A stretch of DNA of 59,520 bases from positions 1-59,520 of the forward strand of contig JAUNBA010000004.1 of assembly GCA_030527325.1 (NCBI GenBank). The letters are read 5' to 3'. Within the stretch, counting starts at the first letter, position 1. Every line of letters begins with the position of its first letter. A program made the position numbers and the translations under genes. The stretch comes from Slackia sp. GTDB lineage: Bacteria; Actinomycetota; Coriobacteriia; Coriobacteriales; Eggerthellaceae. This document shows positions 1 through 59,520 of this stretch, piece after piece. The notes under the pieces are model-generated. The model made no database searches, was not told where the DNA came from, and saw nothing but the letters and a program-made list of their open reading frames with translations.

Positions 1-589
1 GGCAGAAGGCGATGTCGGCCTCGTCCATGGCCAGGCCGCGCTCGGCGATGAAGGCGGCAAGGCCCGCTTCATCGAGTTCGCGGAAGCCCTCGACGATTTC
101 GACGGCGCCCGGCGCGGGCTGCTCCATCTTCAGGGTGTCGCGCACTTCGAGGCTCGCCTCGCGCGCTTCGATGGGGTTGATGACGTAGGCCTTGATGGCG
201 TCGATATCGGCCTGTTCGAGGTCTCCTTCGAGCAGGTATACCTTGGCGCTGAGCACCTCGGGGCGCTCGCCCTGGCTGATCAGCTGGATGCACTCGCTCG
301 CGGAAGCCGCGCGCTGGTCGAATTGGCCGGGCAGGGGCTCGACGGCGAAGACCGCCGCGCCGGTATCGGCGGGCAGATCGGTGAACGCGTTGTCCGATTG
401 CGGCTCGCTGAACACGGTGGGCACGCACTGCTCGAACAGCTCGTCGCTTGCGCCCTCCACGTCGTAGCGGTTGATGAGACGGATGCCCGTGAGGCGTTCG
501 ATGCCGAGAATGCTCTGCAGCTCGTGGAGGAGCTGTTTGGCCTCGACGTCGAAGCCGGGCTTCTTCTCAACGTAGATACGAGAAACCAT
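1..589 (-). CDS. purL: Phosphoribosylformylglycinamidine synthase, N-terminal part (cut by window edge)
   Basis: The reading frame runs open from an ATG at 589 to the window edge and gives about 196 residues. The N-terminus (MVSRIYVEKKPGFDVEAK) and the following segments (LINRYDVEG, ERPEVLSAKVYLLEGDLEQADIDAIKAY broken into conserved pieces) match the PurS-like N-terminal domain of the long, single-chain PurL found in clostridia, Bacteroides and Coriobacteriia. The enzyme makes FGAM from FGAR, glutamine and ATP in purine synthesis in the cytoplasm. Only the N-terminal domain is visible; the ATP-binding and glutaminase domains lie outside. No neighbouring pur genes are present in the window. 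Confidence 0.85.
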   Translation of the reverse strand, partial: MVSRIYVEKKPGFDVEAKQLLHELQSILGIERLTGIRLINRYDVEGASDELFEQCVPTVFSEPQSDNAFTDLPADTGAAVFAVEPLPGQFDQRAASASECIQLISQGERPEVLSAKVYLLEGDLEQADIDAIKAYVINPIEAREASLEVRDTLKMEQPAPGAVEIVEGFRELDEAGLAAFIAERGLAMDEADIAFC

Positions 590-736
590 GGGGTTCCTGC
601 CTTCCCGGTAGTGAAAGAAGTCGGTCGGTGTCGTGCGTCTTCCCGCGGCGGCATCGGCTGCGGGCCGCGCGCCGGCATGGCGGGGTGCAAGCCTGCTTCG
701 AGGAGTCGCGATGCGGTGAAAACGCGTATCAAGTCT

Positions 737-766
737 ATGATAATCGCTGCACCGCGCCACGTGGCG
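737..766 (-). promoter_or_regulatory. Candidate purL promoter with palindrome at the -35 position
   Basis: On the minus strand a TATCAT -10-like hexamer lies at 742-737. A perfect 12-bp palindrome, CGCCACGTGGCG, lies at 755-766, where a -35 would be expected; no TTGACA-like hexamer is there. This layout suggests an operator for a DNA-binding regulator in front of purL. It does not look like an E. coli PurR box. Inference only. Confidence 0.3.
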
Positions 767-819
767 TATTTCTTGCATACGAACGGGGAATCTATACGAG
801 CCGCGTTCGCGGCTATGCG

Positions 820-1776
820 CTACCAGGTGCTCCAGAAATCGCGGATGAGGTCTTGGCGGTTGGCGTGGCCCGTCTTATGCAGGATGTTGTGCACGTGCAC
901 TTTGGCGGTGCTTGCCGCCACGTTCATGGTAGAGGCGATGTTCTGATTGTCGAAGCCCAGAAGCACCAGGCGCAGCACTTCCTGCTCGCGCTTGGAGAGC
1001 TTGTGGCGGCTGCCGTATAGGGCGAGGTTGTCGTCGATGAGCGATTCGATGCGCTCGTCTTCGCGCACGGGCGGCTGTTCGTAGCGAAGCGACAGGGCCC
1101 GATAGGCGCTGCGGCACGCGATGGCGGCGCAGGCTATCATGAGCAGCTCCTCGCAGTAGTTGCGCTCGGGGGAGAACAGCGAAAGGACGCCCCCTTGCAG
1201 CGGGGCCACCAGGAAGAACAGCACGTCTTCCAAGAAGAAGGCCGCGCCGCCTGCGAGCAGCACGAAGTAGAAGGGCTTGTAGCGTTTCATGCGCTCGCGC
1301 TCGGCGCCTTTGTCCATGCGCAGGTAGCGTACGGCGGTGTAGCCGAGAGTCCAGAAGAGCAGGCACGCCCGCATGCTGTAGAAGGCGAAGCGGTCGTGGG
1401 GGATGGTATCGGCGAACACCAGGCAGGCGACGCTTCCCGCGACGAACGCGACGCCTGGCGCAGCCAGCATGGCGGGACGCTTCTCGTCGAAGAAGTCGCA
1501 GACGAGCAGCCATACCGACACGAAGACGCCGCCGCCCGACACGATGGAGGCGATCGAACGCGCGGTCAGGTAGAGTTCTTCGGGCACCTGCATGGTGGCG
1601 CCCACGAAGGCGTCTTGGAATATGAGCGTGGCGTCGAAGAAGTAGAACAGAAACGCCCAGAACGCGAATAGGAAGCCGCGCCTGCGCGAGACCAGGTAGA
1701 CGGCCAGGCACGCCGCGCCGGCAAGAATCGATATCAGCTGCACGATGAGCGTTGAGTAGAATTGGACGAGCTCCAT
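820..1776 (-). CDS. LuxR-family regulator with N-terminal membrane domain
   Basis: A 318-residue protein. The first ~240 residues contain about seven hydrophobic segments (for example around residues 7-30 and 35-53). The C-terminal ~60 residues are a typical LuxR/GerE helix-turn-helix, beginning LSKREQEVLRLV and including ASTAKVHVHNILHKTG. Membrane-anchored LuxR proteins of this form are very common in Eggerthellaceae and usually control adjacent respiratory reductases, but here no reductase is adjacent. ATG 1776 is preferred over GTG 1782 because a GAAGG SD lies 5 nt upstream. The gene ends 230 bp before purL and points the same way. The signal sensed is unknown. Confidence 0.8.
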   Translation of the reverse strand: MELVQFYSTLIVQLISILAGAACLAVYLVSRRRGFLFAFWAFLFYFFDATLIFQDAFVGATMQVPEELYLTARSIASIVSGGGVFVSVWLLVCDFFDEKRPAMLAAPGVAFVAGSVACLVFADTIPHDRFAFYSMRACLLFWTLGYTAVRYLRMDKGAERERMKRYKPFYFVLLAGGAAFFLEDVLFFLVAPLQGGVLSLFSPERNYCEELLMIACAAIACRSAYRALSLRYEQPPVREDERIESLIDDNLALYGSRHKLSKREQEVLRLVLLGFDNQNIASTMNVAASTAKVHVHNILHKTGHANRQDLIRDFWSTW

Positions 1777-1965
1777 GGGCACCTTCGTTTTCGTCGACGA
1801 GCGGGCTTTCGCTTATGGTAGCGTACGAACGCGTTTCATCGCGTATCGCCTAGGCAACGGTTGGATGTTTCGCGCGCGCCGGCCGCGTTTCGGGCGATGG
1901 CGCGTGCGCTTTTTTGCGGCGATCGCGGCGTTCCTTGGGTTCGCTCCGAATTTTCACCGCATCTT

Positions 1966-1987
1966 CCCCTAAGCCTGTGAACAGGGG
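1966..1987. promoter_or_regulatory. Nested palindrome upstream of the LuxR gene
   Basis: CCCCT (1966-1970) and AGGGG (1983-1987) flank an inner CCTGT-GA-ACAGG palindrome (1974-1985). It lies about 190 bp upstream of the LuxR-type gene that starts at 1776. Related CCTGT/ACAGG or ACCCCT/AGGGGT palindromes occur before the flavoprotein (9735) and the molybdenum oxidoreductase (23685). It could be an operator or a weak hairpin. Inference. Confidence 0.3.
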
Positions 1988-2289
1988 TTTATATGCGGTT
2001 TATGGCGATATGCGCCGATTTTACACCACGGACACACCCATCCGTATACGCAGGTTATACCTTTTCAAAAACACCGCGCGGCGCAACAATCGTGCCATCG
2101 ACCGATTCGCTTCGATGAGATCTCCGGCGCGTGCGGGTTTCCCGCGAGAGAGGACGCGCCGAAGCATTCGCTCGAAGATCGGCAGCGATGCCCCTTTCGC
2201 CGCCGTTGCGTCGATGCGGCATGGGCTTCATGCGTCGCGTGCGCCGCAGATGCCGCCCGCGCCATCGCGTGTCGATGGCCCGTTTGTTT

Positions 2290-2489
2290 TCGATCCAGGG
2301 CGCGGCAGTCCGGACATGGCTGACCGGACTGACCCGAGCGCGTCTCTACCCGAGACGCCCCTGGATTGCTTGCTCGCTTCGGCGAACGCATCTCTTACCG
2401 GATGGGTTCTTCGAGGCGAGCAGCGGCCCTTTTCGGTATGCATCAGGGTTGTAGAGAAGGCCTGCGGTAGGGGTGCCGCAGGCCTTTTT
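2290..2489 (+). ncRNA. Candidate structured non-coding RNA ending in an intrinsic terminator
   Basis: There is no believable protein-coding frame between 1783 and 2600, yet the plus strand folds strongly. P1 pairs 2293-2300 with 2359-2366 (8 bp). It encloses P2 (2306-2313 with 2324-2331, 8 bp, 10-nt loop) and P3 (2340-2346 with 2352-2358, 7 bp, 5-nt loop), forming a three-way junction with P3 directly abutting P1. A further hairpin pairs 2371-2377 with 2416-2422, with inner helices 2384-2387/2406-2409 and 2389-2392/2401-2404. A U-tailed terminator follows at 2457-2489. The 5' end is unknown; structure continues upstream (2126-2132 with 2154-2160; 2216-2222 with 2249-2255) and a weak TTTACA...TATACG promoter lies at 2020-2050. 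By eye it lacks the signature motifs of tmRNA, RNase P, SRP RNA or known riboswitches. Confidence 0.4.
2457..2489 (+). terminator. Intrinsic terminator with no upstream plus-strand gene
   Basis: An 11-bp perfect stem pairs AAGGCCTGCGG (2457-2467) with CCGCAGGCCTT (2476-2486), with an 8-nt loop and a following U tract. It points along the plus strand, where no coding gene precedes it for more than 2 kb. It is the main argument for an RNA gene here. Confidence 0.8.
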
Positions 2490-2601
2490 GCGTATGCGGG
2501 GGCGTTTGCATCCGCGCGTGCTGCGTTCTCTCCCTGGACGCCGTATGGGACGCCCCAGGGTATCGCGCTGTGCGGGAAGACGCGCGACGCGATCGCTCCG
2601 T

Positions 2602-2644
2602 CATGAAACGAGCCGGGCCGCGCGATGCGGCCCGGCTCGTTTCA
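2602..2644 (-). terminator. Terminator of the TIM-barrel gene
   Basis: A near-perfect 19-bp inverted repeat, arms ATGAAACGAGCCGGGCCGC and its complement around a 5-nt loop, lies just past the stop codon at 2648 of the minus-strand gene. Confidence 0.75.
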
Positions 2645-2647
2645 TGA

Positions 2648-3337
2648 TTATGCGGCGAAGAACGTGAGGTCGTTTTTCTGGCGATGGCGATCCATGATCC
2701 TGCGTTCCAGTTCTTGCAGGGTGGGCGGCGTCCAGGAAACGGCGTTGGCCCCTGCCTGGATGGTCGCGCGGATGGATTCGTCGGATTTTCCGCCGCTTGC
2801 CATGATGGGCATGGACGGGAAGGCGCGGCGCACGTCTTCCACGACGCGCGGGGTGTCTTTGGCGGCGGCCACGTTGACGATGCGCGCTCCTGCGGCGATC
2901 TGGTCGTAGGCCATGCCGTCGAGCGTGGTGACGGTGACCACGATGGGCACGTCCACGCGCTCGGCCATGCGCGCGATGGTGGCGGGGTCGGTCGAGGCGT
3001 TCACCACGACGCCCGCGACGCCCTGCATGTCGGAATGCACCGCCAGGTCGATCGCGCGCTGCCCGGTGGTGACCGCGCCGCCTACGCCGGTGAGCACCGG
3101 CATTTCGGCGGAGGATATCAGCGCCTGGGTGATGGCGGGCTGGCAGGTGAACGGATAGACGGCCAGCACCGCATCGGCGTCGGTATTGCGGATGATGGCG
3201 ATATCGGTGGAGAAGACGAGCGACTTCACGCAGCGCCCGTACAGCTGGATGCCGCTGCATTCCTGTATGGCGTCCGGTACGGGGACGCCCACATTGCGCA
3301 GGACCCCTTCTACTGCGAACGGATCGGTCTGGAGCAT
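2648..3337 (-). CDS. TIM-barrel (ribulose-phosphate-binding-like) protein of unknown function
   Basis: A 229-residue protein without signal or membrane segments. Its alternating beta/alpha pattern (VPIVVTVTTLDG, GARIVNVAAAKDT, MPIMASGGKSDESI, QAGANAVSWTPPT) resembles phosphate-binding beta/alpha barrels related to indole-3-glycerol phosphate synthase or KDPG-aldolase-like folds. The GGKSDESI segment looks like a C-terminal phosphate-binding loop. Similar proteins are commonly labelled 'hydrolase' without evidence. ATG 3337 is chosen because GGGGGTGA lies 6 nt upstream; GTG 3346 is the alternative. It stands alone, facing away from the YedE gene and closed by a strong terminator. The substrate cannot be deduced. 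Confidence 0.65.
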   Translation of the reverse strand: MLQTDPFAVEGVLRNVGVPVPDAIQECSGIQLYGRCVKSLVFSTDIAIIRNTDADAVLAVYPFTCQPAITQALISSAEMPVLTGVGGAVTTGQRAIDLAVHSDMQGVAGVVVNASTDPATIARMAERVDVPIVVTVTTLDGMAYDQIAAGARIVNVAAAKDTPRVVEDVRRAFPSMPIMASGGKSDESIRATIQAGANAVSWTPPTLQELERRIMDRHRQKNDLTFFAA

Positions 3338-3577
3338 GCCGCTCACCCCCTGTCACTCGTTGTTCATTGATATGCATTGTAGGGACGCCGTGCATGCCGC
3401 GGATGCGCCGTCGCCGAGCGTTACCGAGTCGATACCTGCTCTATCCTGGGATTTTGCCCATATCGGCCGGCGGATGCCCGGTATGCCGCGCCCGCTTCGT
3501 CGCGGCTTCGGCCGGCGTCGCGCGACGTTTCGCGCTCGCGCAACCGCACGCCTTGCGCTCCGTTCGCGGGTCGCGCC
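3338..3577. other. Intergenic stretch, nothing recognised
   Basis: Divergent intergenic DNA between the TIM-barrel gene (minus) and the YedE operon (plus). Frames here are GC-rich shadows without ribosome binding sites. Apart from the promoter beginning at 3578, I see no feature. Confidence 0.5.
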
Positions 3578-3606
3578 TTGAAGCGCCCGCGCGGCGGCGA
3601 TATGAT
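3578..3606 (+). promoter_or_regulatory. Promoter of the YedE operon
   Basis: TTGAAG (3578-3583) and TATGAT (3601-3606) are separated by exactly 17 bp, a good sigma-70-type match. Transcription from about 3613 would give a 5' leader of roughly 285 nt before yedE. Confidence 0.55.
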
Positions 3607-3612
3607 GCGCGA

Positions 3613-3895
3613 TGGGTCGAGAATCGGTCGCGTGCTTTCTTCTTTCTGCATCTGCGCGCGAGCCGCCGGTTCTCGCGCGCATGCCTGCGCGAGCGAAGAA
3701 GCTCCTGTTTCGTTTCTGCGTGAAACGGCGCCTCTTCGTCCGCATCGGGACCATGGCTTCGGCGGCTCGCTTTTCTGCGTCGCGAACCGCGTGCCCGGCC
3801 GCGTCGCGGGTTCGCCCGCGTTGCTCGCATGCGTCGTCGTCCTCGCGACGGACCGAATGATTCTGCGCACGAAACGCAAGAGAAAGAACCGCATA
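3613..3895 (+). promoter_or_regulatory. Long, possibly structured 5' leader of the YedE operon
   Basis: This is the predicted untranslated leader. It contains a 9-bp hairpin, GCGCGCGAG (3654-3662) with CTCGCGCGC (3672-3680), and a 7-bp hairpin pairing 3705-3711 with 3722-3728. No terminator or known riboswitch motif was recognised. A regulatory RNA is possible but unproven. Confidence 0.25.
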
Positions 3896-4954
3896 ATGAA
3901 TGCAATGAAGAAAGAACGCATCGTTCTTATCGTGTGCGGCGTGCTCGCCGCGCTGGTGGCCGTCATGCTCGCCGCAGGCGGCAATCCCGGCAACATGGCC
4001 ATATGCGTGGCCTGTTTCATCCGCGATTCCGCGGGCGCCATGAAGCTGCAGACCGTGGAGACCCTGCAGTATCTGCGCCCTGAAATCATCGGCATCGTGC
4101 TCGGCGCCGCCATCATGGCCATCGGCCGCAAGGAATTCAGGGCCACGGCCGGCTCGTCTCCGGTGATCCGCTTCTTCTTGGGCTTCATCGTGATGATCGG
4201 CGCCTTGGTGTTTCTCGGCTGCCCCTTGCGCATGGTGCTGCGCATGGCGGGCGGCGATCTGAACGCCTGGGTGGCGCTCGTAGGATTCGCGGCGGGCATC
4301 GGCACGGGCATCTTCTTTTTGAAGAAAGGATTCTCGCTGGGTCGCGCCGAGAAGGTGGCGAAAGCCGAGGGTGCGGCGTTTCCCGTCGTGTTGATCGGGC
4401 TTTTGGTGCTGAGCGTGGTCACTACCGTGTTCGCCGTGTCCACGTCGGGTCCCGGCAGCATGCATGCGGCGTTGCCGATTTCGCTCATCGGCGGCCTGGT
4501 CTTCGGCGCCGTGGCGCAGGTTTCGCGCATGTGCTTCGCGGGATGCTTGCGCGACGTGTTCTTGGTGCGCGACGGCAAGGGGATGATCGTCATCGCTATC
4601 CTGTTCGGCGGCATGCTGGTGTACAACCTGGTCATGGGCACTTTCAATCTGGGTTTCGCCGATCAGCCCATCGCGCATTCCGACGCGCTGTGGAACATCC
4701 TGGGCATGTACGTGGTGGGCTTCGGCGCCACGCTTCTGGGCGGCTGCCCCTTGCGTCAGCTCACGCTGGCGGGCCAGGGTTCCGCCGACTCCGCCGTCAC
4801 CGTGCTGGGCATGCTGCTGGGCGCCGCGTTCGCGCATAACTTCGGCTTGGCCTCCAGCCCCGCAGGTCCTACCGCGGCGGGCCAGCTGGCCACGGTCGTC
4901 TGCATCGCCGCGCTGTTCGTCGTGGCGTTCGTCTTCATGAAGAAACGCGCATAG
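3896..4954 (+). CDS. yedE: YedE-family inner-membrane transporter (putative selenium/sulfur species)
   Basis: A 352-residue, about ten-helix membrane protein. It carries the family's duplicated cysteine signatures: GCPLRMVLR near residue 105, FAGCLRDVF near 220, and GGCPLRQLTLAGQG near 285, matching the YeeE/YedE sulfur-transport fold. The paired partner is the TusA-like protein encoded 12 bp downstream. YedE members next to YedF/TusA and DUF3343 genes are linked to selenium metabolism by genome context; YeeE relatives import thiosulfate. ATG 3896 has an AGAAAG SD about 10 nt upstream; ATG 3905 is an alternative. No selD or selenocysteine genes lie in the window, so sulfur remains possible as the substrate. 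Confidence 0.8.
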   Translation: MNAMKKERIVLIVCGVLAALVAVMLAAGGNPGNMAICVACFIRDSAGAMKLQTVETLQYLRPEIIGIVLGAAIMAIGRKEFRATAGSSPVIRFFLGFIVMIGALVFLGCPLRMVLRMAGGDLNAWVALVGFAAGIGTGIFFLKKGFSLGRAEKVAKAEGAAFPVVLIGLLVLSVVTTVFAVSTSGPGSMHAALPISLIGGLVFGAVAQVSRMCFAGCLRDVFLVRDGKGMIVIAILFGGMLVYNLVMGTFNLGFADQPIAHSDALWNILGMYVVGFGATLLGGCPLRQLTLAGQGSADSAVTVLGMLLGAAFAHNFGLASSPAGPTAAGQLATVVCIAALFVVAFVFMKKRA

Positions 4955-4966
4955 GAAGGAGTCGTC

Positions 4967-5176
4967 ATGATCGAATTGGATGCGAAGGGTCTGTTCTGCC
5001 CCGAGCCGTTGATGATGGCCCACGAGGCCCTGAAAAACCATCCGAACGAGCGCGTGGCGATCGAGGTCGATCAGGGTTCGGCCAAAGACAACATCACGCG
5101 CCTCGCGATGAAAAAAGGCCTCGAGGTGTCGGTCGAAGCGCTCGAAGACGGCGTGTTCAGGCTGACGATAGGCTAG
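4967..5176 (+). CDS. TusA/YedF-like sulfur or selenium carrier
   Basis: A 69-residue protein with the TusA/SirA fold signature LDAKGLFCPEPLMMAHEAL. The single conserved Cys sits in the CPxP motif (residues 10-13) and would carry a persulfide or perselenide. Only the N-terminal TusA-like half of YedF is present. A strong GGAAGGAG SD overlaps the end of yedE, so the two are almost surely co-transcribed and probably act together, the membrane protein handing its substrate to this carrier. A terminator follows at 5193-5227. Confidence 0.85.
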   Translation: MIELDAKGLFCPEPLMMAHEALKNHPNERVAIEVDQGSAKDNITRLAMKKGLEVSVEALEDGVFRLTIG

Positions 5177-5192
5177 CGTAGCGCGACGCGGG

Positions 5193-5227
5193 CGAGGGCC
5201 GCAAGCGTGGGCTTGCGGCCCTCGTTT
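5193..5227 (+). terminator. Intrinsic terminator after the YedE-TusA pair
   Basis: A 14-bp stem (5193-5206 with 5211-5224), GTGG loop and short T tract. DUF3343 follows only 74 bp later, so read-through or a separate promoter is needed for it. Confidence 0.75.
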
Positions 5228-5300
5228 CACGCAAGGAGCGGCGCTGCGGCATGCGAAATCGTGCCGCAGCACCGCGCGCGTATGCCGAGAGAGGAGTGCG

Positions 5301-5564
5301 ATGTTCGGCAGAAAGAAGCGCGAGTGCGGCTCGGCGGCGGACGGGCCCGCCGTGTATGTGACGTTTTACACGACGGCGGAGGCGTTCGCGTGCGCCGCCG
5401 CATGCGAGAAGGCGGGTATCGACGGCCGTTTGGTCACGGTGCCCCGATGTCTGTCGGCGGGGTGCGGCATGGCGTGGCGCTCGCCCGCGGGCGAGCGTGC
5501 GGCCATCGAGGCGCTCGTGCGCGCGGGCCTTGCGTGCGAGGCGATCGAGGAGCTTTCCGCGTAA
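5301..5564 (+). CDS. DUF3343 protein, putative Se/S carrier-like
   Basis: An 87-residue protein with the DUF3343 pattern: a short beta-alpha-beta fold, VYVTFYTTAEAFACAAACEKAG, then LVTVPRCLSAGCGMAWR with the paired cysteines of the RxxSxGCG-type motif. The family is annotated as a putative Se/S carrier and recurs beside YedE/YedF, which is the context here. ATG 5301 has a GAGAGGAG SD. It is cytoplasmic, and its biochemical role is not established. Confidence 0.75.
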   Translation: MFGRKKRECGSAADGPAVYVTFYTTAEAFACAAACEKAGIDGRLVTVPRCLSAGCGMAWRSPAGERAAIEALVRAGLACEAIEELSA

Positions 5565-5674
5565 GGCGGGCGTTCGCGGGCGGGATGGCGCGTTCGCGCG
5601 AAAACGACGCCGCGCCGCCGCGAATGTGCCATAGTGGCGCCAGGGCATTCGTTCGATTGCGAAAGGAACGCATC

Positions 5675-6577
5675 ATGCAGGTCATCGAAAAGCAAGTCTA
5701 CGTCTTCTCGAAACATAACGAGCCGTGCGCCACGGCGCGCCCCGGCGAGGTCGTGCAGTTCGTCACTCAGGATTGCTTCAGCAACCGTATCCCCGACGAG
5801 AACATCACGATGGCCGATCTCGATTACACGTACGGGTTCGCCAACCCCGCAGCGGGACCCGTGTATATCGAAGGCGCCATGCCGGGCGATGTGCTGGCGG
5901 TTGATATCCTCGCCGTCGATGTGGCCGACGAGGGAACCGTCGCCACCGACGATCACTGCGGGCCGCTGTTCGAGGGGACCGACTATCGCACGAAGAAGGT
6001 GCGCATCGAAGACGGCATGGCCGAATTCAACGGCGTGACGTTTCCGATCTCCCCCATGATCGGCGTCATAGGCACGGCTCCCGACGGCGACGACGTCATC
6101 GACGGGTTCGTGGGCGCTCACGGCGGCAACATGGACAGCAAGCTCATCGTGGCGGGAACGCGCCTCTATCTTCCCGTGCGCGTGCCCGGCGCCTTGCTGC
6201 AGATGGGCGACGTGCATGCCGCCATGGGCGACGGCGAGCTGTGCGGCACGGGCATCGAAATCCCCGCGCGCATCACGGTCGCGGTGCATCTGGTGAAGGA
6301 TTTCGAACTGCATTGGCCCGTGCTCGAGACCGAGGACGCGTGGTATGTCCACGCCAGCGCTCCGAAATACGACGAGGCGCTCATGAACGGCGCCAAAGAG
6401 ATGCGGCGCTTGCTGATGGCCGCTACCGGCTGGGACGCGGTCGAAACCTACATGTATATGTCCATCCGCTCCGACGTTCAGATCAACCAGGGCTGCGAGC
6501 CGTGCGAAGTGCAGCTCTCGCTGCGCATCGGCACGCCGAAACTGCCCCAGTTCCCGCCGCTGGTCGCGCGGCCGTAG
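5675..6577 (+). CDS. Acetamidase/formamidase family protein
   Basis: A 300-residue cytoplasmic enzyme of the FmdA/AmdA family, which hydrolyses short amides to acid plus ammonia. Characteristic segments are AMPGDVLAVDIL, GNMDSKLIVAGTRLYLPV (the GGNMD zinc-site region), VPGALLQMGDVHAAMGDGELCGTGIE and MYMSIRSDVQINQ. Length fits the shorter bacterial members. ATG 5675 has GAAAGGA 7-8 nt upstream. It sits just downstream of the Se/S module, but nothing shows a functional link; it may instead work with the permease that follows. The actual amide substrate is unknown. Confidence 0.85.
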   Translation: MQVIEKQVYVFSKHNEPCATARPGEVVQFVTQDCFSNRIPDENITMADLDYTYGFANPAAGPVYIEGAMPGDVLAVDILAVDVADEGTVATDDHCGPLFEGTDYRTKKVRIEDGMAEFNGVTFPISPMIGVIGTAPDGDDVIDGFVGAHGGNMDSKLIVAGTRLYLPVRVPGALLQMGDVHAAMGDGELCGTGIEIPARITVAVHLVKDFELHWPVLETEDAWYVHASAPKYDEALMNGAKEMRRLLMAATGWDAVETYMYMSIRSDVQINQGCEPCEVQLSLRIGTPKLPQFPPLVARP

Positions 6578-6681
6578 CCGCTCCGTCCGCCGAGCAGGCG
6601 GCCCGCTTGCCGCGGGCGCGGCCGAGCGGGCATGGCCCCGCTCGCTCCCGTGTTCGCTTTAACGCAGTGTAGTGATAGAAT

Positions 6682-6727
6682 CCATCCGGTATCGGTCCAG
6701 ACAAGAACGAAGCCGGATGGGTTTTTC
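6682..6727 (+). terminator. Terminator between the amidase and permease genes
   Basis: CCATCCGG (6682-6689) pairs with CCGGATGG (6713-6720) and is followed by GTTTTT. A promoter-like TTCGCT-N17-TAGAAT (6653-6681) lies immediately upstream, so the hairpin could also act as an attenuator for the permease. The simple reading is termination of the amidase transcript. Confidence 0.65.
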
Positions 6728-6783
6728 ATATCCGTCTTCGCTTTCGTCTGGCGCAGTCAGGCAAGCGAAAGAGGGAAAGCATT

Positions 6784-8184
6784 ATGGCAGAGGAGAAGAC
6801 GGCCGCGCAGGGAGGCGACGCCTCGCTCGAGCGGTTCGGCTACAAGCAGGAGCTGCGCCGCGGCATGGGATTGTGGGACGTCGTGCTGTACGGCGTCCTG
6901 TTCATGGTCATCATCGCGCCGCATTCGATCTGGGGGTTGGTGCAACAGCAGGGCCTGGGCATGTCGACCCTGGTGTATCTGGTGGGATTCGTGGCCATCG
7001 GCTTCACCGCGTTGAGCTACGTGCGCATGAGCAAGCGGTTTCCGATCGCGGGATCGGTATATTCCTACGTGCAGCGCGGATTGAACCCGCACGCGGGTTT
7101 CATGTCGGGCTGGCTGATCTTGCTGGATTACTGCATCACGCCGGCGCTTCTGTACACCATGGTGGCGAACTGGGGCGTCATGCTGGTGCCCAATAGCCCC
7201 TGGTGGCTGTGGATCGTCGTGTTCGTGGCCTTCAACACGTTCGTCAACATTCGCGGCGTGTCGCTGACGCGCGGCATCGACTTCGTGATCTTCGCGGTCG
7301 AGATCGTGGCGGTCATCGCCTTCGTCGCGCTGGGCTGCAACTTCATCTTGGGCGGCGGCGGCGCGGGCGCCTTCACCATGGACCCGGTCTGGCAGCCCGA
7401 AAAGGTGACGTTCAACTTCTTGGCGGCGGGCATCTCGATCGCTGCGTTGAACTTCCTCGGCTTCGACGGCATTTCCACGTTGGCCGAAGAGACCGAGCAT
7501 CCCGAGAAGAACATCGGGCGCGGCATTCTGATCGCGCTGGGCATCATCATCGTGTGCTTCGTGGCGCAGACCTACATCGCATCGCTGGTCCAGCCCGATT
7601 GGTCGTCGTGGAGCGAGGAGCACGCCAACAACGCCTTCTTCTACGGGTGCCAGCTTATCGGCGGCGATCTGTTCATGAAGATCATGCTGGTCATCAACAT
7701 CGTTGCCATCGGCATCGCCAACATCATGAACGCGCAGCTCGCCGCGTCGCGCCTGCTGTATTCCATGGGCCGCGACAAGGTGCTTCCGAGCATTTTCGGC
7801 AAGGTGCACCCGAAGTACAAGACGCCGTGGGTCGGTTCGATCTTCATCGGCGCGGTGGCGCTGGCGCTCGTCGCCGTGCTGGGCATGGCCGATCTGGCCA
7901 CGCTGGTCAACTTCGGCGCGCTCGCTTCGTTCATCATGCTGAACTTCTCGGTGTTCTGGTTCTTCTTCGTCAAGGAGGGCAAGCGCAAGACGGTCGGCGA
8001 TTGGGTGAAGTACCTGATCTGCCCGTGGATCGGCATCGTGATCCTGGCGTACGTCTTCACCGGCTTCCAGCCCATGACGTATGCGCTGGGCATCGCATGG
8101 TTCGTCATCGGATTCGTCATCCTGGTGGTGAAATCCAAGGGCTTCAAAGAGGTGCCCGAGGCGTTCAAGCATCTCGACGTGTAG
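6784..8184 (+). CDS. APC-superfamily amino-acid permease
   Basis: A 466-residue protein with about 12 membrane helices. N-terminal features typical of APC transporters are present: GLWDVVLYGVLFMVIIAP, then YVRMSKRFPIAGSVYSYVQRGL, then FLGFDGISTLAEETEHPEKNIGR in the TM6 region. It would import or exchange an amino acid or amine by cation symport. Specificity cannot be read from sequence. ATG 6784 has a GAGGGAAAG SD. It ends 40 bp from the convergent LuxR gene, which could regulate it, although that regulator more likely serves the divergent flavoprotein. Confidence 0.85.
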   Translation: MAEEKTAAQGGDASLERFGYKQELRRGMGLWDVVLYGVLFMVIIAPHSIWGLVQQQGLGMSTLVYLVGFVAIGFTALSYVRMSKRFPIAGSVYSYVQRGLNPHAGFMSGWLILLDYCITPALLYTMVANWGVMLVPNSPWWLWIVVFVAFNTFVNIRGVSLTRGIDFVIFAVEIVAVIAFVALGCNFILGGGGAGAFTMDPVWQPEKVTFNFLAAGISIAALNFLGFDGISTLAEETEHPEKNIGRGILIALGIIIVCFVAQTYIASLVQPDWSSWSEEHANNAFFYGCQLIGGDLFMKIMLVINIVAIGIANIMNAQLAASRLLYSMGRDKVLPSIFGKVHPKYKTPWVGSIFIGAVALALVAVLGMADLATLVNFGALASFIMLNFSVFWFFFVKEGKRKTVGDWVKYLICPWIGIVILAYVFTGFQPMTYALGIAWFVIGFVILVVKSKGFKEVPEAFKHLDV

Positions 8185-8224
8185 AGCGGTTTTTCGAGGC
8201 GGCGGCACCCTGGCGGGCCGCCGC

Positions 8225-9640
8225 CTATCGTTTCTCTTCCGCCAAGTCGATGAGCTCTTGCTGCGAGTGCACGTCGAGCTTTTTGTAGATGCGCTTCACG
8301 TGGGTTTTCACGGTGTTGCGCGAGATGACGAAGTGTTCTTGGATGAAGCCCACGTTGCGCCCGCGCGCCAGGCAGAGGAAGATCTCGGTCTCGCGTTCGG
8401 TCAGGCCGCGCTCGTCGGCGATGGCCGCGCATCGCTCGTCGAATCCGGCCGTGCGGTCCGTTTCGCCGTCGCCGTCCGCCCGGGGCGTTTCGACTCCTTG
8501 GATGGTGCGTTCGAAGCTGAATCCGCGAAATCCCAGCCAGAGAAACGCGACGAAGGCGAATAGGACGCACGCGGTGACGGCATGCGCGAACGGGGCGTTT
8601 GCGAGGGCCAGGTCGTTGACGACGTGTCCTGCGACGGCGCCTGCGATGATCCCCGCCGCCCGCGCCGCGTTGGCGATGCCGATGGCCACGAGCAGCGAGA
8701 AGGGATTGCGCTTGCCGATCGAGGCCAAGGTCATCCAGACCAGCACGTCGAAGCAGTTGCGGCCGACGCGCAGCAGGGCGTTGGCGTCGGCTTCGTCGGT
8801 GCCGAAGGTGAACGGCGCCGCGAGAAATCCCGCTATCACCAAGAGCGCCGATAGCGAGAACAAGGCGTCTTGGCCGCCCGGTTTGCTGCGGCATGCGACG
8901 AGCAGCGCGATGCCGAGCGTGCCGATCCATTCCAGCGGCCCGATGCGCGGCGCATGTCCCACCTCGTTGAGCGCCAGCGCATAGCCCGAGGCGATGCTGA
9001 ACATGAGGATGCAGGCGAACAGCGCGCTCGTCGGCGCGAGAAACGCCCGCGGGTTCGCTATCTCCATGTCGCACGGCGCGGCGGCGTGCTGCAGCATGGA
9101 TGCGAAACGGGCGGCGGGGGCGTAGCAGACGGCCAGCGCGAACAGGGGAAGCGCCGCCATGAGCGCCATGCCCGCGGCCAACGACGGCGCGGGCATGGCG
9201 CTTTGCACGACGGCGCCCGCCGCGGTTCCGAAGGCGACGGCCAGCGCCGCATGGCGCGGCTGCGCGAGCAGGCAGAGCGCCAAGCCGTACATGACTACGA
9301 TCCACACGTGCCCCAATTCGAAGCAGACGATGCCGATGAGCGCGAGCCCTTTCGACTGCATGGCCGCCGCGGCATAGAGCAGGGCCGCCGCGCAGGCGGT
9401 CGCCGTCGCGGCCGCGGCGGACAGCGCTTTGGCGTCGAGCAGGGCCGGTTTGCGGCTCGCCACGGCGGCGATCGCCACGTAGAGCGCCGCGCGCACGGCG
9501 GTGTCTATTTCGCGGCCTATGGGGAAGAAGCCGGCGAAGCAGGGGAACAAGGCGCCGTTTTGCACCCATCCGTACACGGCCAAGGCGACGACGGCCGCGA
9601 AGCAGGCGGCGAAGGATTTCATTGATCGGGCATCGTGCAT
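8225..9640 (-). CDS. LuxR-family regulator with multi-helix membrane domain
   Basis: A 471-residue protein with about twelve hydrophobic segments in the first ~390 residues and a C-terminal LuxR helix-turn-helix (LTERETEIFLCLARG, then SRNTVKTHVKRIYKKLDV). ATG 9640 is preceded by an AAGGAG SD 5 nt away. It is divergent from the exported flavoprotein, 270 bp between starts; this is the recurring Eggerthellaceae arrangement in which a membrane LuxR sensor controls a neighbouring reductase, probably in response to that reductase's substrate (inference). It is unrelated in length to the first LuxR protein of the window but has the same architecture. Confidence 0.85.
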   Translation of the reverse strand: MHDARSMKSFAACFAAVVALAVYGWVQNGALFPCFAGFFPIGREIDTAVRAALYVAIAAVASRKPALLDAKALSAAAATATACAAALLYAAAAMQSKGLALIGIVCFELGHVWIVVMYGLALCLLAQPRHAALAVAFGTAAGAVVQSAMPAPSLAAGMALMAALPLFALAVCYAPAARFASMLQHAAAPCDMEIANPRAFLAPTSALFACILMFSIASGYALALNEVGHAPRIGPLEWIGTLGIALLVACRSKPGGQDALFSLSALLVIAGFLAAPFTFGTDEADANALLRVGRNCFDVLVWMTLASIGKRNPFSLLVAIGIANAARAAGIIAGAVAGHVVNDLALANAPFAHAVTACVLFAFVAFLWLGFRGFSFERTIQGVETPRADGDGETDRTAGFDERCAAIADERGLTERETEIFLCLARGRNVGFIQEHFVISRNTVKTHVKRIYKKLDVHSQQELIDLAEEKR

Positions 9641-9734
9641 GGCGGCTCCTTCGGTCGGGATGTCGCCCCATTGTATTGCTTCGCTTCGCGGGCGGCGTCG
9701 CAAACCCCTCGTATGCGGGTCCGATATGCGGCGT

Positions 9735-9748
9735 ACCCCTGAAGGGGT
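9735..9748. promoter_or_regulatory. Operator-like palindrome in the LuxR/flavoprotein divergent region
   Basis: A perfect ACCCCT-GA-AGGGGT palindrome lies 95 bp upstream of the LuxR start and 163 bp upstream of the flavoprotein start. It is a plausible binding site for the LuxR protein. No convincing -35/-10 pair could be tied to it. Confidence 0.35.
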
Positions 9749-9910
9749 GACGCGTTTTACCAGGGATTATCTGCGAAATGCCCTCGACGGGGGAATCGAC
9801 GGCGAACGTCGGCCGCCGTAGCCTTGGGTCGTTTTCGCGCGCCGTGCCGCAGGGCTTCGCGCCCCGCAGCGCGCGGACGTGCATACGAAGGGGATACCGA
9901 GGAGGGAATC

Positions 9911-11644
9911 ATGAAGGCAGAAGTTTCGCGCCGCAATTTCTTGGCAGGTATGGCGGGCGTGGGCGCCTTGGCGGCGGCCGGCCTTGCCGGATGCGCGCCG
10001 AAAGCGCATGAGGAAGGCGCATCCGCCGGCAAAGAGCAGGCGCCTGCGGCCGCGGGCACGCCCGACTGGCTGGGCGAAGCCCCCGAGATCAAGGACATCG
10101 CCGAGACGAGGGAAACCGACCTGCTGATCGTCGGCGCCGGCAACGCGGGCATGGCCGCGGCTGCGTACGCCGCCGACCAGGGCGTCGACTTCATCGTGTG
10201 CGAAGGCGGCACCCAGGTGGGCGCCACGCGCCACTGGTTCGCCGCGCTCGACACGCCCCCGTTCGCCGATAAAGAGCCGGTCGACCGTCAGCGTCTGATG
10301 GGCGAGATCGTGCGTTATTCGTCGGGCAATTGCGACCAGCGCCTGATCAAGATGTGGATGGACGAATCGGGCGAGATGTTCTCCTTCGTCGACGGCATCA
10401 TGAGCGCTGCGGGCGCCGTGGTCTACGCCGACGAGTACGAGATGCCGGGCGGTATGGGCGGCACGCCGTTTTACACGTCGCCGTGCGAGCATCACTATGC
10501 CGACGCGAGCGGCAACCGCAAAGGCATCGAGGAGCGCAACGTGCTGTTCGAGAAGCACATCAACGAGGCCGGCTATCAGGTGACGTACGGGCATCTTCTT
10601 GCCAAGTTGGTGCGCGAAGAGGGCGAAGCCGGACGCGTGACGGGCGCCATTTTCGAGACCGATAAGGGCTATGTGCAGATCGACGCGCGCAAGGCGGTGC
10701 TTCTGGCGACCGGCGGCTATGCCGCCAATCCCGATATGGTGCGCGCGCTGTCGCCGGTGACGGCCCGCAGCGTGACCGCGCTGGGATACAACCAGAACAA
10801 CAAGGGCATGGGCATCAAAGCGGCCATGTGGGCCGGCGCGGCCAAAGACCTCACCAGCGCCACGATGATCTTCGACCGCGGCCTGGTGGCGCCCGGCACT
10901 CCTGCCGGATACACGTCGGAAAGCATCGAGGCGGGCGACCCGCAGTTCCCCGGCAACGGCCAGTTCAACCCCGGCACCCAGCCGTTTTTGAAGGTGAACA
11001 TGGCGGGCGAGCGCTTCGCCAACGAGTCGGCCGATTACGACTATCTGCCGCATGCCGCCGCGCAGCAGCCTACGGGCACCTATATCTCGGTGTGGGACGG
11101 CAACTTCGGCGAAGACGTGCAGCGTTTCCATACGCTGGGCTGCTCGGCGGGCACGCGCATGGGCGTGCAGGCGTTCAAGAAGGACGACGGCAGCTACGAC
11201 CTCGATGCCTATTTCGAGAAGGAGCTGGCCGACGGCCGCCTGCAGAAGGCCGACACGCTTGATGAGCTGGCCGATAAGCTGGGCTTCGACGCCGAGGCGA
11301 AAAAGACCTTCCTCGCCACGTGCGAGCGCTATAACGAGCTGTTCGACGCGCAGGAGGATTCCGATTTCTACAAGGAGGCCTACCGTCTGTCCGAGCTGCG
11401 CACGCCGCCGTTTTTCGGCGCCACGCTGGGCGGCACGCTGCTGACCACCATCGACGGCATCCGCATCGACCACGATTGCCGCGCACTCGACGACAGGGGC
11501 TTCCCGATCGAAGGCCTGTATGCCGCAGGCGACTGTTCGGGCAGCGTGTTCAGCGGCAATTATCCCGACCAGCTGCACGGTTTCGCCTGCGGTCGCACGA
11601 TGACCGAGGCGCTGCATGTGGTGAAGCTTGTCGCCGAGCAGTAA
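9911..11644 (+). CDS. Tat-exported FAD-dependent reductase (fumarate/urocanate reductase-like flavoprotein)
   Basis: A 577-residue protein. The N-terminus carries a twin-arginine signal (SRRNFLAG, residues 6-13) and a lipobox-like LAGC ending at Cys28. A Rossmann FAD motif, LLIVGAGNAGMAAAAY, spans residues 71-86. FAD-binding returns at LLATGGYAAN and the C-terminal GLYAAGDCSGSVFSGNYPDQ. This is the FAD_binding_2 fold of periplasmic fumarate, urocanate and related enoate reductases. There is no FMN-binding or cytochrome domain, so electrons must come from a separate partner, not encoded alongside. ATG 9911 has a GAGGAGGG SD. A LuxR sensor is divergent and probably controls it. The substrate is unknown; many Eggerthellaceae paralogues reduce different organic acceptors. 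Confidence 0.85.
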   Translation: MKAEVSRRNFLAGMAGVGALAAAGLAGCAPKAHEEGASAGKEQAPAAAGTPDWLGEAPEIKDIAETRETDLLIVGAGNAGMAAAAYAADQGVDFIVCEGGTQVGATRHWFAALDTPPFADKEPVDRQRLMGEIVRYSSGNCDQRLIKMWMDESGEMFSFVDGIMSAAGAVVYADEYEMPGGMGGTPFYTSPCEHHYADASGNRKGIEERNVLFEKHINEAGYQVTYGHLLAKLVREEGEAGRVTGAIFETDKGYVQIDARKAVLLATGGYAANPDMVRALSPVTARSVTALGYNQNNKGMGIKAAMWAGAAKDLTSATMIFDRGLVAPGTPAGYTSESIEAGDPQFPGNGQFNPGTQPFLKVNMAGERFANESADYDYLPHAAAQQPTGTYISVWDGNFGEDVQRFHTLGCSAGTRMGVQAFKKDDGSYDLDAYFEKELADGRLQKADTLDELADKLGFDAEAKKTFLATCERYNELFDAQEDSDFYKEAYRLSELRTPPFFGATLGGTLLTTIDGIRIDHDCRALDDRGFPIEGLYAAGDCSGSVFSGNYPDQLHGFACGRTMTEALHVVKLVAEQ

Positions 11645-11718
11645 GCGAACCCTCCGCCGTAGCGGCGGACGAGGCATAGACGCAGAAGCGCCGCCCCCTC
11701 CCTTGCGCGTTTCTTGCA

Positions 11719-11748
11719 CGAAAAAGACGGGTTCGCCCGTCTTTTTCG
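11719..11748 (+). terminator. Terminator after the flavoprotein gene
   Basis: Stem CGAAAAAGACGGG with CCCGTCTTTTTCG around a TTCG loop, with an A tract before and a T tract after, so it could work in both directions. Confidence 0.85.
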
Positions 11749-11868
11749 CGTTGCGGCCGCCGCTGCGGCGACGATGCCGGATGGGGCGTCGTGCATTCGG
11801 GCTTGCGGCCATCGTGCGGGAGTGCGGCCTGTGCGCCGTTTGTGCAGTGCGCCGCAGTTCGATCGAGG

Positions 11869-11897
11869 TTGGCGCATACGCCAGGCGAGGGTATGAT
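11869..11897 (+). promoter_or_regulatory. Promoter for the small membrane protein at 12042
   Basis: TTGGCG (11869-11874), a 17-bp spacer, and TATGAT (11892-11897). This predicts a leader of about 140 nt. Nothing else was seen in the 11749-12041 interval. Confidence 0.5.
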
Positions 11898-12041
11898 GAA
11901 GCGGTCGCCCGCATGCGAGCGGGGCGCCTGTGCCGGGCGGGGTATCGATGCCTTGTATCGCGCGGCGCACGGCCACATCGGAGGACGGCGCCGTGGCGGC
12001 GCGCGGCTCTATCGCGCCGGCGAGGAAAGGGATAGGAAAAG

Positions 12042-12332
12042 ATGGCGGAAATTCTTGAGGCGATCATGCTCATCTGCTTCGGTTTGTCGTGGCCGATGAA
12101 CGCGTACAAGAGCTACAAAGCCGGCACGGCGGCCGGCACCAGCTGGCAGTTTCTCATGCTGATTTCGCTGGGATACGTGGCGGGCATCGCCGCGAAGTTC
12201 TGCGCGGGGCTGGTGAACTGGGTTTTGATCGTCTACTTCATCAACCTTGCCTGCTTGGGCGTGAACTGGGCGATTTATTTCCGCAATCGCGGCTTGGACA
12301 AGGCTTTGCACGAACGCGCGGCTCTGTCGTAG
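12042..12332 (+). CDS. Small three-helix membrane protein, PQ-loop/SemiSWEET-like
   Basis: A 96-residue hydrophobic protein with three predicted helices. The pattern FGLSWPMNAYKSYKAGTAAG followed by TSWQFLMLISLGYVAGI resembles one PQ-loop repeat: a proline in helix 1 followed by a basic YKS(Y/W)K loop and a GTS turn, as in bacterial SemiSWEET sugar carriers (about 90-100 residues, acting as dimers). The exact PQ dipeptide is replaced by WP-MN. It would be a homodimeric transporter or facilitator; this is a fold-level inference. It has its own promoter and terminator, so it is a stand-alone unit. The SD is a purine-rich GGAAAAG close to the ATG. Confidence 0.55.
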   Translation: MAEILEAIMLICFGLSWPMNAYKSYKAGTAAGTSWQFLMLISLGYVAGIAAKFCAGLVNWVLIVYFINLACLGVNWAIYFRNRGLDKALHERAALS

Positions 12333-12355
12333 CCTGCTCGAAAAGCCTTTGATGG

Positions 12356-12394
12356 AAGGACCCCGCATGCATGGGCGCATGCGGGGTCCTTTCG
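12356..12394 (+). terminator. Terminator after the PQ-loop-like gene
   Basis: A 15-bp stem, AAGGACCCCGCATGC (12356-12370) with GCATGCGGGGTCCTT (12377-12391), and a short T run. Confidence 0.8.
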
Positions 12395-12537
12395 TATTTT
12401 CAGGAGGGCGATTCTCTTGAGTGCGGGATTAGGTGGGTTGCTTGTCCGTTTTTGCTGTTCAGGAAACGGGGCCTCTGCGGCTTTTGAGGCGGTTCAGGTG
12501 GGGCGGGATCGCGCGCATTGCTCCGCTTCCTGACGAA

Positions 12538-13113
12538 TTACAGGCATTGCGTTTCCGTGTGGAATTCGAAATGCGTCGACGGGTCTTCTTCGGGGTCGTC
12601 TTCCCAGTTGACGGAGTCGTCATACAGAATCCCGTCGATGCTTCGCCCTTTCTTGATGGCAATCATTTCGGAGAACCAGACTTCCTTGTCGAGCATGATG
12701 ATGCCCGACTCCGTATGAAGAGCGATGGCTTGAGGATACTCGATCCTCGCAACTAATGATCCGTCTCCGTATATGTCCGCGATGTCGTTGACGATGGTGA
12801 TGCGTTCAACAGTCCTCCCTATTTCGAAGGTGGAAGTATCGGCTCCCACTTCGGGGATCTCGAGCGTCTTTTTCGTTGTTTTCGCGATCGACAGGAGTCC
12901 GAATTCTTCTAGCGTGCCAAGCTCGTCGACAACGATATCATGGAGCGAATTGTTGATGTCAAGGTCGAAATTATCGAAATGAAGTCGTACGGTGTTCCAG
13001 CTGTTGTCCGGAGGAGCGGCAAGAACTGCATCGATGGCAAGCAGTCGGGAGCCTTTTATACGTTTCAGCAGAGATTCTTCTTCCTTGCTGAATCTTTTGT
13101 CGGCGTGTTCCAT
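12538..13113 (-). CDS. Unrecognised acidic protein in lower-GC DNA
   Basis: A 191-residue, acidic, soluble-looking protein (no signal, no membrane helix). Segments such as IEYPQAIALHTESGIIMLDK and EVWFSEMIAIKKG are reminiscent of small beta-rich proteins of the kind found among immunity proteins, but I recognise no family. The gene and its flanks have visibly lower GC (near half) than the surrounding DNA, suggesting acquisition. ATG 13113 follows a purine-rich AAAGGAAAG, though the spacing is long; an in-frame ATG at 13161 has no SD. No toxin or secretion gene adjoins it, so an immunity role is only a guess. Confidence 0.6.
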   Translation of the reverse strand: MEHADKRFSKEEESLLKRIKGSRLLAIDAVLAAPPDNSWNTVRLHFDNFDLDINNSLHDIVVDELGTLEEFGLLSIAKTTKKTLEIPEVGADTSTFEIGRTVERITIVNDIADIYGDGSLVARIEYPQAIALHTESGIIMLDKEVWFSEMIAIKKGRSIDGILYDDSVNWEDDPEEDPSTHFEFHTETQCL

Positions 13114-13340
13114 GTCTATCACTTTCCTTTTGTTCGATGCTTCGGGCATGCTCGTTGTCATGGGAGGATTCCCCGAATCTTATAGCCCTATAGGGATCGG
13201 GAATAAAGGCCGATTCCTCTCCATTCCCGCCGCCGAATCGGTGCGGGAATCGTACGGTTTCCGGCATGGTTTTATGGTATCTTTTGCGGCGAAAAACGCG
13301 GTACGGCTCGAAGCCGCCGCCCGTTCGGTGAGGGGAAGAT

Positions 13341-14618
13341 ATGGAAGAGAAAAACGATCCCAAAGCGCCCGTTCCGGCCCCTGAAGACGCCGCTGCGTCT
13401 GCGGTGGATGCGCCTGCTGCTCCTGCGGCTCCGGACGAGCCGGCTGCCGGCCCCGTGCCCGCTCCCGCTGCGGCTCCGAAATCCGCGCCTGAACCGCCCG
13501 CCGCACCTGTCGCGCCCGTAACGGCTCCCGTTGCCGCTCCCGTCGAGACCCCTGCGGCTCCCGCGGCGCCTGTCGCCGCCCCCCGCGAACCCGTCGCGCC
13601 GTCCGAGCCTGCTGCGCCTGCTCAGCCTGCGATGCCGCCCGTCGGCTCTTCCGCTGCCGGTCCCGCTGCGGCCCCCGTGCAACCCGGCGGCCCTGCCCAG
13701 CCCGTGCAGCCTGGCGGTCCCGTGCCTGCGGGGGCGTATCCTCCGCCTCCGATGCCCGGATACGGCGCGCCGAAAAGCGGTAAGGCCATGGGCGCGTTGA
13801 TATGCGGCATCCTGGCCATCGTGTTCTCGTTCATTCCGCTGGCCGGTCTTATCCTCGGCATCGTCGCCATCGTGCTCGCCGGCAAGGCCGTGCGCGAGGC
13901 GGGCCGCGACGGCAAGGCCACGGGCGGCAAGGTCTGCGGCATCATCGGCATCGTCTTCTCCATCGTATGGGCCATCGGTTCGGTCTTGATCACCATGGGG
14001 TTGATAGGCCTTGCCGGGTCCTACGACGCCGAGCCTTCTCCCGATTTCGAAAGCGCGGCGGTTTCCGACCCCGCCACTTCGACGCTCGATCCCGCCGATC
14101 TTGATGCCGAGCAGCGCGCCCTCTACGAGGCGGCCGATGTGATCTTCGCCGCCATGGTGAGCCAAGATCCGCAGTTCATGCAGGAACTTGCCGTCGAATT
14201 GGATGACGAGCTCAGGGATTCGCTGGGCGTGTCCTATAGCGAGATAGGCCTCGACCCCGCAACGATGGCCGAATGGGCGACGACCGATCTTGCGTACGAT
14301 ATCGACAGCGTGTTCATCGATACCGACGATGCTGCGAAAGCGACGGTTTACATCCAGACCACCGAGCGCGATTCGTTCGATCTGCATATGGCGTTTTCCG
14401 ACAAGCTTTCCGATTACACCTCTTCTTCCGAGGGCAAGAACGCTTCGCCGGAGGCGGCTATGGCCAAGGTGGGCGAGCTGATGACGCAGGCCATGGACGA
14501 AAGCACCGATACGACCACGTATTTCGCCGCGATCGACTTCGTGAAGCAGGGCGATACCTGGGTTGCCGACGAGGATTCCCTCGAAGAAGAGACGGGATAC
14601 ATGTTCGGAACGTTCTAA
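13341..14618 (+). CDS. Pro/Ala-rich membrane protein with DUF4190-like double-helix domain
   Basis: A 425-residue protein in three parts. Residues 1-150 are a low-complexity Pro/Ala/Val tail made of APxAP-type units, ending in a Pro/Gly/Gln patch (QPGGPAQPVQPGGPV). Residues ~155-235 contain two hydrophobic hairpin helices separated by the charged loop GKAVREAGRDGKATGGK, the DUF4190 pattern of Gram-positive membrane proteins. Residues 240-425 are an acidic, probably extracytoplasmic domain of unknown fold. The start at 13341 has a GAGGGGAAG SD. A strong terminator follows. The function is unknown; the tail may contact cell-envelope or division components (speculative). Confidence 0.8.
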   Translation: MEEKNDPKAPVPAPEDAAASAVDAPAAPAAPDEPAAGPVPAPAAAPKSAPEPPAAPVAPVTAPVAAPVETPAAPAAPVAAPREPVAPSEPAAPAQPAMPPVGSSAAGPAAAPVQPGGPAQPVQPGGPVPAGAYPPPPMPGYGAPKSGKAMGALICGILAIVFSFIPLAGLILGIVAIVLAGKAVREAGRDGKATGGKVCGIIGIVFSIVWAIGSVLITMGLIGLAGSYDAEPSPDFESAAVSDPATSTLDPADLDAEQRALYEAADVIFAAMVSQDPQFMQELAVELDDELRDSLGVSYSEIGLDPATMAEWATTDLAYDIDSVFIDTDDAAKATVYIQTTERDSFDLHMAFSDKLSDYTSSSEGKNASPEAAMAKVGELMTQAMDESTDTTTYFAAIDFVKQGDTWVADEDSLEEETGYMFGTF

Positions 14619-14660
14619 GACTTTGGTGTTCCAAGCGCGTGCATAGCGATGGCTTGACGA

Positions 14661-14692
14661 ACGAAGCGCCTTTCGAGGCGCTTCGTTTTTTT
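14661..14692 (+). terminator. Terminator after the DUF4190-like gene
   Basis: ACGAAGCGCCT with AGGCGCTTCGT around a TTC loop, followed by seven Ts. Confidence 0.9.
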
Positions 14693-14741
14693 ATCGTCTT
14701 CTCACCTTATTGAGGGTATCGGTACGTTTGAGCAGGTGTTT

Positions 14742-14780
14742 ATGCGATGGCGCATGCAATCAGAACATGCGCCATCGCAT
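14742..14780 (-). terminator. Hairpin after the aminotransferase gene
   Basis: Perfect 15-bp arms, ATGCGATGGCGCATG and its complement, with a 9-nt loop, 7 bp past the minus-strand stop codon. It lacks a clear U tract, so it may be a processing or stability hairpin instead of an efficient terminator. Confidence 0.5.
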
Positions 14781-14786
14781 CTCTTT

Positions 14787-15980
14787 CTAACGTGCAGGGG
14801 CGTCGTGGTACGAGTGCATCAGGTCGGCGAATTTCGGCAGCGCGTTTCGAATGACCTGCGGTTCTACGCAATAGCCGATGCGCACCCATCCGCCCACGCC
14901 GAAGCTGTCGCTGGGCACGATGAGCAGCTCGTGCTCTTTCGCCCGTTGTGAAAAGGCTTGTGCGTCGTCTTCGAGGGCGCGCACCCAAAGGTAGAAGGCG
15001 CCCTGCGGCGCCACGCATTCGTATCCCAATGCGCACAGGCCCTCGTAGAGCGCGTCGCGGTTCGCGCGGTAGGCCTCGATATCGCACGGTTCGTCGACGC
15101 AGCGTTCGATGACGCTTTGGAACAGCGACGGCGCGCACACGTACCCCAGCGCGCGCCCCGCGCCGCAGACGGCCGCGTAGACGGCGCGGCTTTCCTGCAT
15201 CGTGGGCGGCACGAGCACATAGCCGATGCGCTCGCCGGGAAGGCTGAGCGATTTCGAGTACGAGTAGCACACCAGGGTGTTTTCGAAGAGCAGCGGGAGG
15301 AAGGCGGGCTGCGTCGGCCCGTAGACGATTTCGCGGTACGGCTCGTCGGCTATGAGGTAGATGGCGCGCCCGATTTTCTCCTGTTTGCGTCGCAGGATAT
15401 TCGCCAGTTCCACGAGATCATATGTGGGGTAGACCACGCCCGTCGGGTTGTTGGGCGAGTTGACGATGATGCCGCGGGTATTGGGCGTGACGGCCAGCTC
15501 GATGGCGTGCAGATCGAGCTGGAAATCGTCGCCGCGCGCGGGCGCTTCGACGCAGATGCATCCCGCGGTTTCGATCCAGACGCGGTATTCGGGGAAATAC
15601 GGGGCGATCACGATGAATTCGTCGCCCGGGTTCGCCAGGGCGTTGATGCAGATGGAAAGCGAGGCCGCGGCGCCGACGGTCATGTAGACGTGGTCGGCCG
15701 TATACGACGTGCCGAAGCGGCGGTTGAGCGAATCGGCCACGGCGCCGCGCACGCCGGGCGATCCTTGGGCGGGCGTGTAGCCGTGCACGGCGGAGGCCGG
15801 CTTTTCCATCAGGTCGAGGATGGCGCGGCGCACGGCGTCGGGCGCGGGCACGCTCGGATTGCCCAGGCTGAAATCGAATACGTTATCGGGCCCTATTTCG
15901 GCTTTGCGCCGCAATCCGTAGGAGAAAAGCTCGCGGATGGCGGACGGCTCGCTGCCGAGGTCGTGCATGCGTTCGTTCAT
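14787..15980 (-). CDS. Class I/II PLP-dependent aminotransferase (aspartate-aminotransferase-like)
   Basis: A 397-residue fold-type I aminotransferase. Landmarks are FSLGNPSVPAPDAV at the N-terminus, HGYTPAQGSPGVR, the IIVNSPNNPTGVVY substrate/PLP loop, ADEPYREIVYG, and the PLP lysine in YSYSKSLSLPGERIGY (SxSKxxSxPGxRxG pattern). The arginine that binds the substrate carboxylate is probably in the C-terminal VRIGYCV region. The acceptor specificity is unknown. ATG 15980 has an AAGGAGCC SD. It is alone on its strand between an unrelated gene and a converging terminator. Confidence 0.85.
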   Translation of the reverse strand: MNERMHDLGSEPSAIRELFSYGLRRKAEIGPDNVFDFSLGNPSVPAPDAVRRAILDLMEKPASAVHGYTPAQGSPGVRGAVADSLNRRFGTSYTADHVYMTVGAAASLSICINALANPGDEFIVIAPYFPEYRVWIETAGCICVEAPARGDDFQLDLHAIELAVTPNTRGIIVNSPNNPTGVVYPTYDLVELANILRRKQEKIGRAIYLIADEPYREIVYGPTQPAFLPLLFENTLVCYSYSKSLSLPGERIGYVLVPPTMQESRAVYAAVCGAGRALGYVCAPSLFQSVIERCVDEPCDIEAYRANRDALYEGLCALGYECVAPQGAFYLWVRALEDDAQAFSQRAKEHELLIVPSDSFGVGGWVRIGYCVEPQVIRNALPKFADLMHSYHDAPAR

Positions 15981-16112
15981 GATGGCTCCTTGCTTCGTGC
16001 GCGATCGTGCCGAAACGACGACTATACCGGCCGGCGTTCCATCGTTTTCGCCGCGTGCGGCCCTGCGTTCGCCTTCGCGCGCGCCGTATCGGCTTGCGGC
16101 GGGCGTTTCGAC

Positions 16113-16547
16113 TCAGCGCAGCCTCGTTTGGATAAGATGTCTGAGGGCCTCGATGGCGTGCCCGCGAAAGATCGCGCGGGGCCCTGCGTATGCCATGCAG
16201 ACGCGTTGCCAGGCGGCTTCGTCGGGGGCGTAGCAGTGGTTGGCGCAGGCTTTGCAGGCGGGACGGGGGTCGCGTGTGCACAGGGCGCGGCGCACTTCGC
16301 CGTAGCGTACGTGCATGGCGCATTCGGGGCAAAGGCGCGGAACCTTGCGCGCGGGATAGACGCCCGCGTCGACGGCGCGGCTCGTAAGGGGCAGGCGCTC
16401 TTCGCGCGGATGGTGGTCGGCGCAGTAGATCTCGGCCATGCCGGCGAGCGTGACGATATCGCGCGCCGTGTCTTTATCGCGGAATCGCTCGAGGATGGCG
16501 TCTCCGAGACGCTCGTAGCTTCGTTCGATGATGTCGGCGGTGTTCAT
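16113..16547 (-). CDS. Nitrous-oxide-stimulated-promoter (NOSp) family protein
   Basis: A 144-residue soluble protein. It matches the Cys-rich NOSp family: an N-terminal helical region with YCADHHP, then LCPECAMHVRYG, ACKACANHCYAPDEAAW and a VCMAYAGPRAI ending. The conserved CxxC plus CxxCxxHCY cysteines look metal-binding. The family's biochemical role is not established. The start at 16547 has an AAGGAG SD. It lies 38 bp downstream of the DUF1836 gene on the same strand, so they form a likely two-gene operon. Confidence 0.75.
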   Translation of the reverse strand: MNTADIIERSYERLGDAILERFRDKDTARDIVTLAGMAEIYCADHHPREERLPLTSRAVDAGVYPARKVPRLCPECAMHVRYGEVRRALCTRDPRPACKACANHCYAPDEAAWQRVCMAYAGPRAIFRGHAIEALRHLIQTRLR

Positions 16548-16585
16548 GGCGTGCTCCTTGCGGGCGGTTGCGTGCGTCGGCGGCT

Positions 16586-17275
16586 TTACGCCTCGCCCGC
16601 GCGTTCGAGGCATTTCTCTATGTATATGTTGTTCGCGATGGCGGTGGCGGCGGCCACCATGAGGTGGCGTTCCGGGTTGATCGCATCGGTATGCGCGATA
16701 TGCAGCGAGAACGACACGCCGCTCGGCTGGTCTATCTCCAGGTCGCTCAAGGCGCAGCTGTGCGCCGCGCCGCAGAACAGCGTGCGCAGGCTCTCCTCCA
16801 TGGCGGTGCAGAAGAAATCGTAGGCGCGCTCGGTGGAGTAGGCGGCGGCTTGCATGGCCAGCAGCCGTTTGATGTCGGCGACGCCCACGGCGCGCTTCAT
16901 GAGGCAGATTGAGATGAGCAGCGCCACATGCTCGCGTCCGTAGCGCTTGTGCGCCGGCGCGGGGATGATCTTCTGCTTGACGTAGTTGTTCACCATAGAC
17001 GAGGTGAGCAGCTTCTCGTGCGCGGGGAACAGCGGGCGCAGGCGGTCGTCCACGTAGGTGAGCACCTGGTCCATGTACAGCTCGATGCCGGGAATCTCGC
17101 GATACCGGGGCAGATGGAGCGTTTGGATATAGGCGGCCAGGCCCGCGTCGGCGTCGATGACGGTCGAGCTCGCCGCGGGCCGTTCGTTCGCGGCGAGCTC
17201 GACCGTCACATGCCCGTCCGCGCGCTCCGATGCGGGTTTCGGATGCTTGGTTTTCATGATGGCGGTATCTTTCAT
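16586..17275 (-). CDS. DUF1836 domain protein, probable DNA-binding regulator
   Basis: A 229-residue protein. After a charged N-terminal ~45 residues comes the DUF1836 core: IPGIELYMDQVLTYVDDRLRPLF, LTSSMVNNYVKQKIIPAPAHKRYGREHVALL, then SICLMKRAVGVADIKRLL. The MVNNYVKQ...KRYGREH part looks like a winged helix-turn-helix related to MerR-type N-termini. Family members are presumed transcription regulators. It is divergent from DegV (152 bp between starts) and upstream of NOSp. The start is uncertain: ATG 17275 has only weak SD, with ATG 17257 and GTG 17305 as alternatives. Confidence 0.7.
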   Translation of the reverse strand: MKDTAIMKTKHPKPASERADGHVTVELAANERPAASSTVIDADAGLAAYIQTLHLPRYREIPGIELYMDQVLTYVDDRLRPLFPAHEKLLTSSMVNNYVKQKIIPAPAHKRYGREHVALLISICLMKRAVGVADIKRLLAMQAAAYSTERAYDFFCTAMEESLRTLFCGAAHSCALSDLEIDQPSGVSFSLHIAHTDAINPERHLMVAAATAIANNIYIEKCLERAGEA

Positions 17276-17361
17276 GTCCGTTAGCTTACCAATGCGTTTT
17301 CGCACGTCAAACGCGGGTGAGAAAGTTTTTCCGAACGTTCATGTTTAAAATCCCCATTGCT

Positions 17362-17408
17362 TGACGCGCTGTGTATCATCGCATAATCTAGTATTCATTA
17401 CTAGATTA
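17362..17408 (+). promoter_or_regulatory. DegV promoter with an overlapping palindromic operator
   Basis: TTGACG (17362-17367), 17-bp spacer, TAATCT (17385-17390). An 8-bp perfect inverted repeat, AATCTAGT (17386-17393) and ACTAGATT (17401-17408) around a 7-bp centre, overlaps the -10 and the expected start point. This is the classic position for a repressor site; the divergent DUF1836 protein is an obvious candidate to bind it (inference). As RNA it could alternatively form a 5' hairpin. Confidence 0.5.
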
Positions 17409-17426
17409 CCGAAAGAAGAGGACCAC

Positions 17427-18287
17427 ATGGAACCTGTGCAGAAAATAGCCGTCCTTACCGATTCGTGCTCGGATGTCCCCGTGGCTCTTGTCGAAGAGCT
17501 GGGAATCCATGTGGTGGCTCTGCATATCAACTATAAAGACGCCACGTACCGCGATCGCGTCGATATCCAGCCCGAAGAGGTGTACGCGCGCTTCTCCGAG
17601 GAAATCCCGCGCACGTCCACGCCCGCGCCCGCCGATGTGGCGGCGGCGTTCGACGCCATTGCGGCCGAAGGGTGCACCCATGTGGTGGCCACGGCCATCT
17701 CGTCGAACCTTTCGGCCACGCACGACCTCATCAAAAGCGTCGCGACGGGCTACGGCAATCTGACGGTCGAGGTGGTCGATACGAAGAATATCGGCCTGGG
17801 GGCGGGCCTTTCCGCGCTTGCCGCCGCCCGCGCCGTGCGCGACGGCGCTTCGTTCGAGCAGGCGGTCGAAGCCGCCTATGCGGCTTCGCGCAACGTGCGC
17901 GCGTTCTTCTGCGTGGATACGCTCGATTATCTGTACAAGGGCGGCCGCATCGGCAAGGCTATGTACCAGATCGGCTCGGCGCTCGACGTGCGTCCCGTGA
18001 TCGCCTGCAACGAAGAGGGCGTGTATGCGCCGGTGGCCAAGGCGCACGGCCGCAAGGCGTCGCTGAAAAAGGCGCTGGCGCTTACGAAAAAGCACGTCGG
18101 CGACGCGCGCCGCTACCGCATCGCGGTGGTGCACGGCGGCGCCGAGGAAGAGGCGCGCGCCCTGCTCGAGGCTCTCAAAGACGCGCTGCCCGATGCCGAA
18201 GAGGCGCTGTTCGAGCAGATTTCCCCCGCCCTGGTGGTGCACACGGGCCCCGGCCTGATCGGCATCGGCGCCGAAGTCATCGAGTAG
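17427..18287 (+). CDS. DegV family fatty-acid-binding protein
   Basis: A 286-residue cytoplasmic protein with the full DegV two-domain plan. The N-terminal IAVLTDSCSDVP holds the Ser/Asp-rich loop. The central TSTPAPADVAAAF and AISSNLSATHDLI follow. The C-terminal domain has TLDYLYKGGRIGKA, a hallmark of the family. DegV proteins bind fatty acids; in Gram-positives the FakB members feed fatty acids to the FakA kinase, but no fakA is in the window. ATG 17427 has a GAAAGAAGAGGA SD. It has its own promoter with a palindromic site. Confidence 0.9.
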   Translation: MEPVQKIAVLTDSCSDVPVALVEELGIHVVALHINYKDATYRDRVDIQPEEVYARFSEEIPRTSTPAPADVAAAFDAIAAEGCTHVVATAISSNLSATHDLIKSVATGYGNLTVEVVDTKNIGLGAGLSALAAARAVRDGASFEQAVEAAYAASRNVRAFFCVDTLDYLYKGGRIGKAMYQIGSALDVRPVIACNEEGVYAPVAKAHGRKASLKKALALTKKHVGDARRYRIAVVHGGAEEEARALLEALKDALPDAEEALFEQISPALVVHTGPGLIGIGAEVIE

Positions 18288-18425
18288 GCGCAGAACGGTT
18301 TTTCTTGTTCCATTCGGCATCCGCCGGCGCCCGTTTTGCCGCGGCATCGTACAATGACGTCTCGAACGGCGGGCGCATGCGGGCCCGCCGCCTGGGAAGT
18401 TCACGCGTGAAAAGGAGCGCAAAGC

Positions 18426-18941
18426 ATGGATCGCAAGGTATACGAACTGATCAACGACCAGATCAACGCTGAGCTGTACAGCGCGTATCTGTATATGTCG
18501 TTCGCCGATTACTACCAGGAACAGGGTCTTTCCGGTTATGCGAACTACTACATGATCCAGGCTGCCGAAGAGCGCGATCACGCGCTCATTTTCCGCAACT
18601 ACCTGCACGATAACGGCGAGAAGATCAAACTGGGCGCCATCGCCTGCCCCGATAAGCAGTTCGACGATTTCATGGGCCCGCTCGAAGCGGCCTACGAGCA
18701 CGAGCGCTACATCACGGCGCGCGTGAACGAGATCTACGCGGCGGCTTCCGAGGTGAAGGATTACCGCTGCATGAAGTTTCTGGATTGGTTCATCGACGAG
18801 CAGATGGAAGAGGAAACCCACGCCGACGACATGATCACCAAGATGCGCCTGTTCGGCAGCGACGCCAAGGCGCTCTACGATCTCGATCGCGAATACGCCG
18901 CTCGCGCGTACGTGACGCCGAGCCCTCTGGCCAACGCTTAA
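18426..18941 (+). CDS. ftn: Ferritin
   Basis: A 171-residue four-helix-bundle ferritin. Ferroxidase-site residues are in place: NAELYSAYLY (Glu16), AAEERDHALIF (E-x2-H), YEHERYI and DEQMEEETHADD. No haem-ligating methionine typical of bacterioferritin was seen. It stores iron as ferric mineral and protects against oxidative chemistry in the cytoplasm, fitting an anaerobe. ATG 18426 has an AAAAGGAG SD; a TACAAT -10-like hexamer lies at 18350. A terminator follows at 18970. Confidence 0.95.
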   Translation: MDRKVYELINDQINAELYSAYLYMSFADYYQEQGLSGYANYYMIQAAEERDHALIFRNYLHDNGEKIKLGAIACPDKQFDDFMGPLEAAYEHERYITARVNEIYAAASEVKDYRCMKFLDWFIDEQMEEETHADDMITKMRLFGSDAKALYDLDREYAARAYVTPSPLANA

Positions 18942-18969
18942 GCCGTTCCGTTTCTGCATACTTCGTTCG

Positions 18970-19004
18970 AACGCGCCGCCTTGCTGCGGCGCGTTTGCGT
19001 TTTT
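18970..19004 (+). terminator. Terminator after ferritin
   Basis: AACGCGCCGC with GCGGCGCGTT around a 6-nt loop, then TGCGTTTTT. Confidence 0.8.
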
Positions 19005-19075
19005 CGCGCATCATCGGGCGTTTCGTTCGGTGCGTCGGAGTACAATGACGCAAAAACGCATACGAAAGGGTGTCT

Positions 19076-19612
19076 ATGACGGTCGGTCTTGGGGTGGATA
19101 TCGTCGAAATCAAGCGTATCGCGGCCATACTCGCGCGCTCTCCGTCGTTCGCGCGCAGGGCGTTTACCGCCGACGAACAGGCCTATTGCAACGCGCGATC
19201 CGACCCCGCCCCGCATTACGCGGCCCGTTTCGCCGCGAAGGAAGCCGTCTGCAAGGCCCTGGGAACGGGCATTTTATCTCAGGGCGTGCGCATGACCGAC
19301 GTCGAGGTGGTGCGCGATACGCGGGGCAAGCCCGCCGTTGCGTTGCACGGGGCCGCCCTGCAGGCTGCCCGCGCCCAGGGCGTGGTCGACATCCCGCTTT
19401 CTTTGACCTATACGCATGCCGTGGCGGTGGCCAACGCGGTCGCCATCACCGAACGCGATCGCGCGCCGCGCGACAAGCGCCGCGACGAAAAAGACGAGCT
19501 GGCACAACGTTTCAAGGACATGCGGTCGGCGCTCGACGAGCTCGGCGCCGAAACCGCGGCCGGGGTCTGCGGCGCGGCCGCGGACTATTCCGATACGAAA
19601 GGCGGGCTGTAG
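19076..19612 (+). CDS. acpS: Holo-[acyl-carrier-protein] synthase with C-terminal extension
   Basis: A 178-residue protein. The first ~125 residues are a complete AcpS: GLGVDIVEIKRI with the magnesium-binding Asp, then ARFAAKEAVCKALGTGI. It transfers phosphopantetheine from CoA to apo-ACP. Typical AcpS is about 120-130 residues; here about 50 extra, highly charged residues (ERDRAPRDKRRDEKDELAQ and onward) follow. ATG 19076 is preferred over GTG 19070. It overlaps the nnrD region closely (1-bp gap), a conserved pairing in many bacteria. Confidence 0.9.
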   Translation: MTVGLGVDIVEIKRIAAILARSPSFARRAFTADEQAYCNARSDPAPHYAARFAAKEAVCKALGTGILSQGVRMTDVEVVRDTRGKPAVALHGAALQAARAQGVVDIPLSLTYTHAVAVANAVAITERDRAPRDKRRDEKDELAQRFKDMRSALDELGAETAAGVCGAAADYSDTKGGL

Positions 19613-19613
19613 C

Positions 19614-20531
19614 ATGAAATCCATCACGTCGAAAAAGGCCGCCCACGCATTGCCGTCGCTGCGGGCCGACGTCAACAAGTACACGCGCGGCGTATGCGAG
19701 CTGGTGGTGGGAAGCGAGCGTTTCGTGGGGGCGGCGGTGCTGGCCGCGTCGGCGGCCAATCGCATGGGCGCGGGGTATGTGAAGGTGTATTCCTGCGATG
19801 CGGTGGCCTCTGCGCTGCATGTGGTCCAGCCGTCGTCGGTGGTGCTTCCCATGCAGGCCTATGTGAACGATTTCCATGCGCAAGACGAGCGTAACCCCCG
19901 CGCCACGGTGGTGGGCTGCGGCATGCGCAATACCGCGGCCGAGGTGAAAACGACGATTGACGTGCTTTCCTATACCGCGGCGCCCGTCCTGGTGGACGGC
20001 GGGGGCTTGGCGGCGCTTGCCACGCCCGAGGGATTCGCCGCCGTGCGCAACCGTTTCGTCGAAGGGTATCCGACCGTTATCACCCCGCATGGCGGCGAGG
20101 CGTTTCGTCTGATGCGCTGGCTTGCCGAAAAGCCTGAAACGGTGCGTGATCCCGATCGCTGCTCTCCGAACGAGACGGCGCTCGCGTTGGCGGACGCATT
20201 CGGCGCAATCTGCGTGCTCAAAGGCCCCGATACCTTCATCGCATCGGGCGACGAGACGGCGCCCGAGGAAGTGACGGTCATGCTGCAGGGCACGCCTGCG
20301 CTGGCCAAAGCGGGAACGGGCGATATCCTGGCGGGCTGCATCGGCGCGTTGCTCGCCCAGGGCGTCGATGCGTTCGACGCCTGTATGGCGGGCACGTTCG
20401 TGCATGCGCGTGCGGGCATGTTGGCGGCGGTCGACCATGACGAGTTCTGTGTCACGGCCGAAGACGTGTTGGGTCATCTTGCGCCGGCGGTCGGGTCGCT
20501 TTTACGCAAGGTGAGGAAGGAAGAAGGCTGA
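19614..20531 (+). CDS. nnrD: ADP-dependent NAD(P)H-hydrate dehydratase
   Basis: A 305-residue ribokinase-fold enzyme matching the YjeF C-terminal domain. It has the nucleotide-binding AKAGTGDILAGCIGALLAQG, the VITPHGGEAFRLM loop and VLKGPDTFIAS. It repairs hydrated NAD(P)H using ADP or ATP. The usual epimerase domain (NnrE) is absent, so either it is encoded elsewhere or only the dehydratase step is carried out here. The start follows the acpS stop by one base and the gene is followed one base later by the HdeD-like gene: a tight acpS-nnrD-hdeD operon. Confidence 0.9.
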   Translation: MKSITSKKAAHALPSLRADVNKYTRGVCELVVGSERFVGAAVLAASAANRMGAGYVKVYSCDAVASALHVVQPSSVVLPMQAYVNDFHAQDERNPRATVVGCGMRNTAAEVKTTIDVLSYTAAPVLVDGGGLAALATPEGFAAVRNRFVEGYPTVITPHGGEAFRLMRWLAEKPETVRDPDRCSPNETALALADAFGAICVLKGPDTFIASGDETAPEEVTVMLQGTPALAKAGTGDILAGCIGALLAQGVDAFDACMAGTFVHARAGMLAAVDHDEFCVTAEDVLGHLAPAVGSLLRKVRKEEG

Positions 20532-20532
20532 G

Positions 20533-21123
20533 ATGAGCGATATCCGCATAGAGCTGCTTGATTCGCGCGACGAGTTCAGGCCGGGGCGCAGCGGCGGTTC
20601 GGTCAATTGGATGCAGCTTATCGCGGGCGTGCTGCTGGCGGCGTTCGGCTTGGTGTGCGTCTTTTGCCCGCTCGAGGTGCTCATGGGGTTCAACGTGGTG
20701 GCGGCGCTGCTGGTCATAGCCGCAGGCGCCATCAACCTCGTCGCGTACATACGCGCGCGCAACACGCTGTTCGAGCAGAGCGGCTGGAGCCTGTTTTTTG
20801 CCGTCATGCTGCTGGGCATCGGCGTGGTGCTGGCCGTGTTTCCCATGGTCGGCGTGGCGTTCATGGGATGGGCCATCGGGCTGGGCGTCGCCTTGTTCGG
20901 CGCGGTGCAGCTGGCCGCCGCGCGCCGCTTCCGCACGCTTGCGGCGGGCATCGGCGCCATGGTGACCGTGTCGGGCGTCATCGAGCTGGTGTTGGGCGTG
21001 CTGCTGTGCATCTGGCCCGCGTATCTCGGCGTGTTCATGGGGCTGTTCGCCTGCGTGCACGCCGTCGACATGATTGTGTTCAGCCTTCCTATCGGACGCG
21101 ATAGGACCAATACGCTCTGGTAG
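20533..21123 (+). CDS. HdeD-like DUF308 membrane protein
   Basis: A 196-residue protein with about six hydrophobic helices in the DUF308/HdeD pattern: repeats of the type LIAGVLLAAFGLVCVF and LLGIGVVLAVFPMVGV, each pair forming a helical hairpin. A ~25-residue charged N-terminus precedes the first helix. HdeD is linked to acid tolerance in E. coli, but most homologues have no assigned role. It is translationally linked to nnrD and ends 7 bp before the NrfD gene, where base composition changes sharply. Confidence 0.8.
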   Translation: MSDIRIELLDSRDEFRPGRSGGSVNWMQLIAGVLLAAFGLVCVFCPLEVLMGFNVVAALLVIAAGAINLVAYIRARNTLFEQSGWSLFFAVMLLGIGVVLAVFPMVGVAFMGWAIGLGVALFGAVQLAAARRFRTLAAGIGAMVTVSGVIELVLGVLLCIWPAYLGVFMGLFACVHAVDMIVFSLPIGRDRTNTLW

Positions 21124-21130
21124 CGGCGTC

Positions 21131-22033
21131 ATGGCGAGTTCGTTTATCGCATGCTACCTGTTTCTCGCCGGCGGCGGGGCGGGCGCTTTTCTTATTGCGG
21201 CCGTGGTCGATGGTGCATTGAGATTCAGGAGCACGGAGTGTTTTCGGCGACTTAGTCCTCTGACCGATCCCGGTTTGGCTCTTGGCCCGGTCGTTGTTGC
21301 TTTTGGGTGCGTGTTCCTCTTGTGCGACCTGGGGTCTCCCGGGAAGGCATTTGCCGTGTTCGCGGGTCCGCCGCGCAGCTTGCTTGGATGGGGGGCGTGG
21401 TCGGTGGTTGTCTTTTGCGCGAGCGCGTCGGGCGCTTGGCTTTGCGGTCGTTCGTCTCGGCCATTCTTGTGCCGCTGCGCGGAGCCTGTGCTGCAGATAG
21501 CGGCATGCATGTCCGCAGCGTTCGTTGCGGGCTATTCCGGTGTGTACCTCTCGTTGTTTCCTGCTGTTCCATTTCTGCACACGCCCTGGATTCCTCTATT
21601 GTTCGTTGCCTCTGCATTTGCTACGGGGATGGGACTGCTTGTTGTGACTGCCTTCGTTCGCCACAATGTCGAAGGCGTAGCGGATTCTATGGGCGGGCTG
21701 TCTCGCGTCGATGCGTGTCTGACGATCTTCGAGGCGGCGGCGTTGCTTTCGTTTTGCATCGATTCCGTTATGGCGGGCGATGTCGTGTCGTGCTCGCTTG
21801 AGATGATGGTCTCCGGCCCCATTGCTCCTGTTTTTTGGCTGGGGGTAGTAATATGCGGCCTCGTGTTTCCCTTGGCGGCGGACATCGTTTCTCGTCACGT
21901 TTCATCGCCGCCGCTTTTGGCGGTAGCGGGTTGCTCGAAGATGGTCGGCGGCTTGTGTCTACGTTTTGTCGTTCTGCTTGCCGCGGTTCGTTACGGAATG
22001 GTCAATATGAGCGTGCAGTCGTTTTGGATGTAG
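21131..22033 (+). CDS. NrfD/PsrC-family membrane subunit of a respiratory oxidoreductase
   Basis: A 300-residue integral membrane protein with about eight to nine helices. The N-terminus ACYLFLAGGGAGAFLIA is the NrfD-family signature, and AFGCVFLLCDLGSPGKAF and SLLGWGAWSVVVF follow the typical second and third helices. It would exchange electrons between menaquinol and an exported Fe-S/molybdenum enzyme. Its likely partners, the molybdopterin and ferredoxin subunits, are encoded 2-5 kb downstream on the same strand, separated by a regulator and an SPFH gene. No clear SD precedes ATG 21131, which suggests coupling to the HdeD-like gene 7 bp upstream. GC content drops here compared with its upstream neighbours. 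Confidence 0.8.
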   Translation: MASSFIACYLFLAGGGAGAFLIAAVVDGALRFRSTECFRRLSPLTDPGLALGPVVVAFGCVFLLCDLGSPGKAFAVFAGPPRSLLGWGAWSVVVFCASASGAWLCGRSSRPFLCRCAEPVLQIAACMSAAFVAGYSGVYLSLFPAVPFLHTPWIPLLFVASAFATGMGLLVVTAFVRHNVEGVADSMGGLSRVDACLTIFEAAALLSFCIDSVMAGDVVSCSLEMMVSGPIAPVFWLGVVICGLVFPLAADIVSRHVSSPPLLAVAGCSKMVGGLCLRFVVLLAAVRYGMVNMSVQSFWM

Positions 22034-22053
22034 GCTCCGTGCTGGATGGAGCC

Positions 22054-22078
22054 CGATATTTGCACCGTGGTAATATCG
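22054..22078. promoter_or_regulatory. Operator-like palindrome before the GntR gene
   Basis: Arms CGATATT (22054-22060) and AATATCG (22072-22078) flank an inner ACC-GT-GGT palindrome. It lies 47 bp before the GntR start, the right place for autoregulation. A short hairpin GGCTCC/GGAGCC (22033-22053) just precedes it at the end of the NrfD gene. Confidence 0.45.
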
Positions 22079-22124
22079 TGCATCAGGGGGAAGGGAAGGC
22101 TTCGATGAACGGAGGACGTCGCCT

Positions 22125-22520
22125 GTGAATGAGCTGGGCGTATTTCATATTGACGAGGCAAGCGGGGTTCCCCTTTGGATTCAGATTAGAAAACGTCTTG
22201 TATTTTTGATCACGTCGGGCCGTTTTGCGCGAGGCGAGAGATTGCCTTCGGTGCGCGAGCTTTCGGTAAACTTCGGGGTTAATTACAACACGGTGAATAA
22301 GGTCTATCAGGACCTGGAGCGCGACGGGTATATTTTCACGAAGCGTGGTTTGGGGACGTATGTTTCGGAGACGAAGGATTTTGCTTCGACTGATTTCGAT
22401 GATGAGATAGTGGCGCTTGCCGGAAAGCTTGTCGATACTGCCGTGGGGAAAGGTATGGCCATCGACGACGTAATGGAATTGGTGCGTGATCAGTTTGCCA
22501 AGGTCGAGCGCCGGATGTGA
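22125..22520 (+). CDS. GntR-family (YtrA subfamily) transcription regulator
   Basis: A 131-residue protein with a GntR winged helix (VPLWIQIRKRLVFLITSGRF, LPSVRELSVNFGVNYNTVNKVYQDLERDGYI, RGLGTYV) followed by only ~45 residues of helices, the short tail of the YtrA subgroup, which lacks a ligand-binding domain. YtrA proteins usually repress adjacent transporter operons. A GTG start at 22125 is supported by GGAGG 8 nt upstream. It sits between the NrfD gene and the SPFH gene in lower-GC DNA and probably controls this island, perhaps through the palindrome at 22054. Confidence 0.85.
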   Translation: MNELGVFHIDEASGVPLWIQIRKRLVFLITSGRFARGERLPSVRELSVNFGVNYNTVNKVYQDLERDGYIFTKRGLGTYVSETKDFASTDFDDEIVALAGKLVDTAVGKGMAIDDVMELVRDQFAKVERRM

Positions 22521-22566
22521 TTGCAGAGGGCATTCGTTTAACGACGTGGCATGGAGAGGGGATGGC

Positions 22567-23505
22567 ATGCGAAGCAAAGAGACGGTCGAACACGAACGCA
22601 AAGAATCGCGCCGTGAAAAGATGAAGGCGCGCGCAGAGGCTCCTCGTTCCAAGAAATCGTCGCGTTTTGGCGTGTATTTCTTTTCGGCGACGGTGTTCGT
22701 CGTGGTGTCGTGCGTGGCGGCGGTTGTATTGACATCGTTTTTCGGTCTTTGCGTCCTGGCTTTGGTTGCCGCGATGGCGATAGGCGCTTTTGCTGCATAT
22801 TCATGCCGCATTGCTCCCCATTGGGAGCGGGTAGTGGTGTTTCGCATGGGAAAATACAATAGACTTGCCGGTCCTGGCGTGTATTTCCTTATTCCCGTTG
22901 TTGAGTATGCGGCGGCCCATATCGATCAGCGCATCATAACGACGCCGTTTGTCGCCGAAGAGGCTTTGACTGCCGATCTTGTGCCGCTCGATATCGACGC
23001 CGTGTTGTTTTGGATGGTTTGGAATCCGAAGGATGCATGCGTCGAGGTGGAGGATTATTCGTCCGCTATATGGTGGGCGGCTCAGACGGCTTTGCGCGAT
23101 GCGGTCGGTCGTATCAATCTTTCCGAGGTGGCCACCCGTCGGGAGCAGATAGACGAAGAGGTAAAGGACATTCTCGACTCTAAGACTCGTTCGTGGGGCA
23201 TCACGGTGGTTTCGGTTGAAATTCGAGACATCGCCATTCCCGATAATCTGCAGGATGCCATGTCGAAGGAGGCTCAAGCCGAGCGTGAGCGCAATGCGCG
23301 GTTGCTATTGGCGGAAGTCGAGAAAGACATTTCTGAGATGTTTGTCGAGGCGGCTGAAGTCTATGACCGTAATGACCGTGCTATGCAGTTGCGTACCATG
23401 AACCTTATTTATGAGAGCGTAAAAGAAAAGGGTGGTCTCGTTATCGCTCCGAGCGCATTCAGCGAGGGATTCAACAACGTGGAGTCGCTTTTTAAAAAGA
23501 AATAA
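22567..23505 (+). CDS. SPFH/band-7 (slipin-like) membrane protein
   Basis: A 312-residue protein. A basic N-terminus (~35 residues) precedes one or two transmembrane helices (about residues 38-82). The SPFH core follows: HWERVVVFRMGKYNRLAGPGVYFLIPVVEY, VPLDIDAVLFWMVWNPKDA, WWAAQTALRDAVGRINLSEV, and the terminal EAQAERERNARLLLAEVEKDI coiled coil. Slipins scaffold membrane microdomains or protease complexes. The usual NfeD partner is absent. It follows the GntR gene by 46 bp with a GAGGGGA SD and is closed by a terminator. Placement between respiratory subunit genes is unusual. Confidence 0.85.
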   Translation: MRSKETVEHERKESRREKMKARAEAPRSKKSSRFGVYFFSATVFVVVSCVAAVVLTSFFGLCVLALVAAMAIGAFAAYSCRIAPHWERVVVFRMGKYNRLAGPGVYFLIPVVEYAAAHIDQRIITTPFVAEEALTADLVPLDIDAVLFWMVWNPKDACVEVEDYSSAIWWAAQTALRDAVGRINLSEVATRREQIDEEVKDILDSKTRSWGITVVSVEIRDIAIPDNLQDAMSKEAQAERERNARLLLAEVEKDISEMFVEAAEVYDRNDRAMQLRTMNLIYESVKEKGGLVIAPSAFSEGFNNVESLFKKK

Positions 23506-23547
23506 GGGAGTCGTTTGTTTCGGTCGGGTTCGTTTCCGTTGTCGCAC

Positions 23548-23578
23548 AGGGGAGCTTGGTTGTCCAGCTCCCCTTTTT
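23548..23578 (+). terminator. Terminator after the SPFH gene
   Basis: AGGGGAGCT (23548-23556) with AGCTCCCCT (23566-23574), then a T run. It separates the GntR-SPFH transcript from the oxidoreductase genes. Confidence 0.85.
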
Positions 23579-23943
23579 GCTTTGCTGCCAGGCATTTTAA
23601 TCTCCCTAGGAGAGACTCGCATTGTTCTCGAGATAGGATAATGCCAGGTCTTTTAGTGTCATAGTAGTGTATGGTACTGTGTGACCTGTCGGGACAGGGT
23701 TCTGAATGTGGGAGGGCTCTATGGGGGTAGAGGTTCTTACCAGGGGAAATGCGGCACTCGAAGCGTGCCGGATCTAATTCACGCGAAATATTTTCATAGT
23801 CGTGCATTGCGCCGTTGGGCGCCTGGTATCGCGCGTTCTTAGCTCTGATCTTGTTTCGGTTGAATGGCGTTGCGTCGTTAAAGCGCCATGAGGATCGAAA
23901 GATGCGGTCAGCCGCAATCTTCAAATAAGGGGAAGGAAAGGAA
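23579..23943 (+). promoter_or_regulatory. Leader region of the molybdenum oxidoreductase, with a palindrome
   Basis: This 365-bp gene-free stretch must hold the promoter of the oxidoreductase. A CCTGTC-GG-GACAGG palindrome lies at 23685-23698. A weak TTTAGT-N17-TACTGT (23652-23680) would place the start point inside that palindrome, which would suit a repressor. No other signal is convincing. Confidence 0.35.
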
Positions 23944-26664
23944 ATGAGCGAAATGACACCGTCAGTCAGTCGTCGTGGCTTCGTTGCTGGCGCCAGCGCT
24001 GTTTTAGGAGCCGGTTTGGTGAGCGGTCTTGCAGGCTGCGCTCCGAAAGCACCGGCTGAAAGCGGGGAAGAGGCCGCCGAGGTCGGCGTCGAGGGAAAAG
24101 GGGAATGGATCCCCACGACGTGCAATATGTGCTTCAATAGCTGCTCCATTTTGGCTCATGTGGTCGATGGAACGGTTGTTGAGCTGAAGGGCAACCCTGA
24201 TAGCCCTATTGGCGGCGGTCATATTTGCGCTAAAGGCGCAGCGGGCATTATGCAGCTTTATGATCCCAATCGAATCACTAAACCTTTAAAGCGCACGAAT
24301 CCCGAAAAGGGTTTCGACCAAAATCCCGGCTGGGAGGAGATTAGCTGGGATGAAGCGTATGACCTTATTGCCGAGAAGATTACTACGGCCATGAAAAACG
24401 ATCCTAATTCCGTTGCGGGGTCGTCTATGGTGGCGAGCCAGATCGGCAGTCTCATTCGCGCAAGCGCGTTCGGTGCGGCGTTCGGCGTGAACAATGGCAT
24501 GATTTCCGATATCTGCGGCGCAGGCGTACACATCAACGAGTTCCTTATGACTTCGTGCGGTAACGCTCAGCCCGATTACGAATACTGCAATTACCTTATT
24601 CAATTCGGCACGCAAGCGGGCACGGCAACTCGTCATGGCTTCAATATGACGGCCGACTTATTCGCGCGTCGCCGCAAGGATGGTTTACGTTTTGTGAGTT
24701 TCGATCCGCATATGAGCGCCGGCGCCGATAAAGCTGATCTCTGGGTTCCCGTGCGTCCTGGGTCTGATGCCGCTTGCGCGCTCGCTATGGCGAATGTGCT
24801 GGTTCACGAACTCGGCATTTATGACAAGGACTATCTGATTAAACGCACGAATGCGTGCGCCTTGGTCGATCCCGATACCAAGCGTGTGCTGCGTGCTGCC
24901 GATACGAATAAATCGCTGTATTGGGATGAGGCTACGTCTTCGGCTTTGCCGTATGACGAAGCTACGCAGCCTGCGCTCGAGGGCGCATTCGTGGTGGACG
25001 GGAAAAGCTACACGACGGCGTTCGATGTGTACCGAGACCATATCAAGACGATGACTCCTGAGTGGGCTGAGGAAATCAGCACTGTTCCCGCTGCCACCAT
25101 TAGGCAGATTGCGAAGGAGTTCGGAGAAGCGGCCTGCATCGGCCAGACTATCGAAATAGACGGCGTCACCTTGCCGTATCGTCCTGCTTGCGTCGATGTG
25201 TTCTCCGGATTGGCGCGTCATAAGCATTCCATTCTTAATGTGTGGAGCTGCTTGATGCTTAATGAGCTTGTCGGATCGACCAACTCCGTCGGCGGCTTTA
25301 TTGGGTTCGCCTCTGCGTGCAATGGGTGGATTGACGGCAACGACAACGCATCGTTCCATCCGGGCATCTGGGAGGAAGACGGATTCATCGAGTCCAATTC
25401 CCTGATGATTGCTCGTCCTAATTCGTTCTACAAGACGATCCGCGAGCGCGAATACAAGCTAGGCAAGCGCGATATGCTCGGGATTCAGCCGCTTTCCGAA
25501 GACGGTCATTTCGTGCACGTCACCAATGCCGACCCCGAGAAATGGCATGTGACGCCGATCGATGTTTTGTTCTGGTATGCCTGCAATCCTGTTCGTTGGT
25601 GGGGCAATTCCGATCAAGAAGCCGAGGCCCTTAAGAAAATGGACTATGTGATCGGGTGCGATCTGTTCCTCAACGATACGTCGTACTTCACCGATCTCAT
25701 GATTCCCGAAGCGTGCTATTTGGAGCGTTTCGACCCTCTTCCGCACATGTTTTTGAATCATCGCCATATCGGCGGCATGCATATTCCGTGGACCGTTGCT
25801 ATTTGGCAGCCGGTTGTCGAGTCGAAAGACGGCGCGCCCGGCTATATGGAGCTGTATGCGAACATCGTCGACCGCGCCGGCGCTAACGAAGCGTTCATTA
25901 AGCAGCTCAACGGCTTATTCCGCGTCAAGGAAGAGTTCTCGATTCCGCTGGATAAGAAGCTTGAAACCGAAGCGTTCATTGATTCGGTTTTGAAGTCCAA
26001 TATCGACGAAGAGCACGATTTGCAGTGGTTCCGCGAACATAATGGCGTGTATACGCGCGACCGTACGGTGGACGAGGTGTATATCTGGAACGATGACGTT
26101 CCGGGACGTATTCCGTTTTACTGGGATTTCATGCTTGAAGCGAAGGAAAAGGTCGAGGCGGCGCTCGAAGGAACCGATATTCCTTGGGATACTTCTGACT
26201 ATATTCCGTTGCCTGAGTGGCGACCTGGCATGGATTTTTATCCGAAAGATGATGCGTCGTTCGATTTGTTCCCGGTGTATTACACCAACGCTCAGAACAC
26301 TGACACGTGGACGGTTGAGAATCCGTGGCTCAATGAGGTCAATGAACTCGATGGTGTGACGTATTGTCTCGAGATGAATACGGCTACGGCTGCCGCGAAG
26401 GGTCTTGCAAGCGGGGACGAAGTGATGCTTACCAGTACTGCCGGCTATAGCATAGAAGGTCGTTTGGTGGTAACCGAGGGCATCCATCCCGAGTGCATTT
26501 CTGCCGTGGTGGGTACGTGGAATGCGAAGACAGAGCATATGACCATCGCAAAGGGCAAAGGCATCGACTTGGTTAATTTGATTCCCGGTGATGACCCCGA
26601 GCGCCTCGACCATGTTGTTTCCGCGTTCGACCAGCTTATTCGCGTCAAGATTGAAAAGAAGTAG
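23944..26664 (+). CDS. Tat-exported molybdopterin-dependent oxidoreductase, DMSO-reductase family
   Basis: A 906-residue catalytic subunit. It has a Tat signal (SRRGFVAG, residues 9-16) and a lipobox-like LAGC at Cys32. A [4Fe-4S] site follows: Cys60, Cys63, Cys67, Cys95 (C-x2-C-x3-C-x27-C), then the bis-MGD fold through to the C-terminal dinucleotide-binding domain. The family includes DMSO, thiosulfate and polysulfide reductases and the Eggerthella catechol dehydroxylases. The molybdenum ligand region is about residues 186-196 (GMISDICGAGVH); which residue binds Mo is unclear. ATG 23944 has a GGAAGGAAAGG SD. The ferredoxin subunit follows 12 bp later. GC content is close to half, unlike the flanking genome. 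The substrate is unknown. Confidence 0.85.
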   Translation: MSEMTPSVSRRGFVAGASAVLGAGLVSGLAGCAPKAPAESGEEAAEVGVEGKGEWIPTTCNMCFNSCSILAHVVDGTVVELKGNPDSPIGGGHICAKGAAGIMQLYDPNRITKPLKRTNPEKGFDQNPGWEEISWDEAYDLIAEKITTAMKNDPNSVAGSSMVASQIGSLIRASAFGAAFGVNNGMISDICGAGVHINEFLMTSCGNAQPDYEYCNYLIQFGTQAGTATRHGFNMTADLFARRRKDGLRFVSFDPHMSAGADKADLWVPVRPGSDAACALAMANVLVHELGIYDKDYLIKRTNACALVDPDTKRVLRAADTNKSLYWDEATSSALPYDEATQPALEGAFVVDGKSYTTAFDVYRDHIKTMTPEWAEEISTVPAATIRQIAKEFGEAACIGQTIEIDGVTLPYRPACVDVFSGLARHKHSILNVWSCLMLNELVGSTNSVGGFIGFASACNGWIDGNDNASFHPGIWEEDGFIESNSLMIARPNSFYKTIREREYKLGKRDMLGIQPLSEDGHFVHVTNADPEKWHVTPIDVLFWYACNPVRWWGNSDQEAEALKKMDYVIGCDLFLNDTSYFTDLMIPEACYLERFDPLPHMFLNHRHIGGMHIPWTVAIWQPVVESKDGAPGYMELYANIVDRAGANEAFIKQLNGLFRVKEEFSIPLDKKLETEAFIDSVLKSNIDEEHDLQWFREHNGVYTRDRTVDEVYIWNDDVPGRIPFYWDFMLEAKEKVEAALEGTDIPWDTSDYIPLPEWRPGMDFYPKDDASFDLFPVYYTNAQNTDTWTVENPWLNEVNELDGVTYCLEMNTATAAAKGLASGDEVMLTSTAGYSIEGRLVVTEGIHPECISAVVGTWNAKTEHMTIAKGKGIDLVNLIPGDDPERLDHVVSAFDQLIRVKIEKK

Positions 26665-26676
26665 AGGAGGTAGACC

Positions 26677-27312
26677 ATGGCATACGGAATGCTGATCGAC
26701 CAGAAGAAATGTATCGGATGCCACGCTTGCTCGGTTGCGTGCAAGGAAGCCCACGGAACTCCTCCCGCAGTGACCCGCTCGCATGTTATTCGCGAGATAG
26801 AGGGCACCTATCCAAACGTGCGTCGCAACATCATTCCGACGTTGTGCATGCATTGCGAGAATGCTCCGTGCGTAGCAGCTTGTGCCGCTGAAGGGGCTAC
26901 CTATAAACGAGATGACGGCATCGTCGTCATCGATAAGGAGAAATGCATCGGTTGCAAGGCTTGCATTGCTGCCTGCCCATATGGCGCTCGCTATTATTGC
27001 GAGAGCGAACAGGGGTATTTCGGCGAACTCAACGAATATGAGAGCGTGATGTATCCCGCGTATATGCCCCATGGCACGGTGGATAAGTGCACGTTTTGCT
27101 CCGAGCGCATCGATGGGGACGGTTCCGTTCAGGCGTGCGTCGCCGCTTGCCCTGCAGGAGCACGCTATTTCGGCGACCTTGAAGAAATAAAGGCCAAGGC
27201 CGAAGCGGAAGGGGGCTATCAGCTTCTTGCCGAAGAAGGGACGAATCCTTCCGTGTGGTACATTCCCTGCACGGTGACGGAGCCCGGGTCGGCTGAAAAG
27301 CCCGTTCAGTAA
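26677..27312 (+). CDS. Four-cluster ferredoxin subunit of the oxidoreductase (DmsB-like)
   Basis: A 211-residue protein with four cysteine clusters: CIGCHACSVACKEAHG (residues ~12-27), CMHCENAPCVAAC (~60-72), CIGCKACIAACPYGARYY (~91-108) and CTFCSERIDG with CVAACPAGARYFGD. This is the DmsB/PsrB pattern that carries electrons from an NrfD-type membrane subunit to the Mo enzyme. It lacks its own Tat signal and should travel with the catalytic subunit. ATG 26677 has a GAGGAGGT SD; it is co-transcribed with the catalytic gene. Confidence 0.9.
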   Translation: MAYGMLIDQKKCIGCHACSVACKEAHGTPPAVTRSHVIREIEGTYPNVRRNIIPTLCMHCENAPCVAACAAEGATYKRDDGIVVIDKEKCIGCKACIAACPYGARYYCESEQGYFGELNEYESVMYPAYMPHGTVDKCTFCSERIDGDGSVQACVAACPAGARYFGDLEEIKAKAEAEGGYQLLAEEGTNPSVWYIPCTVTEPGSAEKPVQ

Positions 27313-27377
27313 ACGCTTCGGGGGTCGAGTTCGCGTCGCTACGGCCCCCCTGTCTATCAGGCGCATCCTCTCCTGGG

Positions 27378-27415
27378 AAAGGCGGGCGCGGCTTCGGTCG
27401 CGTCCGCCTTTCGTT
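27378..27415 (+). terminator. Terminator at the right edge of the respiratory island
   Basis: AAAGGCGGGCGCG with CGCGTCCGCCTTT (one G-U pair) and an 8-nt loop. Base composition returns to high GC from here. Confidence 0.7.
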
Positions 27416-27475
27416 TGTCGATTCCCTTGTGATGGCGCGCCGCCGTGCGCGGCCGCATTGCGGCGGGTATGATAG

Positions 27476-29653
<2,178 letters not shown>

Positions 29654-29765
29654 GCCCTGCGTCTTGCACAATACGGGTAGATACGCCCGCGCGCGCCGCG
29701 CTTTTGCGGGTAAGAGCGCTATACTACGCTTCGAGTGCATAAGGATGAGTCCAGGAGATACGCGC

Positions 29766-30167
29766 ATGCAGAACGGGAACGGCTTGGCCGTGCAGGACAG
29801 ATTGAGCGCATACGATGAAAAGGTGCTTCGCCGCCTGGTGCAGCTGGAAACCGCGCGCCGTCAGGAGCGCAAGCAGGGTCCGCTCGCATTCGTGAAGCGC
29901 GATACCGAGGCGGGGTCGGCCATGCGTCGCCTCGACCAGCTGGGCATGATCGGCGCCATGTACAAAGACGGCAACCCCTACGTGGTCGAGGTGCTCGCGA
30001 AGGGTTATTCCTACCTGGGCATCGTCGACGAGGAGCGCGCGGGCGTCATCCGCGAGGAGCGCCATCGCAAAGAGGACCGCCGCCACGATTGGCTGGTCAG
30101 CGTGTTCACGGTGCTCGTGGCCATGACGGGCGTCATCGCCGGATTCTTGATCGCGCGTTTTCTGTAG
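29766..30167 (+). CDS. Small protein with one C-terminal membrane helix, function unknown
   Basis: A 133-residue protein. The first ~105 residues are charged and helical (VLRRLVQLETARRQERKQG, RRLDQLGMIGAMYKDG) with a short LAKGYSYLG strand region that looks like a small winged-helix-type unit. The last ~22 residues are one transmembrane helix (SVFTVLVAMTGVIAGFLIA). This tail-anchored form faces the cytoplasm. ATG 29766 has a CAGGAG SD. It follows ligA by 112 bp; no family recognised. Confidence 0.65.
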   Translation: MQNGNGLAVQDRLSAYDEKVLRRLVQLETARRQERKQGPLAFVKRDTEAGSAMRRLDQLGMIGAMYKDGNPYVVEVLAKGYSYLGIVDEERAGVIREERHRKEDRRHDWLVSVFTVLVAMTGVIAGFLIARFL

Positions 30168-30200
30168 CGTAGCGCCGCCGAGTGCGGCGGCATGTATGCG

Positions 30201-30248
30201 AAGGCCCCGCGCCGCGTACCCCGAATGGGACGCGCGGCGCGGGGCCTT
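30201..30248. terminator. Bidirectional terminator between convergent genes
   Basis: Sixteen-bp arms AAGGCCCCGCGCCGCG and the complement around a 16-nt loop, between the small membrane protein (plus) and the TSUP permease (minus). Confidence 0.8.
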
Positions 30249-30258
30249 GTTCGTTTCG

Positions 30259-31017
30259 TCAGAATGCCAAATCGGCCATCACCTTGACGAAGAGCATGCC
30301 CAGCACGGCGATGATGATGGGGCGGACGATCTTCGTGCCGTTCTTCATCACCATGCCGGCGCCCAGGTAGTTGCCCGCGATGCTGAAGACGGCGGCCGTA
30401 AGGCCGAGGGCCATCCATACCTGGCCGTGCATGAAAAACGTGATGAGCGCGGCTACGTTGGAGGCGAGGTTTGCCACTTTGACTTCGCCCGATGCCTCCT
30501 TGACGGGAAGCTTGGCCGCTGCGGTGAAGGCGATCAGCATGAAGGTGCCCGTGCCCGGTCCGTAGAATCCGTCGTAGCATCCGATGGCCAGCGACGAGAG
30601 CGCCACGATCATGTATTGGCGCCGCGTCGATATGACGGCGTCTTCGGGCACGTCGATCGCGCGCTTGCGTAGGACGGCGAAGGCCACGATCGGCAGCGCC
30701 ACTATAAGCATCATCTCGAAGATGCCGGCGGGCGTGAGCAAGGCGAGCTTCGCGCCTGCGATCGATCCCACGATGGCGCCTGCCGCGGCGGGAAGGGCGA
30801 GCTTGAGCTTGATGTAGCCGCCGCGCGCCAGGCGCAGCGTGGCGGCCAGCGTGCCGATCGATGACGAGAGTTTGTTGGTGCCCAAGGCGGCATGGGCGGG
30901 AACGCCCGCCAGCAGATACGCGGTCAGCGAGATGAGCCCCCCTCCTCCTGCGATCGAATCGACCAAGCCGGCCAAAAATACGAGCGGGCATACGATAAGC
31001 AGCGTGATGGGGTCCAT
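30259..31017 (-). CDS. TSUP (TauE/SafE) family permease
   Basis: A 252-residue membrane protein of about eight helices. Duplicated family motifs are seen: GLVDSIAGGGGLISLTAYLLAG with GTNKLSSSIG near the N-terminus, and GCYDGFYGPGTGTFMLIAF with ASNVAALITFF in the second half. TSUP proteins export or import sulfite, sulfoacetate, taurine-derived or other organic anions. The substrate is unknown. ATG 31017 has an AGAGGA SD. It is divergent from the racemase gene. Confidence 0.9.
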   Translation of the reverse strand: MDPITLLIVCPLVFLAGLVDSIAGGGGLISLTAYLLAGVPAHAALGTNKLSSSIGTLAATLRLARGGYIKLKLALPAAAGAIVGSIAGAKLALLTPAGIFEMMLIVALPIVAFAVLRKRAIDVPEDAVISTRRQYMIVALSSLAIGCYDGFYGPGTGTFMLIAFTAAAKLPVKEASGEVKVANLASNVAALITFFMHGQVWMALGLTAAVFSIAGNYLGAGMVMKNGTKIVRPIIIAVLGMLFVKVMADLAF

Positions 31018-31153
31018 GAATCCTCTTCGATTGAAACGGGTGGAAACCAAGGGATTATAATATGGAGGTTTGCATTACGCGCCGGGACCGGTCCTTCAGG
31101 CGGTTTATTCTCATGGGAACGGATGCCGCCTGGGGCGGGGAATGGAGGAACTC

Positions 31154-31870
31154 ATGGGCGAAGGCGTGGCACTGAAGAAGCTCGGCATCATCGGCGGGCT
31201 GGGCCCGGCCGCGACGGCCAGCCTGTTCGCGCGCATCATCGATCACACCGATGCCGCCGTCGACCAGGACCATATCGACATCACCATTCTCAACAGGCCC
31301 CAGATTCCCGATCGCACCGCGTACATCTTGGGCAAAAGCGACGAATCCTACGTGCCCGCCGTCCGCGAGGCCGCTTTGCAGCTCGAAGCCATGGGCTGCG
31401 AAATCTTGTGCATGCCGTGCGTCACGGGCCACTACAAAAGCGACGAGACGTTCGGCTGCTTGACGACGGCCACGGTGCTGCATATGCCGCTCGAAGCGGC
31501 GCGTTACATTTCCGAACAGGGAAAACGCACGGTCGGCGTGATGGCGACCGACGGCACGGGCCGCGCGGGCGTCTTGCAGGAGGCCCTCGAGGCCCAGGGG
31601 CTTGCGGCGGTGTTTCCCGAACCCGAATTCCAGGCCAAAGTGATGAGCATCATCTACGACGACGTCAAGGCGGGCCGCCCCGCCGACATGCGCGCGTTCG
31701 ACGACGTGTGCGGGCATTTGCGCGCGCGGGGGTGCGACAGCGTGCTTCTGGGCTGCACCGAGCTGTCGGTCATCCACGCTCCGCGCGAAGCGCATGGCAT
31801 GCTCGTGGTCGATGCGCTCGAGGTGCTGGCGCTGCGTGCGGTGCAGGCGTGCGGGGCGAAGGTGAAATAG
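31154..31870 (+). CDS. Aspartate/glutamate racemase family protein
   Basis: A 238-residue cofactor-independent racemase. LGIIGGLGPAATASLFARI opens the first domain. The two catalytic cysteines lie in ILCMPCVTGHYKS (usually PCNTxH; here Asn is Val) and VLLGCTELSVI. It interconverts L- and D-Asp or Glu, or a related amino acid. The Asn-to-Val change beside the first cysteine may alter specificity. ATG 31154 has GGAGGA 5-6 nt upstream; ATG 31142 is an alternative. It is monocistronic. Confidence 0.85.
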   Translation: MGEGVALKKLGIIGGLGPAATASLFARIIDHTDAAVDQDHIDITILNRPQIPDRTAYILGKSDESYVPAVREAALQLEAMGCEILCMPCVTGHYKSDETFGCLTTATVLHMPLEAARYISEQGKRTVGVMATDGTGRAGVLQEALEAQGLAAVFPEPEFQAKVMSIIYDDVKAGRPADMRAFDDVCGHLRARGCDSVLLGCTELSVIHAPREAHGMLVVDALEVLALRAVQACGAKVK

Positions 31871-32025
31871 CCCGCGGCCCTTTCGTTTCGAAGGCGCGTC
31901 GAATGCGGTGCGCGGCCTTCGTCTGCGCGCGTCGCGCCGTCCTTGTGCGTTGCGCGTTGTTTTTGCGCCGCATTGCATATCGAACCGCCGTCTATTCTTC
32001 ATGTCCGGGCGAATCGTGATTGTAC

Positions 32026-32053
32026 TCGACACTTTACCATGATGGAGTATAAT
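32026..32053 (+). promoter_or_regulatory. Promoter of ilvE
   Basis: TCGACA (32026-32031), 16-bp spacer, TATAAT (32048-32053), giving a leader of about 58 nt with no room for a leader peptide. Confidence 0.6.
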
Positions 32054-32117
32054 CCAGCCCATATCGGCTTGGTGCGAGCGTCGCACGGCGCCGCGGGGCA
32101 TGAAAGGAGGCCGTCGC

Positions 32118-33041
32118 ATGGCCATGGAGGAAGCGAAGTATATCTGGAAGAACGGCGAGCTCGTTTTGTGGGGCGAATGCACGACGCACGTGCTCTCGCA
32201 TTCGCTGCATTACGGATCGGCCGTGTTCGAGGGCATGCGCTGCTATTACAACGAGGAAACCGGCAAAAGCTTCGTTTTCCGCTTGAAAGACCATATGGAG
32301 CGTCTGGTCCGCTCCGCCAAGATGTGCCTGATCGATGTGCCGTACACGGCCGATGAACTGGTGGCCGCCACCATCGAGACCATCAAAGCTTGCGAGCTTT
32401 CCTCGTGTTACGTGCGCCCGCTGGTCTACCACGGCTACGGCCAGATGGGGGTCGATCCCACCAACGCGCCGGTCGACGTGGTCATCGCGTGCTGGCCGTG
32501 GGGCGCCTATCTGGGCGACGACGCGCTCGAAAACGGCATCCAGGTGGGCGTTTCTTCGTGGCGCCAGCGTTCGAACAACGCTATTCCTCCGCAGATGAAG
32601 TCGTCCGCGTCGTATATGAATTCCATCCTCGCCAAGCTTGAGGCCAAATCGCACGGCTATGCCGAGGCCGTCATGCTCAATGAAGCGGGCTATGTATGCG
32701 AAGGCACGGGCGAGAACCTGTTCGTGGTGCGCGACGGCGTGCTGTCGACCCCGCCCGTATCCGAAGGCCTGCTCGAGGGCATCACGCGCGATACCGTGCT
32801 CAACCTTGCCATGGACCTGGAGATTCCCGTGGTCGAAGAGCGTCTGGTGCGCGCCGACCTGTACGCCGCCGACGAGATGTTCTTCACCGGCTCGGCGGCC
32901 GAGGTGACGCCCGTCGCCGCAGTGGACGGGCGCTCGATCGGCGGCCGCGGACCCATCACCAAGGTCATCCAGGAGCGTTTCTTCGACATGGTGGCGGGTA
33001 AGCTCGACGAATACGGCGACTGGCTGTTCGAAGTGGCGTAA
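32118..33041 (+). CDS. ilvE: Branched-chain amino-acid aminotransferase
   Basis: A 307-residue fold-type IV PLP enzyme. Family motifs are HSLHYGSAVFEGMRCY, YVRPLVYHGYGQMG, the PLP lysine in PPQMKSSASYMNSILAK, EAVMLNEAGYVCEGTGENLF and FFTGSAAEVTPV. It transfers amino groups between Leu/Ile/Val and 2-oxoglutarate in both synthesis and breakdown. ATG 32118 is preceded by AAGGAGG with 7-nt spacing. The gene has its own promoter and terminator. Confidence 0.95.
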   Translation: MAMEEAKYIWKNGELVLWGECTTHVLSHSLHYGSAVFEGMRCYYNEETGKSFVFRLKDHMERLVRSAKMCLIDVPYTADELVAATIETIKACELSSCYVRPLVYHGYGQMGVDPTNAPVDVVIACWPWGAYLGDDALENGIQVGVSSWRQRSNNAIPPQMKSSASYMNSILAKLEAKSHGYAEAVMLNEAGYVCEGTGENLFVVRDGVLSTPPVSEGLLEGITRDTVLNLAMDLEIPVVEERLVRADLYAADEMFFTGSAAEVTPVAAVDGRSIGGRGPITKVIQERFFDMVAGKLDEYGDWLFEVA

Positions 33042-33099
33042 GCGCTGCGCTATCATCATGCGCATGCGTGCGGAGCGAACCTGCCCGCATGCGCCCGAC

Positions 33100-33122
33100 A
33101 GGCCCCGGATCCGGGGCCTTGT
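33100..33122 (+). terminator. Terminator between ilvE and the dipeptidase
   Basis: AGGCCCCGG-AT-CCGGGGCCT followed by TGTTCTT; a tight GC stem with weak U tract. Confidence 0.6.
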
Positions 33123-33140
33123 TCTTGAAAGGAGCCGTCC

Positions 33141-34148
33141 ATGCCCATCATTACGGAGCCGACGCGCATATTCGATCTGCACTGCGACACGCTCGACCGC
33201 CTTGCCTTGCACAGCATCATGCCCGAAGCGGGATTCATGGCCGAAGATGCCGCCATTCCCGCGCACCGCATGCAGTCGCTGGCCGATAACGACTGCCATA
33301 TCGACCTGCAGCGCATGGCGCGCGGGGGATACGCTTGGTGCCAGTGCTTCGCGGCGTTCATTCCCGACGACATCGGCGTCGAGGGCGGGTACCGCGTGTT
33401 CGATACGGTGCGCCGCTATTTCGAAGGCCAGCTTGCGCAGCATGCCGCGCTCGTCGAACAGGTGCGCGATGCGCGGGATATCCGTTCGATCGTGGATGCG
33501 GGCCGGTGCGCGGCGGTATTCACGGTGGAAGGCGGCTCGTTTATCGGGGAGGATGCCGACCGCATTCACGAAGCGGCCGACGCGGGCGTCAAGATGTTGA
33601 CGTTGACCTGGAACGATAAGAACGCCATCGCGTCGGGCAACAAAACCGGCGACGGCCTGTCGCATTTCGGCCGCGAGGCCGTGCGCGCGCTGGAGCAGCG
33701 CCGCGTGGCGGTGGACGTGTCGCATCTCAACGACCGGAGCTTCTGGGACGTGCTCGATGCGGCGCAGCGTCCCGTGGCGGCATCGCATTCCAACGCGCGT
33801 GCGGTCTGCGGGCATCCGCGCAATCTGACCGACGACCAATTCCGCGCGATTGCGGAACGCGGCGGCATCGTGGGCCTGAATTTCTGCCAGCGTTTTCTGA
33901 CCGACGCGTCGCACGCCACGCGCGACGACGTGTTGCGCCATGTCGACCATATGCTCGAGCTGGGCGGCGAGCGCGTCTTGGCGCTCGGCAGCGATTACGA
34001 CGGCTGCGACGTGCCCGCGTGGCTTGCGCCTGCCGAGAAGGTCGGCGATTTGCATACGCTGTTTTCCGAGCAGTTCGGCACGCAGATCGCCGATGCCGTG
34101 TGCTTCGAGAACGCCTGCGCCTTCTTCGAGCGCAACGAACGCGCATGA
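33141..34148 (+). CDS. Membrane-dipeptidase family (M19) peptidase
   Basis: A 335-residue metallo-dipeptidase. Zinc-binding positions are recognisable: FDLHCDT (H-x-D) near residue 13, VEGGS near 130 (bridging Glu), ASHSNARAVCGHPRNLTD (His pair), and LGSDYDG near 285 (Asp). There is no signal peptide, so it acts in the cytoplasm, cleaving dipeptides including D-residue ones. ATG 33141 has GAAAGGAG. It may take part in peptide-based nutrition together with the window's amino-acid permeases. Confidence 0.9.
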   Translation: MPIITEPTRIFDLHCDTLDRLALHSIMPEAGFMAEDAAIPAHRMQSLADNDCHIDLQRMARGGYAWCQCFAAFIPDDIGVEGGYRVFDTVRRYFEGQLAQHAALVEQVRDARDIRSIVDAGRCAAVFTVEGGSFIGEDADRIHEAADAGVKMLTLTWNDKNAIASGNKTGDGLSHFGREAVRALEQRRVAVDVSHLNDRSFWDVLDAAQRPVAASHSNARAVCGHPRNLTDDQFRAIAERGGIVGLNFCQRFLTDASHATRDDVLRHVDHMLELGGERVLALGSDYDGCDVPAWLAPAEKVGDLHTLFSEQFGTQIADAVCFENACAFFERNERA

Positions 34149-34264
34149 TGAAGGGGCGCCGCCGCGCTCGAACGTGAACGCGGGGGCGCAGGAAACGGCG
34201 GCGCGAACGGCTCGATCGGAAACGTGCGGCGCGCGAAGCGGTGTGATCCTTTGGCCGCGCGGCC

Positions 34265-35563
34265 TTACGCCAAGGCGCCGCGCGCGGCGAACAGCGCCGC
34301 CGCGAGGTCTTCTAGAAGCGCGCGCTCCTCTTCGCCGTCGGGCATGCCCGTCATGACGGACATGATGTAGGGCGTGCCGTCGACGGATACGATGCCCGCG
34401 TCGCACAGGCCGTTCCAGCGTGGATCTTCGTCGGCGCACCAGCCCGCTTTGTCGTAGACCGCCGCTCCCGTATCGGCGAGGGCGGCGCGCAAGAACGACA
34501 CCTCGGTCTGGCCGAGCAGGGCGCCCAGGTAGCGCGCGGCGTCGGTTCCGCCCTGCAGGTAGGCGTACATCTCGGTCCATGCTTTCGCGGAGGTGCGGGC
34601 GCAATACCAGGGGTACCACGAATCGTCGCGCCAGGCCGCGTCGACCAGTCCGAGGCCTTCGGCCCATTCGTCGTAGCCGCGCGCGTCGAACGTCTCGCGC
34701 AACGACCCGAAGGCGTTGTTGTCGGAGTAGACGATGGCGGACGCTATCAGGTCGTAGAGCGGATACGACCCCCCGTTGTAGGGGCTGTCGGGATCGTAGG
34801 CGTCGGTGCCGGGGCAGGCGTCGTCTAAGGCGGCCTCGCCCGTTTCGATCTGGGTTTCGCACACGTAGAGGGCGTAGGGCGCTTTGAACGAGCTTGCCCC
34901 GTAGACCGCGGTGTCCGCGTGGTAGGCGATGCCCGCGCCGTTTTCGAGGCTGTAGAAGACGATGCTCGCGTCGCCGTATTCCTCGACGGCGTGGATGGCC
35001 CGCTCTATCGCTTCGGCATCGGATTGCGCCAAGGCGGGGGCGGCGCCGGATTGCGTGCCGTCTTGGCTCGGCAGCATGAACGTCTGCAGGCCGTCATCGG
35101 CGGGAACGGCGTCGAGCGATGCGGGAGACGGGTCGAAGGCGCCGCTGGTGGACGCGGGCGGATTCGTCATGGGCTTGTCGTCGGGCACGGGCGCGGGCTG
35201 CTGCGGGGCCGCGACATCGGCCGGCGCGGCGGATTCGGCGGCGCATCGTTCGAGCGAGATGGCCCCTGCGAGGGCGATAAGCGCCACGGCAGCGACGAAT
35301 GCCACGGCTTTCGGCGCCAGCGTCCGCGCGGTCTTGCCGCCTTGCGACGGCGCTGCGATGGGGCGCGGATGAGGCGCGTCGTGCGGGTGCGCGTGCGACG
35401 GATCCGATTCGGGGCGCGTCGCATGCGGGAAGCCTGCCGAGCCCTCAGGGCGGTCGTGGTGCGGATGCGCGCCGTGCGCGGGCGCAGCGTGGCGCGGATG
35501 CACGTCCGCTTCGTGTTTGGCAGCGTGGAAATGCGGGTCGCGACGGCCTCCGTCGATGCTCAT
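34265..35563 (-). CDS. Membrane-anchored class-A beta-lactamase-like serine hydrolase with His-rich tail
   Basis: A 432-residue protein. Residues 1-65 are histidine-rich (14 His, with Asp and Pro). A single helix (about residues 84-104) anchors it. A Pro/Ala/Asp linker runs to ~175. The rest is a serine beta-lactamase/DD-peptidase fold: SSFK (Ser224-Lys227) as the SxxK motif, SDN at 280-282, and KAG in place of KTG near residue 390. The active domain should lie outside and the His tail inside. It may be a peptidoglycan hydrolase relative instead of a drug-inactivating enzyme; the KAG change and acidic character argue against a true beta-lactamase. ATG 35563 has AAGGAG 7 nt upstream. Confidence 0.75.
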   Translation of the reverse strand: MSIDGGRRDPHFHAAKHEADVHPRHAAPAHGAHPHHDRPEGSAGFPHATRPESDPSHAHPHDAPHPRPIAAPSQGGKTARTLAPKAVAFVAAVALIALAGAISLERCAAESAAPADVAAPQQPAPVPDDKPMTNPPASTSGAFDPSPASLDAVPADDGLQTFMLPSQDGTQSGAAPALAQSDAEAIERAIHAVEEYGDASIVFYSLENGAGIAYHADTAVYGASSFKAPYALYVCETQIETGEAALDDACPGTDAYDPDSPYNGGSYPLYDLIASAIVYSDNNAFGSLRETFDARGYDEWAEGLGLVDAAWRDDSWYPWYCARTSAKAWTEMYAYLQGGTDAARYLGALLGQTEVSFLRAALADTGAAVYDKAGWCADEDPRWNGLCDAGIVSVDGTPYIMSVMTGMPDGEEERALLEDLAAALFAARGALA

Positions 35564-35759
35564 GGGCATGCTCCTTCGGGGCGAATGGGTGCATTTATTC
35601 CACAAATGTAGCACTACGTGAATCGCGCGAGAACGAAGCCGATTCAAACGCGTATTCCGGCATCATAATTTCAAGAACGATTCAGATAATCGCGACATAC
35701 GCGCGTTGTTCGCGCGACGGCGCGCCGCCTCGGCGGCGCATTATGCAAGGAGGTTTGCC

Positions 35760-36452
35760 ATGGTGGACAAAAAGGCGTTCAGAAGCTTGAGCTGCGGGCT
35801 GTATATCGTTACGGCGCGCGGGGCGCAGGGAAGCGTCGGGTGCGTGGTGAATACGTTCCAGCAGGTCACGTCGAGCCCTGCGCAGGCGAGCATCGCCATC
35901 AACAAGGACAACGTCACGACGGCGGCGATTCTCGAGTCCGGCATGTTCGAGGTGTCGGTTTTGTGCGAGGACGCGCCCATGGAGCTGATCGGTCGCTTCG
36001 GCTTCCACTCGAGCGCCGATACCGATAAATTCGCCGATACGCAGACGGCGCAAGACGCCGTGGGCATCGCGTACGTGACCGAGCACGCCGCAGCTCATTT
36101 CTGCTTGAAGGTGACGCAGACGCTCGATCTGGGAACGCATATGCTCGTGGTGGGCGAGGTCGTGGAGGCCGCGGTCCTTTCCGATGGCGCGCCGATGACG
36201 TATGCCTATTATCACCAGGTGAAAGGCGGCAAGACGCCCCCGAAGGCGTCGAGCTACGAAGGCGACGGCGCGGCTGCGGCCGCACCTTCGTCCGAGGCGC
36301 AGGGGGCGTCCGCGCACGACGCCGCGCCGCGCCGTTTCGCATGGCGCTGCACGGTGTGCGGCCATATCGAGTACGTCGACGAGCTGCCCGATGATTTCAG
36401 GTGCCCTTTGTGCGGCGTGGGCAAGGAGCTGTTCGAGCGCATCGAGCTGTAG
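35760..36452 (+). CDS. Flavin reductase-rubredoxin fusion (high-molecular-weight rubredoxin type)
   Basis: A 230-residue protein. Residues 1-155 are a flavin-reductase-like FMN domain (SLSCGLYIVTARG, GCVVNTFQQVTSSPAQASIAINKDN). After an Ala-rich linker, residues ~185-230 form a rubredoxin with one iron held by CTVCG and CPLCG. The same arrangement is known in Moorella Hrb, an NADH-linked electron donor to flavodiiron proteins in oxygen and NO detoxification. No flavodiiron gene is in the window. ATG 35760 has an AAGGAGG SD. Confidence 0.9.
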   Translation: MVDKKAFRSLSCGLYIVTARGAQGSVGCVVNTFQQVTSSPAQASIAINKDNVTTAAILESGMFEVSVLCEDAPMELIGRFGFHSSADTDKFADTQTAQDAVGIAYVTEHAAAHFCLKVTQTLDLGTHMLVVGEVVEAAVLSDGAPMTYAYYHQVKGGKTPPKASSYEGDGAAAAAPSSEAQGASAHDAAPRRFAWRCTVCGHIEYVDELPDDFRCPLCGVGKELFERIEL

Positions 36453-36634
36453 TCCGTCGCGCGTCGCAAGACCCGATCCGATCCGTCCGGCCTGCGTCGT
36501 TTCGCGCCCGTGTCGCTCGTTTTGCGCGCGGCCCGCGGCGGCGCGGCCGTCTCGGCGCTTGCGACCGTGCCGTACCCTCCGCATCCGCTCTTACGCGCGT
36601 GCGCGTTGGGATGCGATGCATAGATATACCGAAA

Positions 36635-36684
36635 GAAGAAATTTTTAAATTCTTCTTGCATGGATGTGAAATTTTGGGTAAAGT
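36635..36684 (+). promoter_or_regulatory. arg operon promoter with ARG-box-like palindrome
   Basis: An AT-rich imperfect palindrome, GAAGAA...TTCTTC, spans 36635-36655. Directly after it come TTGCAT (36656-36661), a 17-bp spacer and TAAAGT (36679-36684). The palindrome's size and AT core resemble ArgR operators, though it is not an exact consensus match. The preceding 180 bp (36453-36634) show nothing. The transcript would begin near 36691 and carry the leader peptide. Confidence 0.55.
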
Positions 36685-36756
36685 GCCGTCCAACGCTTTA
36701 TTACAACAAAGCGCAATGGCTATCGAAATCGAGCGCAGAGGAAAGGAGAAGCTCAC

Positions 36757-36852
36757 ATGACCGCAACGGCACAGCAGTTCTCTTTCCGACGCCAGGACCG
36801 ACGTACCACGCTGCGATGCACGCGTGTGTTTCTTGCGGTCCATACGAGGTAG
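36757..36852 (+). CDS. Arginine-rich leader peptide for attenuation of argGH
   Basis: A 31-codon open frame with an excellent AAAGGAG SD 8 nt upstream of ATG 36757. The peptide starts MTATAQQFSFRR and continues QDRRTTLRCTR, ending HTR. Seven of 31 residues are arginine, including two Arg-Arg pairs and a final Arg before the TAG stop (36850-36852). It lies between the promoter at 36656 and an intrinsic terminator at 36887, with argG beyond. This matches the classic attenuation layout: a ribosome stalled on Arg codons under arginine shortage would change RNA folding downstream. It does not overlap any real gene. It is not a recognised family. Confidence 0.7.
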   Translation: MTATAQQFSFRRQDRRTTLRCTRVFLAVHTR

Positions 36853-36886
36853 CGCCTCGTAGCATCCATCCTCATAGGACCCACGA

Positions 36887-36914
36887 AGCACCCGGCATCG
36901 CCGGGTGCTTTTTT
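36887..36914 (+). terminator. Attenuator terminator in the argG leader
   Basis: GCACCCGG (36888-36895), loop CATCG, CCGGGTGC (36901-36908), then six Ts. It stands 35 nt after the leader-peptide stop and 167 nt before argG. The 5' arm GAAGCAC (36885-36891) can instead pair with GTGTTTC (36826-36832) inside the peptide coding region, a possible antiterminator. Between them, GGTCC (36837-36841) can pair with GGACC (36877-36881), and TACGAGG (36843-36849) with CCTCGTA (36855-36861) across the stop codon. Pairing choices are inferred. Confidence 0.75.
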
Positions 36915-37080
36915 ATTGCGCGGCTTCGATTCCGGCCGCATGAGGGACGCCCCGCCGCCGCACCGGCGGGGCGCGCGGAATCAGACGATGAAAGCGATGC
37001 GAGGCAGGGCATGTGGCGCGAAGGCGGGCCGCGCGTGCCGCATGCGGAGCACGGAAACGGACGAAGGAGAACAGGTTCCG

Positions 37081-38322
37081 ATGAAAGAGAAAGTTGTTTT
37101 GGCGTATTCCGGCGGTCTGGACACTTCGGTGTGCCTGAAGTGGCTGCAGGTCGAAAAGGGCTTCGACGTCATCGCCGTCTGCGGCAACGTGGGCCAGGAC
37201 GAAGCCGACCTGGCGACTATCAAGCAGAAGGCCCTCGACATGGGCGCCATCGCCTCCATGGCGGTTGATATGCGCGAGGAGTACGCCGACGATTTCCTCA
37301 CGCATGCGCTGGCCGCGAACGCGCTCTACGAGAACGCCTATCCGCTGCTTTCCGCGCTTTCCCGCCCGCTGCTCTCCAAGCACATGGTGGCCATCGCCCA
37401 TGAGTACGGCGCGAAGTACGTGGCCCACGGCTGCACGGGCAAGGGCAACGACCAGGTGCGTTTCGAGACCTCCATCAAGGCGCTCGACCCCTCCATCGAA
37501 ATCGTGGCTCCCGTGCGCGAGTGGGACCTGCATTCGCGCGAGGAGGAGATGGAATGGGCCAAGGCGCACGGCGTGCCGGTTCCCGCTACCAAGAAGTCGC
37601 CGTACTCCATCGACGACAACCTGTGGGGCCGCGCCATCGAGTGCGGCGTGCTGGAGAACCCGTGGTGCGAGCCGCCTGCGGATATCTGGACCCTCACGGT
37701 GGATCCGACGCAGGCCCCCGATGAGCCCGAGTATGTCGAAATCGGCTTCGACCAGGGCGTTCCGTGCTCTTTGAACGGCGAGGACATGAAGTTCGTCGAT
37801 ATCGTCCACGAGCTCAACATCAAGGCGGGCGCGCACGGCTACGGCCGCTTGGATCTGGTGGAAAATCGCGTCGTCGGCGTGAAATCGCGCGAGTGCTACG
37901 AGGTTCCTGGCGCCAAGGTGCTCATCGAGGCGCACAAGGCCCTCGAGACGCTGTGCCTGGACGCCGCCACGCAGCACTACAAGCTGGGCGCCGAGCAGCA
38001 GTGGGCCACGGCGGTCTACCAGGGCCTGTGGTTCTCTCCGCTCAAGATGGCGCTCGATGCCTTCTTCACGGCCACACAGTGCTTCGTCTCCGGCGCGGTC
38101 AAGGTGAAGCTGTACAAGGGTTCGTGCGCGGTGGTCGGCCGCACCAGCCCGTATTCGCTCTACGATTTCGGCCTGGCCAGCTACGGTGCCGAGGACGCCT
38201 TCAACCACGAGGCGGCGAAGGGTTTCAGCGATCTGCACGGCCTGCCCGTTTCCACGTGGTCGGCCAAGCAGGGCCCCGCATCCGGTTTGTCCGCTCAGGC
38301 GGAAGAAGAGGCGGCGGCGTAG
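37081..38322 (+). CDS. argG: Argininosuccinate synthase
   Basis: A 413-residue enzyme. The N-terminal PP-loop is AYSGGLDTSVCLKWL (residues 8-22). Further signatures are AHGCTGKGNDQVRFE, KKSPYSIDDNLWGRAIECG and GRLDLVENRVVGVKSRE. It joins citrulline and aspartate with ATP in arginine synthesis. ATG 37081 has a GAAGGAG SD about 11 nt upstream. It is the first structural gene after the Arg leader peptide and terminator, with argH following 78 bp later, so both are likely controlled by the attenuator and possibly by the ARG-box-like site. Confidence 0.97.
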   Translation: MKEKVVLAYSGGLDTSVCLKWLQVEKGFDVIAVCGNVGQDEADLATIKQKALDMGAIASMAVDMREEYADDFLTHALAANALYENAYPLLSALSRPLLSKHMVAIAHEYGAKYVAHGCTGKGNDQVRFETSIKALDPSIEIVAPVREWDLHSREEEMEWAKAHGVPVPATKKSPYSIDDNLWGRAIECGVLENPWCEPPADIWTLTVDPTQAPDEPEYVEIGFDQGVPCSLNGEDMKFVDIVHELNIKAGAHGYGRLDLVENRVVGVKSRECYEVPGAKVLIEAHKALETLCLDAATQHYKLGAEQQWATAVYQGLWFSPLKMALDAFFTATQCFVSGAVKVKLYKGSCAVVGRTSPYSLYDFGLASYGAEDAFNHEAAKGFSDLHGLPVSTWSAKQGPASGLSAQAEEEAAA

Positions 38323-38400
38323 CGCGTCCTGCGGGCGGGGCCGCCCGGCGACGTTTTCCATGACAATCGCGGCATCGGCCGCTCGACGAAAGGTTTCGGT

Positions 38401-39795
38401 ATGGCATTGTGGTCCGGCAGGTTCGAAGGCGGGGTCGACGAGTTCACCCAGGCGTTCGGCGCTTCCCTCGACGTGGATAAGAACATGTACGCCCAGGATA
38501 TCGCGGGTTCGCGCGCCCATGCCCGCATGCTGGCGGCCCAAGGCGTCATCTCGGACGAAGACGCCCGAGTCATCGACGAGGGGCTGTGCGCGGTCAAGGA
38601 GCGCATGGACGCGGGCACGTTCGTCTTCGACGTGAACGACGAGGACATCCACATGGCCGTCGAGGCCGCGTTGACGGCCGATATCGGCACGGCGGGCGCA
38701 CGCCTGCATACGGGCCGCTCGCGCAACGACCAGGTGGCCACCGATTTGCGCCTGCATGCCAAGGCGCTGCTCGAAGAGCTCATGGAAGGCAACATTGCGC
38801 TGTGCCATGCGCTGCTGTCCGCGGCGCAGGAGCATTTCGGCGTGGTGATGCCCGGCTACACGCACCTGCAGCATGCCCAGCCGGTGCTGTTCAGCCATCA
38901 TATGCTGGCGTATTTCTGGATGTTCGGCCGCGATTTCGAGCGCCTTGCCGCCGCCCATAAGGCGGCCGACGCAAGCCCGTTGGGTTCTGCGGCCTTGGCG
39001 GGCACCACGTATCCCCTCGACCGTTTCATGACGGCGTCCGATCTGGGGTTCTCGCAGGTCATCCCCAACTCGCTCGATGCCGTGTCCGACCGCGACTATC
39101 TGCTCGATCTCGAATACGCCTGCAGCGTGTCCATGATGCACCTGTCGCGTCTGTGTGAGGAGATCATCTTGTGGTCGTCGTCCGAGTTCGGCTTCATCAC
39201 GCTTTCCGACGCGTTTTCCACGGGCAGCTCCATCATGCCGCAGAAGAAGAACCCCGATTTCGCCGAGCTGACGCGCGGCAAGACGGGCCGCGTGGTGGGC
39301 GATTTGGTGGCGTTGCTGGTCACGATGAAATCGCTGCCGCTGGCATATAACAAAGACCTGCAGGAGTGCAAAGAGGGCGCCATCGATGCGGCGAAGACGC
39401 TGATGGATTGCATGACGTGCATGGAGGGCATGATCGGCGGCATGCAGCTGCACGAATCTGCCATGCGCGCGGCGGCCAACGAGGGCTTCATGGCGGCCAC
39501 CGACGTGGCCGACTACCTGGCGAAAAAGGGCATGCCGTTTCGCGAGGCGCACGCCGTGGTAGGCCAGCTCGTGCTGCTGTGCGAGCGCAAGGGCTGCGGT
39601 CTCGAGGACCTTTCGCTGTCCGATTTGCAGTCGGCGAGCAGCCTGTTCGGCGAAGACGTGGCGGGCGCTTTCGATATCGACGCCATCGTGCGCGCCCGTA
39701 CCACCTACGGCGGCACCGGGCACGAGGCCGTGCGCGTGCAGATCGACGAGGCCGCCGGCGCGCTGGCCGCTCACGAGGCGCAGATGCATCATTAG
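38401..39795 (+). CDS. argH: Argininosuccinate lyase
   Basis: A 464-residue fumarase/aspartase-superfamily enzyme. Signatures are LHTGRSRNDQVATDLRLH, GYTHLQHAQPVLFSHH, and the C3 loop STGSSIMPQKKNPDFAELTRGK with its catalytic serine. It splits argininosuccinate to arginine and fumarate. ATG 38401 has a GAAAGG SD. It forms an operon with argG; no other arg genes are present. Confidence 0.97.
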   Translation: MALWSGRFEGGVDEFTQAFGASLDVDKNMYAQDIAGSRAHARMLAAQGVISDEDARVIDEGLCAVKERMDAGTFVFDVNDEDIHMAVEAALTADIGTAGARLHTGRSRNDQVATDLRLHAKALLEELMEGNIALCHALLSAAQEHFGVVMPGYTHLQHAQPVLFSHHMLAYFWMFGRDFERLAAAHKAADASPLGSAALAGTTYPLDRFMTASDLGFSQVIPNSLDAVSDRDYLLDLEYACSVSMMHLSRLCEEIILWSSSEFGFITLSDAFSTGSSIMPQKKNPDFAELTRGKTGRVVGDLVALLVTMKSLPLAYNKDLQECKEGAIDAAKTLMDCMTCMEGMIGGMQLHESAMRAAANEGFMAATDVADYLAKKGMPFREAHAVVGQLVLLCERKGCGLEDLSLSDLQSASSLFGEDVAGAFDIDAIVRARTTYGGTGHEAVRVQIDEAAGALAAHEAQMHH

Positions 39796-39810
39796 TCGCG
39801 GCGTTGCGAG

Positions 39811-39836
39811 GGTCCCGCGCGTAAGCGCGCGGGACC
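39811..39836 (+). terminator. GC-rich hairpin after argH
   Basis: An 11-bp stem, GGTCCCGCGCG with CGCGCGGGACC, and a TAAG loop, 15 bp past the stop codon. No U tract, so termination strength is uncertain. Confidence 0.5.
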
Positions 39837-39956
39837 TCCTGCGTTTCGAGCGCGTGCGGGTCGCGCATCTGCCCGCGCCCGAAGTGCCGGCCGTTTTCGG
39901 GGCGCTTCGGGCGCGGGCAGAGGAAGCGCCGCGTTCGCCCGCGCGTCCGTTCGCCG

Positions 39957-39985
39957 TTCGCTATCGCACGATAAAGTGCTACAAT
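39957..39985 (+). promoter_or_regulatory. Promoter of bioY
   Basis: TTCGCT (39957-39962), 17-bp spacer, TACAAT (39980-39985), ending 39 bp before the ATG. No BirA-type operator was recognised. Confidence 0.45.
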
Positions 39986-40024
39986 GCCGACGGCTTGCAG
40001 ACGGATGCGATGAGAGGAGACGGT

Positions 40025-40609
40025 ATGAAGAAGGCATCGCTCAAGCGCGCCGAGTCCGTGGCGTTTTGCGGCCTGGCCATCGCGCTGTTGACCGTGGGGG
40101 CGTGGATTTCCATTCCGCTCGGACCCGTGCCGTTCACGTTGCAGATCATGGTGCTGGTGTTCGTGGTCACGCTGTTCCCGGCGCGCGAGGCGCTGTGCAG
40201 CGTGTTCGGGTATTTGCTGTTGGGCGCGTTGGGTGTGCCCGTGTTCGCGGGCATGAAGGGCGGCCTCGCCTCCATCGTGGGTCCGACCGGCGGTTTTCTG
40301 GTGGGCTTCGGCGTGGGCGCCGTGGCGGCCGTGCTGCTGTTCAGAATCTGGCGCGAGCCTTCCGGCGCTGCGGCGCGCTTCGTGCGCGCATCGTGCGGAG
40401 CGGCCGCGCTGCTCGCCTCCTCGTATGCGTGCGGCTGGCTGCAGCTCATGGCGCTGACGGGCATGGGGCCTGCGGCGGCGTTCGCCGCAGGCATCGCGCC
40501 GTTCATCGTGCTCGACGTCATCAAGGTGGCTGTCGGCGTGGCGCTCGCGCGCACCATCGCGCAGGCCGTGCCCGCATTGCGCGTCGTCCATGCGCGCAAA
40601 CAGGCATGA
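40025..40609 (+). CDS. bioY: Biotin transporter BioY
   Basis: A 194-residue, six-helix S-component of the ECF-type biotin importer. Typical segments are ISIPLGPVPFTLQIMVLVFVV (the biotin-binding loop-helix), LLLGALGVPVFAGMKGGLASIVGPTGGFLVGF and a C-terminal FIVLDVIKVAVG. It binds biotin and works with a shared EcfAAT energiser not encoded here, or alone. ATG 40025 has a GAGAGGAG SD. A terminator follows. Confidence 0.92.
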   Translation: MKKASLKRAESVAFCGLAIALLTVGAWISIPLGPVPFTLQIMVLVFVVTLFPAREALCSVFGYLLLGALGVPVFAGMKGGLASIVGPTGGFLVGFGVGAVAAVLLFRIWREPSGAAARFVRASCGAAALLASSYACGWLQLMALTGMGPAAAFAAGIAPFIVLDVIKVAVGVALARTIAQAVPALRVVHARKQA

Positions 40610-40688
40610 CGCTTTGCGTTTCGTGTGCGGGCCGGGGCCGTATCGGCCTTTGTCCTCGCGCGCGCGGGCGATAATCCGTACAATTCTC

Positions 40689-40721
40689 GACGCGCCCTTC
40701 GGGGCGCGTCGTTTGTTTTTT
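40689..40721 (+). terminator. Terminator after bioY
   Basis: GACGCGCCC, loop TTCG, GGGCGCGTC, then GTTTGTTTTTT. A TACAAT at 40679 sits directly before it; its position makes it an unlikely promoter. Confidence 0.85.
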
Positions 40722-40807
40722 CCGACGGATGCGCGCGAGTAGCCGGAACGGGTGCGGCCCGCCCGGGCTTCGCGGCTCCGCTTGCGATCGAGGCGAAAGG
40801 TGCGGTT

Positions 40808-43210
40808 ATGGCGCAAGACGCGTATGTAGTGGCGTTCGACACGGCGAATGAAGTGGTGGCTATCGGCATCGGCCGCGTGTGCGGCGCCTGCGCGACGGCG
40901 TGCACGCTCGACGATATCGTGGCGACGCGCGAGGTCGCGGCGCACCGCGCGAGCAACACCGTGCTGCTCGCGCAGCTCGACGAGGCGCTGGCCGAGGCCG
41001 GCGTGGCGAAGGCCGATATCGCCGCCGTCGTGTGCGGGCGCGGCCCCGGCAGCTTCACGGGCGTGCGCATCTGCATGGCCACGGCCAAAGGCGCGGCATC
41101 GGCGCTCGAAGTGCCGCTGTTCGGTGTTTCCACGCTGGACGCCGTGGTGTGGAATGCGTGGGCTTCGGGCGTGCGCGGCCGCGTGATGTGCGCCGCCGAC
41201 GCCATGCGCAAGGAAGTCTACCCGGCGCTGTTCGACGTGACCGACGAAGGCGTGCGCCGCCTGACGACCGATACCGTGGTGAAGGCTGTCGACGCGCCTG
41301 CGTGGCTCGCCGAAGCGACGGCGCTCGTGGACGGCGACGCATCCGTGCAGGGCGTAACGCCGCTCATCATGGGCGACGGCCTGGCGAAATACCGCACCGT
41401 TTTCGAGCCCGAGGGCCGCATTGCCGATGAGGCTTTGTGGGGCGTTTCCGGGCGCGGCTTGCTGCTGGCGCCCCGATCGGGCGGTGATCCTGCTACGCTG
41501 CTGCCCGTGTATACGCGTCTTTCCGACGCCGAGGAAAACGAGCGCATCCGCCTGTCGAAAGAGCACGAGGGCAAGAACCTGCATACCGGCGTGCAGCTGT
41601 TCGACGGTTCGCAGGACGCTGCGCACCCGACGTATCGTCCGCTCGACGCCGCGCATGCGGCCGATGTGGCGTGCCTCGAGCAGGAGGTCATGGGAAGCGA
41701 CGCGTGGAGCGCCGCATCGGTCGAAGACGAGCTGCCCCGCAAAGACCGCACCTGGTGGGCGGCGTTCGACGGCGAGCGTCTGGCGGGCTATTGCGGCGGC
41801 TGGATCGTGGACGGACAGGTGCAGATCCTTAAGATAGCGACCCATCCCGCGTATCGTCGCCGCGGTATCGCCGCCGAGCTCATCGCGCTGGTGGCCGACG
41901 ACGCGCGCAACCTGGGCGCTTCGACGATGAGCCTCGAGGTGCGCGCATCCAACGCGGGCGCGCAGACCTTCTACGAGCGTATGGGGCTGCATGCCGTGGG
42001 CACGCGTCCTCGCTACTACAGCGATCGCGAAGACGCGGTCATCATGGAAGGGCCGCTGCCGCAGTTCCGCCGCGATGTGGCGGGCATGCGCCTGCATGTG
42101 GACGACGTGGCGGGTCCTGCGCCGACGGCCGACGGCGAAGCGGCTTCCCAGGCGGCTTCGCGTGCGAAGCGCGCCCCGCTCATCCTGGCCATCGAAAGCT
42201 CGTGCGATGAAACGGCGGCCTCGGTGGTCGACGGCTCGGGCGCCATTTTGTCCGACGTGGTGGCTTCGCAGATCGATTTCCATTCCCGTTTCGGCGGCGT
42301 GGTGCCCGAAATCGCGAGCCGCAAGCACATCGAGGCCATCTGCGGCGTATGCGACGAGTGCCTGGAATCGGCGGCGCGCAGCCTGGGCGCGTCTCGCGTG
42401 CGCTGGCGCGACCTCGACGCCGTGGCCGTCACGTACGCGCCCGGATTGGTGGGCGCGCTCGTGGTGGGCGTCGCGTTCGCCAAAGGCGCGGCCTGGGGCG
42501 CCGATGTGCCTCTGATCGCCGTGAACCACCTCGAGGGGCATCTGTACGCCAATAAAATCGCGACGCCCGATATCAAGCCGCCCATGGTGGTGTCGCTGGT
42601 GTCGGGCGGGCATACCATGCTCGTGCATGTGCGCGATTGGGGCGATTACGTCACCATGGGATCCACGATCGACGACGCGGTGGGCGAGGCGTTCGACAAG
42701 GTGGCCAAGGCGCTCGGCCTGGGGTATCCGGGCGGACCGATCATCAGCAAGCTTGCGGCCAAGGGCGATCCGAAGGCGATCGATTTCCCGCGTGCGCTCA
42801 TGCATTCGGGCGATTTGCGCTTCAGCCTGTCGGGCCTTAAGACCGCGGTGACCACCTATATACAGAAAGAGCAGCAGGCGGGCCGCGAGCTGAATATGCC
42901 CGATATCGCGGCGAGCTTCCAGCAGGCCGTGGTGGACGTGCAGGTGAAAAAAGCCATGGCGGCGCTCGACGAAACGGGGGCGCGCGAATTCTGCGTGGGC
43001 GGCGGCGTATCAGCCAACCCGGGGCTGCGCGCGGCGTACGAGGCGGCGTGCAAGAAGCGCGGCGTGCGCCTGTCTTTGCCGCCGCTTTCCGCCTGCGGCG
43101 ACCAGGCGGCGATGATCGCGCTGGTGGCGCTCGACCGCTACCGCCACGGCGCTTTCGCCGATCTGACGCTTGACGTGAAGGCGCACGCGCCTCTCGACGA
43201 GGCCTATTAG
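40808..43210 (+). CDS. TsaB-RimI-TsaD triple fusion protein
   Basis: An 800-residue protein combining three enzymes. Residues 1-~245 are TsaB (VAFDTANEVVAIGIG, CGRGPGSFTGVRICMATAKG). Residues ~275-415 are a GNAT acetyltransferase of RimI type (ILKIATHPAYRRRGIAAELI, with the acetyl-CoA RRxG(I/A)A loop at 350-355, and NAGAQTFYERMGL). Residues ~457-800 are TsaD (LAIESSCDETAASVV, then HLEGH at 574-578 binding metal, and VSGGHTMLV). TsaB and TsaD belong to the complex that makes t6A37 in ANN-decoding tRNAs; RimI acetylates ribosomal protein S18. All motifs look intact, so each part should be active. tsaC and tsaE are not in the window. ATG 40808 is chosen by homology. Confidence 0.92.
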   Translation: MAQDAYVVAFDTANEVVAIGIGRVCGACATACTLDDIVATREVAAHRASNTVLLAQLDEALAEAGVAKADIAAVVCGRGPGSFTGVRICMATAKGAASALEVPLFGVSTLDAVVWNAWASGVRGRVMCAADAMRKEVYPALFDVTDEGVRRLTTDTVVKAVDAPAWLAEATALVDGDASVQGVTPLIMGDGLAKYRTVFEPEGRIADEALWGVSGRGLLLAPRSGGDPATLLPVYTRLSDAEENERIRLSKEHEGKNLHTGVQLFDGSQDAAHPTYRPLDAAHAADVACLEQEVMGSDAWSAASVEDELPRKDRTWWAAFDGERLAGYCGGWIVDGQVQILKIATHPAYRRRGIAAELIALVADDARNLGASTMSLEVRASNAGAQTFYERMGLHAVGTRPRYYSDREDAVIMEGPLPQFRRDVAGMRLHVDDVAGPAPTADGEAASQAASRAKRAPLILAIESSCDETAASVVDGSGAILSDVVASQIDFHSRFGGVVPEIASRKHIEAICGVCDECLESAARSLGASRVRWRDLDAVAVTYAPGLVGALVVGVAFAKGAAWGADVPLIAVNHLEGHLYANKIATPDIKPPMVVSLVSGGHTMLVHVRDWGDYVTMGSTIDDAVGEAFDKVAKALGLGYPGGPIISKLAAKGDPKAIDFPRALMHSGDLRFSLSGLKTAVTTYIQKEQQAGRELNMPDIAASFQQAVVDVQVKKAMAALDETGAREFCVGGGVSANPGLRAAYEAACKKRGVRLSLPPLSACGDQAAMIALVALDRYRHGAFADLTLDVKAHAPLDEAY

Positions 43211-43229
43211 GCGCGCCGCGCCGCTCGAA

Positions 43230-43261
43230 AAAAGAGCCGCTGTCGAAGCGGCTCTTTTAGC
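43230..43261. terminator. Bidirectional terminator between convergent genes
   Basis: AAAAGAGCCGCT (43230-43241) with AGCGGCTCTTTT (43247-43258), loop of 5 nt; A and T tracts on both sides serve the fusion gene and the AAA gene. Confidence 0.9.
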
Positions 43262-43291
43262 ATCCGGCTGCGTTCGTGTTCGGCGCAGGCC

Positions 43292-44932
43292 CTACAGCAG
43301 GCGGAATGCGAGGCTCGCGATGGCGCGCTCTTGGGCCGCGCGGGGAAAGCCCTTGAATTCGGTGTAGTAGTCGAGCGCGCGGTCCTGGCCTTTGACCAGG
43401 CCTCCCGTGTCGGCGGGACGCAGCCCGTCCCCGTTGCGGACGAACAGGCTCGCGCTCCAGATCCACGGTTTGGACGAGGCGTCGTCGGGGCGGTGATCCG
43501 GGTTGGGAATGTAGCGCGCGCCGCTTTCGAGCTGGTAGAACATCAGATCGAGCGGGCTTTGCGCCGTGCGCGCGTCTGCCATGGAGAGCAGCGTGCGCAG
43601 GCTTTCGAAGGTGCGGTCCTCGGCCGAAAACCAATCGGAAAGCAGCGCGAGCAAGGCGTTGAGCAGGGTGATTTCCGCCAGGGTGAAGTCGTTTCGCGCC
43701 GAAGCCTTGCCGTTTTCGATATCGACGCGGCTGCTTTTGCACAGTAGGAGCGCCGCCGTGCGCACATCGTTGCCGTCGAGCGGACCATGCAGCTCGGATA
43801 CGTCGAGCGGACCGTGCGCCACCAGGTAGTTGCGCACGCGGCGCATGAGCTCGTAGGCCGAATTCGCGCACAGGATCTCTTGCTCGGAGGGGGCGTCGTG
43901 CGGGGTTTGCGCGCCGCCCTGCTCGATGGCGAAGGAAAGCTCGCCGTCGCGCGCGGTCAGCGTGACGCGGCCTGCCTGCGCGGTGCGCGACAGCGCGCGC
44001 CACAGGTCGCCGAAGAACACGGCGTTGATCTGCTGGTTGATGGAGCGGGCGCCGTAGGAGGCGCGCAGGGCGTTGGCTACCAGCAGATCCTCGGCGGCGC
44101 GGTCGATGGAAAAGACCGCGCCCGCGGGCAGCATGCGGCCGTATTCGGCCTGCTTGTTGCGGCGCACGATTGCACGCAGGGCCTCTTCCCCCAGGGCTTC
44201 CAGGAAGCGCACGGTGGAAAGGCGGCCCGCCAGCTCGCGCGGCATGCCCCATGCTTCCACGTCGTCCAGGGCGATGCGCGCCCGCAGTCCCGCTTCCGAC
44301 AGCTCTTCGTCGTCATGCTCGGCGGATCCGAAGCCGACGCGCGTGCGCGAGATGCCTAAGCGCGTGGCGATGCGCTCTTCGATGCCCGTGAACGCGCCCG
44401 CCATCACGAAGATGCAGCGGTCGCAATCGAGCGCGTAGGGGGTCGATTGGCGCGTGTCGTCGCGCCCTTCGAGAATGCCGCCTTCGAGGGGCTTGAGCAG
44501 ATCGAAGATGGCCGACCCCTCGCGCACCTGCGAGAACATCTTGTCGACCTCGTCGATGAAGACCAGCATGATGCGGTCGGGGTTTTCGTCGAGCGCGGCG
44601 CTCGCCTTCACCCATTCCTTGCTGAACGAGTTGCCGGCCCAGCCTTCGGCGGTCATCTGTCCCGCGTCGATCTGCTGGAACAGCAGGCCCGAGGTTTTCG
44701 CGAAGGTCTTGAGCAGGTGCGATTTGCCCGAGGCGGTGGGACCTACGATCAGCGCCGATCCCACGTTGGGCAGATCGAGCGAATCGATGCCGCGCTCCGC
44801 GATGATGCGGGAGCGCGCGCAGGCGGCGTCGGCGAAGGTGCACAGCCAGTCGACGGCCTCATCCTGTCCGATGACGGTTCGCTTCACCTGGGACGCCACT
44901 TCGTCGAGCGTCTTGTCGTTTCCTCCGTACAT
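43292..44932 (-). CDS. ClpX-like AAA+ ATPase with unusual C-terminal domain
   Basis: A 546-residue protein. Residues 1-~335 are an AAA_2 ClpX-like module: VIGQDEAVDWLC, Walker A GPTASGKS (64-71), Walker B VFIDEVDK (124-131), a zone of the type GLSRTRVGF, and a C-terminal subdomain with sensor-2-like SYGARSINQQINA. Unlike ClpX it has no N-terminal zinc finger and no obvious ClpP-docking IGF loop. Residues ~350-546 are an extra helical domain that I do not recognise. The start at 44932 has an AAAGGAC SD. It is divergent from the TRIC gene. It may be a substrate-remodelling ATPase of its own; partners are unknown. Confidence 0.75.
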   Translation of the reverse strand: MYGGNDKTLDEVASQVKRTVIGQDEAVDWLCTFADAACARSRIIAERGIDSLDLPNVGSALIVGPTASGKSHLLKTFAKTSGLLFQQIDAGQMTAEGWAGNSFSKEWVKASAALDENPDRIMLVFIDEVDKMFSQVREGSAIFDLLKPLEGGILEGRDDTRQSTPYALDCDRCIFVMAGAFTGIEERIATRLGISRTRVGFGSAEHDDEELSEAGLRARIALDDVEAWGMPRELAGRLSTVRFLEALGEEALRAIVRRNKQAEYGRMLPAGAVFSIDRAAEDLLVANALRASYGARSINQQINAVFFGDLWRALSRTAQAGRVTLTARDGELSFAIEQGGAQTPHDAPSEQEILCANSAYELMRRVRNYLVAHGPLDVSELHGPLDGNDVRTAALLLCKSSRVDIENGKASARNDFTLAEITLLNALLALLSDWFSAEDRTFESLRTLLSMADARTAQSPLDLMFYQLESGARYIPNPDHRPDDASSKPWIWSASLFVRNGDGLRPADTGGLVKGQDRALDYYTEFKGFPRAAQERAIASLAFRLL

Positions 44933-45169
44933 ACGTGTCCTTTCGCGTCGTGCGCGCCCGCAGGGGCGCATGCGGCCGTCGCGCCTCGATTGCGAAAGAG
45001 AAGGCGCGACGCGTTGTCATCGGTTGTGCTCGGGGTGGATGCCGCGCGTCGTCGAAGAAACGGGCGGCGCCGGACAATCATAGCACGCGCGCGTCGCCGC
45101 CGTGCTACTATCGGCGCCGACGAGGCCTTCCTCGCGCGGCCTGCGCCGCGCCGTCGAAAGGAGCCGGGC

Positions 45170-45934
45170 GTGGACGACGTCTTCGTATGGTTCGCGGAAC
45201 GCATCACCGCATCGGGCGGCGTCGTGCCCGCGTTCATCGACTATTTCGCCGTCGTGGTGGGCGTGGTGACGGGCGCGATGTTCGCCTGCGATCGCAAGCT
45301 CGACATCGTCGGCGTCATCGCGTGCGGCCTTTTGACGGCGTACGGCGGCGGTATCCTGCGTGATTTTCTGCTGCAGGACGAAGGTGTGTACTTCATGGCG
45401 CATCCGTATCTGTTCCTGCTGTGCGTGGCCCTGTGCTTCTTCGTTTTTCATTTCAGGGGGATCTTCCGCCATTTGCCGTCGACGATCTTTCTGTGCGACA
45501 CGCTTTCGGTGGCGCTGTACGCGGTGGCGGGCGCGAGCAAGGGATTCGATTGCGGCAGCGGCTTCGTGATGTCGGTGGTCTTGGGCACCGTGGTGGGCGT
45601 CGGCGGCGGCGCCATTCGCGATTCGTTCGTGGGCGAGGTGCCGGGCATCTTCAAGTCGAGCAACTATTATGCCGTGGCCGCATTCGGCGGATCGCTCGTC
45701 TACGTTTCCATCGTCGCCTGGGGGATCGAGCCGGCCGTCGGGGCGTTCGCGTGCGTCGCGGCGGTGCTGGCCCTGCGGTATGCCAGCGTGTACTTCGATT
45801 GGCGCACGGGCGACGACCCGGTGGATTTGACGCCGCACGTATCGCGCCCCTTCAAGCGCGCCGCCGCTTTGGCGCGCGGGCTGTTCTTGGGAGGAGGGCG
45901 CAAAGAGCGCAGTCGCCGCGCGCGCAGACGATAG
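45170..45934 (+). CDS. TRIC/YicG-type membrane protein (UPF0126)
   Basis: A 254-residue protein of about seven helices. The duplicated motif of prokaryotic TRIC channels is seen: YFAVVVGVVTGAMFACDRKLDIVGVIACGLLTAYGGGILRD in the first half (broken here into pieces) and VVLGTVVGVGGGAIRDSFVGEVP in the second. The GGG(I/A)xRD turns define the ion path of these trimeric cation channels. The C-terminus is a basic tail (RKERSRRARRR). A GTG start at 45170 is used, since AAAGGAG precedes it and the next in-frame start is far inside. Confidence 0.85.
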   Translation: MDDVFVWFAERITASGGVVPAFIDYFAVVVGVVTGAMFACDRKLDIVGVIACGLLTAYGGGILRDFLLQDEGVYFMAHPYLFLLCVALCFFVFHFRGIFRHLPSTIFLCDTLSVALYAVAGASKGFDCGSGFVMSVVLGTVVGVGGGAIRDSFVGEVPGIFKSSNYYAVAAFGGSLVYVSIVAWGIEPAVGAFACVAAVLALRYASVYFDWRTGDDPVDLTPHVSRPFKRAAALARGLFLGGGRKERSRRARRR

Positions 45935-46162
45935 CGAGGCGTCCGCAGCGGGCGCGCGAGGCGGTTCGCCTGCGCCGATGCGCGGGGATTGTATCCGATT
46001 CGTGACGGATGGCGGGCGCGGGCCGCTTGCGCCGTATGGCGAATCGTGCTTCGGGTATCATGCGTAACGTGCCGCTCCCGTCGGGGCGCGCATCGCGCGG
46101 CGGATAGGGTTCCGCCTGCGCCGAGACCCTTGTAGTCGTCGCGAAAGGAGAGAGTCTCACCT

Positions 46163-47488
46163 ATGCCTGTTGGCCTAAGTCTGCTTCTTGTTGTTTTCTT
46201 CCTTCTGATGAACGCGTTTTTCGTCGTGGCCGAGTTCTCGCTCGTGCGCGTTCGCAAATCCCAGGTCGACATGCTGGTCGAAGAAGGCCGTCCCGGCTCC
46301 GCTTACGCTCAGCTCATCGCCAATAACGTCAACGCCTATCTTTCCGCCTGCCAGCTGGGTATCACGCTCGCGTCGCTGGCGCTGGGCTGGCTGGGAGAGC
46401 CGGCCGTTTCCGCGTTGTTCCACCCCTTGTTCACCATGCTGGGCGTGCCTGAAAGCGTCAATTTCGCCGTTTCGGTCGCCATCGGCTTCTGCCTGGTCAC
46501 CGCCTTGCATATCGTGGTGGGCGAGCTGATTCCCAAATCGCTGGCCATTTTCAGCACCGAGCGCTACGCGCTGTTCACCGCCGGCCCCTTGGTGTGGTTC
46601 TATCGTCTGACGTATCCCATCATGTGGCTGTTCAATACCATCACCAACGGCGTCGTCCGTCTGATGGGCCACGATCCCGCCGACGATCACGACGTGTACA
46701 CCGAAGAGGAAATCCGCCTGCTCATCGACGAGAGCACCGAAAACGGCCTCATCGATTCCGAGCAGAACGAATTCGTCGACAACATCTTCGATATCGCCGA
46801 TAAAGACGTGGAGGCCATCATGACCCCGCGTCCCGATATGGTGTGCCTCGGCTTGGACGATACGCTCGAAGAGAACTTGCGCGTGGTCGAAGAGCACAAG
46901 TTCACCCGCTTCCCCGTGTATCGCAAGGACAAAGACGATATCGTCGGATTCGTGCACATCAAGGACCTCTATCATTTGGCGCCCGACGCCACGATGGCCG
47001 ATATCCGCATCCGCCGCATCGTGGCCGCGCCCGAAGGCATGCCGGTCGTCAAGCTGCTGCAGATCCTCAAGACCGAGAAGACCAAGATCGCCATCGTGGT
47101 CGATGAACACGGCGGCACGTCCGGCGTGGTCACCATGGGCGATATCTTCGAGGAGATCATCGGAGATTACGACGACGAATACGCCCATAGCAACAGCAGC
47201 GAAGTGCTGGTCGAGGTGGCGCCCGGCCATTTCTTGACCACCGGCGCCTGCGGCATCGACGATTTCGCCGAGCGCGTGGGCCTCGACCCCGACGGTTTCA
47301 CCGAGTACGAAACCCTGGGCGGCCTGCTGCTCGAGTCGTTCGACCGCATCCCCGAGGTCGGCGACGAAACCGTGTATGCGGAAGGCCCCGTCAGCGTGCG
47401 CTTGACGGTCCGCTCCATGGACGCCCGCCGTATCGGACAGGTCGAGTTCTGGGTGAGCGTGGACGAATCGCCTTCCGAGGAGCAATAG
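46163..47488 (+). CDS. CNNM/CorC-type protein with CBS domains (hemolysin family)
   Basis: A 441-residue protein. Residues 1-~200 form the CNNM transmembrane domain (NAFFVVAEFSLVRVRKSQVD, NAYLSACQLGITLASLALGWLGEP, HIVVGELIPKSLAIF). A CBS pair follows (MTPRPDMVCLGLDDT, FTRFPVYRKDKDDIVGFVHIKDL, IAIVVDEHGGTSGVVTMGDI). Residues ~355-435 are the CorC_HlyC domain. The family exports magnesium or sodium/magnesium. A GAAAGGAG SD lies before ATG 46163 at a longer than usual distance. Confidence 0.92.
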   Translation: MPVGLSLLLVVFFLLMNAFFVVAEFSLVRVRKSQVDMLVEEGRPGSAYAQLIANNVNAYLSACQLGITLASLALGWLGEPAVSALFHPLFTMLGVPESVNFAVSVAIGFCLVTALHIVVGELIPKSLAIFSTERYALFTAGPLVWFYRLTYPIMWLFNTITNGVVRLMGHDPADDHDVYTEEEIRLLIDESTENGLIDSEQNEFVDNIFDIADKDVEAIMTPRPDMVCLGLDDTLEENLRVVEEHKFTRFPVYRKDKDDIVGFVHIKDLYHLAPDATMADIRIRRIVAAPEGMPVVKLLQILKTEKTKIAIVVDEHGGTSGVVTMGDIFEEIIGDYDDEYAHSNSSEVLVEVAPGHFLTTGACGIDDFAERVGLDPDGFTEYETLGGLLLESFDRIPEVGDETVYAEGPVSVRLTVRSMDARRIGQVEFWVSVDESPSEEQ

Positions 47489-47536
47489 CCGTTCCGCCTT
47501 CGCTTCGCGCGGCGTGCGATCGCTCGCTCTATAGGG

Positions 47537-47586
47537 AAAGCCTCCCGTCCTTCCGGCGCATGGCGCGCGGGAGGCGGGAGGTTTTC
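47537..47586 (+). terminator. Terminator after the CNNM gene
   Basis: AAAGCCTCCCG pairs with one of two tandem CGGGAGG copies (47568-47574 or 47575-47581), then TTTT. Confidence 0.6.
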
Positions 47587-47719
47587 TTCGTTGCGGGACG
47601 TTTCGGTCGTCCGGATGCGGGCTGATTGTTCGCATCCGTCGAGGCAGAGCTTCATGCGGGGCCGACGTCCGTCGTGCGCATACGCTTGCGGGCGGGATGC
47701 CGCCGCATGCGGGCGTTCG

Positions 47720-48091
47720 TCAGTCGTTCGCGCCGGTGATGGCGCCGACGATCGAGCTCACGATGCTGATGACGATGCTCGCCACGAACGCGCTGCCGAA
47801 GCTTGCGATCTCGAAGCCGACATTGAACAGCCCGTTGGCCATCCACGAGGCGACGTAGAGCACGAACGTGTTGACGACCAGGTAGAAGATGCCCAGGGTG
47901 AGCACCGAGACGGGCAGGCTGAGCACCTGCAGCACGGGCTTGAGCGATACGTCGAGCAGCGAGAGGAACAAGGCGAGTACGCCGACGCATACCCAGGTTT
48001 CGGTGGTGGCCGCCACTTCGATGCCGGGCACGAGCCAAACGGCGGCGGCGACGGCGATGGCCGTCACGAGGATGCGGAGGATGAATTTCAT
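47720..48091 (-). CDS. Four-helix membrane protein of the phage-holin-like family (PF04020 type)
   Basis: A 123-residue protein with four helices: FILRILVTAIAVAAAVWLVPGIEV, VGVLALFLSLLDVSLKPVLQVLSLPV, LTLGIFYLVVNTFVLYVASWMANG and ASFGSAFVASIVISIVSSIVGAI. The LKPVLQVLSLPVSVLTLGIF centre is diagnostic of this widespread bacterial family, named for holins but found mostly as chromosomal single genes. ATG 48091 has an AAAGGAG SD. No other phage gene adjoins it. Confidence 0.85.
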   Translation of the reverse strand: MKFILRILVTAIAVAAAVWLVPGIEVAATTETWVCVGVLALFLSLLDVSLKPVLQVLSLPVSVLTLGIFYLVVNTFVLYVASWMANGLFNVGFEIASFGSAFVASIVISIVSSIVGAITGAND

Positions 48092-48192
48092 AGCGGTCTC
48101 CTTTCAGCTGGAAACGCCCCGCCGCGGGACGGCTGCTGCGTCCGTCCGCGCGGCGATGCGGCATGTGCTCAGCGTAACGTATCGCGGATGTC

Positions 48193-49737
48193 TTACGCGC
48201 GCTCCGATGCCGTATCGTTGCGCGAATCGAGCACGGAGAGGCATTGCTTGAACTTGCGCTCGTGCGGCGTGCCGCGGAAGAGCTCTTTTGCGGCTTCTTC
48301 GGCCAAAAGCTCGCGCAGGCAGGCCGTTTCGACGGGGTCGCCGTGTTCGGCGATGAGGCGCACGGCGTTTTTGAGCGTGCGCTGCATGGTGCCCGTCATG
48401 GAATGCACGGGTCCCGGCGCCTGCGCGCCCGATGCGTGGTAGGCGCCTTCTATCGTGCGCAGCGCCGAAAGGGCGGCGTCGAACGACGTGATGCTGTCGG
48501 GGCAGGTTAAAAACGGCTTGAACGCCTTATAGACGGGCTTGGCCGCCTTGTTGAGGACGGCTTCGTTCGTTTCGGGGCGCTCGTCGCGCGCCCGTGCGGT
48601 GACGAGGAAGGCTTCGACGGCATCGTCGAGGCGTGCTCGTGCGCGCTCCCAATCGACCTGCGTTTCGCGCTCGGTGCTTTCGGGCTGCGTTCGGGCGGCG
48701 TCGTCGTGTGCGGGCGTGCCGCCGGTCTGCGGCGCATCTGCAGCTTCGGCGCGTTGCGTATGCGTGTGCGGCGCGGCGTCCGTCTGCTCGCCGTCGCGCG
48801 CCGCCTCACTTGCGGCGCGGCGTTTCTTGCCCCCGCGTTTTCCACGGCGGCGCTTGCGTTTCGCGGGCTGTGTTTCTTCGGCGCCTGTGCTCTGACGCGT
48901 TTCGGGCGCGTCCGCTGCTTCCGCGTTCTCGTTTTCATGTGCGGCGTCGTGCTGCGCATCCGTGCGCGCCGCGTTCGGGCGGCCCGTCTGCGCCGGTGCG
49001 GCCTCGTTCGCTTTCTTCGTCCGTCGTGCGTCCGTTTCGTCCGTCCGATCGGCGGCGTTTCGGTTCTGCGTGCGCTTCGGCTGCTGCATGCGTTGCGCGT
49101 CCTCGTCATGCCGCGCATCCGTCTCGGCGGCTTCGGCCGCAGGGGAGTCGTGCGCGCCGCCGTCGGCGGGAGCCTGCACGATTTTCTCGTCGGGCAGGCC
49201 GCTGAGGCCGCACGGCCCCAGGTTATGGATGCGCAGGTGCTCTTTATGATCGACCACCATGAGGTTCGATACGCGGTCGTCGGTGCGGTAGCCGTTGATA
49301 TGGTGCACTTCGTGCTCGGTGTCTCCCTTGCGGAAATCGAGCCAGGCCATAGCTACCAGCATGGAGCGATAGACGCGCTTTTTGTGCGTGCGGCCGTCGC
49401 GTCCACGCCCGCGGGCGTCTTCCGGCTTGTACATGATCTGATAGCGGCCGTTGGCGAGGCTCATCTTCACGGGCTGTCCGTCGATGTGCTTGACGTTGCC
49501 TTTGTCCGATACGAGAAACGGCGTCATGCCGCAATAGATCTGGCGCCACTGCTCCGGGTCGGCGTTTTCGAGGTAGCGTACGGCATCGCGGGCGTGCTTC
49601 ATGCGCCCCGATCCGTTCACGCGCCACCCGCTGGGATGAAGCGATATACGGTCGTCTTCGCGCACGAATTCGACCGGGCGGAAGCCCTTGCAGCAAAGCC
49701 ACAGGGTTTCGAAGAGAGTGCGAAACGAGAAAGGCAC
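48193..49737 (-). CDS. HNH endonuclease-like protein with long disordered basic linker and helical C-terminus
   Basis: A 514-residue protein in three parts. Residues ~65-172 look like a NUMOD4-HNH module of phage and intron type: TPFLVSDKGNVKHIDGQPV, RSMLVAMAWLDF, then HEVHHINGYRTDDRVSNLMV, which carries the HH/N of the nuclease site. Residues ~185-360 are low-complexity Ala/Asp/Thr/Gln with a very basic block (PAKRKRRRGKRGGKKRR, ~295-312). Residues ~365-514 are a helical domain I cannot assign. A GTG start at 49737 follows a GGAAGG SD. Such a large extension is not usual for free-standing HNH genes. Confidence 0.7.
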   Translation of the reverse strand: MPFSFRTLFETLWLCCKGFRPVEFVREDDRISLHPSGWRVNGSGRMKHARDAVRYLENADPEQWRQIYCGMTPFLVSDKGNVKHIDGQPVKMSLANGRYQIMYKPEDARGRGRDGRTHKKRVYRSMLVAMAWLDFRKGDTEHEVHHINGYRTDDRVSNLMVVDHKEHLRIHNLGPCGLSGLPDEKIVQAPADGGAHDSPAAEAAETDARHDEDAQRMQQPKRTQNRNAADRTDETDARRTKKANEAAPAQTGRPNAARTDAQHDAAHENENAEAADAPETRQSTGAEETQPAKRKRRRGKRGGKKRRAASEAARDGEQTDAAPHTHTQRAEAADAPQTGGTPAHDDAARTQPESTERETQVDWERARARLDDAVEAFLVTARARDERPETNEAVLNKAAKPVYKAFKPFLTCPDSITSFDAALSALRTIEGAYHASGAQAPGPVHSMTGTMQRTLKNAVRLIAEHGDPVETACLRELLAEEAAKELFRGTPHERKFKQCLSVLDSRNDTASERA

Positions 49738-49827
49738 CGGCCATCCTTCCGATAGGGTCCGATAGACGAAACCGCCATTCTAGCGTGCTGATGTGGTGTG
49801 CCTGTGCATGGCCCGCGCCGCTCACGG

Positions 49828-49842
49828 TACAATGGCGCCATG
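49828..49842 (+). promoter_or_regulatory. -10 box implying a leaderless rlmD transcript
   Basis: TACAAT (49828-49833) ends only 6 bp before ATG 49840, so the predicted start point coincides with the start codon. There is no SD in between. A -35 element is not obvious. Confidence 0.45.
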
Positions 49843-51246
49843 GAAAAACAGACGAAACATCATTCGAAACGCAACCGTCCGTCATCGGGAGGCGCATCGC
49901 GACGCCCGGCGTCCTCTTCGGGCGCGCGCTCGGGGCGCCCGTCCGCACCCGCCCGTCCGCGCCGCCCGCGCGCCGCGGCGAGTGCGTCGGCCGCGGACCG
50001 CGCGCAGCGCGCGGCCGCATCGAAGCAGGCGAGCGCGCATGAGGTGCGGCGCACGGGGCTGTTCTGCCCCATCGACGGCCGTTGCGGCGGCTGTCAGCTC
50101 TTGCGCACCCCGTACAAGCAGCAGCTGCGCGCCAAGCAGGAACGCATGGAGGAGCTGTTCGCCGACCTGATCGAGGACCGGTCCTGCATCCGGCCCATCG
50201 CCGGCATGCGCGATCCCCGCTACTATCGCACCAAGGTGGTTTCGCCGTATGTGGCGGTGTACGACCGACGCGCCCGCAAGCAGCGCGTGCTGTGCGGCAT
50301 GTACGAGCGCGGCACGCACCGCGTGATCGATTCGGGCGAGTGCCTCATCGAGAACCAGGAAGCCAAGCGCATCATCCTGACCGTGCGTTCGCTGATGGGA
50401 AGCTTCGGCATCGTCCCGTACGACGAAGACGCCGACACGGGCTTTCTGCGCCATGTGCAGGTGCGCGTGGGCCACACGTCGGGCGAGATCATGGTCACGC
50501 TCGTCACGCGCCGCGAGGCGTTTCCCGGCTCGCGTGCGTTCGTGCGCGCCCTCAAGCGCGCGCATCCCGGCATCACCACGGTGGTGCAGAATGTGAACAC
50601 GCGCAAGACCAACGTCATCATGGGCGACAAGGAATGCACCTTATACGGCCCGGGCTTCATCCTGGATTCGCTGTGCGGCCTGACGTTTCGCATCTCGTCG
50701 AAATCGTTCTACCAGGTGAACGCCGAGCAGACCGAGGTGCTCTACACGCGCGCGGTTGAAATGGCCCGCTTCACGGGCGGGGAGACGGCGATGGACGCGT
50801 ACTGCGGAACGGGCACGATCGGCTTGGTGGCGGCCCGCGGCGTGAACGGCACGCCGGGCGCCGCGCGCGTGATCGGCGTGGAGGAGCGCCCCGACGCCGT
50901 GGCCGACGCGCAGAACAACGCGCGCCACAACGGCATCGAAGCGGCCGAGTTCGTGGCAGCCGATGCGGGCGCCTTCATGCGCCGACTTGCCGAGCGCGCC
51001 GAACGTCTCGACGTGCTGCTGATGGATCCGCCGCGCAGCGGGTCGACGCCCGAGTTCCTCAAGGCGGCCTGCACGTTGGCGCCGCGGCGCATCGTCTACA
51101 TATCGTGCAATCCGCAGACGCAGGTACGCGATGCGGAATACCTGGTGCAGCACGGCTATCGCATCGTCGAGATGCAGCCGGTCGACATGTTCCCCCATAC
51201 GCCGCATACGGAAAACATCGTGGCGTTCGAACGCGTCGAGGCATAG
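49840..51246 (+). CDS. rlmD: 23S rRNA (uracil-C5)-methyltransferase, RlmD/RumA type
   Basis: A 468-residue SAM-dependent methyltransferase of the TrmA/RumA family. An Arg/Ala/Ser-rich N-terminal tail (~65 residues) comes first, in place of a clear TRAM domain. Then an Fe-S-type cysteine site (CPIDGRCGGCQLL), the FYQVNAEQTEVLY motif, MDAYCGTGTIGL for SAM, LLMDPPRSG, and the catalytic cysteine in YISCNPQTQVRD. The basic tail probably binds rRNA. It appears to be transcribed as a leaderless mRNA. The exact target uridine is not certain from sequence. Confidence 0.88.
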   Translation: MEKQTKHHSKRNRPSSGGASRRPASSSGARSGRPSAPARPRRPRAAASASAADRAQRAAASKQASAHEVRRTGLFCPIDGRCGGCQLLRTPYKQQLRAKQERMEELFADLIEDRSCIRPIAGMRDPRYYRTKVVSPYVAVYDRRARKQRVLCGMYERGTHRVIDSGECLIENQEAKRIILTVRSLMGSFGIVPYDEDADTGFLRHVQVRVGHTSGEIMVTLVTRREAFPGSRAFVRALKRAHPGITTVVQNVNTRKTNVIMGDKECTLYGPGFILDSLCGLTFRISSKSFYQVNAEQTEVLYTRAVEMARFTGGETAMDAYCGTGTIGLVAARGVNGTPGAARVIGVEERPDAVADAQNNARHNGIEAAEFVAADAGAFMRRLAERAERLDVLLMDPPRSGSTPEFLKAACTLAPRRIVYISCNPQTQVRDAEYLVQHGYRIVEMQPVDMFPHTPHTENIVAFERVEA

Positions 51247-51328
51247 AAGCGGGACGGGCGCCGCGAGGCGTCCTGCGCGCCGCCCGTCTGGAGCCGGGAC
51301 GGCGCCGGATCGAGGAAAGGATGCGGGC

Positions 51329-52306
51329 ATGGCAGAGCAGGTAAGCGCCGCGGTCGGCGCGACGCCGTTGATAGAGCTCGAGCGCTTAAGCGCCGAGGTG
51401 GGCGCGCGGGTGTTCGTGAAATACGAGGCGGCGAACCCCGGCGGGTCGATCAAAGATCGCGCCGCCAAGCATATGATCGATATGGCGGAAGCGCGCGGGC
51501 GCATTGCGCCCGGCAGGAGCGTTCTCATCGAGCCTACCAGCGGAAACACCGGCATCGGCATCGCCATGATCGGCGCGGCGCGCGGATACGACGTGATTTT
51601 GACCATGCCCGAATCCATGAGCCGCGAGCGCCGCATGCTGCTTTCCGCCTACGGGGCGAAGCTCGTGCTGACGCCTGCCGCGCAAGGCATGGCGGGCGCT
51701 GTGGCCGAGGCGGAGCGCATCGCGCGCGAGACGCCCGGCGCCTGGATCGTGGGCCAGTTCACCAACCTCGATAATCCGGCGGCCCACGAAAAGACCACCG
51801 GCCCCGAAATCAAGGCGGCTTTGGGCGGGGCGAATCCCGATTACGTGGTGGCGGCCGCGGGCACCGGCGGAACGGCGTCGGGCGTGGCCCACTTCTTCAA
51901 CGGCCACGGGCCGCAGAACAGGCACGGCCTGGCGGCGTTGACCGGCGAGCGCGTGCGCGTCTTCGCGGTCGAGCCCGAGGAAAGCCCGCTGATCGCGGCG
52001 GCGCTCGAGGGCCGCCAAGGCGTGCCCGCCGCGCACGGCATCCAGGGCATCGGCGCTAATTTCATTCCCGATACGCTCGATCTGGACGCCCTCGACGGCG
52101 TGATCGCGGTTTCCACCGAAGAGGCCTACGAGCAGGCGCGCTTCATGGCCGAGCGCGAGGCGCTGCTGGTGGGCATATCGAGCGGCGCGAACATCGCGGC
52201 CGTGCGCAAGCTGGTGGAACGCTGCCCCGAGGCGCGCGGTTCCGTCATCGTCACCTTCGCGGTGGATACCGGCGAACGTTATCTTTCCACGCCGCTGTTT
52301 TCCTAA
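51329..52306 (+). CDS. cysK: Cysteine synthase (O-acetylserine sulfhydrylase)
   Basis: A 325-residue PLP enzyme. The PLP lysine is in NPGGSIKDRAAKHMID, the phosphate and substrate loop in EPTSGNTGIGIAMIGAARGY, then AGTGGTASGVAHF and ALLVGISSGANIAAVR. It makes cysteine from O-acetylserine and sulfide. ATG 51329 has a GAGGAAAGG SD. It is 82 bp downstream of rlmD; no cysE is adjacent. A relationship to the Se/S module is possible but not shown. Confidence 0.95.
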   Translation: MAEQVSAAVGATPLIELERLSAEVGARVFVKYEAANPGGSIKDRAAKHMIDMAEARGRIAPGRSVLIEPTSGNTGIGIAMIGAARGYDVILTMPESMSRERRMLLSAYGAKLVLTPAAQGMAGAVAEAERIARETPGAWIVGQFTNLDNPAAHEKTTGPEIKAALGGANPDYVVAAAGTGGTASGVAHFFNGHGPQNRHGLAALTGERVRVFAVEPEESPLIAAALEGRQGVPAAHGIQGIGANFIPDTLDLDALDGVIAVSTEEAYEQARFMAEREALLVGISSGANIAAVRKLVERCPEARGSVIVTFAVDTGERYLSTPLFS

Positions 52307-52353
52307 GGCGGCGCGACCGCATTCCAACCCACGGATACCGAAAGGCGGGCTGT

Positions 52354-53004
52354 ATGCCTGATCAGCAAGAACAGATGAACGTCGACATTATCCTGGCGAG
52401 CGGCAGCCCGCGCCGTCGCGAGCTTTTGGAGCGCGAGGGCGTCGCGTTTTCCGTGCGCGTCTCCCAGGCGGATGAAACCCTCGAGCCGGATTTGGCGCGC
52501 CAGCCCGAAGAGGCGGCTAAAAAACTCGCGGAGCGCAAGGCGCGCGCGGTGGTCGAGGACGTCCTCAACGACGGCTATGCCGGCATGGCCATGGTGGTGG
52601 GCGCCGACACCATGGTGGTGGCCGACGGCGTGATCTACGGCAAGCCGTCCGACGAGGCCGACGCCAAGCGCATTCTGGCGGAACTGTCGGGCCGCGCCCA
52701 TCAGGTGATCACCGGCGTGTCGGTGTGGCTTGTGGGTGCGCCTGCGGGCGAGGAGGATATTTCGCTGGCCTTCAGGTCGTTCGCCGAGACGAGCCATGTG
52801 CTGTTCAAGGAGCTCGACGACGAGCTCATCGAGCGCTACGTGGCGACGGGCGAGCCGATGGACAAGGCGGGCGCCTATGCCGTGCAGGGCGTGGGCGGCG
52901 CCATGTTGGTCGAGCGTGTTTCGGGCGATTTCGACAACGTGGTGGGTCTTCCCGTGAAGCGCCTCATGGAGGAGTTTTCCGAGTTCTTCGAGGCGGCGCG
53001 CTAG
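52354..53004 (+). CDS. maf: Maf-like nucleoside-triphosphate pyrophosphatase
   Basis: A 216-residue protein: ILASGSPRRRELLEREGV (signature), VVGADTMVV with the catalytic Asp, GKPSDEADAKRILAELSGRAHQVITG, and DKAGAYAVQGVGG. It hydrolyses non-canonical or dTTP/UTP-type nucleotides and limits septum formation when overproduced. Its TAG stop directly abuts the tilS ATG. Confidence 0.92.
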   Translation: MPDQQEQMNVDIILASGSPRRRELLEREGVAFSVRVSQADETLEPDLARQPEEAAKKLAERKARAVVEDVLNDGYAGMAMVVGADTMVVADGVIYGKPSDEADAKRILAELSGRAHQVITGVSVWLVGAPAGEEDISLAFRSFAETSHVLFKELDDELIERYVATGEPMDKAGAYAVQGVGGAMLVERVSGDFDNVVGLPVKRLMEEFSEFFEAAR

Positions 53005-54120
53005 ATGGCGGCGTGTGCGGCATGCGGAGCGCCCGCCGATAAGTCCTTGCTTGCGCGCGTGGCCGAAGTGACGTGTTCGCGCGGACTCGCATCGGCCGAT
53101 ACCGTGGCGCTTCTGATGGTGAGCGGCGGGTCGGACAGCACGGCGTTGGCCTATGTGGCCGCCGAGATGCTCGAAGCGGGCCTGTTGGGCGATGCGGCCA
53201 TGCTCCACGTGAACCACAAGCTGCGCGGCGCCGCTTCCGACGGCGACGCGGCATTCGTCGAGCGTTTGGCGTCTCGACTCGGCATTCCGCTGTTCATGTG
53301 CGATATCGACATCGACGCCCTGGTGAGGGAATCGGGCGGCAACATGGAGGCTGTCGCGCGCGACCAGCGGTATCGCGCGGCCCGCGAGGCGTTGGAAAGC
53401 ACCTGCCTGCATAGGGGATTCGCCCTCGAAAACGGCTGCGTTTTCACGGCCCACACGGCCGACGACCGCGTGGAGAACTTCTATATGCGCTCGATCGTGG
53501 GCACCGGTCCCGGCGGCTTTCGCTCCATGGATTATTCCTCCATGGTGCACGGCTGTCGCGTCTGCCGTCCGCTTTTGGAGGAGGGGCGCGACGCTTTGCG
53601 CGCGTATATCGAAGGCCGCCCCGACGCCGTGGTCGACGAGGCGGGCGCGCGGTGGCGCGAGGATGCAACGAACGCCGACACCGACCGCTTTCGCGCGTTC
53701 GTGCGCCACGAAATCGTGCCGCAGGCCAAGCGCCGCAATCCGCAGCTGCTCGAAACGCTGACCCGCACCATGAATCTCATCGCCGATGAAGACGATATGG
53801 TGGCGTCCTATGCGCGCGACCTGCTGCTTTCCCGCGTACGTCCCTTGGGCTGCTCGCCGTCCGAGGGCTTTTTGATCGCCCCTGAGCTGGCCGCCGAACC
53901 TGCGGCCATCGTGCGCCGCGTCATCGAGCGCGTCTTGTCGTTGGCGTTGGGTCGGGATGCGCGCATCGAAAACGCGTCGATCGAGGCGTGCGCAGCGTGC
54001 CTGGGCGCTTCGGGCGCGGTGGTCAATATCCAGGGAGATCTGGCCGTTTCCTACAATAAGCAGGGGTTGCGCGTGGAGCCCATGGCGGCGTTTCGCGCTC
54101 GTCGCAAGAAAAACGGATAG
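53005..54120 (+). CDS. tilS: tRNA(Ile)-lysidine synthetase
   Basis: A 371-residue N-type PP-loop ATPase. SGGSDSTAL near residue 40 binds ATP; HVNHKLRG, GNMEAVARDQRYRAAREAL and AHTADDRVENFYMRSIVGTGPGG are classical. It converts C34 of the AUA-reading tRNA-Ile to lysidine. The C-terminal TilS substrate-binding domain is present but short. It has no own SD and is translationally coupled to maf. Confidence 0.95.
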   Translation: MAACAACGAPADKSLLARVAEVTCSRGLASADTVALLMVSGGSDSTALAYVAAEMLEAGLLGDAAMLHVNHKLRGAASDGDAAFVERLASRLGIPLFMCDIDIDALVRESGGNMEAVARDQRYRAAREALESTCLHRGFALENGCVFTAHTADDRVENFYMRSIVGTGPGGFRSMDYSSMVHGCRVCRPLLEEGRDALRAYIEGRPDAVVDEAGARWREDATNADTDRFRAFVRHEIVPQAKRRNPQLLETLTRTMNLIADEDDMVASYARDLLLSRVRPLGCSPSEGFLIAPELAAEPAAIVRRVIERVLSLALGRDARIENASIEACAACLGASGAVVNIQGDLAVSYNKQGLRVEPMAAFRARRKKNG

Positions 54121-54151
54121 CGGCGCCTTGTCGCGACCGTTGTTTTCGGGA

Positions 54152-54230
54152 CTGTTTCGCTTCGCCGCTTTCTTCGTGTCGAAGCGCCGTGCCGCTTTCG
54201 TGCGCTGTACTATGGGGCAAAGCGAAACAG
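54152..54230. repeat. Inverted repeat between tilS and the MBL gene
   Basis: Eleven-bp arms CTGTTTCGCTT (54152-54162) and AAGCGAAACAG (54220-54230) are 57 bp apart, with GGGCCGC-GAT-GCGGCCC directly after (54231-54247). It could be a large tilS terminator hairpin or an operator pair; no U tract follows. Confidence 0.4.
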
Positions 54231-54267
54231 GGCCGCGATGCGGCCCGCGGCATGCGAAGGTCGGCCC

Positions 54268-55308
54268 ATGGAAGAATGCACGCGCGACGAAGGCGGACGT
54301 CTGGATGGACGGTTGCGGCACATACACGTCGATCCTGATGTCTACGAGGTGAAAGTCCCGTTCACCAACGTTTCGACGTCCGAGACGAACGTCTACATCG
54401 TCAAAGACGGCGATGAGACGTTGGTGATCGATACGGGCGCTCCCACCGATGCGGGCGCGGCGGTGCTCGCGGCCGCCTTCGACCGTCTGGGCGTGCGGCC
54501 CGCGCAGGCTTCCTTCTTTCTTACCCACTTGCATATGGACCATGCGGGCTTAGTGGACGCGCTCGTGCCGCCCGAGGCCCCTTTGTACGTCGATCGCACC
54601 GACTTCGACCTGATGAGCGCTTCGCGGCAGCCGTCTTTTTGGGAACGCCTGCGCGCCCGCATGTTGGAAGAAGGACTCGAACCCGATCGGGCCGACCGGT
54701 ATTGCGAGATAGGCCGGTACGGCATGGGAATCGACAGCTTCGACGCCGCAGGCCGCGCCATCCGCTTCTCGCGCGACGGCGATGTCATCACGGTGGGGCG
54801 CCATGCGTTCAGGGTGGTTTCGACCGCGGGCCATACGCCCGGGCACCAGTCGCTGTTCCACGAGGAATCGGGGCTGTTTTTCGGCGGTGACCACGTGCTG
54901 TTCGTCATATCGCCCGGATTGGGCTTTCGTCCCGATGGGGCCGATGCCATGGCGGTGTATCTGGGCAATGTGGAAAAGCTGCTGGCGTTGCCGGTCAGCC
55001 GGCTGCTGGTTGCGCATGGCGATTTGCAGGAGGGCTGGCGCGAGCGCTGCCGCTGGCTGATAGCGCACCATAAGAAGCGTACGGCTCGCGCCGTGGAGGC
55101 CGTGCGCGCCCGGCCCGGATGCACCGGAGTCGAAATCATCCGCAATCTGAAATGGAACGTTCCGTGCGATTGGGACGAGGTGTCCGACGTGCAGAAGTGG
55201 TGCATTCTCGAAAGCGGATTGATCGTCATCGACCATCAGTTGCATATGGGCGCCTTGACGCGCACGCACGACGAGCGCGGCGTATACCGCTATTACGCGG
55301 CCAGATGA
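54268..55308 (+). CDS. Metallo-beta-lactamase-fold hydrolase
   Basis: A 346-residue MBL-fold protein. The metal-binding set is complete: FFLTHLHMDHAGLVD (HxHxDH), AGHTPGHQSLFHEE (His), FGGDHVLF (Asp) and a C-terminal LLVAHGD. A ~60-residue C-terminal helical domain of the type often found in glyoxalase-II-like/lactamase_B hydrolases (WNVPCDWDEVSDVQ) follows. It probably hydrolyses a thioester, lactone or phosphodiester; the substrate is unknown. ATG 54268 has a GAAGG SD. Confidence 0.85.
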   Translation: MEECTRDEGGRLDGRLRHIHVDPDVYEVKVPFTNVSTSETNVYIVKDGDETLVIDTGAPTDAGAAVLAAAFDRLGVRPAQASFFLTHLHMDHAGLVDALVPPEAPLYVDRTDFDLMSASRQPSFWERLRARMLEEGLEPDRADRYCEIGRYGMGIDSFDAAGRAIRFSRDGDVITVGRHAFRVVSTAGHTPGHQSLFHEESGLFFGGDHVLFVISPGLGFRPDGADAMAVYLGNVEKLLALPVSRLLVAHGDLQEGWRERCRWLIAHHKKRTARAVEAVRARPGCTGVEIIRNLKWNVPCDWDEVSDVQKWCILESGLIVIDHQLHMGALTRTHDERGVYRYYAAR

Positions 55309-55454
55309 TTTTGAATCAGGATGGTATATTTCATTTTCTTTCGGTCGATTCTGGGCGCCTACGCTTTAGCGCTTGTTCGTGCTTGCGGCTGTGCGTACCG
55401 TTAAATAGTTGCGAATTGCATGGTCTCTCGCTGTTTTCGAGGGGGTGCGTGACG

Positions 55455-55829
55455 ATGAAAGGTGCGCCCGTGGCTGATTCTGTTGCGGTCTTGATTCTGA
55501 TAGCCGTCCTCGTCGTTGCGGCCTTGTTTTTCTTTGTTCTGGGAAGAAAGATGGCTTCGGGCAAGTTAAGGCCGAATTCGTTCGTCGGCATTAGGGTCCC
55601 GAGTGCTTTTCGCTCCGATGGCGATTGGTATTCTGTGCAGTTTGCTTGCGCTCGGTACGTAGTGCTTCTTTCCTTTGTTTTGTGCGACTCTGCCCTTTTG
55701 TTTTTCGTGCTTGGGGTCATTATTGCGGATGTTCCGCTTGCCGTTCCGTCGGTTATTTCCGCGATACAGGTGGCGGTGGCGATTGTTTTGCTGGGGAGAT
55801 GCGCAGTCAAGGACGAAAAAAGAAACTAA
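55455..55829 (+). CDS. SdpI/YhfL-like membrane protein
   Basis: A 124-residue protein with three or four helices. The conserved SdpI-family segment is seen: GKLRPNSFVGIRVPSAFRSDGDWY, near residues 32-55. SdpI in Bacillus is the immunity protein and signal receptor for the SdpC toxin; many homologues lack a known partner, and no toxin gene adjoins here. ATG 55455 follows a GAGGGGG SD. The gene and its leader (55309-55454) are of lower GC than the flanks, suggesting acquisition. Confidence 0.75.
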   Translation: MKGAPVADSVAVLILIAVLVVAALFFFVLGRKMASGKLRPNSFVGIRVPSAFRSDGDWYSVQFACARYVVLLSFVLCDSALLFFVLGVIIADVPLAVPSVISAIQVAVAIVLLGRCAVKDEKRN

Positions 55830-55947
55830 CTTCTTTTGATGGCGTTGTGCGAATTTCGCCCAGGTTCGATTGATACTACTCGTTGCCCGTATTCGTTTAG
55901 ACCGACGGGGCGGGCGAGGTCTTGCTGTTTGAAAACGACCAGACAAA

Positions 55948-55981
55948 AGCGCCCGGGCGACGGTTTCGTCGTCCGGGCGCT
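55948..55981 (-). terminator. Terminator of the sodium-dependent transporter gene
   Basis: On the minus strand: AGCGCCCGG-x-CGACG with CGTCG-x-CCGGGCGCT, then TTTTG. Confidence 0.8.
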
Positions 55982-56006
55982 GTGCGTTACGAAGCGATGC
56001 GCGTCG

Positions 56007-57422
56007 CTAGCCGAACCATATCTGGAACTTCGGCACGTAGCCCATGATGAAGATGATGATCATCAGCACGGGGATGCAGTACTTGATCCAGATGAAACTC
56101 CAGGCGGGGAACTTCACGCCCGAACCCTGGTCGGCTTCGGACTTGAAGTTCTTCCACCCCCAGCCGTAGCGGCTCGTGCAGAACAGCACGTACAGAAGGC
56201 CGCCCAGGGGCAGGATATTGTTGGATACGATGAAGTCTTCGAGGCCCTGGATATCGCCGATGCCGGGAATCTGGAAGCCGCTCCACACGTTCATGCCCAG
56301 GATGCACGGAAGGCTCAAGATGATGATGGCCACGGCATTGATAGCCACGGCTTTCTTGCGCGAGATGCCCCACTGGTCCATGGCGAAGGCGATGATGTTC
56401 TCGAAGACGCCGATGACGGTGGAAAGCGCCGCGAAGCTCATGAAGATGAAGAACAGCGTGCCCCACAGTTGGCCGAGCCACATCTGGTTGAACACGCTGG
56501 GAAGCGTGACGAATACCAGGTTGGGGCCGGAGTCGGGGCTGACGCCGAACGAGAAGCAGGCGGGGAAGATGATCAAGCCTGCGAGCAGCGAAATCATGGT
56601 GGAAAGGCCCGCCACGGAAATGGCCTCGCCGGTCAAGCGGCGGTCGCGGCCGATGTAGCTGCCGAAGATGGCCATGCCCGATGCGCCGATGGACAGGGTG
56701 AAAAACGCCTGACCCATGGCGGCGTATACGGCATCGCCGAATGTGCCGAGCTGCTCGGCGGGAGTGTCGCCCGCGAACAGGCGCGAGAAGTCGGGCAGCA
56801 GGTAGAACGCAAGGCCTTCCGACGAATTGGGCAGCAGGATGCTGTTGACGGCCAGGATGAGGATGGCCACGAACAGGCAGGCCATCATGACCTTGGTGAT
56901 GCGCTCGACGCCTTTTTGCAGGCCCATGCCGCAGATGCCGAATCCGATCAGGCAGATCAGCAGCAGCCAGCCGAACATCTGCAGCGGATCGGCCTGCAAC
57001 GAGGCGAATGCGCTGCCGGTGTTCTCAGGCGCTAGTCCGTTGAGCTGGCCCGACCCCATTTTGAAGGCGTAGGCCACCATCCATCCCGCGACGGTGGTGT
57101 AAAACATCATGAGGATGTAGTTGCCCGCGATGGCGAACCATTTGTACAGGTGCCATTTCGTGCCTTTGGGTTCGAGGATGTTGAAGCTGCGCGCGCAGCT
57201 TTTCTGGGACGCGCGCCCTACCGAGAATTCCATGACCAGGATGGGCAGGCCCAGGATGGCGAGGAACAGCAGGTAGAGCAACACGAAAGCCGCGCCGCCG
57301 TATTCGCCCGTGACATAGGGGAAACGCCAGACGTTGCCCAGGCCGATGGCGCAGCCGGCCGAGATGAGGATGAAGCCGATGCGCGATGCGAATTTCTCGC
57401 GCGACGGTTGCGGTTCGCTCAT
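56007..57422 (-). CDS. Sodium-dependent neurotransmitter-transporter family (NSS) permease
   Basis: A 471-residue LeuT-fold transporter. GCAIGLGNVWRFPYVTGEYGGAAFVLLYL is the family's TM1-TM2 sodium- and substrate-binding signature; AFFTLSIGASGMAIFGSY marks TM6. About eleven to twelve helices. It likely takes up an amino acid with sodium. The start at 57422 has a weak purine run. It faces away from the ACT gene. Confidence 0.93.
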   Translation of the reverse strand: MSEPQPSREKFASRIGFILISAGCAIGLGNVWRFPYVTGEYGGAAFVLLYLLFLAILGLPILVMEFSVGRASQKSCARSFNILEPKGTKWHLYKWFAIAGNYILMMFYTTVAGWMVAYAFKMGSGQLNGLAPENTGSAFASLQADPLQMFGWLLLICLIGFGICGMGLQKGVERITKVMMACLFVAILILAVNSILLPNSSEGLAFYLLPDFSRLFAGDTPAEQLGTFGDAVYAAMGQAFFTLSIGASGMAIFGSYIGRDRRLTGEAISVAGLSTMISLLAGLIIFPACFSFGVSPDSGPNLVFVTLPSVFNQMWLGQLWGTLFFIFMSFAALSTVIGVFENIIAFAMDQWGISRKKAVAINAVAIIILSLPCILGMNVWSGFQIPGIGDIQGLEDFIVSNNILPLGGLLYVLFCTSRYGWGWKNFKSEADQGSGVKFPAWSFIWIKYCIPVLMIIIFIMGYVPKFQIWFG

Positions 57423-57718
57423 GGTAGCTCGCTTTCGTCAGACGCGCCGCAATGCGGTCGCGTGCCGTTAGATAATCGGCACATTATAGTGGAAGAGTGC
57501 GCTTCGCCGCCGGCCTGCTCCGGATGGGCGGCGCGAGGTTTCTTCCGATGGAAACAAATCGTCCGGTTTCGTGCCCGCCCGGTGCCGGAATCGGGCGCTT
57601 CGTCGGCCATTTCGTGATGGATGCGGAAATCGGGGCAGGGAAGCGCTACATCGTGATAGAGTGGCCTGGATGAGCGCGCGGCGCATGCCGCGAACCCGAC
57701 AGGCAAGGAGGCTTCGAG

Positions 57719-57991
57719 ATGGACAAGGCTATCATCACGGTCGTGGGCAAGGACACGGTGGGCATCATCGCCCGCGTCTGCACGTATCTTTCCGATCGCA
57801 ATGTGAACGTGCTCGACATATCGCAGACCATTCTGGACGGCTTTTTCAACATGATGATGATCGTGGACGTATCCGCCGCGCGCGAGGAGTTCGGCACGCT
57901 GGCCGAAGAGCTCGAGGCGCTGGGCGAGCGTATCGGCGTGCGTATCCGCTGCCAGAAGGAGGATATCTTCACCACGATGCACCGCGTGTAG
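57719..57991 (+). CDS. ACT-domain protein partner of the UPF0210 protein
   Basis: A 90-residue single ACT domain: AIITVVGKDTVGIIARVCTYLSDRNVNVLDISQTILDG (broken pattern GxDxxGI) typical of the YgfH/GcvR-like proteins encoded just before PFL/UPF0210 genes in many Gram-positives. ACT domains bind amino acids or other small ligands. ATG 57719 has an AAGGAGG SD. The partner gene starts 33 bp later. Confidence 0.85.
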   Translation: MDKAIITVVGKDTVGIIARVCTYLSDRNVNVLDISQTILDGFFNMMMIVDVSAAREEFGTLAEELEALGERIGVRIRCQKEDIFTTMHRV

Positions 57992-58024
57992 GGTAGGCGT
58001 CGAAGAGAAGGGAAGCATGCTTTT

Positions 58025-59389
58025 ATGCTGAATATCATGGAGGTCCACGAGACCAATCAGATGATCGAGCAGGAAAAGCTCGACGTGCGCACGATCACCA
58101 TGGGCATCAACCTGCTCGACTGCGCGTGCGACGACGTGGACGCGCTGTGCGCCAACATATACAAGAAGATCACGTCCTACGCCGCGCATCTGGTATCGAC
58201 CGGCGAGGCCATCGAGCGCGAATACGGCATTCCCATCGTGAACAAGCGCATCTCCGTGACGCCGATCGCGCTGGTGGGCGCCCGCGCGTGCAAGAGCACG
58301 GACGATTTCGTGAAGGTCATCCACGCGCTCGACGAGGCGGCGCGCGCCGTGGGCGTGAATTTCCTGGGCGGCTACTCGGCGCTGGTGGGCAAATCCATGA
58401 CGCCCGCCGAAGAGCTGTTGATCCGTTCCATCCCGCAGGCCTTGGCCGAGACCGAGCGCGTATGTGCCAGCGTGAACGTCGGTTCCACGAAAACCGGCAT
58501 CAACATGGATGCGGTCAAACTGATGGGCGAGGTGGTGCGCGCGACCGCCGAAGCCACGGCCGATAGCGACAGCCTGGGGTGCGCCAAGCTGGTGGTGTTC
58601 TGCAACGCCCCCGACGACAATCCCTTCATGGCGGGCGCCTTCCACGGCGTGACCGAAGGCGATGCCGTGATCAACGTGGGCGTTTCGGGGCCGGGCGTCG
58701 TGAAGGCGGCGCTGGAGACGGCGCGCGGCGAGAATTTCGAAGTGCTGTGCGAAACCATCAAGAAGACCGCGTTCAAGATCACGCGCGTCGGCCAGCTGGT
58801 GGCCCAGGAGGCGAGCAGGCGTCTGGGCGTGCCCTTCGGTATCATCGACCTGTCGCTGGCGCCGACGCCCGCGGTGGGCGATTCGGTCGGCGAGATCTTG
58901 GAGGAGATCGGCCTCGAACAGGTGGGCGCGCCCGGCACCACGGCGGCGCTTGCCATGCTCAACGACCAGGTGAAAAAAGGCGGCGTCATGGCGTCGAGCT
59001 ACGTGGGCGGCCTTTCGGGGGCCTTCATTCCCGTGTCCGAGGATAAGAACATGATCGACGCGGCGGCCGACGGATGCCTGACCATCGAAAAGCTTGAGGC
59101 CATGACCTGCGTCTGCAGCGTGGGCTTGGACATGATCGCCATTCCCGGCGATACGACGGCGTCCACCATCGCGGGCATCATCGCCGACGAAGCGGCCATC
59201 GGCATGGTGAATCAGAAGACCACCGCGGTGCGCGTGATTCCTGTGATCGGCAAGGGCGTGGGCGAAACGGCCGAGTTCGGCGGCCTTTTGGGGTATGCGC
59301 CCATCATGCCGGTGAACACGAAGAGCTGCGAGGCCTTCGTCAATCGCGGAGGCCGCATTCCGGCTCCGATCCACTCGTTCAAGAACTGA
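58025..59389 (+). CDS. UPF0210 / PFL-like family protein
   Basis: A 454-residue protein of the UPF0210 family, distantly related in fold to glycyl-radical (PFL) enzymes but without an active glycyl radical motif. Recognisable segments are [45 protein letters not shown]-type loops and [20 protein letters not shown]. Its conserved operon with the upstream ACT protein suggests ligand-controlled activity. The biochemical function is not established. ATG 58025 has a GAGAAGGGAAG SD. Confidence 0.9.
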
Positions 59390-59401
59390 TACGCGCTGCC
59401 T

Positions 59402-59436
59402 GCGCGCCGCCCGCCGGGTTTTCGGTTGCGGCGCGC
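59402..59436 (+). terminator. GC-rich hairpin after the UPF0210 gene
   Basis: GCGCGCCGC (59402-59410) with GCGGCGCGC (59428-59436), 17-nt loop, no strong U tract. Confidence 0.45.
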
Positions 59437-59452
59437 CGGGCGTGGGGAGGAA

Positions 59453-59520
59453 ATGACGACGGCCCCCATCCGTTTATACGAAGGCGGCCGTCCGGTGCCG
59501 CGCGCGCCGCACCGCCCGCC
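59453..59520 (+). CDS. Possible start of a further gene (cut by window edge)
   Basis: ATG 59453 is preceded by GGGGAGG, though only 2 nt away, and opens a frame to the window end (MTTAPIRLYEGGRPV...). Too short to identify. Confidence 0.3.
   Translation, partial: MTTAPIRLYEGGRPVPRAPHRP

Follow-up and report, generated by a model that had tools for sequence, protein, structure and literature searches.

The window analysed here, i.e. a stretch of 59,520 nucleotides on contig JAUNBA010000004.1 of a Slackia sp. genome (1,674,815 bases in 27 contigs, 85% complete), carries the arginine biosynthesis genes argG and argH, and argG is preceded by a leader region comprising a short arginine-rich reading frame and an intrinsic terminator. 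The features of this region are the following:

36633-36657, no strand assigned: candidate operator, an imperfect inverted repeat AAGAAGAAATTTTTAAATTCTTCTT recognised from the sequence; similar repeats are seen by eye in the corresponding position at loci L002-L005
36656-36684, forward strand: putative promoter TTGCAT-N17-TAAAGT (sequence and comparison by eye)
36742-36748, forward strand: Shine-Dalgarno sequence AAAGGAG of the leader frame
36757-36852, forward strand: leader peptide frame MTATAQQFSFRRQDRRTTLRCTRVFLAVHTR of 31 codons, seven of them for Arg, with the TAG stop at 36850-36852
36787-36804, forward strand: putative regulatory codons CGA CGC CAG GAC CGA CGT (Arg-Arg-Gln-Asp-Arg-Arg), delimited by alignment A1 and a pattern search
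36795-36800, forward strand: segment 1 (GGACCG), inside the Arg codons; predicted partner 36836-36841
36817-36841, forward strand: segment 2, predicted 5' arm of an antiterminator (folds and duplex energies)
36844-36860, forward strand: small predicted hairpin ACGAGG/CCTCGT with the stop codon inside, within the loop that separates segment 2 from segment 3
36877-36896, forward strand: segment 3, predicted 3' arm of the antiterminator, of which 36885-36896 doubles as the 5' arm of the terminator
36885-36914, forward strand: intrinsic terminator with a stem of 12 bp, a loop of 3 nt and a T run (terminator scan and folds)
37081-38322, forward strand: argG, argininosuccinate synthase (NCBIfam TIGR00032, 503.1 bits against a cut-off of 268.2)
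38401-39795, forward strand: argH, argininosuccinate lyase (NCBIfam TIGR00838, 593.5 bits against a cut-off of 279.5)

A preceding sequence-only reading of this DNA had described a frame of 31 codons with a strong Shine-Dalgarno sequence and seven Arg codons, which the sequence confirms: the Arg codons are codons 11, 12, 15, 16, 20, 23 and 31, and thus form two Arg-Arg pairs and include, as had also been claimed, the last codon before the stop. Judged against 11 reading frames of the window taken as genes, seven Arg codons compare with an expectation of 1.85 (P = 0.002), and three of the seven are CGA as compared to 11 of 265 (4%) in the reference frames (P = 0.002), with both Arg-Arg pairs starting with this rare codon. 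From the stop of the frame to the start of argG there are 228 bases. The U-tailed terminator that had been placed downstream of the frame is likewise present (hairpin 36885-36911 with 12 pairs in the terminator scan, T run 36909-36914), but it follows the stop codon after 32 nt and not after 35. A further GC-rich inverted repeat, GCCCCGCCG...CGGCGGGGC at 36949-36972, lies between the terminator and argG and has no T run.

Upstream of the frame that reading had seen a good promoter with an adjoining palindrome. The hexamers TTGCAT-N17-TAAAGT do exist, but the epithet is not borne out, as a sigma-70 scan did not report them and called a single site only, on the opposite strand; by eye, a TTGCA..TAARGT pair is visible in seven of the ten leaders of the genus including that of the window. 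There is also a palindrome beside the -35 hexamer, but instead of adjoining the hexamer it overlaps its first two bases.

With respect to the distribution of the leader, argG is present in 11 of the 12 genomes of the genus, and at ten of these 11 loci, the window included, it is preceded by a leader encoding RRQxRR. The sole argG locus of the genus without this leader is L010 (genome G105), and genome G107 has neither argG nor the leader motif. At L010, inspection by eye reveals a frame, MKSILRCLRCGFCALR..., about 120 bases upstream, which directly follows a promoter-like stretch, has no Shine-Dalgarno sequence and overlaps the start of argG; possibly it represents a leaderless variant. The sequence-only reading had made conservation in relatives its test, and the relatives show the pattern it looked for: Arg codons, Shine-Dalgarno sequence, frame and switch helices are retained. 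In an alignment of the ten genus leaders (alignment A1), the stretch of Arg codons, the cores of segments 2 and 3 and the terminator are conserved, while the N-terminal codons vary. The best conserved stretch of the frame is the one containing the codons for Arg-Arg-Gln-Asp-Arg-Arg.

Beyond the genus, a search across the class covered 396 genomes, of which at least 366 have argG, and 40 upstream regions from other families were chosen from its better-scoring part. Among the matches listed, a second family, f2, has the motif at 18 of its 23 loci, which were chosen by hand with near-duplicates included, and our guess is that this family is the Atopobiaceae; among the same matches the pattern was not found in the other 17 of the 40 regions. 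Genome G012 fell outside the upstream set, its contig starting inside argG, and locus L136 (Slackia piriformis YIT 12062) duplicates L005. Searched across 297 genomes of the order, the motif pattern occurs at 57 places in 56 genomes as compared to three places for a reversed control pattern; of the 53 places that were checked (four of the 57 were not), 48 lie upstream of argG at distances of 144-328 bases. The five places not upstream of argG were set aside and lie, by eye, inside stretches with long open frames. By our own rule for U-tailed hairpins, such a hairpin follows in 21 of 28 motif leaders and in 15 of 16 further leaders, the seven motif leaders for which that rule finds none being L143, L144, L147, L152, L154, L174 and L175.

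The main evidence for translation of the leader frame is that the frame is kept through changes in its length. In 26 of the 28 motif leaders there is an in-frame start with a Shine-Dalgarno sequence within 90 nt of the motif, and in the remaining two such a sequence lies farther away from an in-frame ATG. The distance from the start to the Arg codons takes nine values, i.e. 27, 30, 33, 36, 39, 42, 45, 48 and 54 nt. An out-of-frame start with a Shine-Dalgarno sequence was found in one leader only (L151), beside an in-frame one, and all 16 further leaders have an in-frame start and none out of frame.

The conservation of the motif is not confined to the Arg residues, since in the alignment and in the pattern search the Gln codon and the third positions of CGACGCCAG are conserved as strongly as these, and on the sequence evidence this exceeds what the sensing of tRNA alone would need. 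The stretch might accordingly be read as an RNA element that binds a metabolite or a protein and overlaps a frame by chance, translation being no part of the mechanism; the near-invariance of CGACGCCAG, third codon positions included, is what such an element would lead one to expect. However, a start-to-motif distance that shifts in threes while the Shine-Dalgarno sequence is kept does not fit an overlap by chance, the computed folds contain no complex structure besides the switch helices, and no Rfam family reaches the gathering score in the window. We therefore regard this reading as very improbable. The Rfam search, which covered both strands of all 59,520 bases, also returned no T-box, a type of leader that, in its arginine-responsive form, binds the tRNA directly and has no leader frame.

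In the computed folds, segments 2 and 3 form a helix of 19 base pairs, or 25 if the outer pairs are counted, and this predicted antiterminator (36817-36841 with 36877-36896) consumes the entire 5' arm of the terminator. The sequence-only reading had paired 36885-36891 of the terminator arm with 36826-36832 inside the peptide frame; these bases do pair, but as part of the longer helix of 19 bp and not as a simple antiterminator of 7 bp. When the ribosome-free leader is folded from position 36683, the pairing of segments 1 and 2 has a probability of 1.0 and the terminator one of 0.98; when it is folded from the AUG, the terminator keeps its 0.98 and the 1:2 pairing drops to only 0.23. Stalled states were represented by leaving free only the sequence downstream of the ribosome. 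If the transcript ends short of the terminator's 3' arm, stalling at Arg 11, 12, 15, 16 or 20 then gives the 2:3 helix a probability of 0.99-1.0, and stalling at Arg 23 one of 0.42. For a ribosome that has reached the stop codon, the probability of the terminator is 0.98.

In the finished transcript the balance is a different one: for stalls from Arg 12 to Arg 23 the terminator reaches 0.88-0.98 and the 2:3 helix 0.20-0.48, and only for a stall at Arg 11 does the latter stay at 0.87, with the terminator at 0.20. Masking of the Arg codons, as by a stalled ribosome, thus yields the antiterminator in the fold predicted before the terminator is complete, while the finished transcript mostly returns to the terminator. 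As the finished transcript mostly favours the terminator, the scheme needs ordered folding, in which the antiterminator forms first and then persists.

The same comparison can be extended to the relatives. When the transcript is cut as above, upstream pairing takes up 80% or more of the 5' terminator arm at all ten loci of the genus. The fold energies of the stalled state, computed for 18 loci, do not in every case lie below those of shuffled sequences, with z values of -1.2 to -5.0 except at L140 (+0.5) and L150 (-0.2). The place of the small hairpin at 36844-36860 is taken in several relatives within the genus by hairpins with different stems. The pairing of 36795-36800 with 36836-36841 would complete the classical 1:2 / 2:3 / 3:4 design, but it is the least secure part of the model: in minimum-energy folds from the AUG the 1:2 hairpin appears at L001-L006 and not at L007, L009 and L011, and at L008 segment 2 pairs otherwise.

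That the two arms of the antiterminator are matched to each other is suggested by permutation of the partners between loci, which is restricted to the 21 of 28 leaders followed by a U-tailed hairpin. The native duplexes of segments 2 and 3 have a mean energy of -22.1 kcal/mol at 21 loci, as compared to -17.5 (sd 0.75) with permuted partners, and none of 20,000 permutations matched the native arms, neither in this set nor in a thinned set of 17. For the ten loci of the genus alone 12 of 20,000 permutations were as good, and for the 11 loci of the second family three of 20,000; at the single loci L153, L157 and L159 the native pairing is not clearly better than the permuted one. Changed pairs can be seen by eye, such as GGUCC/GGACC in the window, CAGUCC/GGACUG at L146 and GUCUU/AAGAC at L141. 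At L009 a shift by one base turns the end of the peptide into CVLMHGPIGC and the 2:3 helix is nevertheless retained with 19 bp, which argues for selection on the RNA at this locus.

These results bear on the simplest explanation of the locus, namely a plain terminator behind a frame that is rich in Arg by chance, with argGH under control of ArgR alone at the palindrome near the -35 hexamer. An Arg_repressor domain is encoded in all 12 genomes of the genus, the inverted repeat at 36633-36657 is, from its sequence, a possible ArgR site, and Arg-rich frames with a Shine-Dalgarno sequence arise in about 11% of shuffled regions: they were counted in 58 of 163 upstream regions as compared to 12 of 163 reverse complements and to 190 and 177 of 1630 in two sets of shuffles. 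However, the conservation, the keeping of the frame and the partner-specific pairing rule out a chance origin of the frame, and this explanation retains next to no probability, although an additional action of ArgR would still be compatible with the data.

The variable end of the peptide, in turn, is of importance for a further alternative, according to which the nascent LRRQxRR peptide would arrest the ribosome when arginine, ornithine or citrulline is bound, so that the switch would be driven by high ligand or work in the opposite sense. Arrest peptides of the kind to which this can be likened are SpeFL and the fungal arginine attenuator peptide. The conservation of Gln13 besides the Arg residues would suit such an arrest, and the speF leader frame with its consecutive Arg codons offers a precedent, even though the available text of the respective study argues for codon pausing (PMC6386406). 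However, it is RRQ that is conserved and the C-terminal part of the peptide that varies, as exemplified by the altered end at L009 with its intact 2:3 helix and by the peptides of the second family, which end variously (RRITP, RRITLR, RRISLRRQRV). Together with the use of the rare CGA codon, which suits the sensing of codons, and with the different Arg-run leaders in front of argG in other genera (see below), this makes arrest by the nascent peptide rather unlikely.

We therefore propose, with a probability of roughly 85%, that the leader frame and the competing predicted helices constitute a ribosome-mediated transcription attenuator of argGH that senses charged tRNA-Arg, based on the sequence, its conservation, the keeping of the frame, the computed folds and the partner-specific energies, from which we infer that the ribosome stalls, that transcription terminates and that arginine is what the leader responds to. 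With plentiful arginine, the leading ribosome would reach the stop codon and cover segment 2, so that segment 3 would pair with segment 4 to form the terminator and transcription would end before argG. With scarce arginine, the ribosome would stall on the Arg codons, with their CGA-led pairs, and cover segment 1, and segment 2 would then pair with segment 3 as soon as the latter is made and before segment 4, allowing read-through into argGH. If the leader were not translated at all, the 1:2 pairing would result in termination by default. By nearly every feature that can be read from its sequence the locus is a real and conserved attenuator, the 1:2 hairpin being the weakest of these features.

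In other genera of the Eggerthellaceae, argG is preceded by different leaders with runs of Arg codons, found in groups g2 (9 of 9 loci), g24 (3 of 3), g33 (3 of 3), g9 (2 of 3) and g31 (2 of 2) and at single loci of g3, g15, g20, g34 and g47. Leaders of this second type, which were studied at 23 loci (L016, L020, L022, L031-L033, L053, L054, L060, L069, L083, L088, L014, L026, L117, L023, L028, L030, L107, L015, L017, L050 and L047), often end in Leu-Arg-Arg-Arg-stop (CTG CGA CGA CGT TAA). Frames with Arg runs also precede argG in family f3, e.g. at L163 and L168. The f3 frames at L163, L166 and L168 end in RRQRAISRRR-stop and share the CGACGCCAG of the Slackia type, and no terminator with a T run was seen there by eye. 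As Arg-rich frames are common by chance, single matches in other genera are not trustworthy by themselves, and several of the 58 frames counted above look like noise (e.g. in g39, g44 and g8). A frame ending in ...AIDRLRRR in front of argG in many genera, presumably the C-terminus of ArgR, was not counted as a leader, and long frames open at their upstream end were dropped. In many further genera argG lies behind an apparent argR, and no leader with an Arg run was seen.

Between the stop codon and argG, 22 of the 23 leaders of the second type have no U-tailed hairpin by our rule. At some of them the ribosome-binding site of argG looks sequestered by eye, and translational attenuation in these genera seemed convincing on inspection but failed when partners were swapped: pairing with the anti-Shine-Dalgarno partner was equalled by 3836 of 20,000 swaps for the 23 loci, by 1426 with one locus per group and by 1922 for g2 alone, and pairing between the peptide frame and the downstream sequence by 6880, 2432 and 15760 of 20,000, none of which is significant. 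It is a tentative view, to which we give slightly less than an even chance, that control of argG by an arginine leader is general in the Coriobacteriia with its outputs rebuilt, i.e. a terminator in Slackia and the second family, and translation of argG or Rho in the others, since under this assumption leaders of the second type without a U-tailed hairpin would have to work via the translation of argG or via Rho. If so, the sensor of the amino acid would have remained constant while the machinery driven by it was exchanged.

As to the other arginine genes, argC scores above its cut-off in six of the 12 genus genomes and not in the source genome, which is incomplete, as compared to argG in 11 of 12. 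In all six genomes bearing argC, no frame with a Shine-Dalgarno sequence and at least four Arg codons was found within 500 bases upstream of that gene. Given this restricted occurrence of argC, argGH may mainly serve to make arginine from citrulline.

Ribosome-mediated transcription attenuators are known for the trp, his, leu, ilv, thr and phe operons, while textbooks present the synthesis of arginine as the model of repression by a DNA-binding protein, and to our knowledge arginine is absent from the classical attenuators. An attenuator that is conserved in gut anaerobes and responds to arginine would close this gap, would predict which leader frames sense the charging of tRNA-Arg, and would provide a ready means of studying why ribosome stalling serves as the sensor for some amino acids and repressors do so for others. 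Relatives within the Eggerthellaceae are known for the catabolism of arginine, and the sensing of charged tRNA-Arg at argGH would therefore bear on the balance between making and burning this amino acid. The mechanism as such is known, and what appears to be new is its specificity for arginine, by which we presume the operon to be regulated.

In the open-access literature, a scope that leaves most subscription journals outside, no leader-peptide attenuation of a bacterial arginine biosynthesis operon was found. In the available text of the respective studies, no conserved RNA regulatory structures are given upstream of the arginine operons of Actinobacteria (PMC1262725), and argG does not occur where other uORF and carA motifs are described (PMC8632094); the available main text of PMC2965389 contains neither 'argG' nor 'arginine'. 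Arginine T-box leaders likewise sense the charging of tRNA-Arg and switch expression within the leader, according to the accessible part of PMC1262725. With the attenuators of the trp, his, leu, ilv, thr and phe operons, as described for Actinobacteria in that part of PMC1262725, the argGH leader shares a short frame rich in codons of the pathway, three competing helices and, ahead of the first structural gene, a terminator with a U tail, but the amino acid here is arginine and the operon argGH. Judged from the text available of both studies, the nearest precedents are the leaders of speF (PMC6386406) and of Pseudomonas carA (PMC4997734). The carAB leader of Pseudomonas aeruginosa also encodes a peptide, with possible attenuation, in front of a gene that contributes to the synthesis of arginine as well; however, the possible attenuation is ascribed there to pyrimidines, and arginine acts at the transcriptional level (PMC4997734). 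In the speF leader of Salmonella, orf34 is likewise a short frame in which rare Arg codons directly follow one another, and pausing of the ribosome at low arginine alters the fold of the RNA. Unlike the leader described here, however, it controls ornithine decarboxylase and not the synthesis of arginine, and, as far as the text available extends, its output involves Rho, RNase G and the accessibility of the ribosome-binding site, with no Rho-independent terminator in the leader (PMC6386406).
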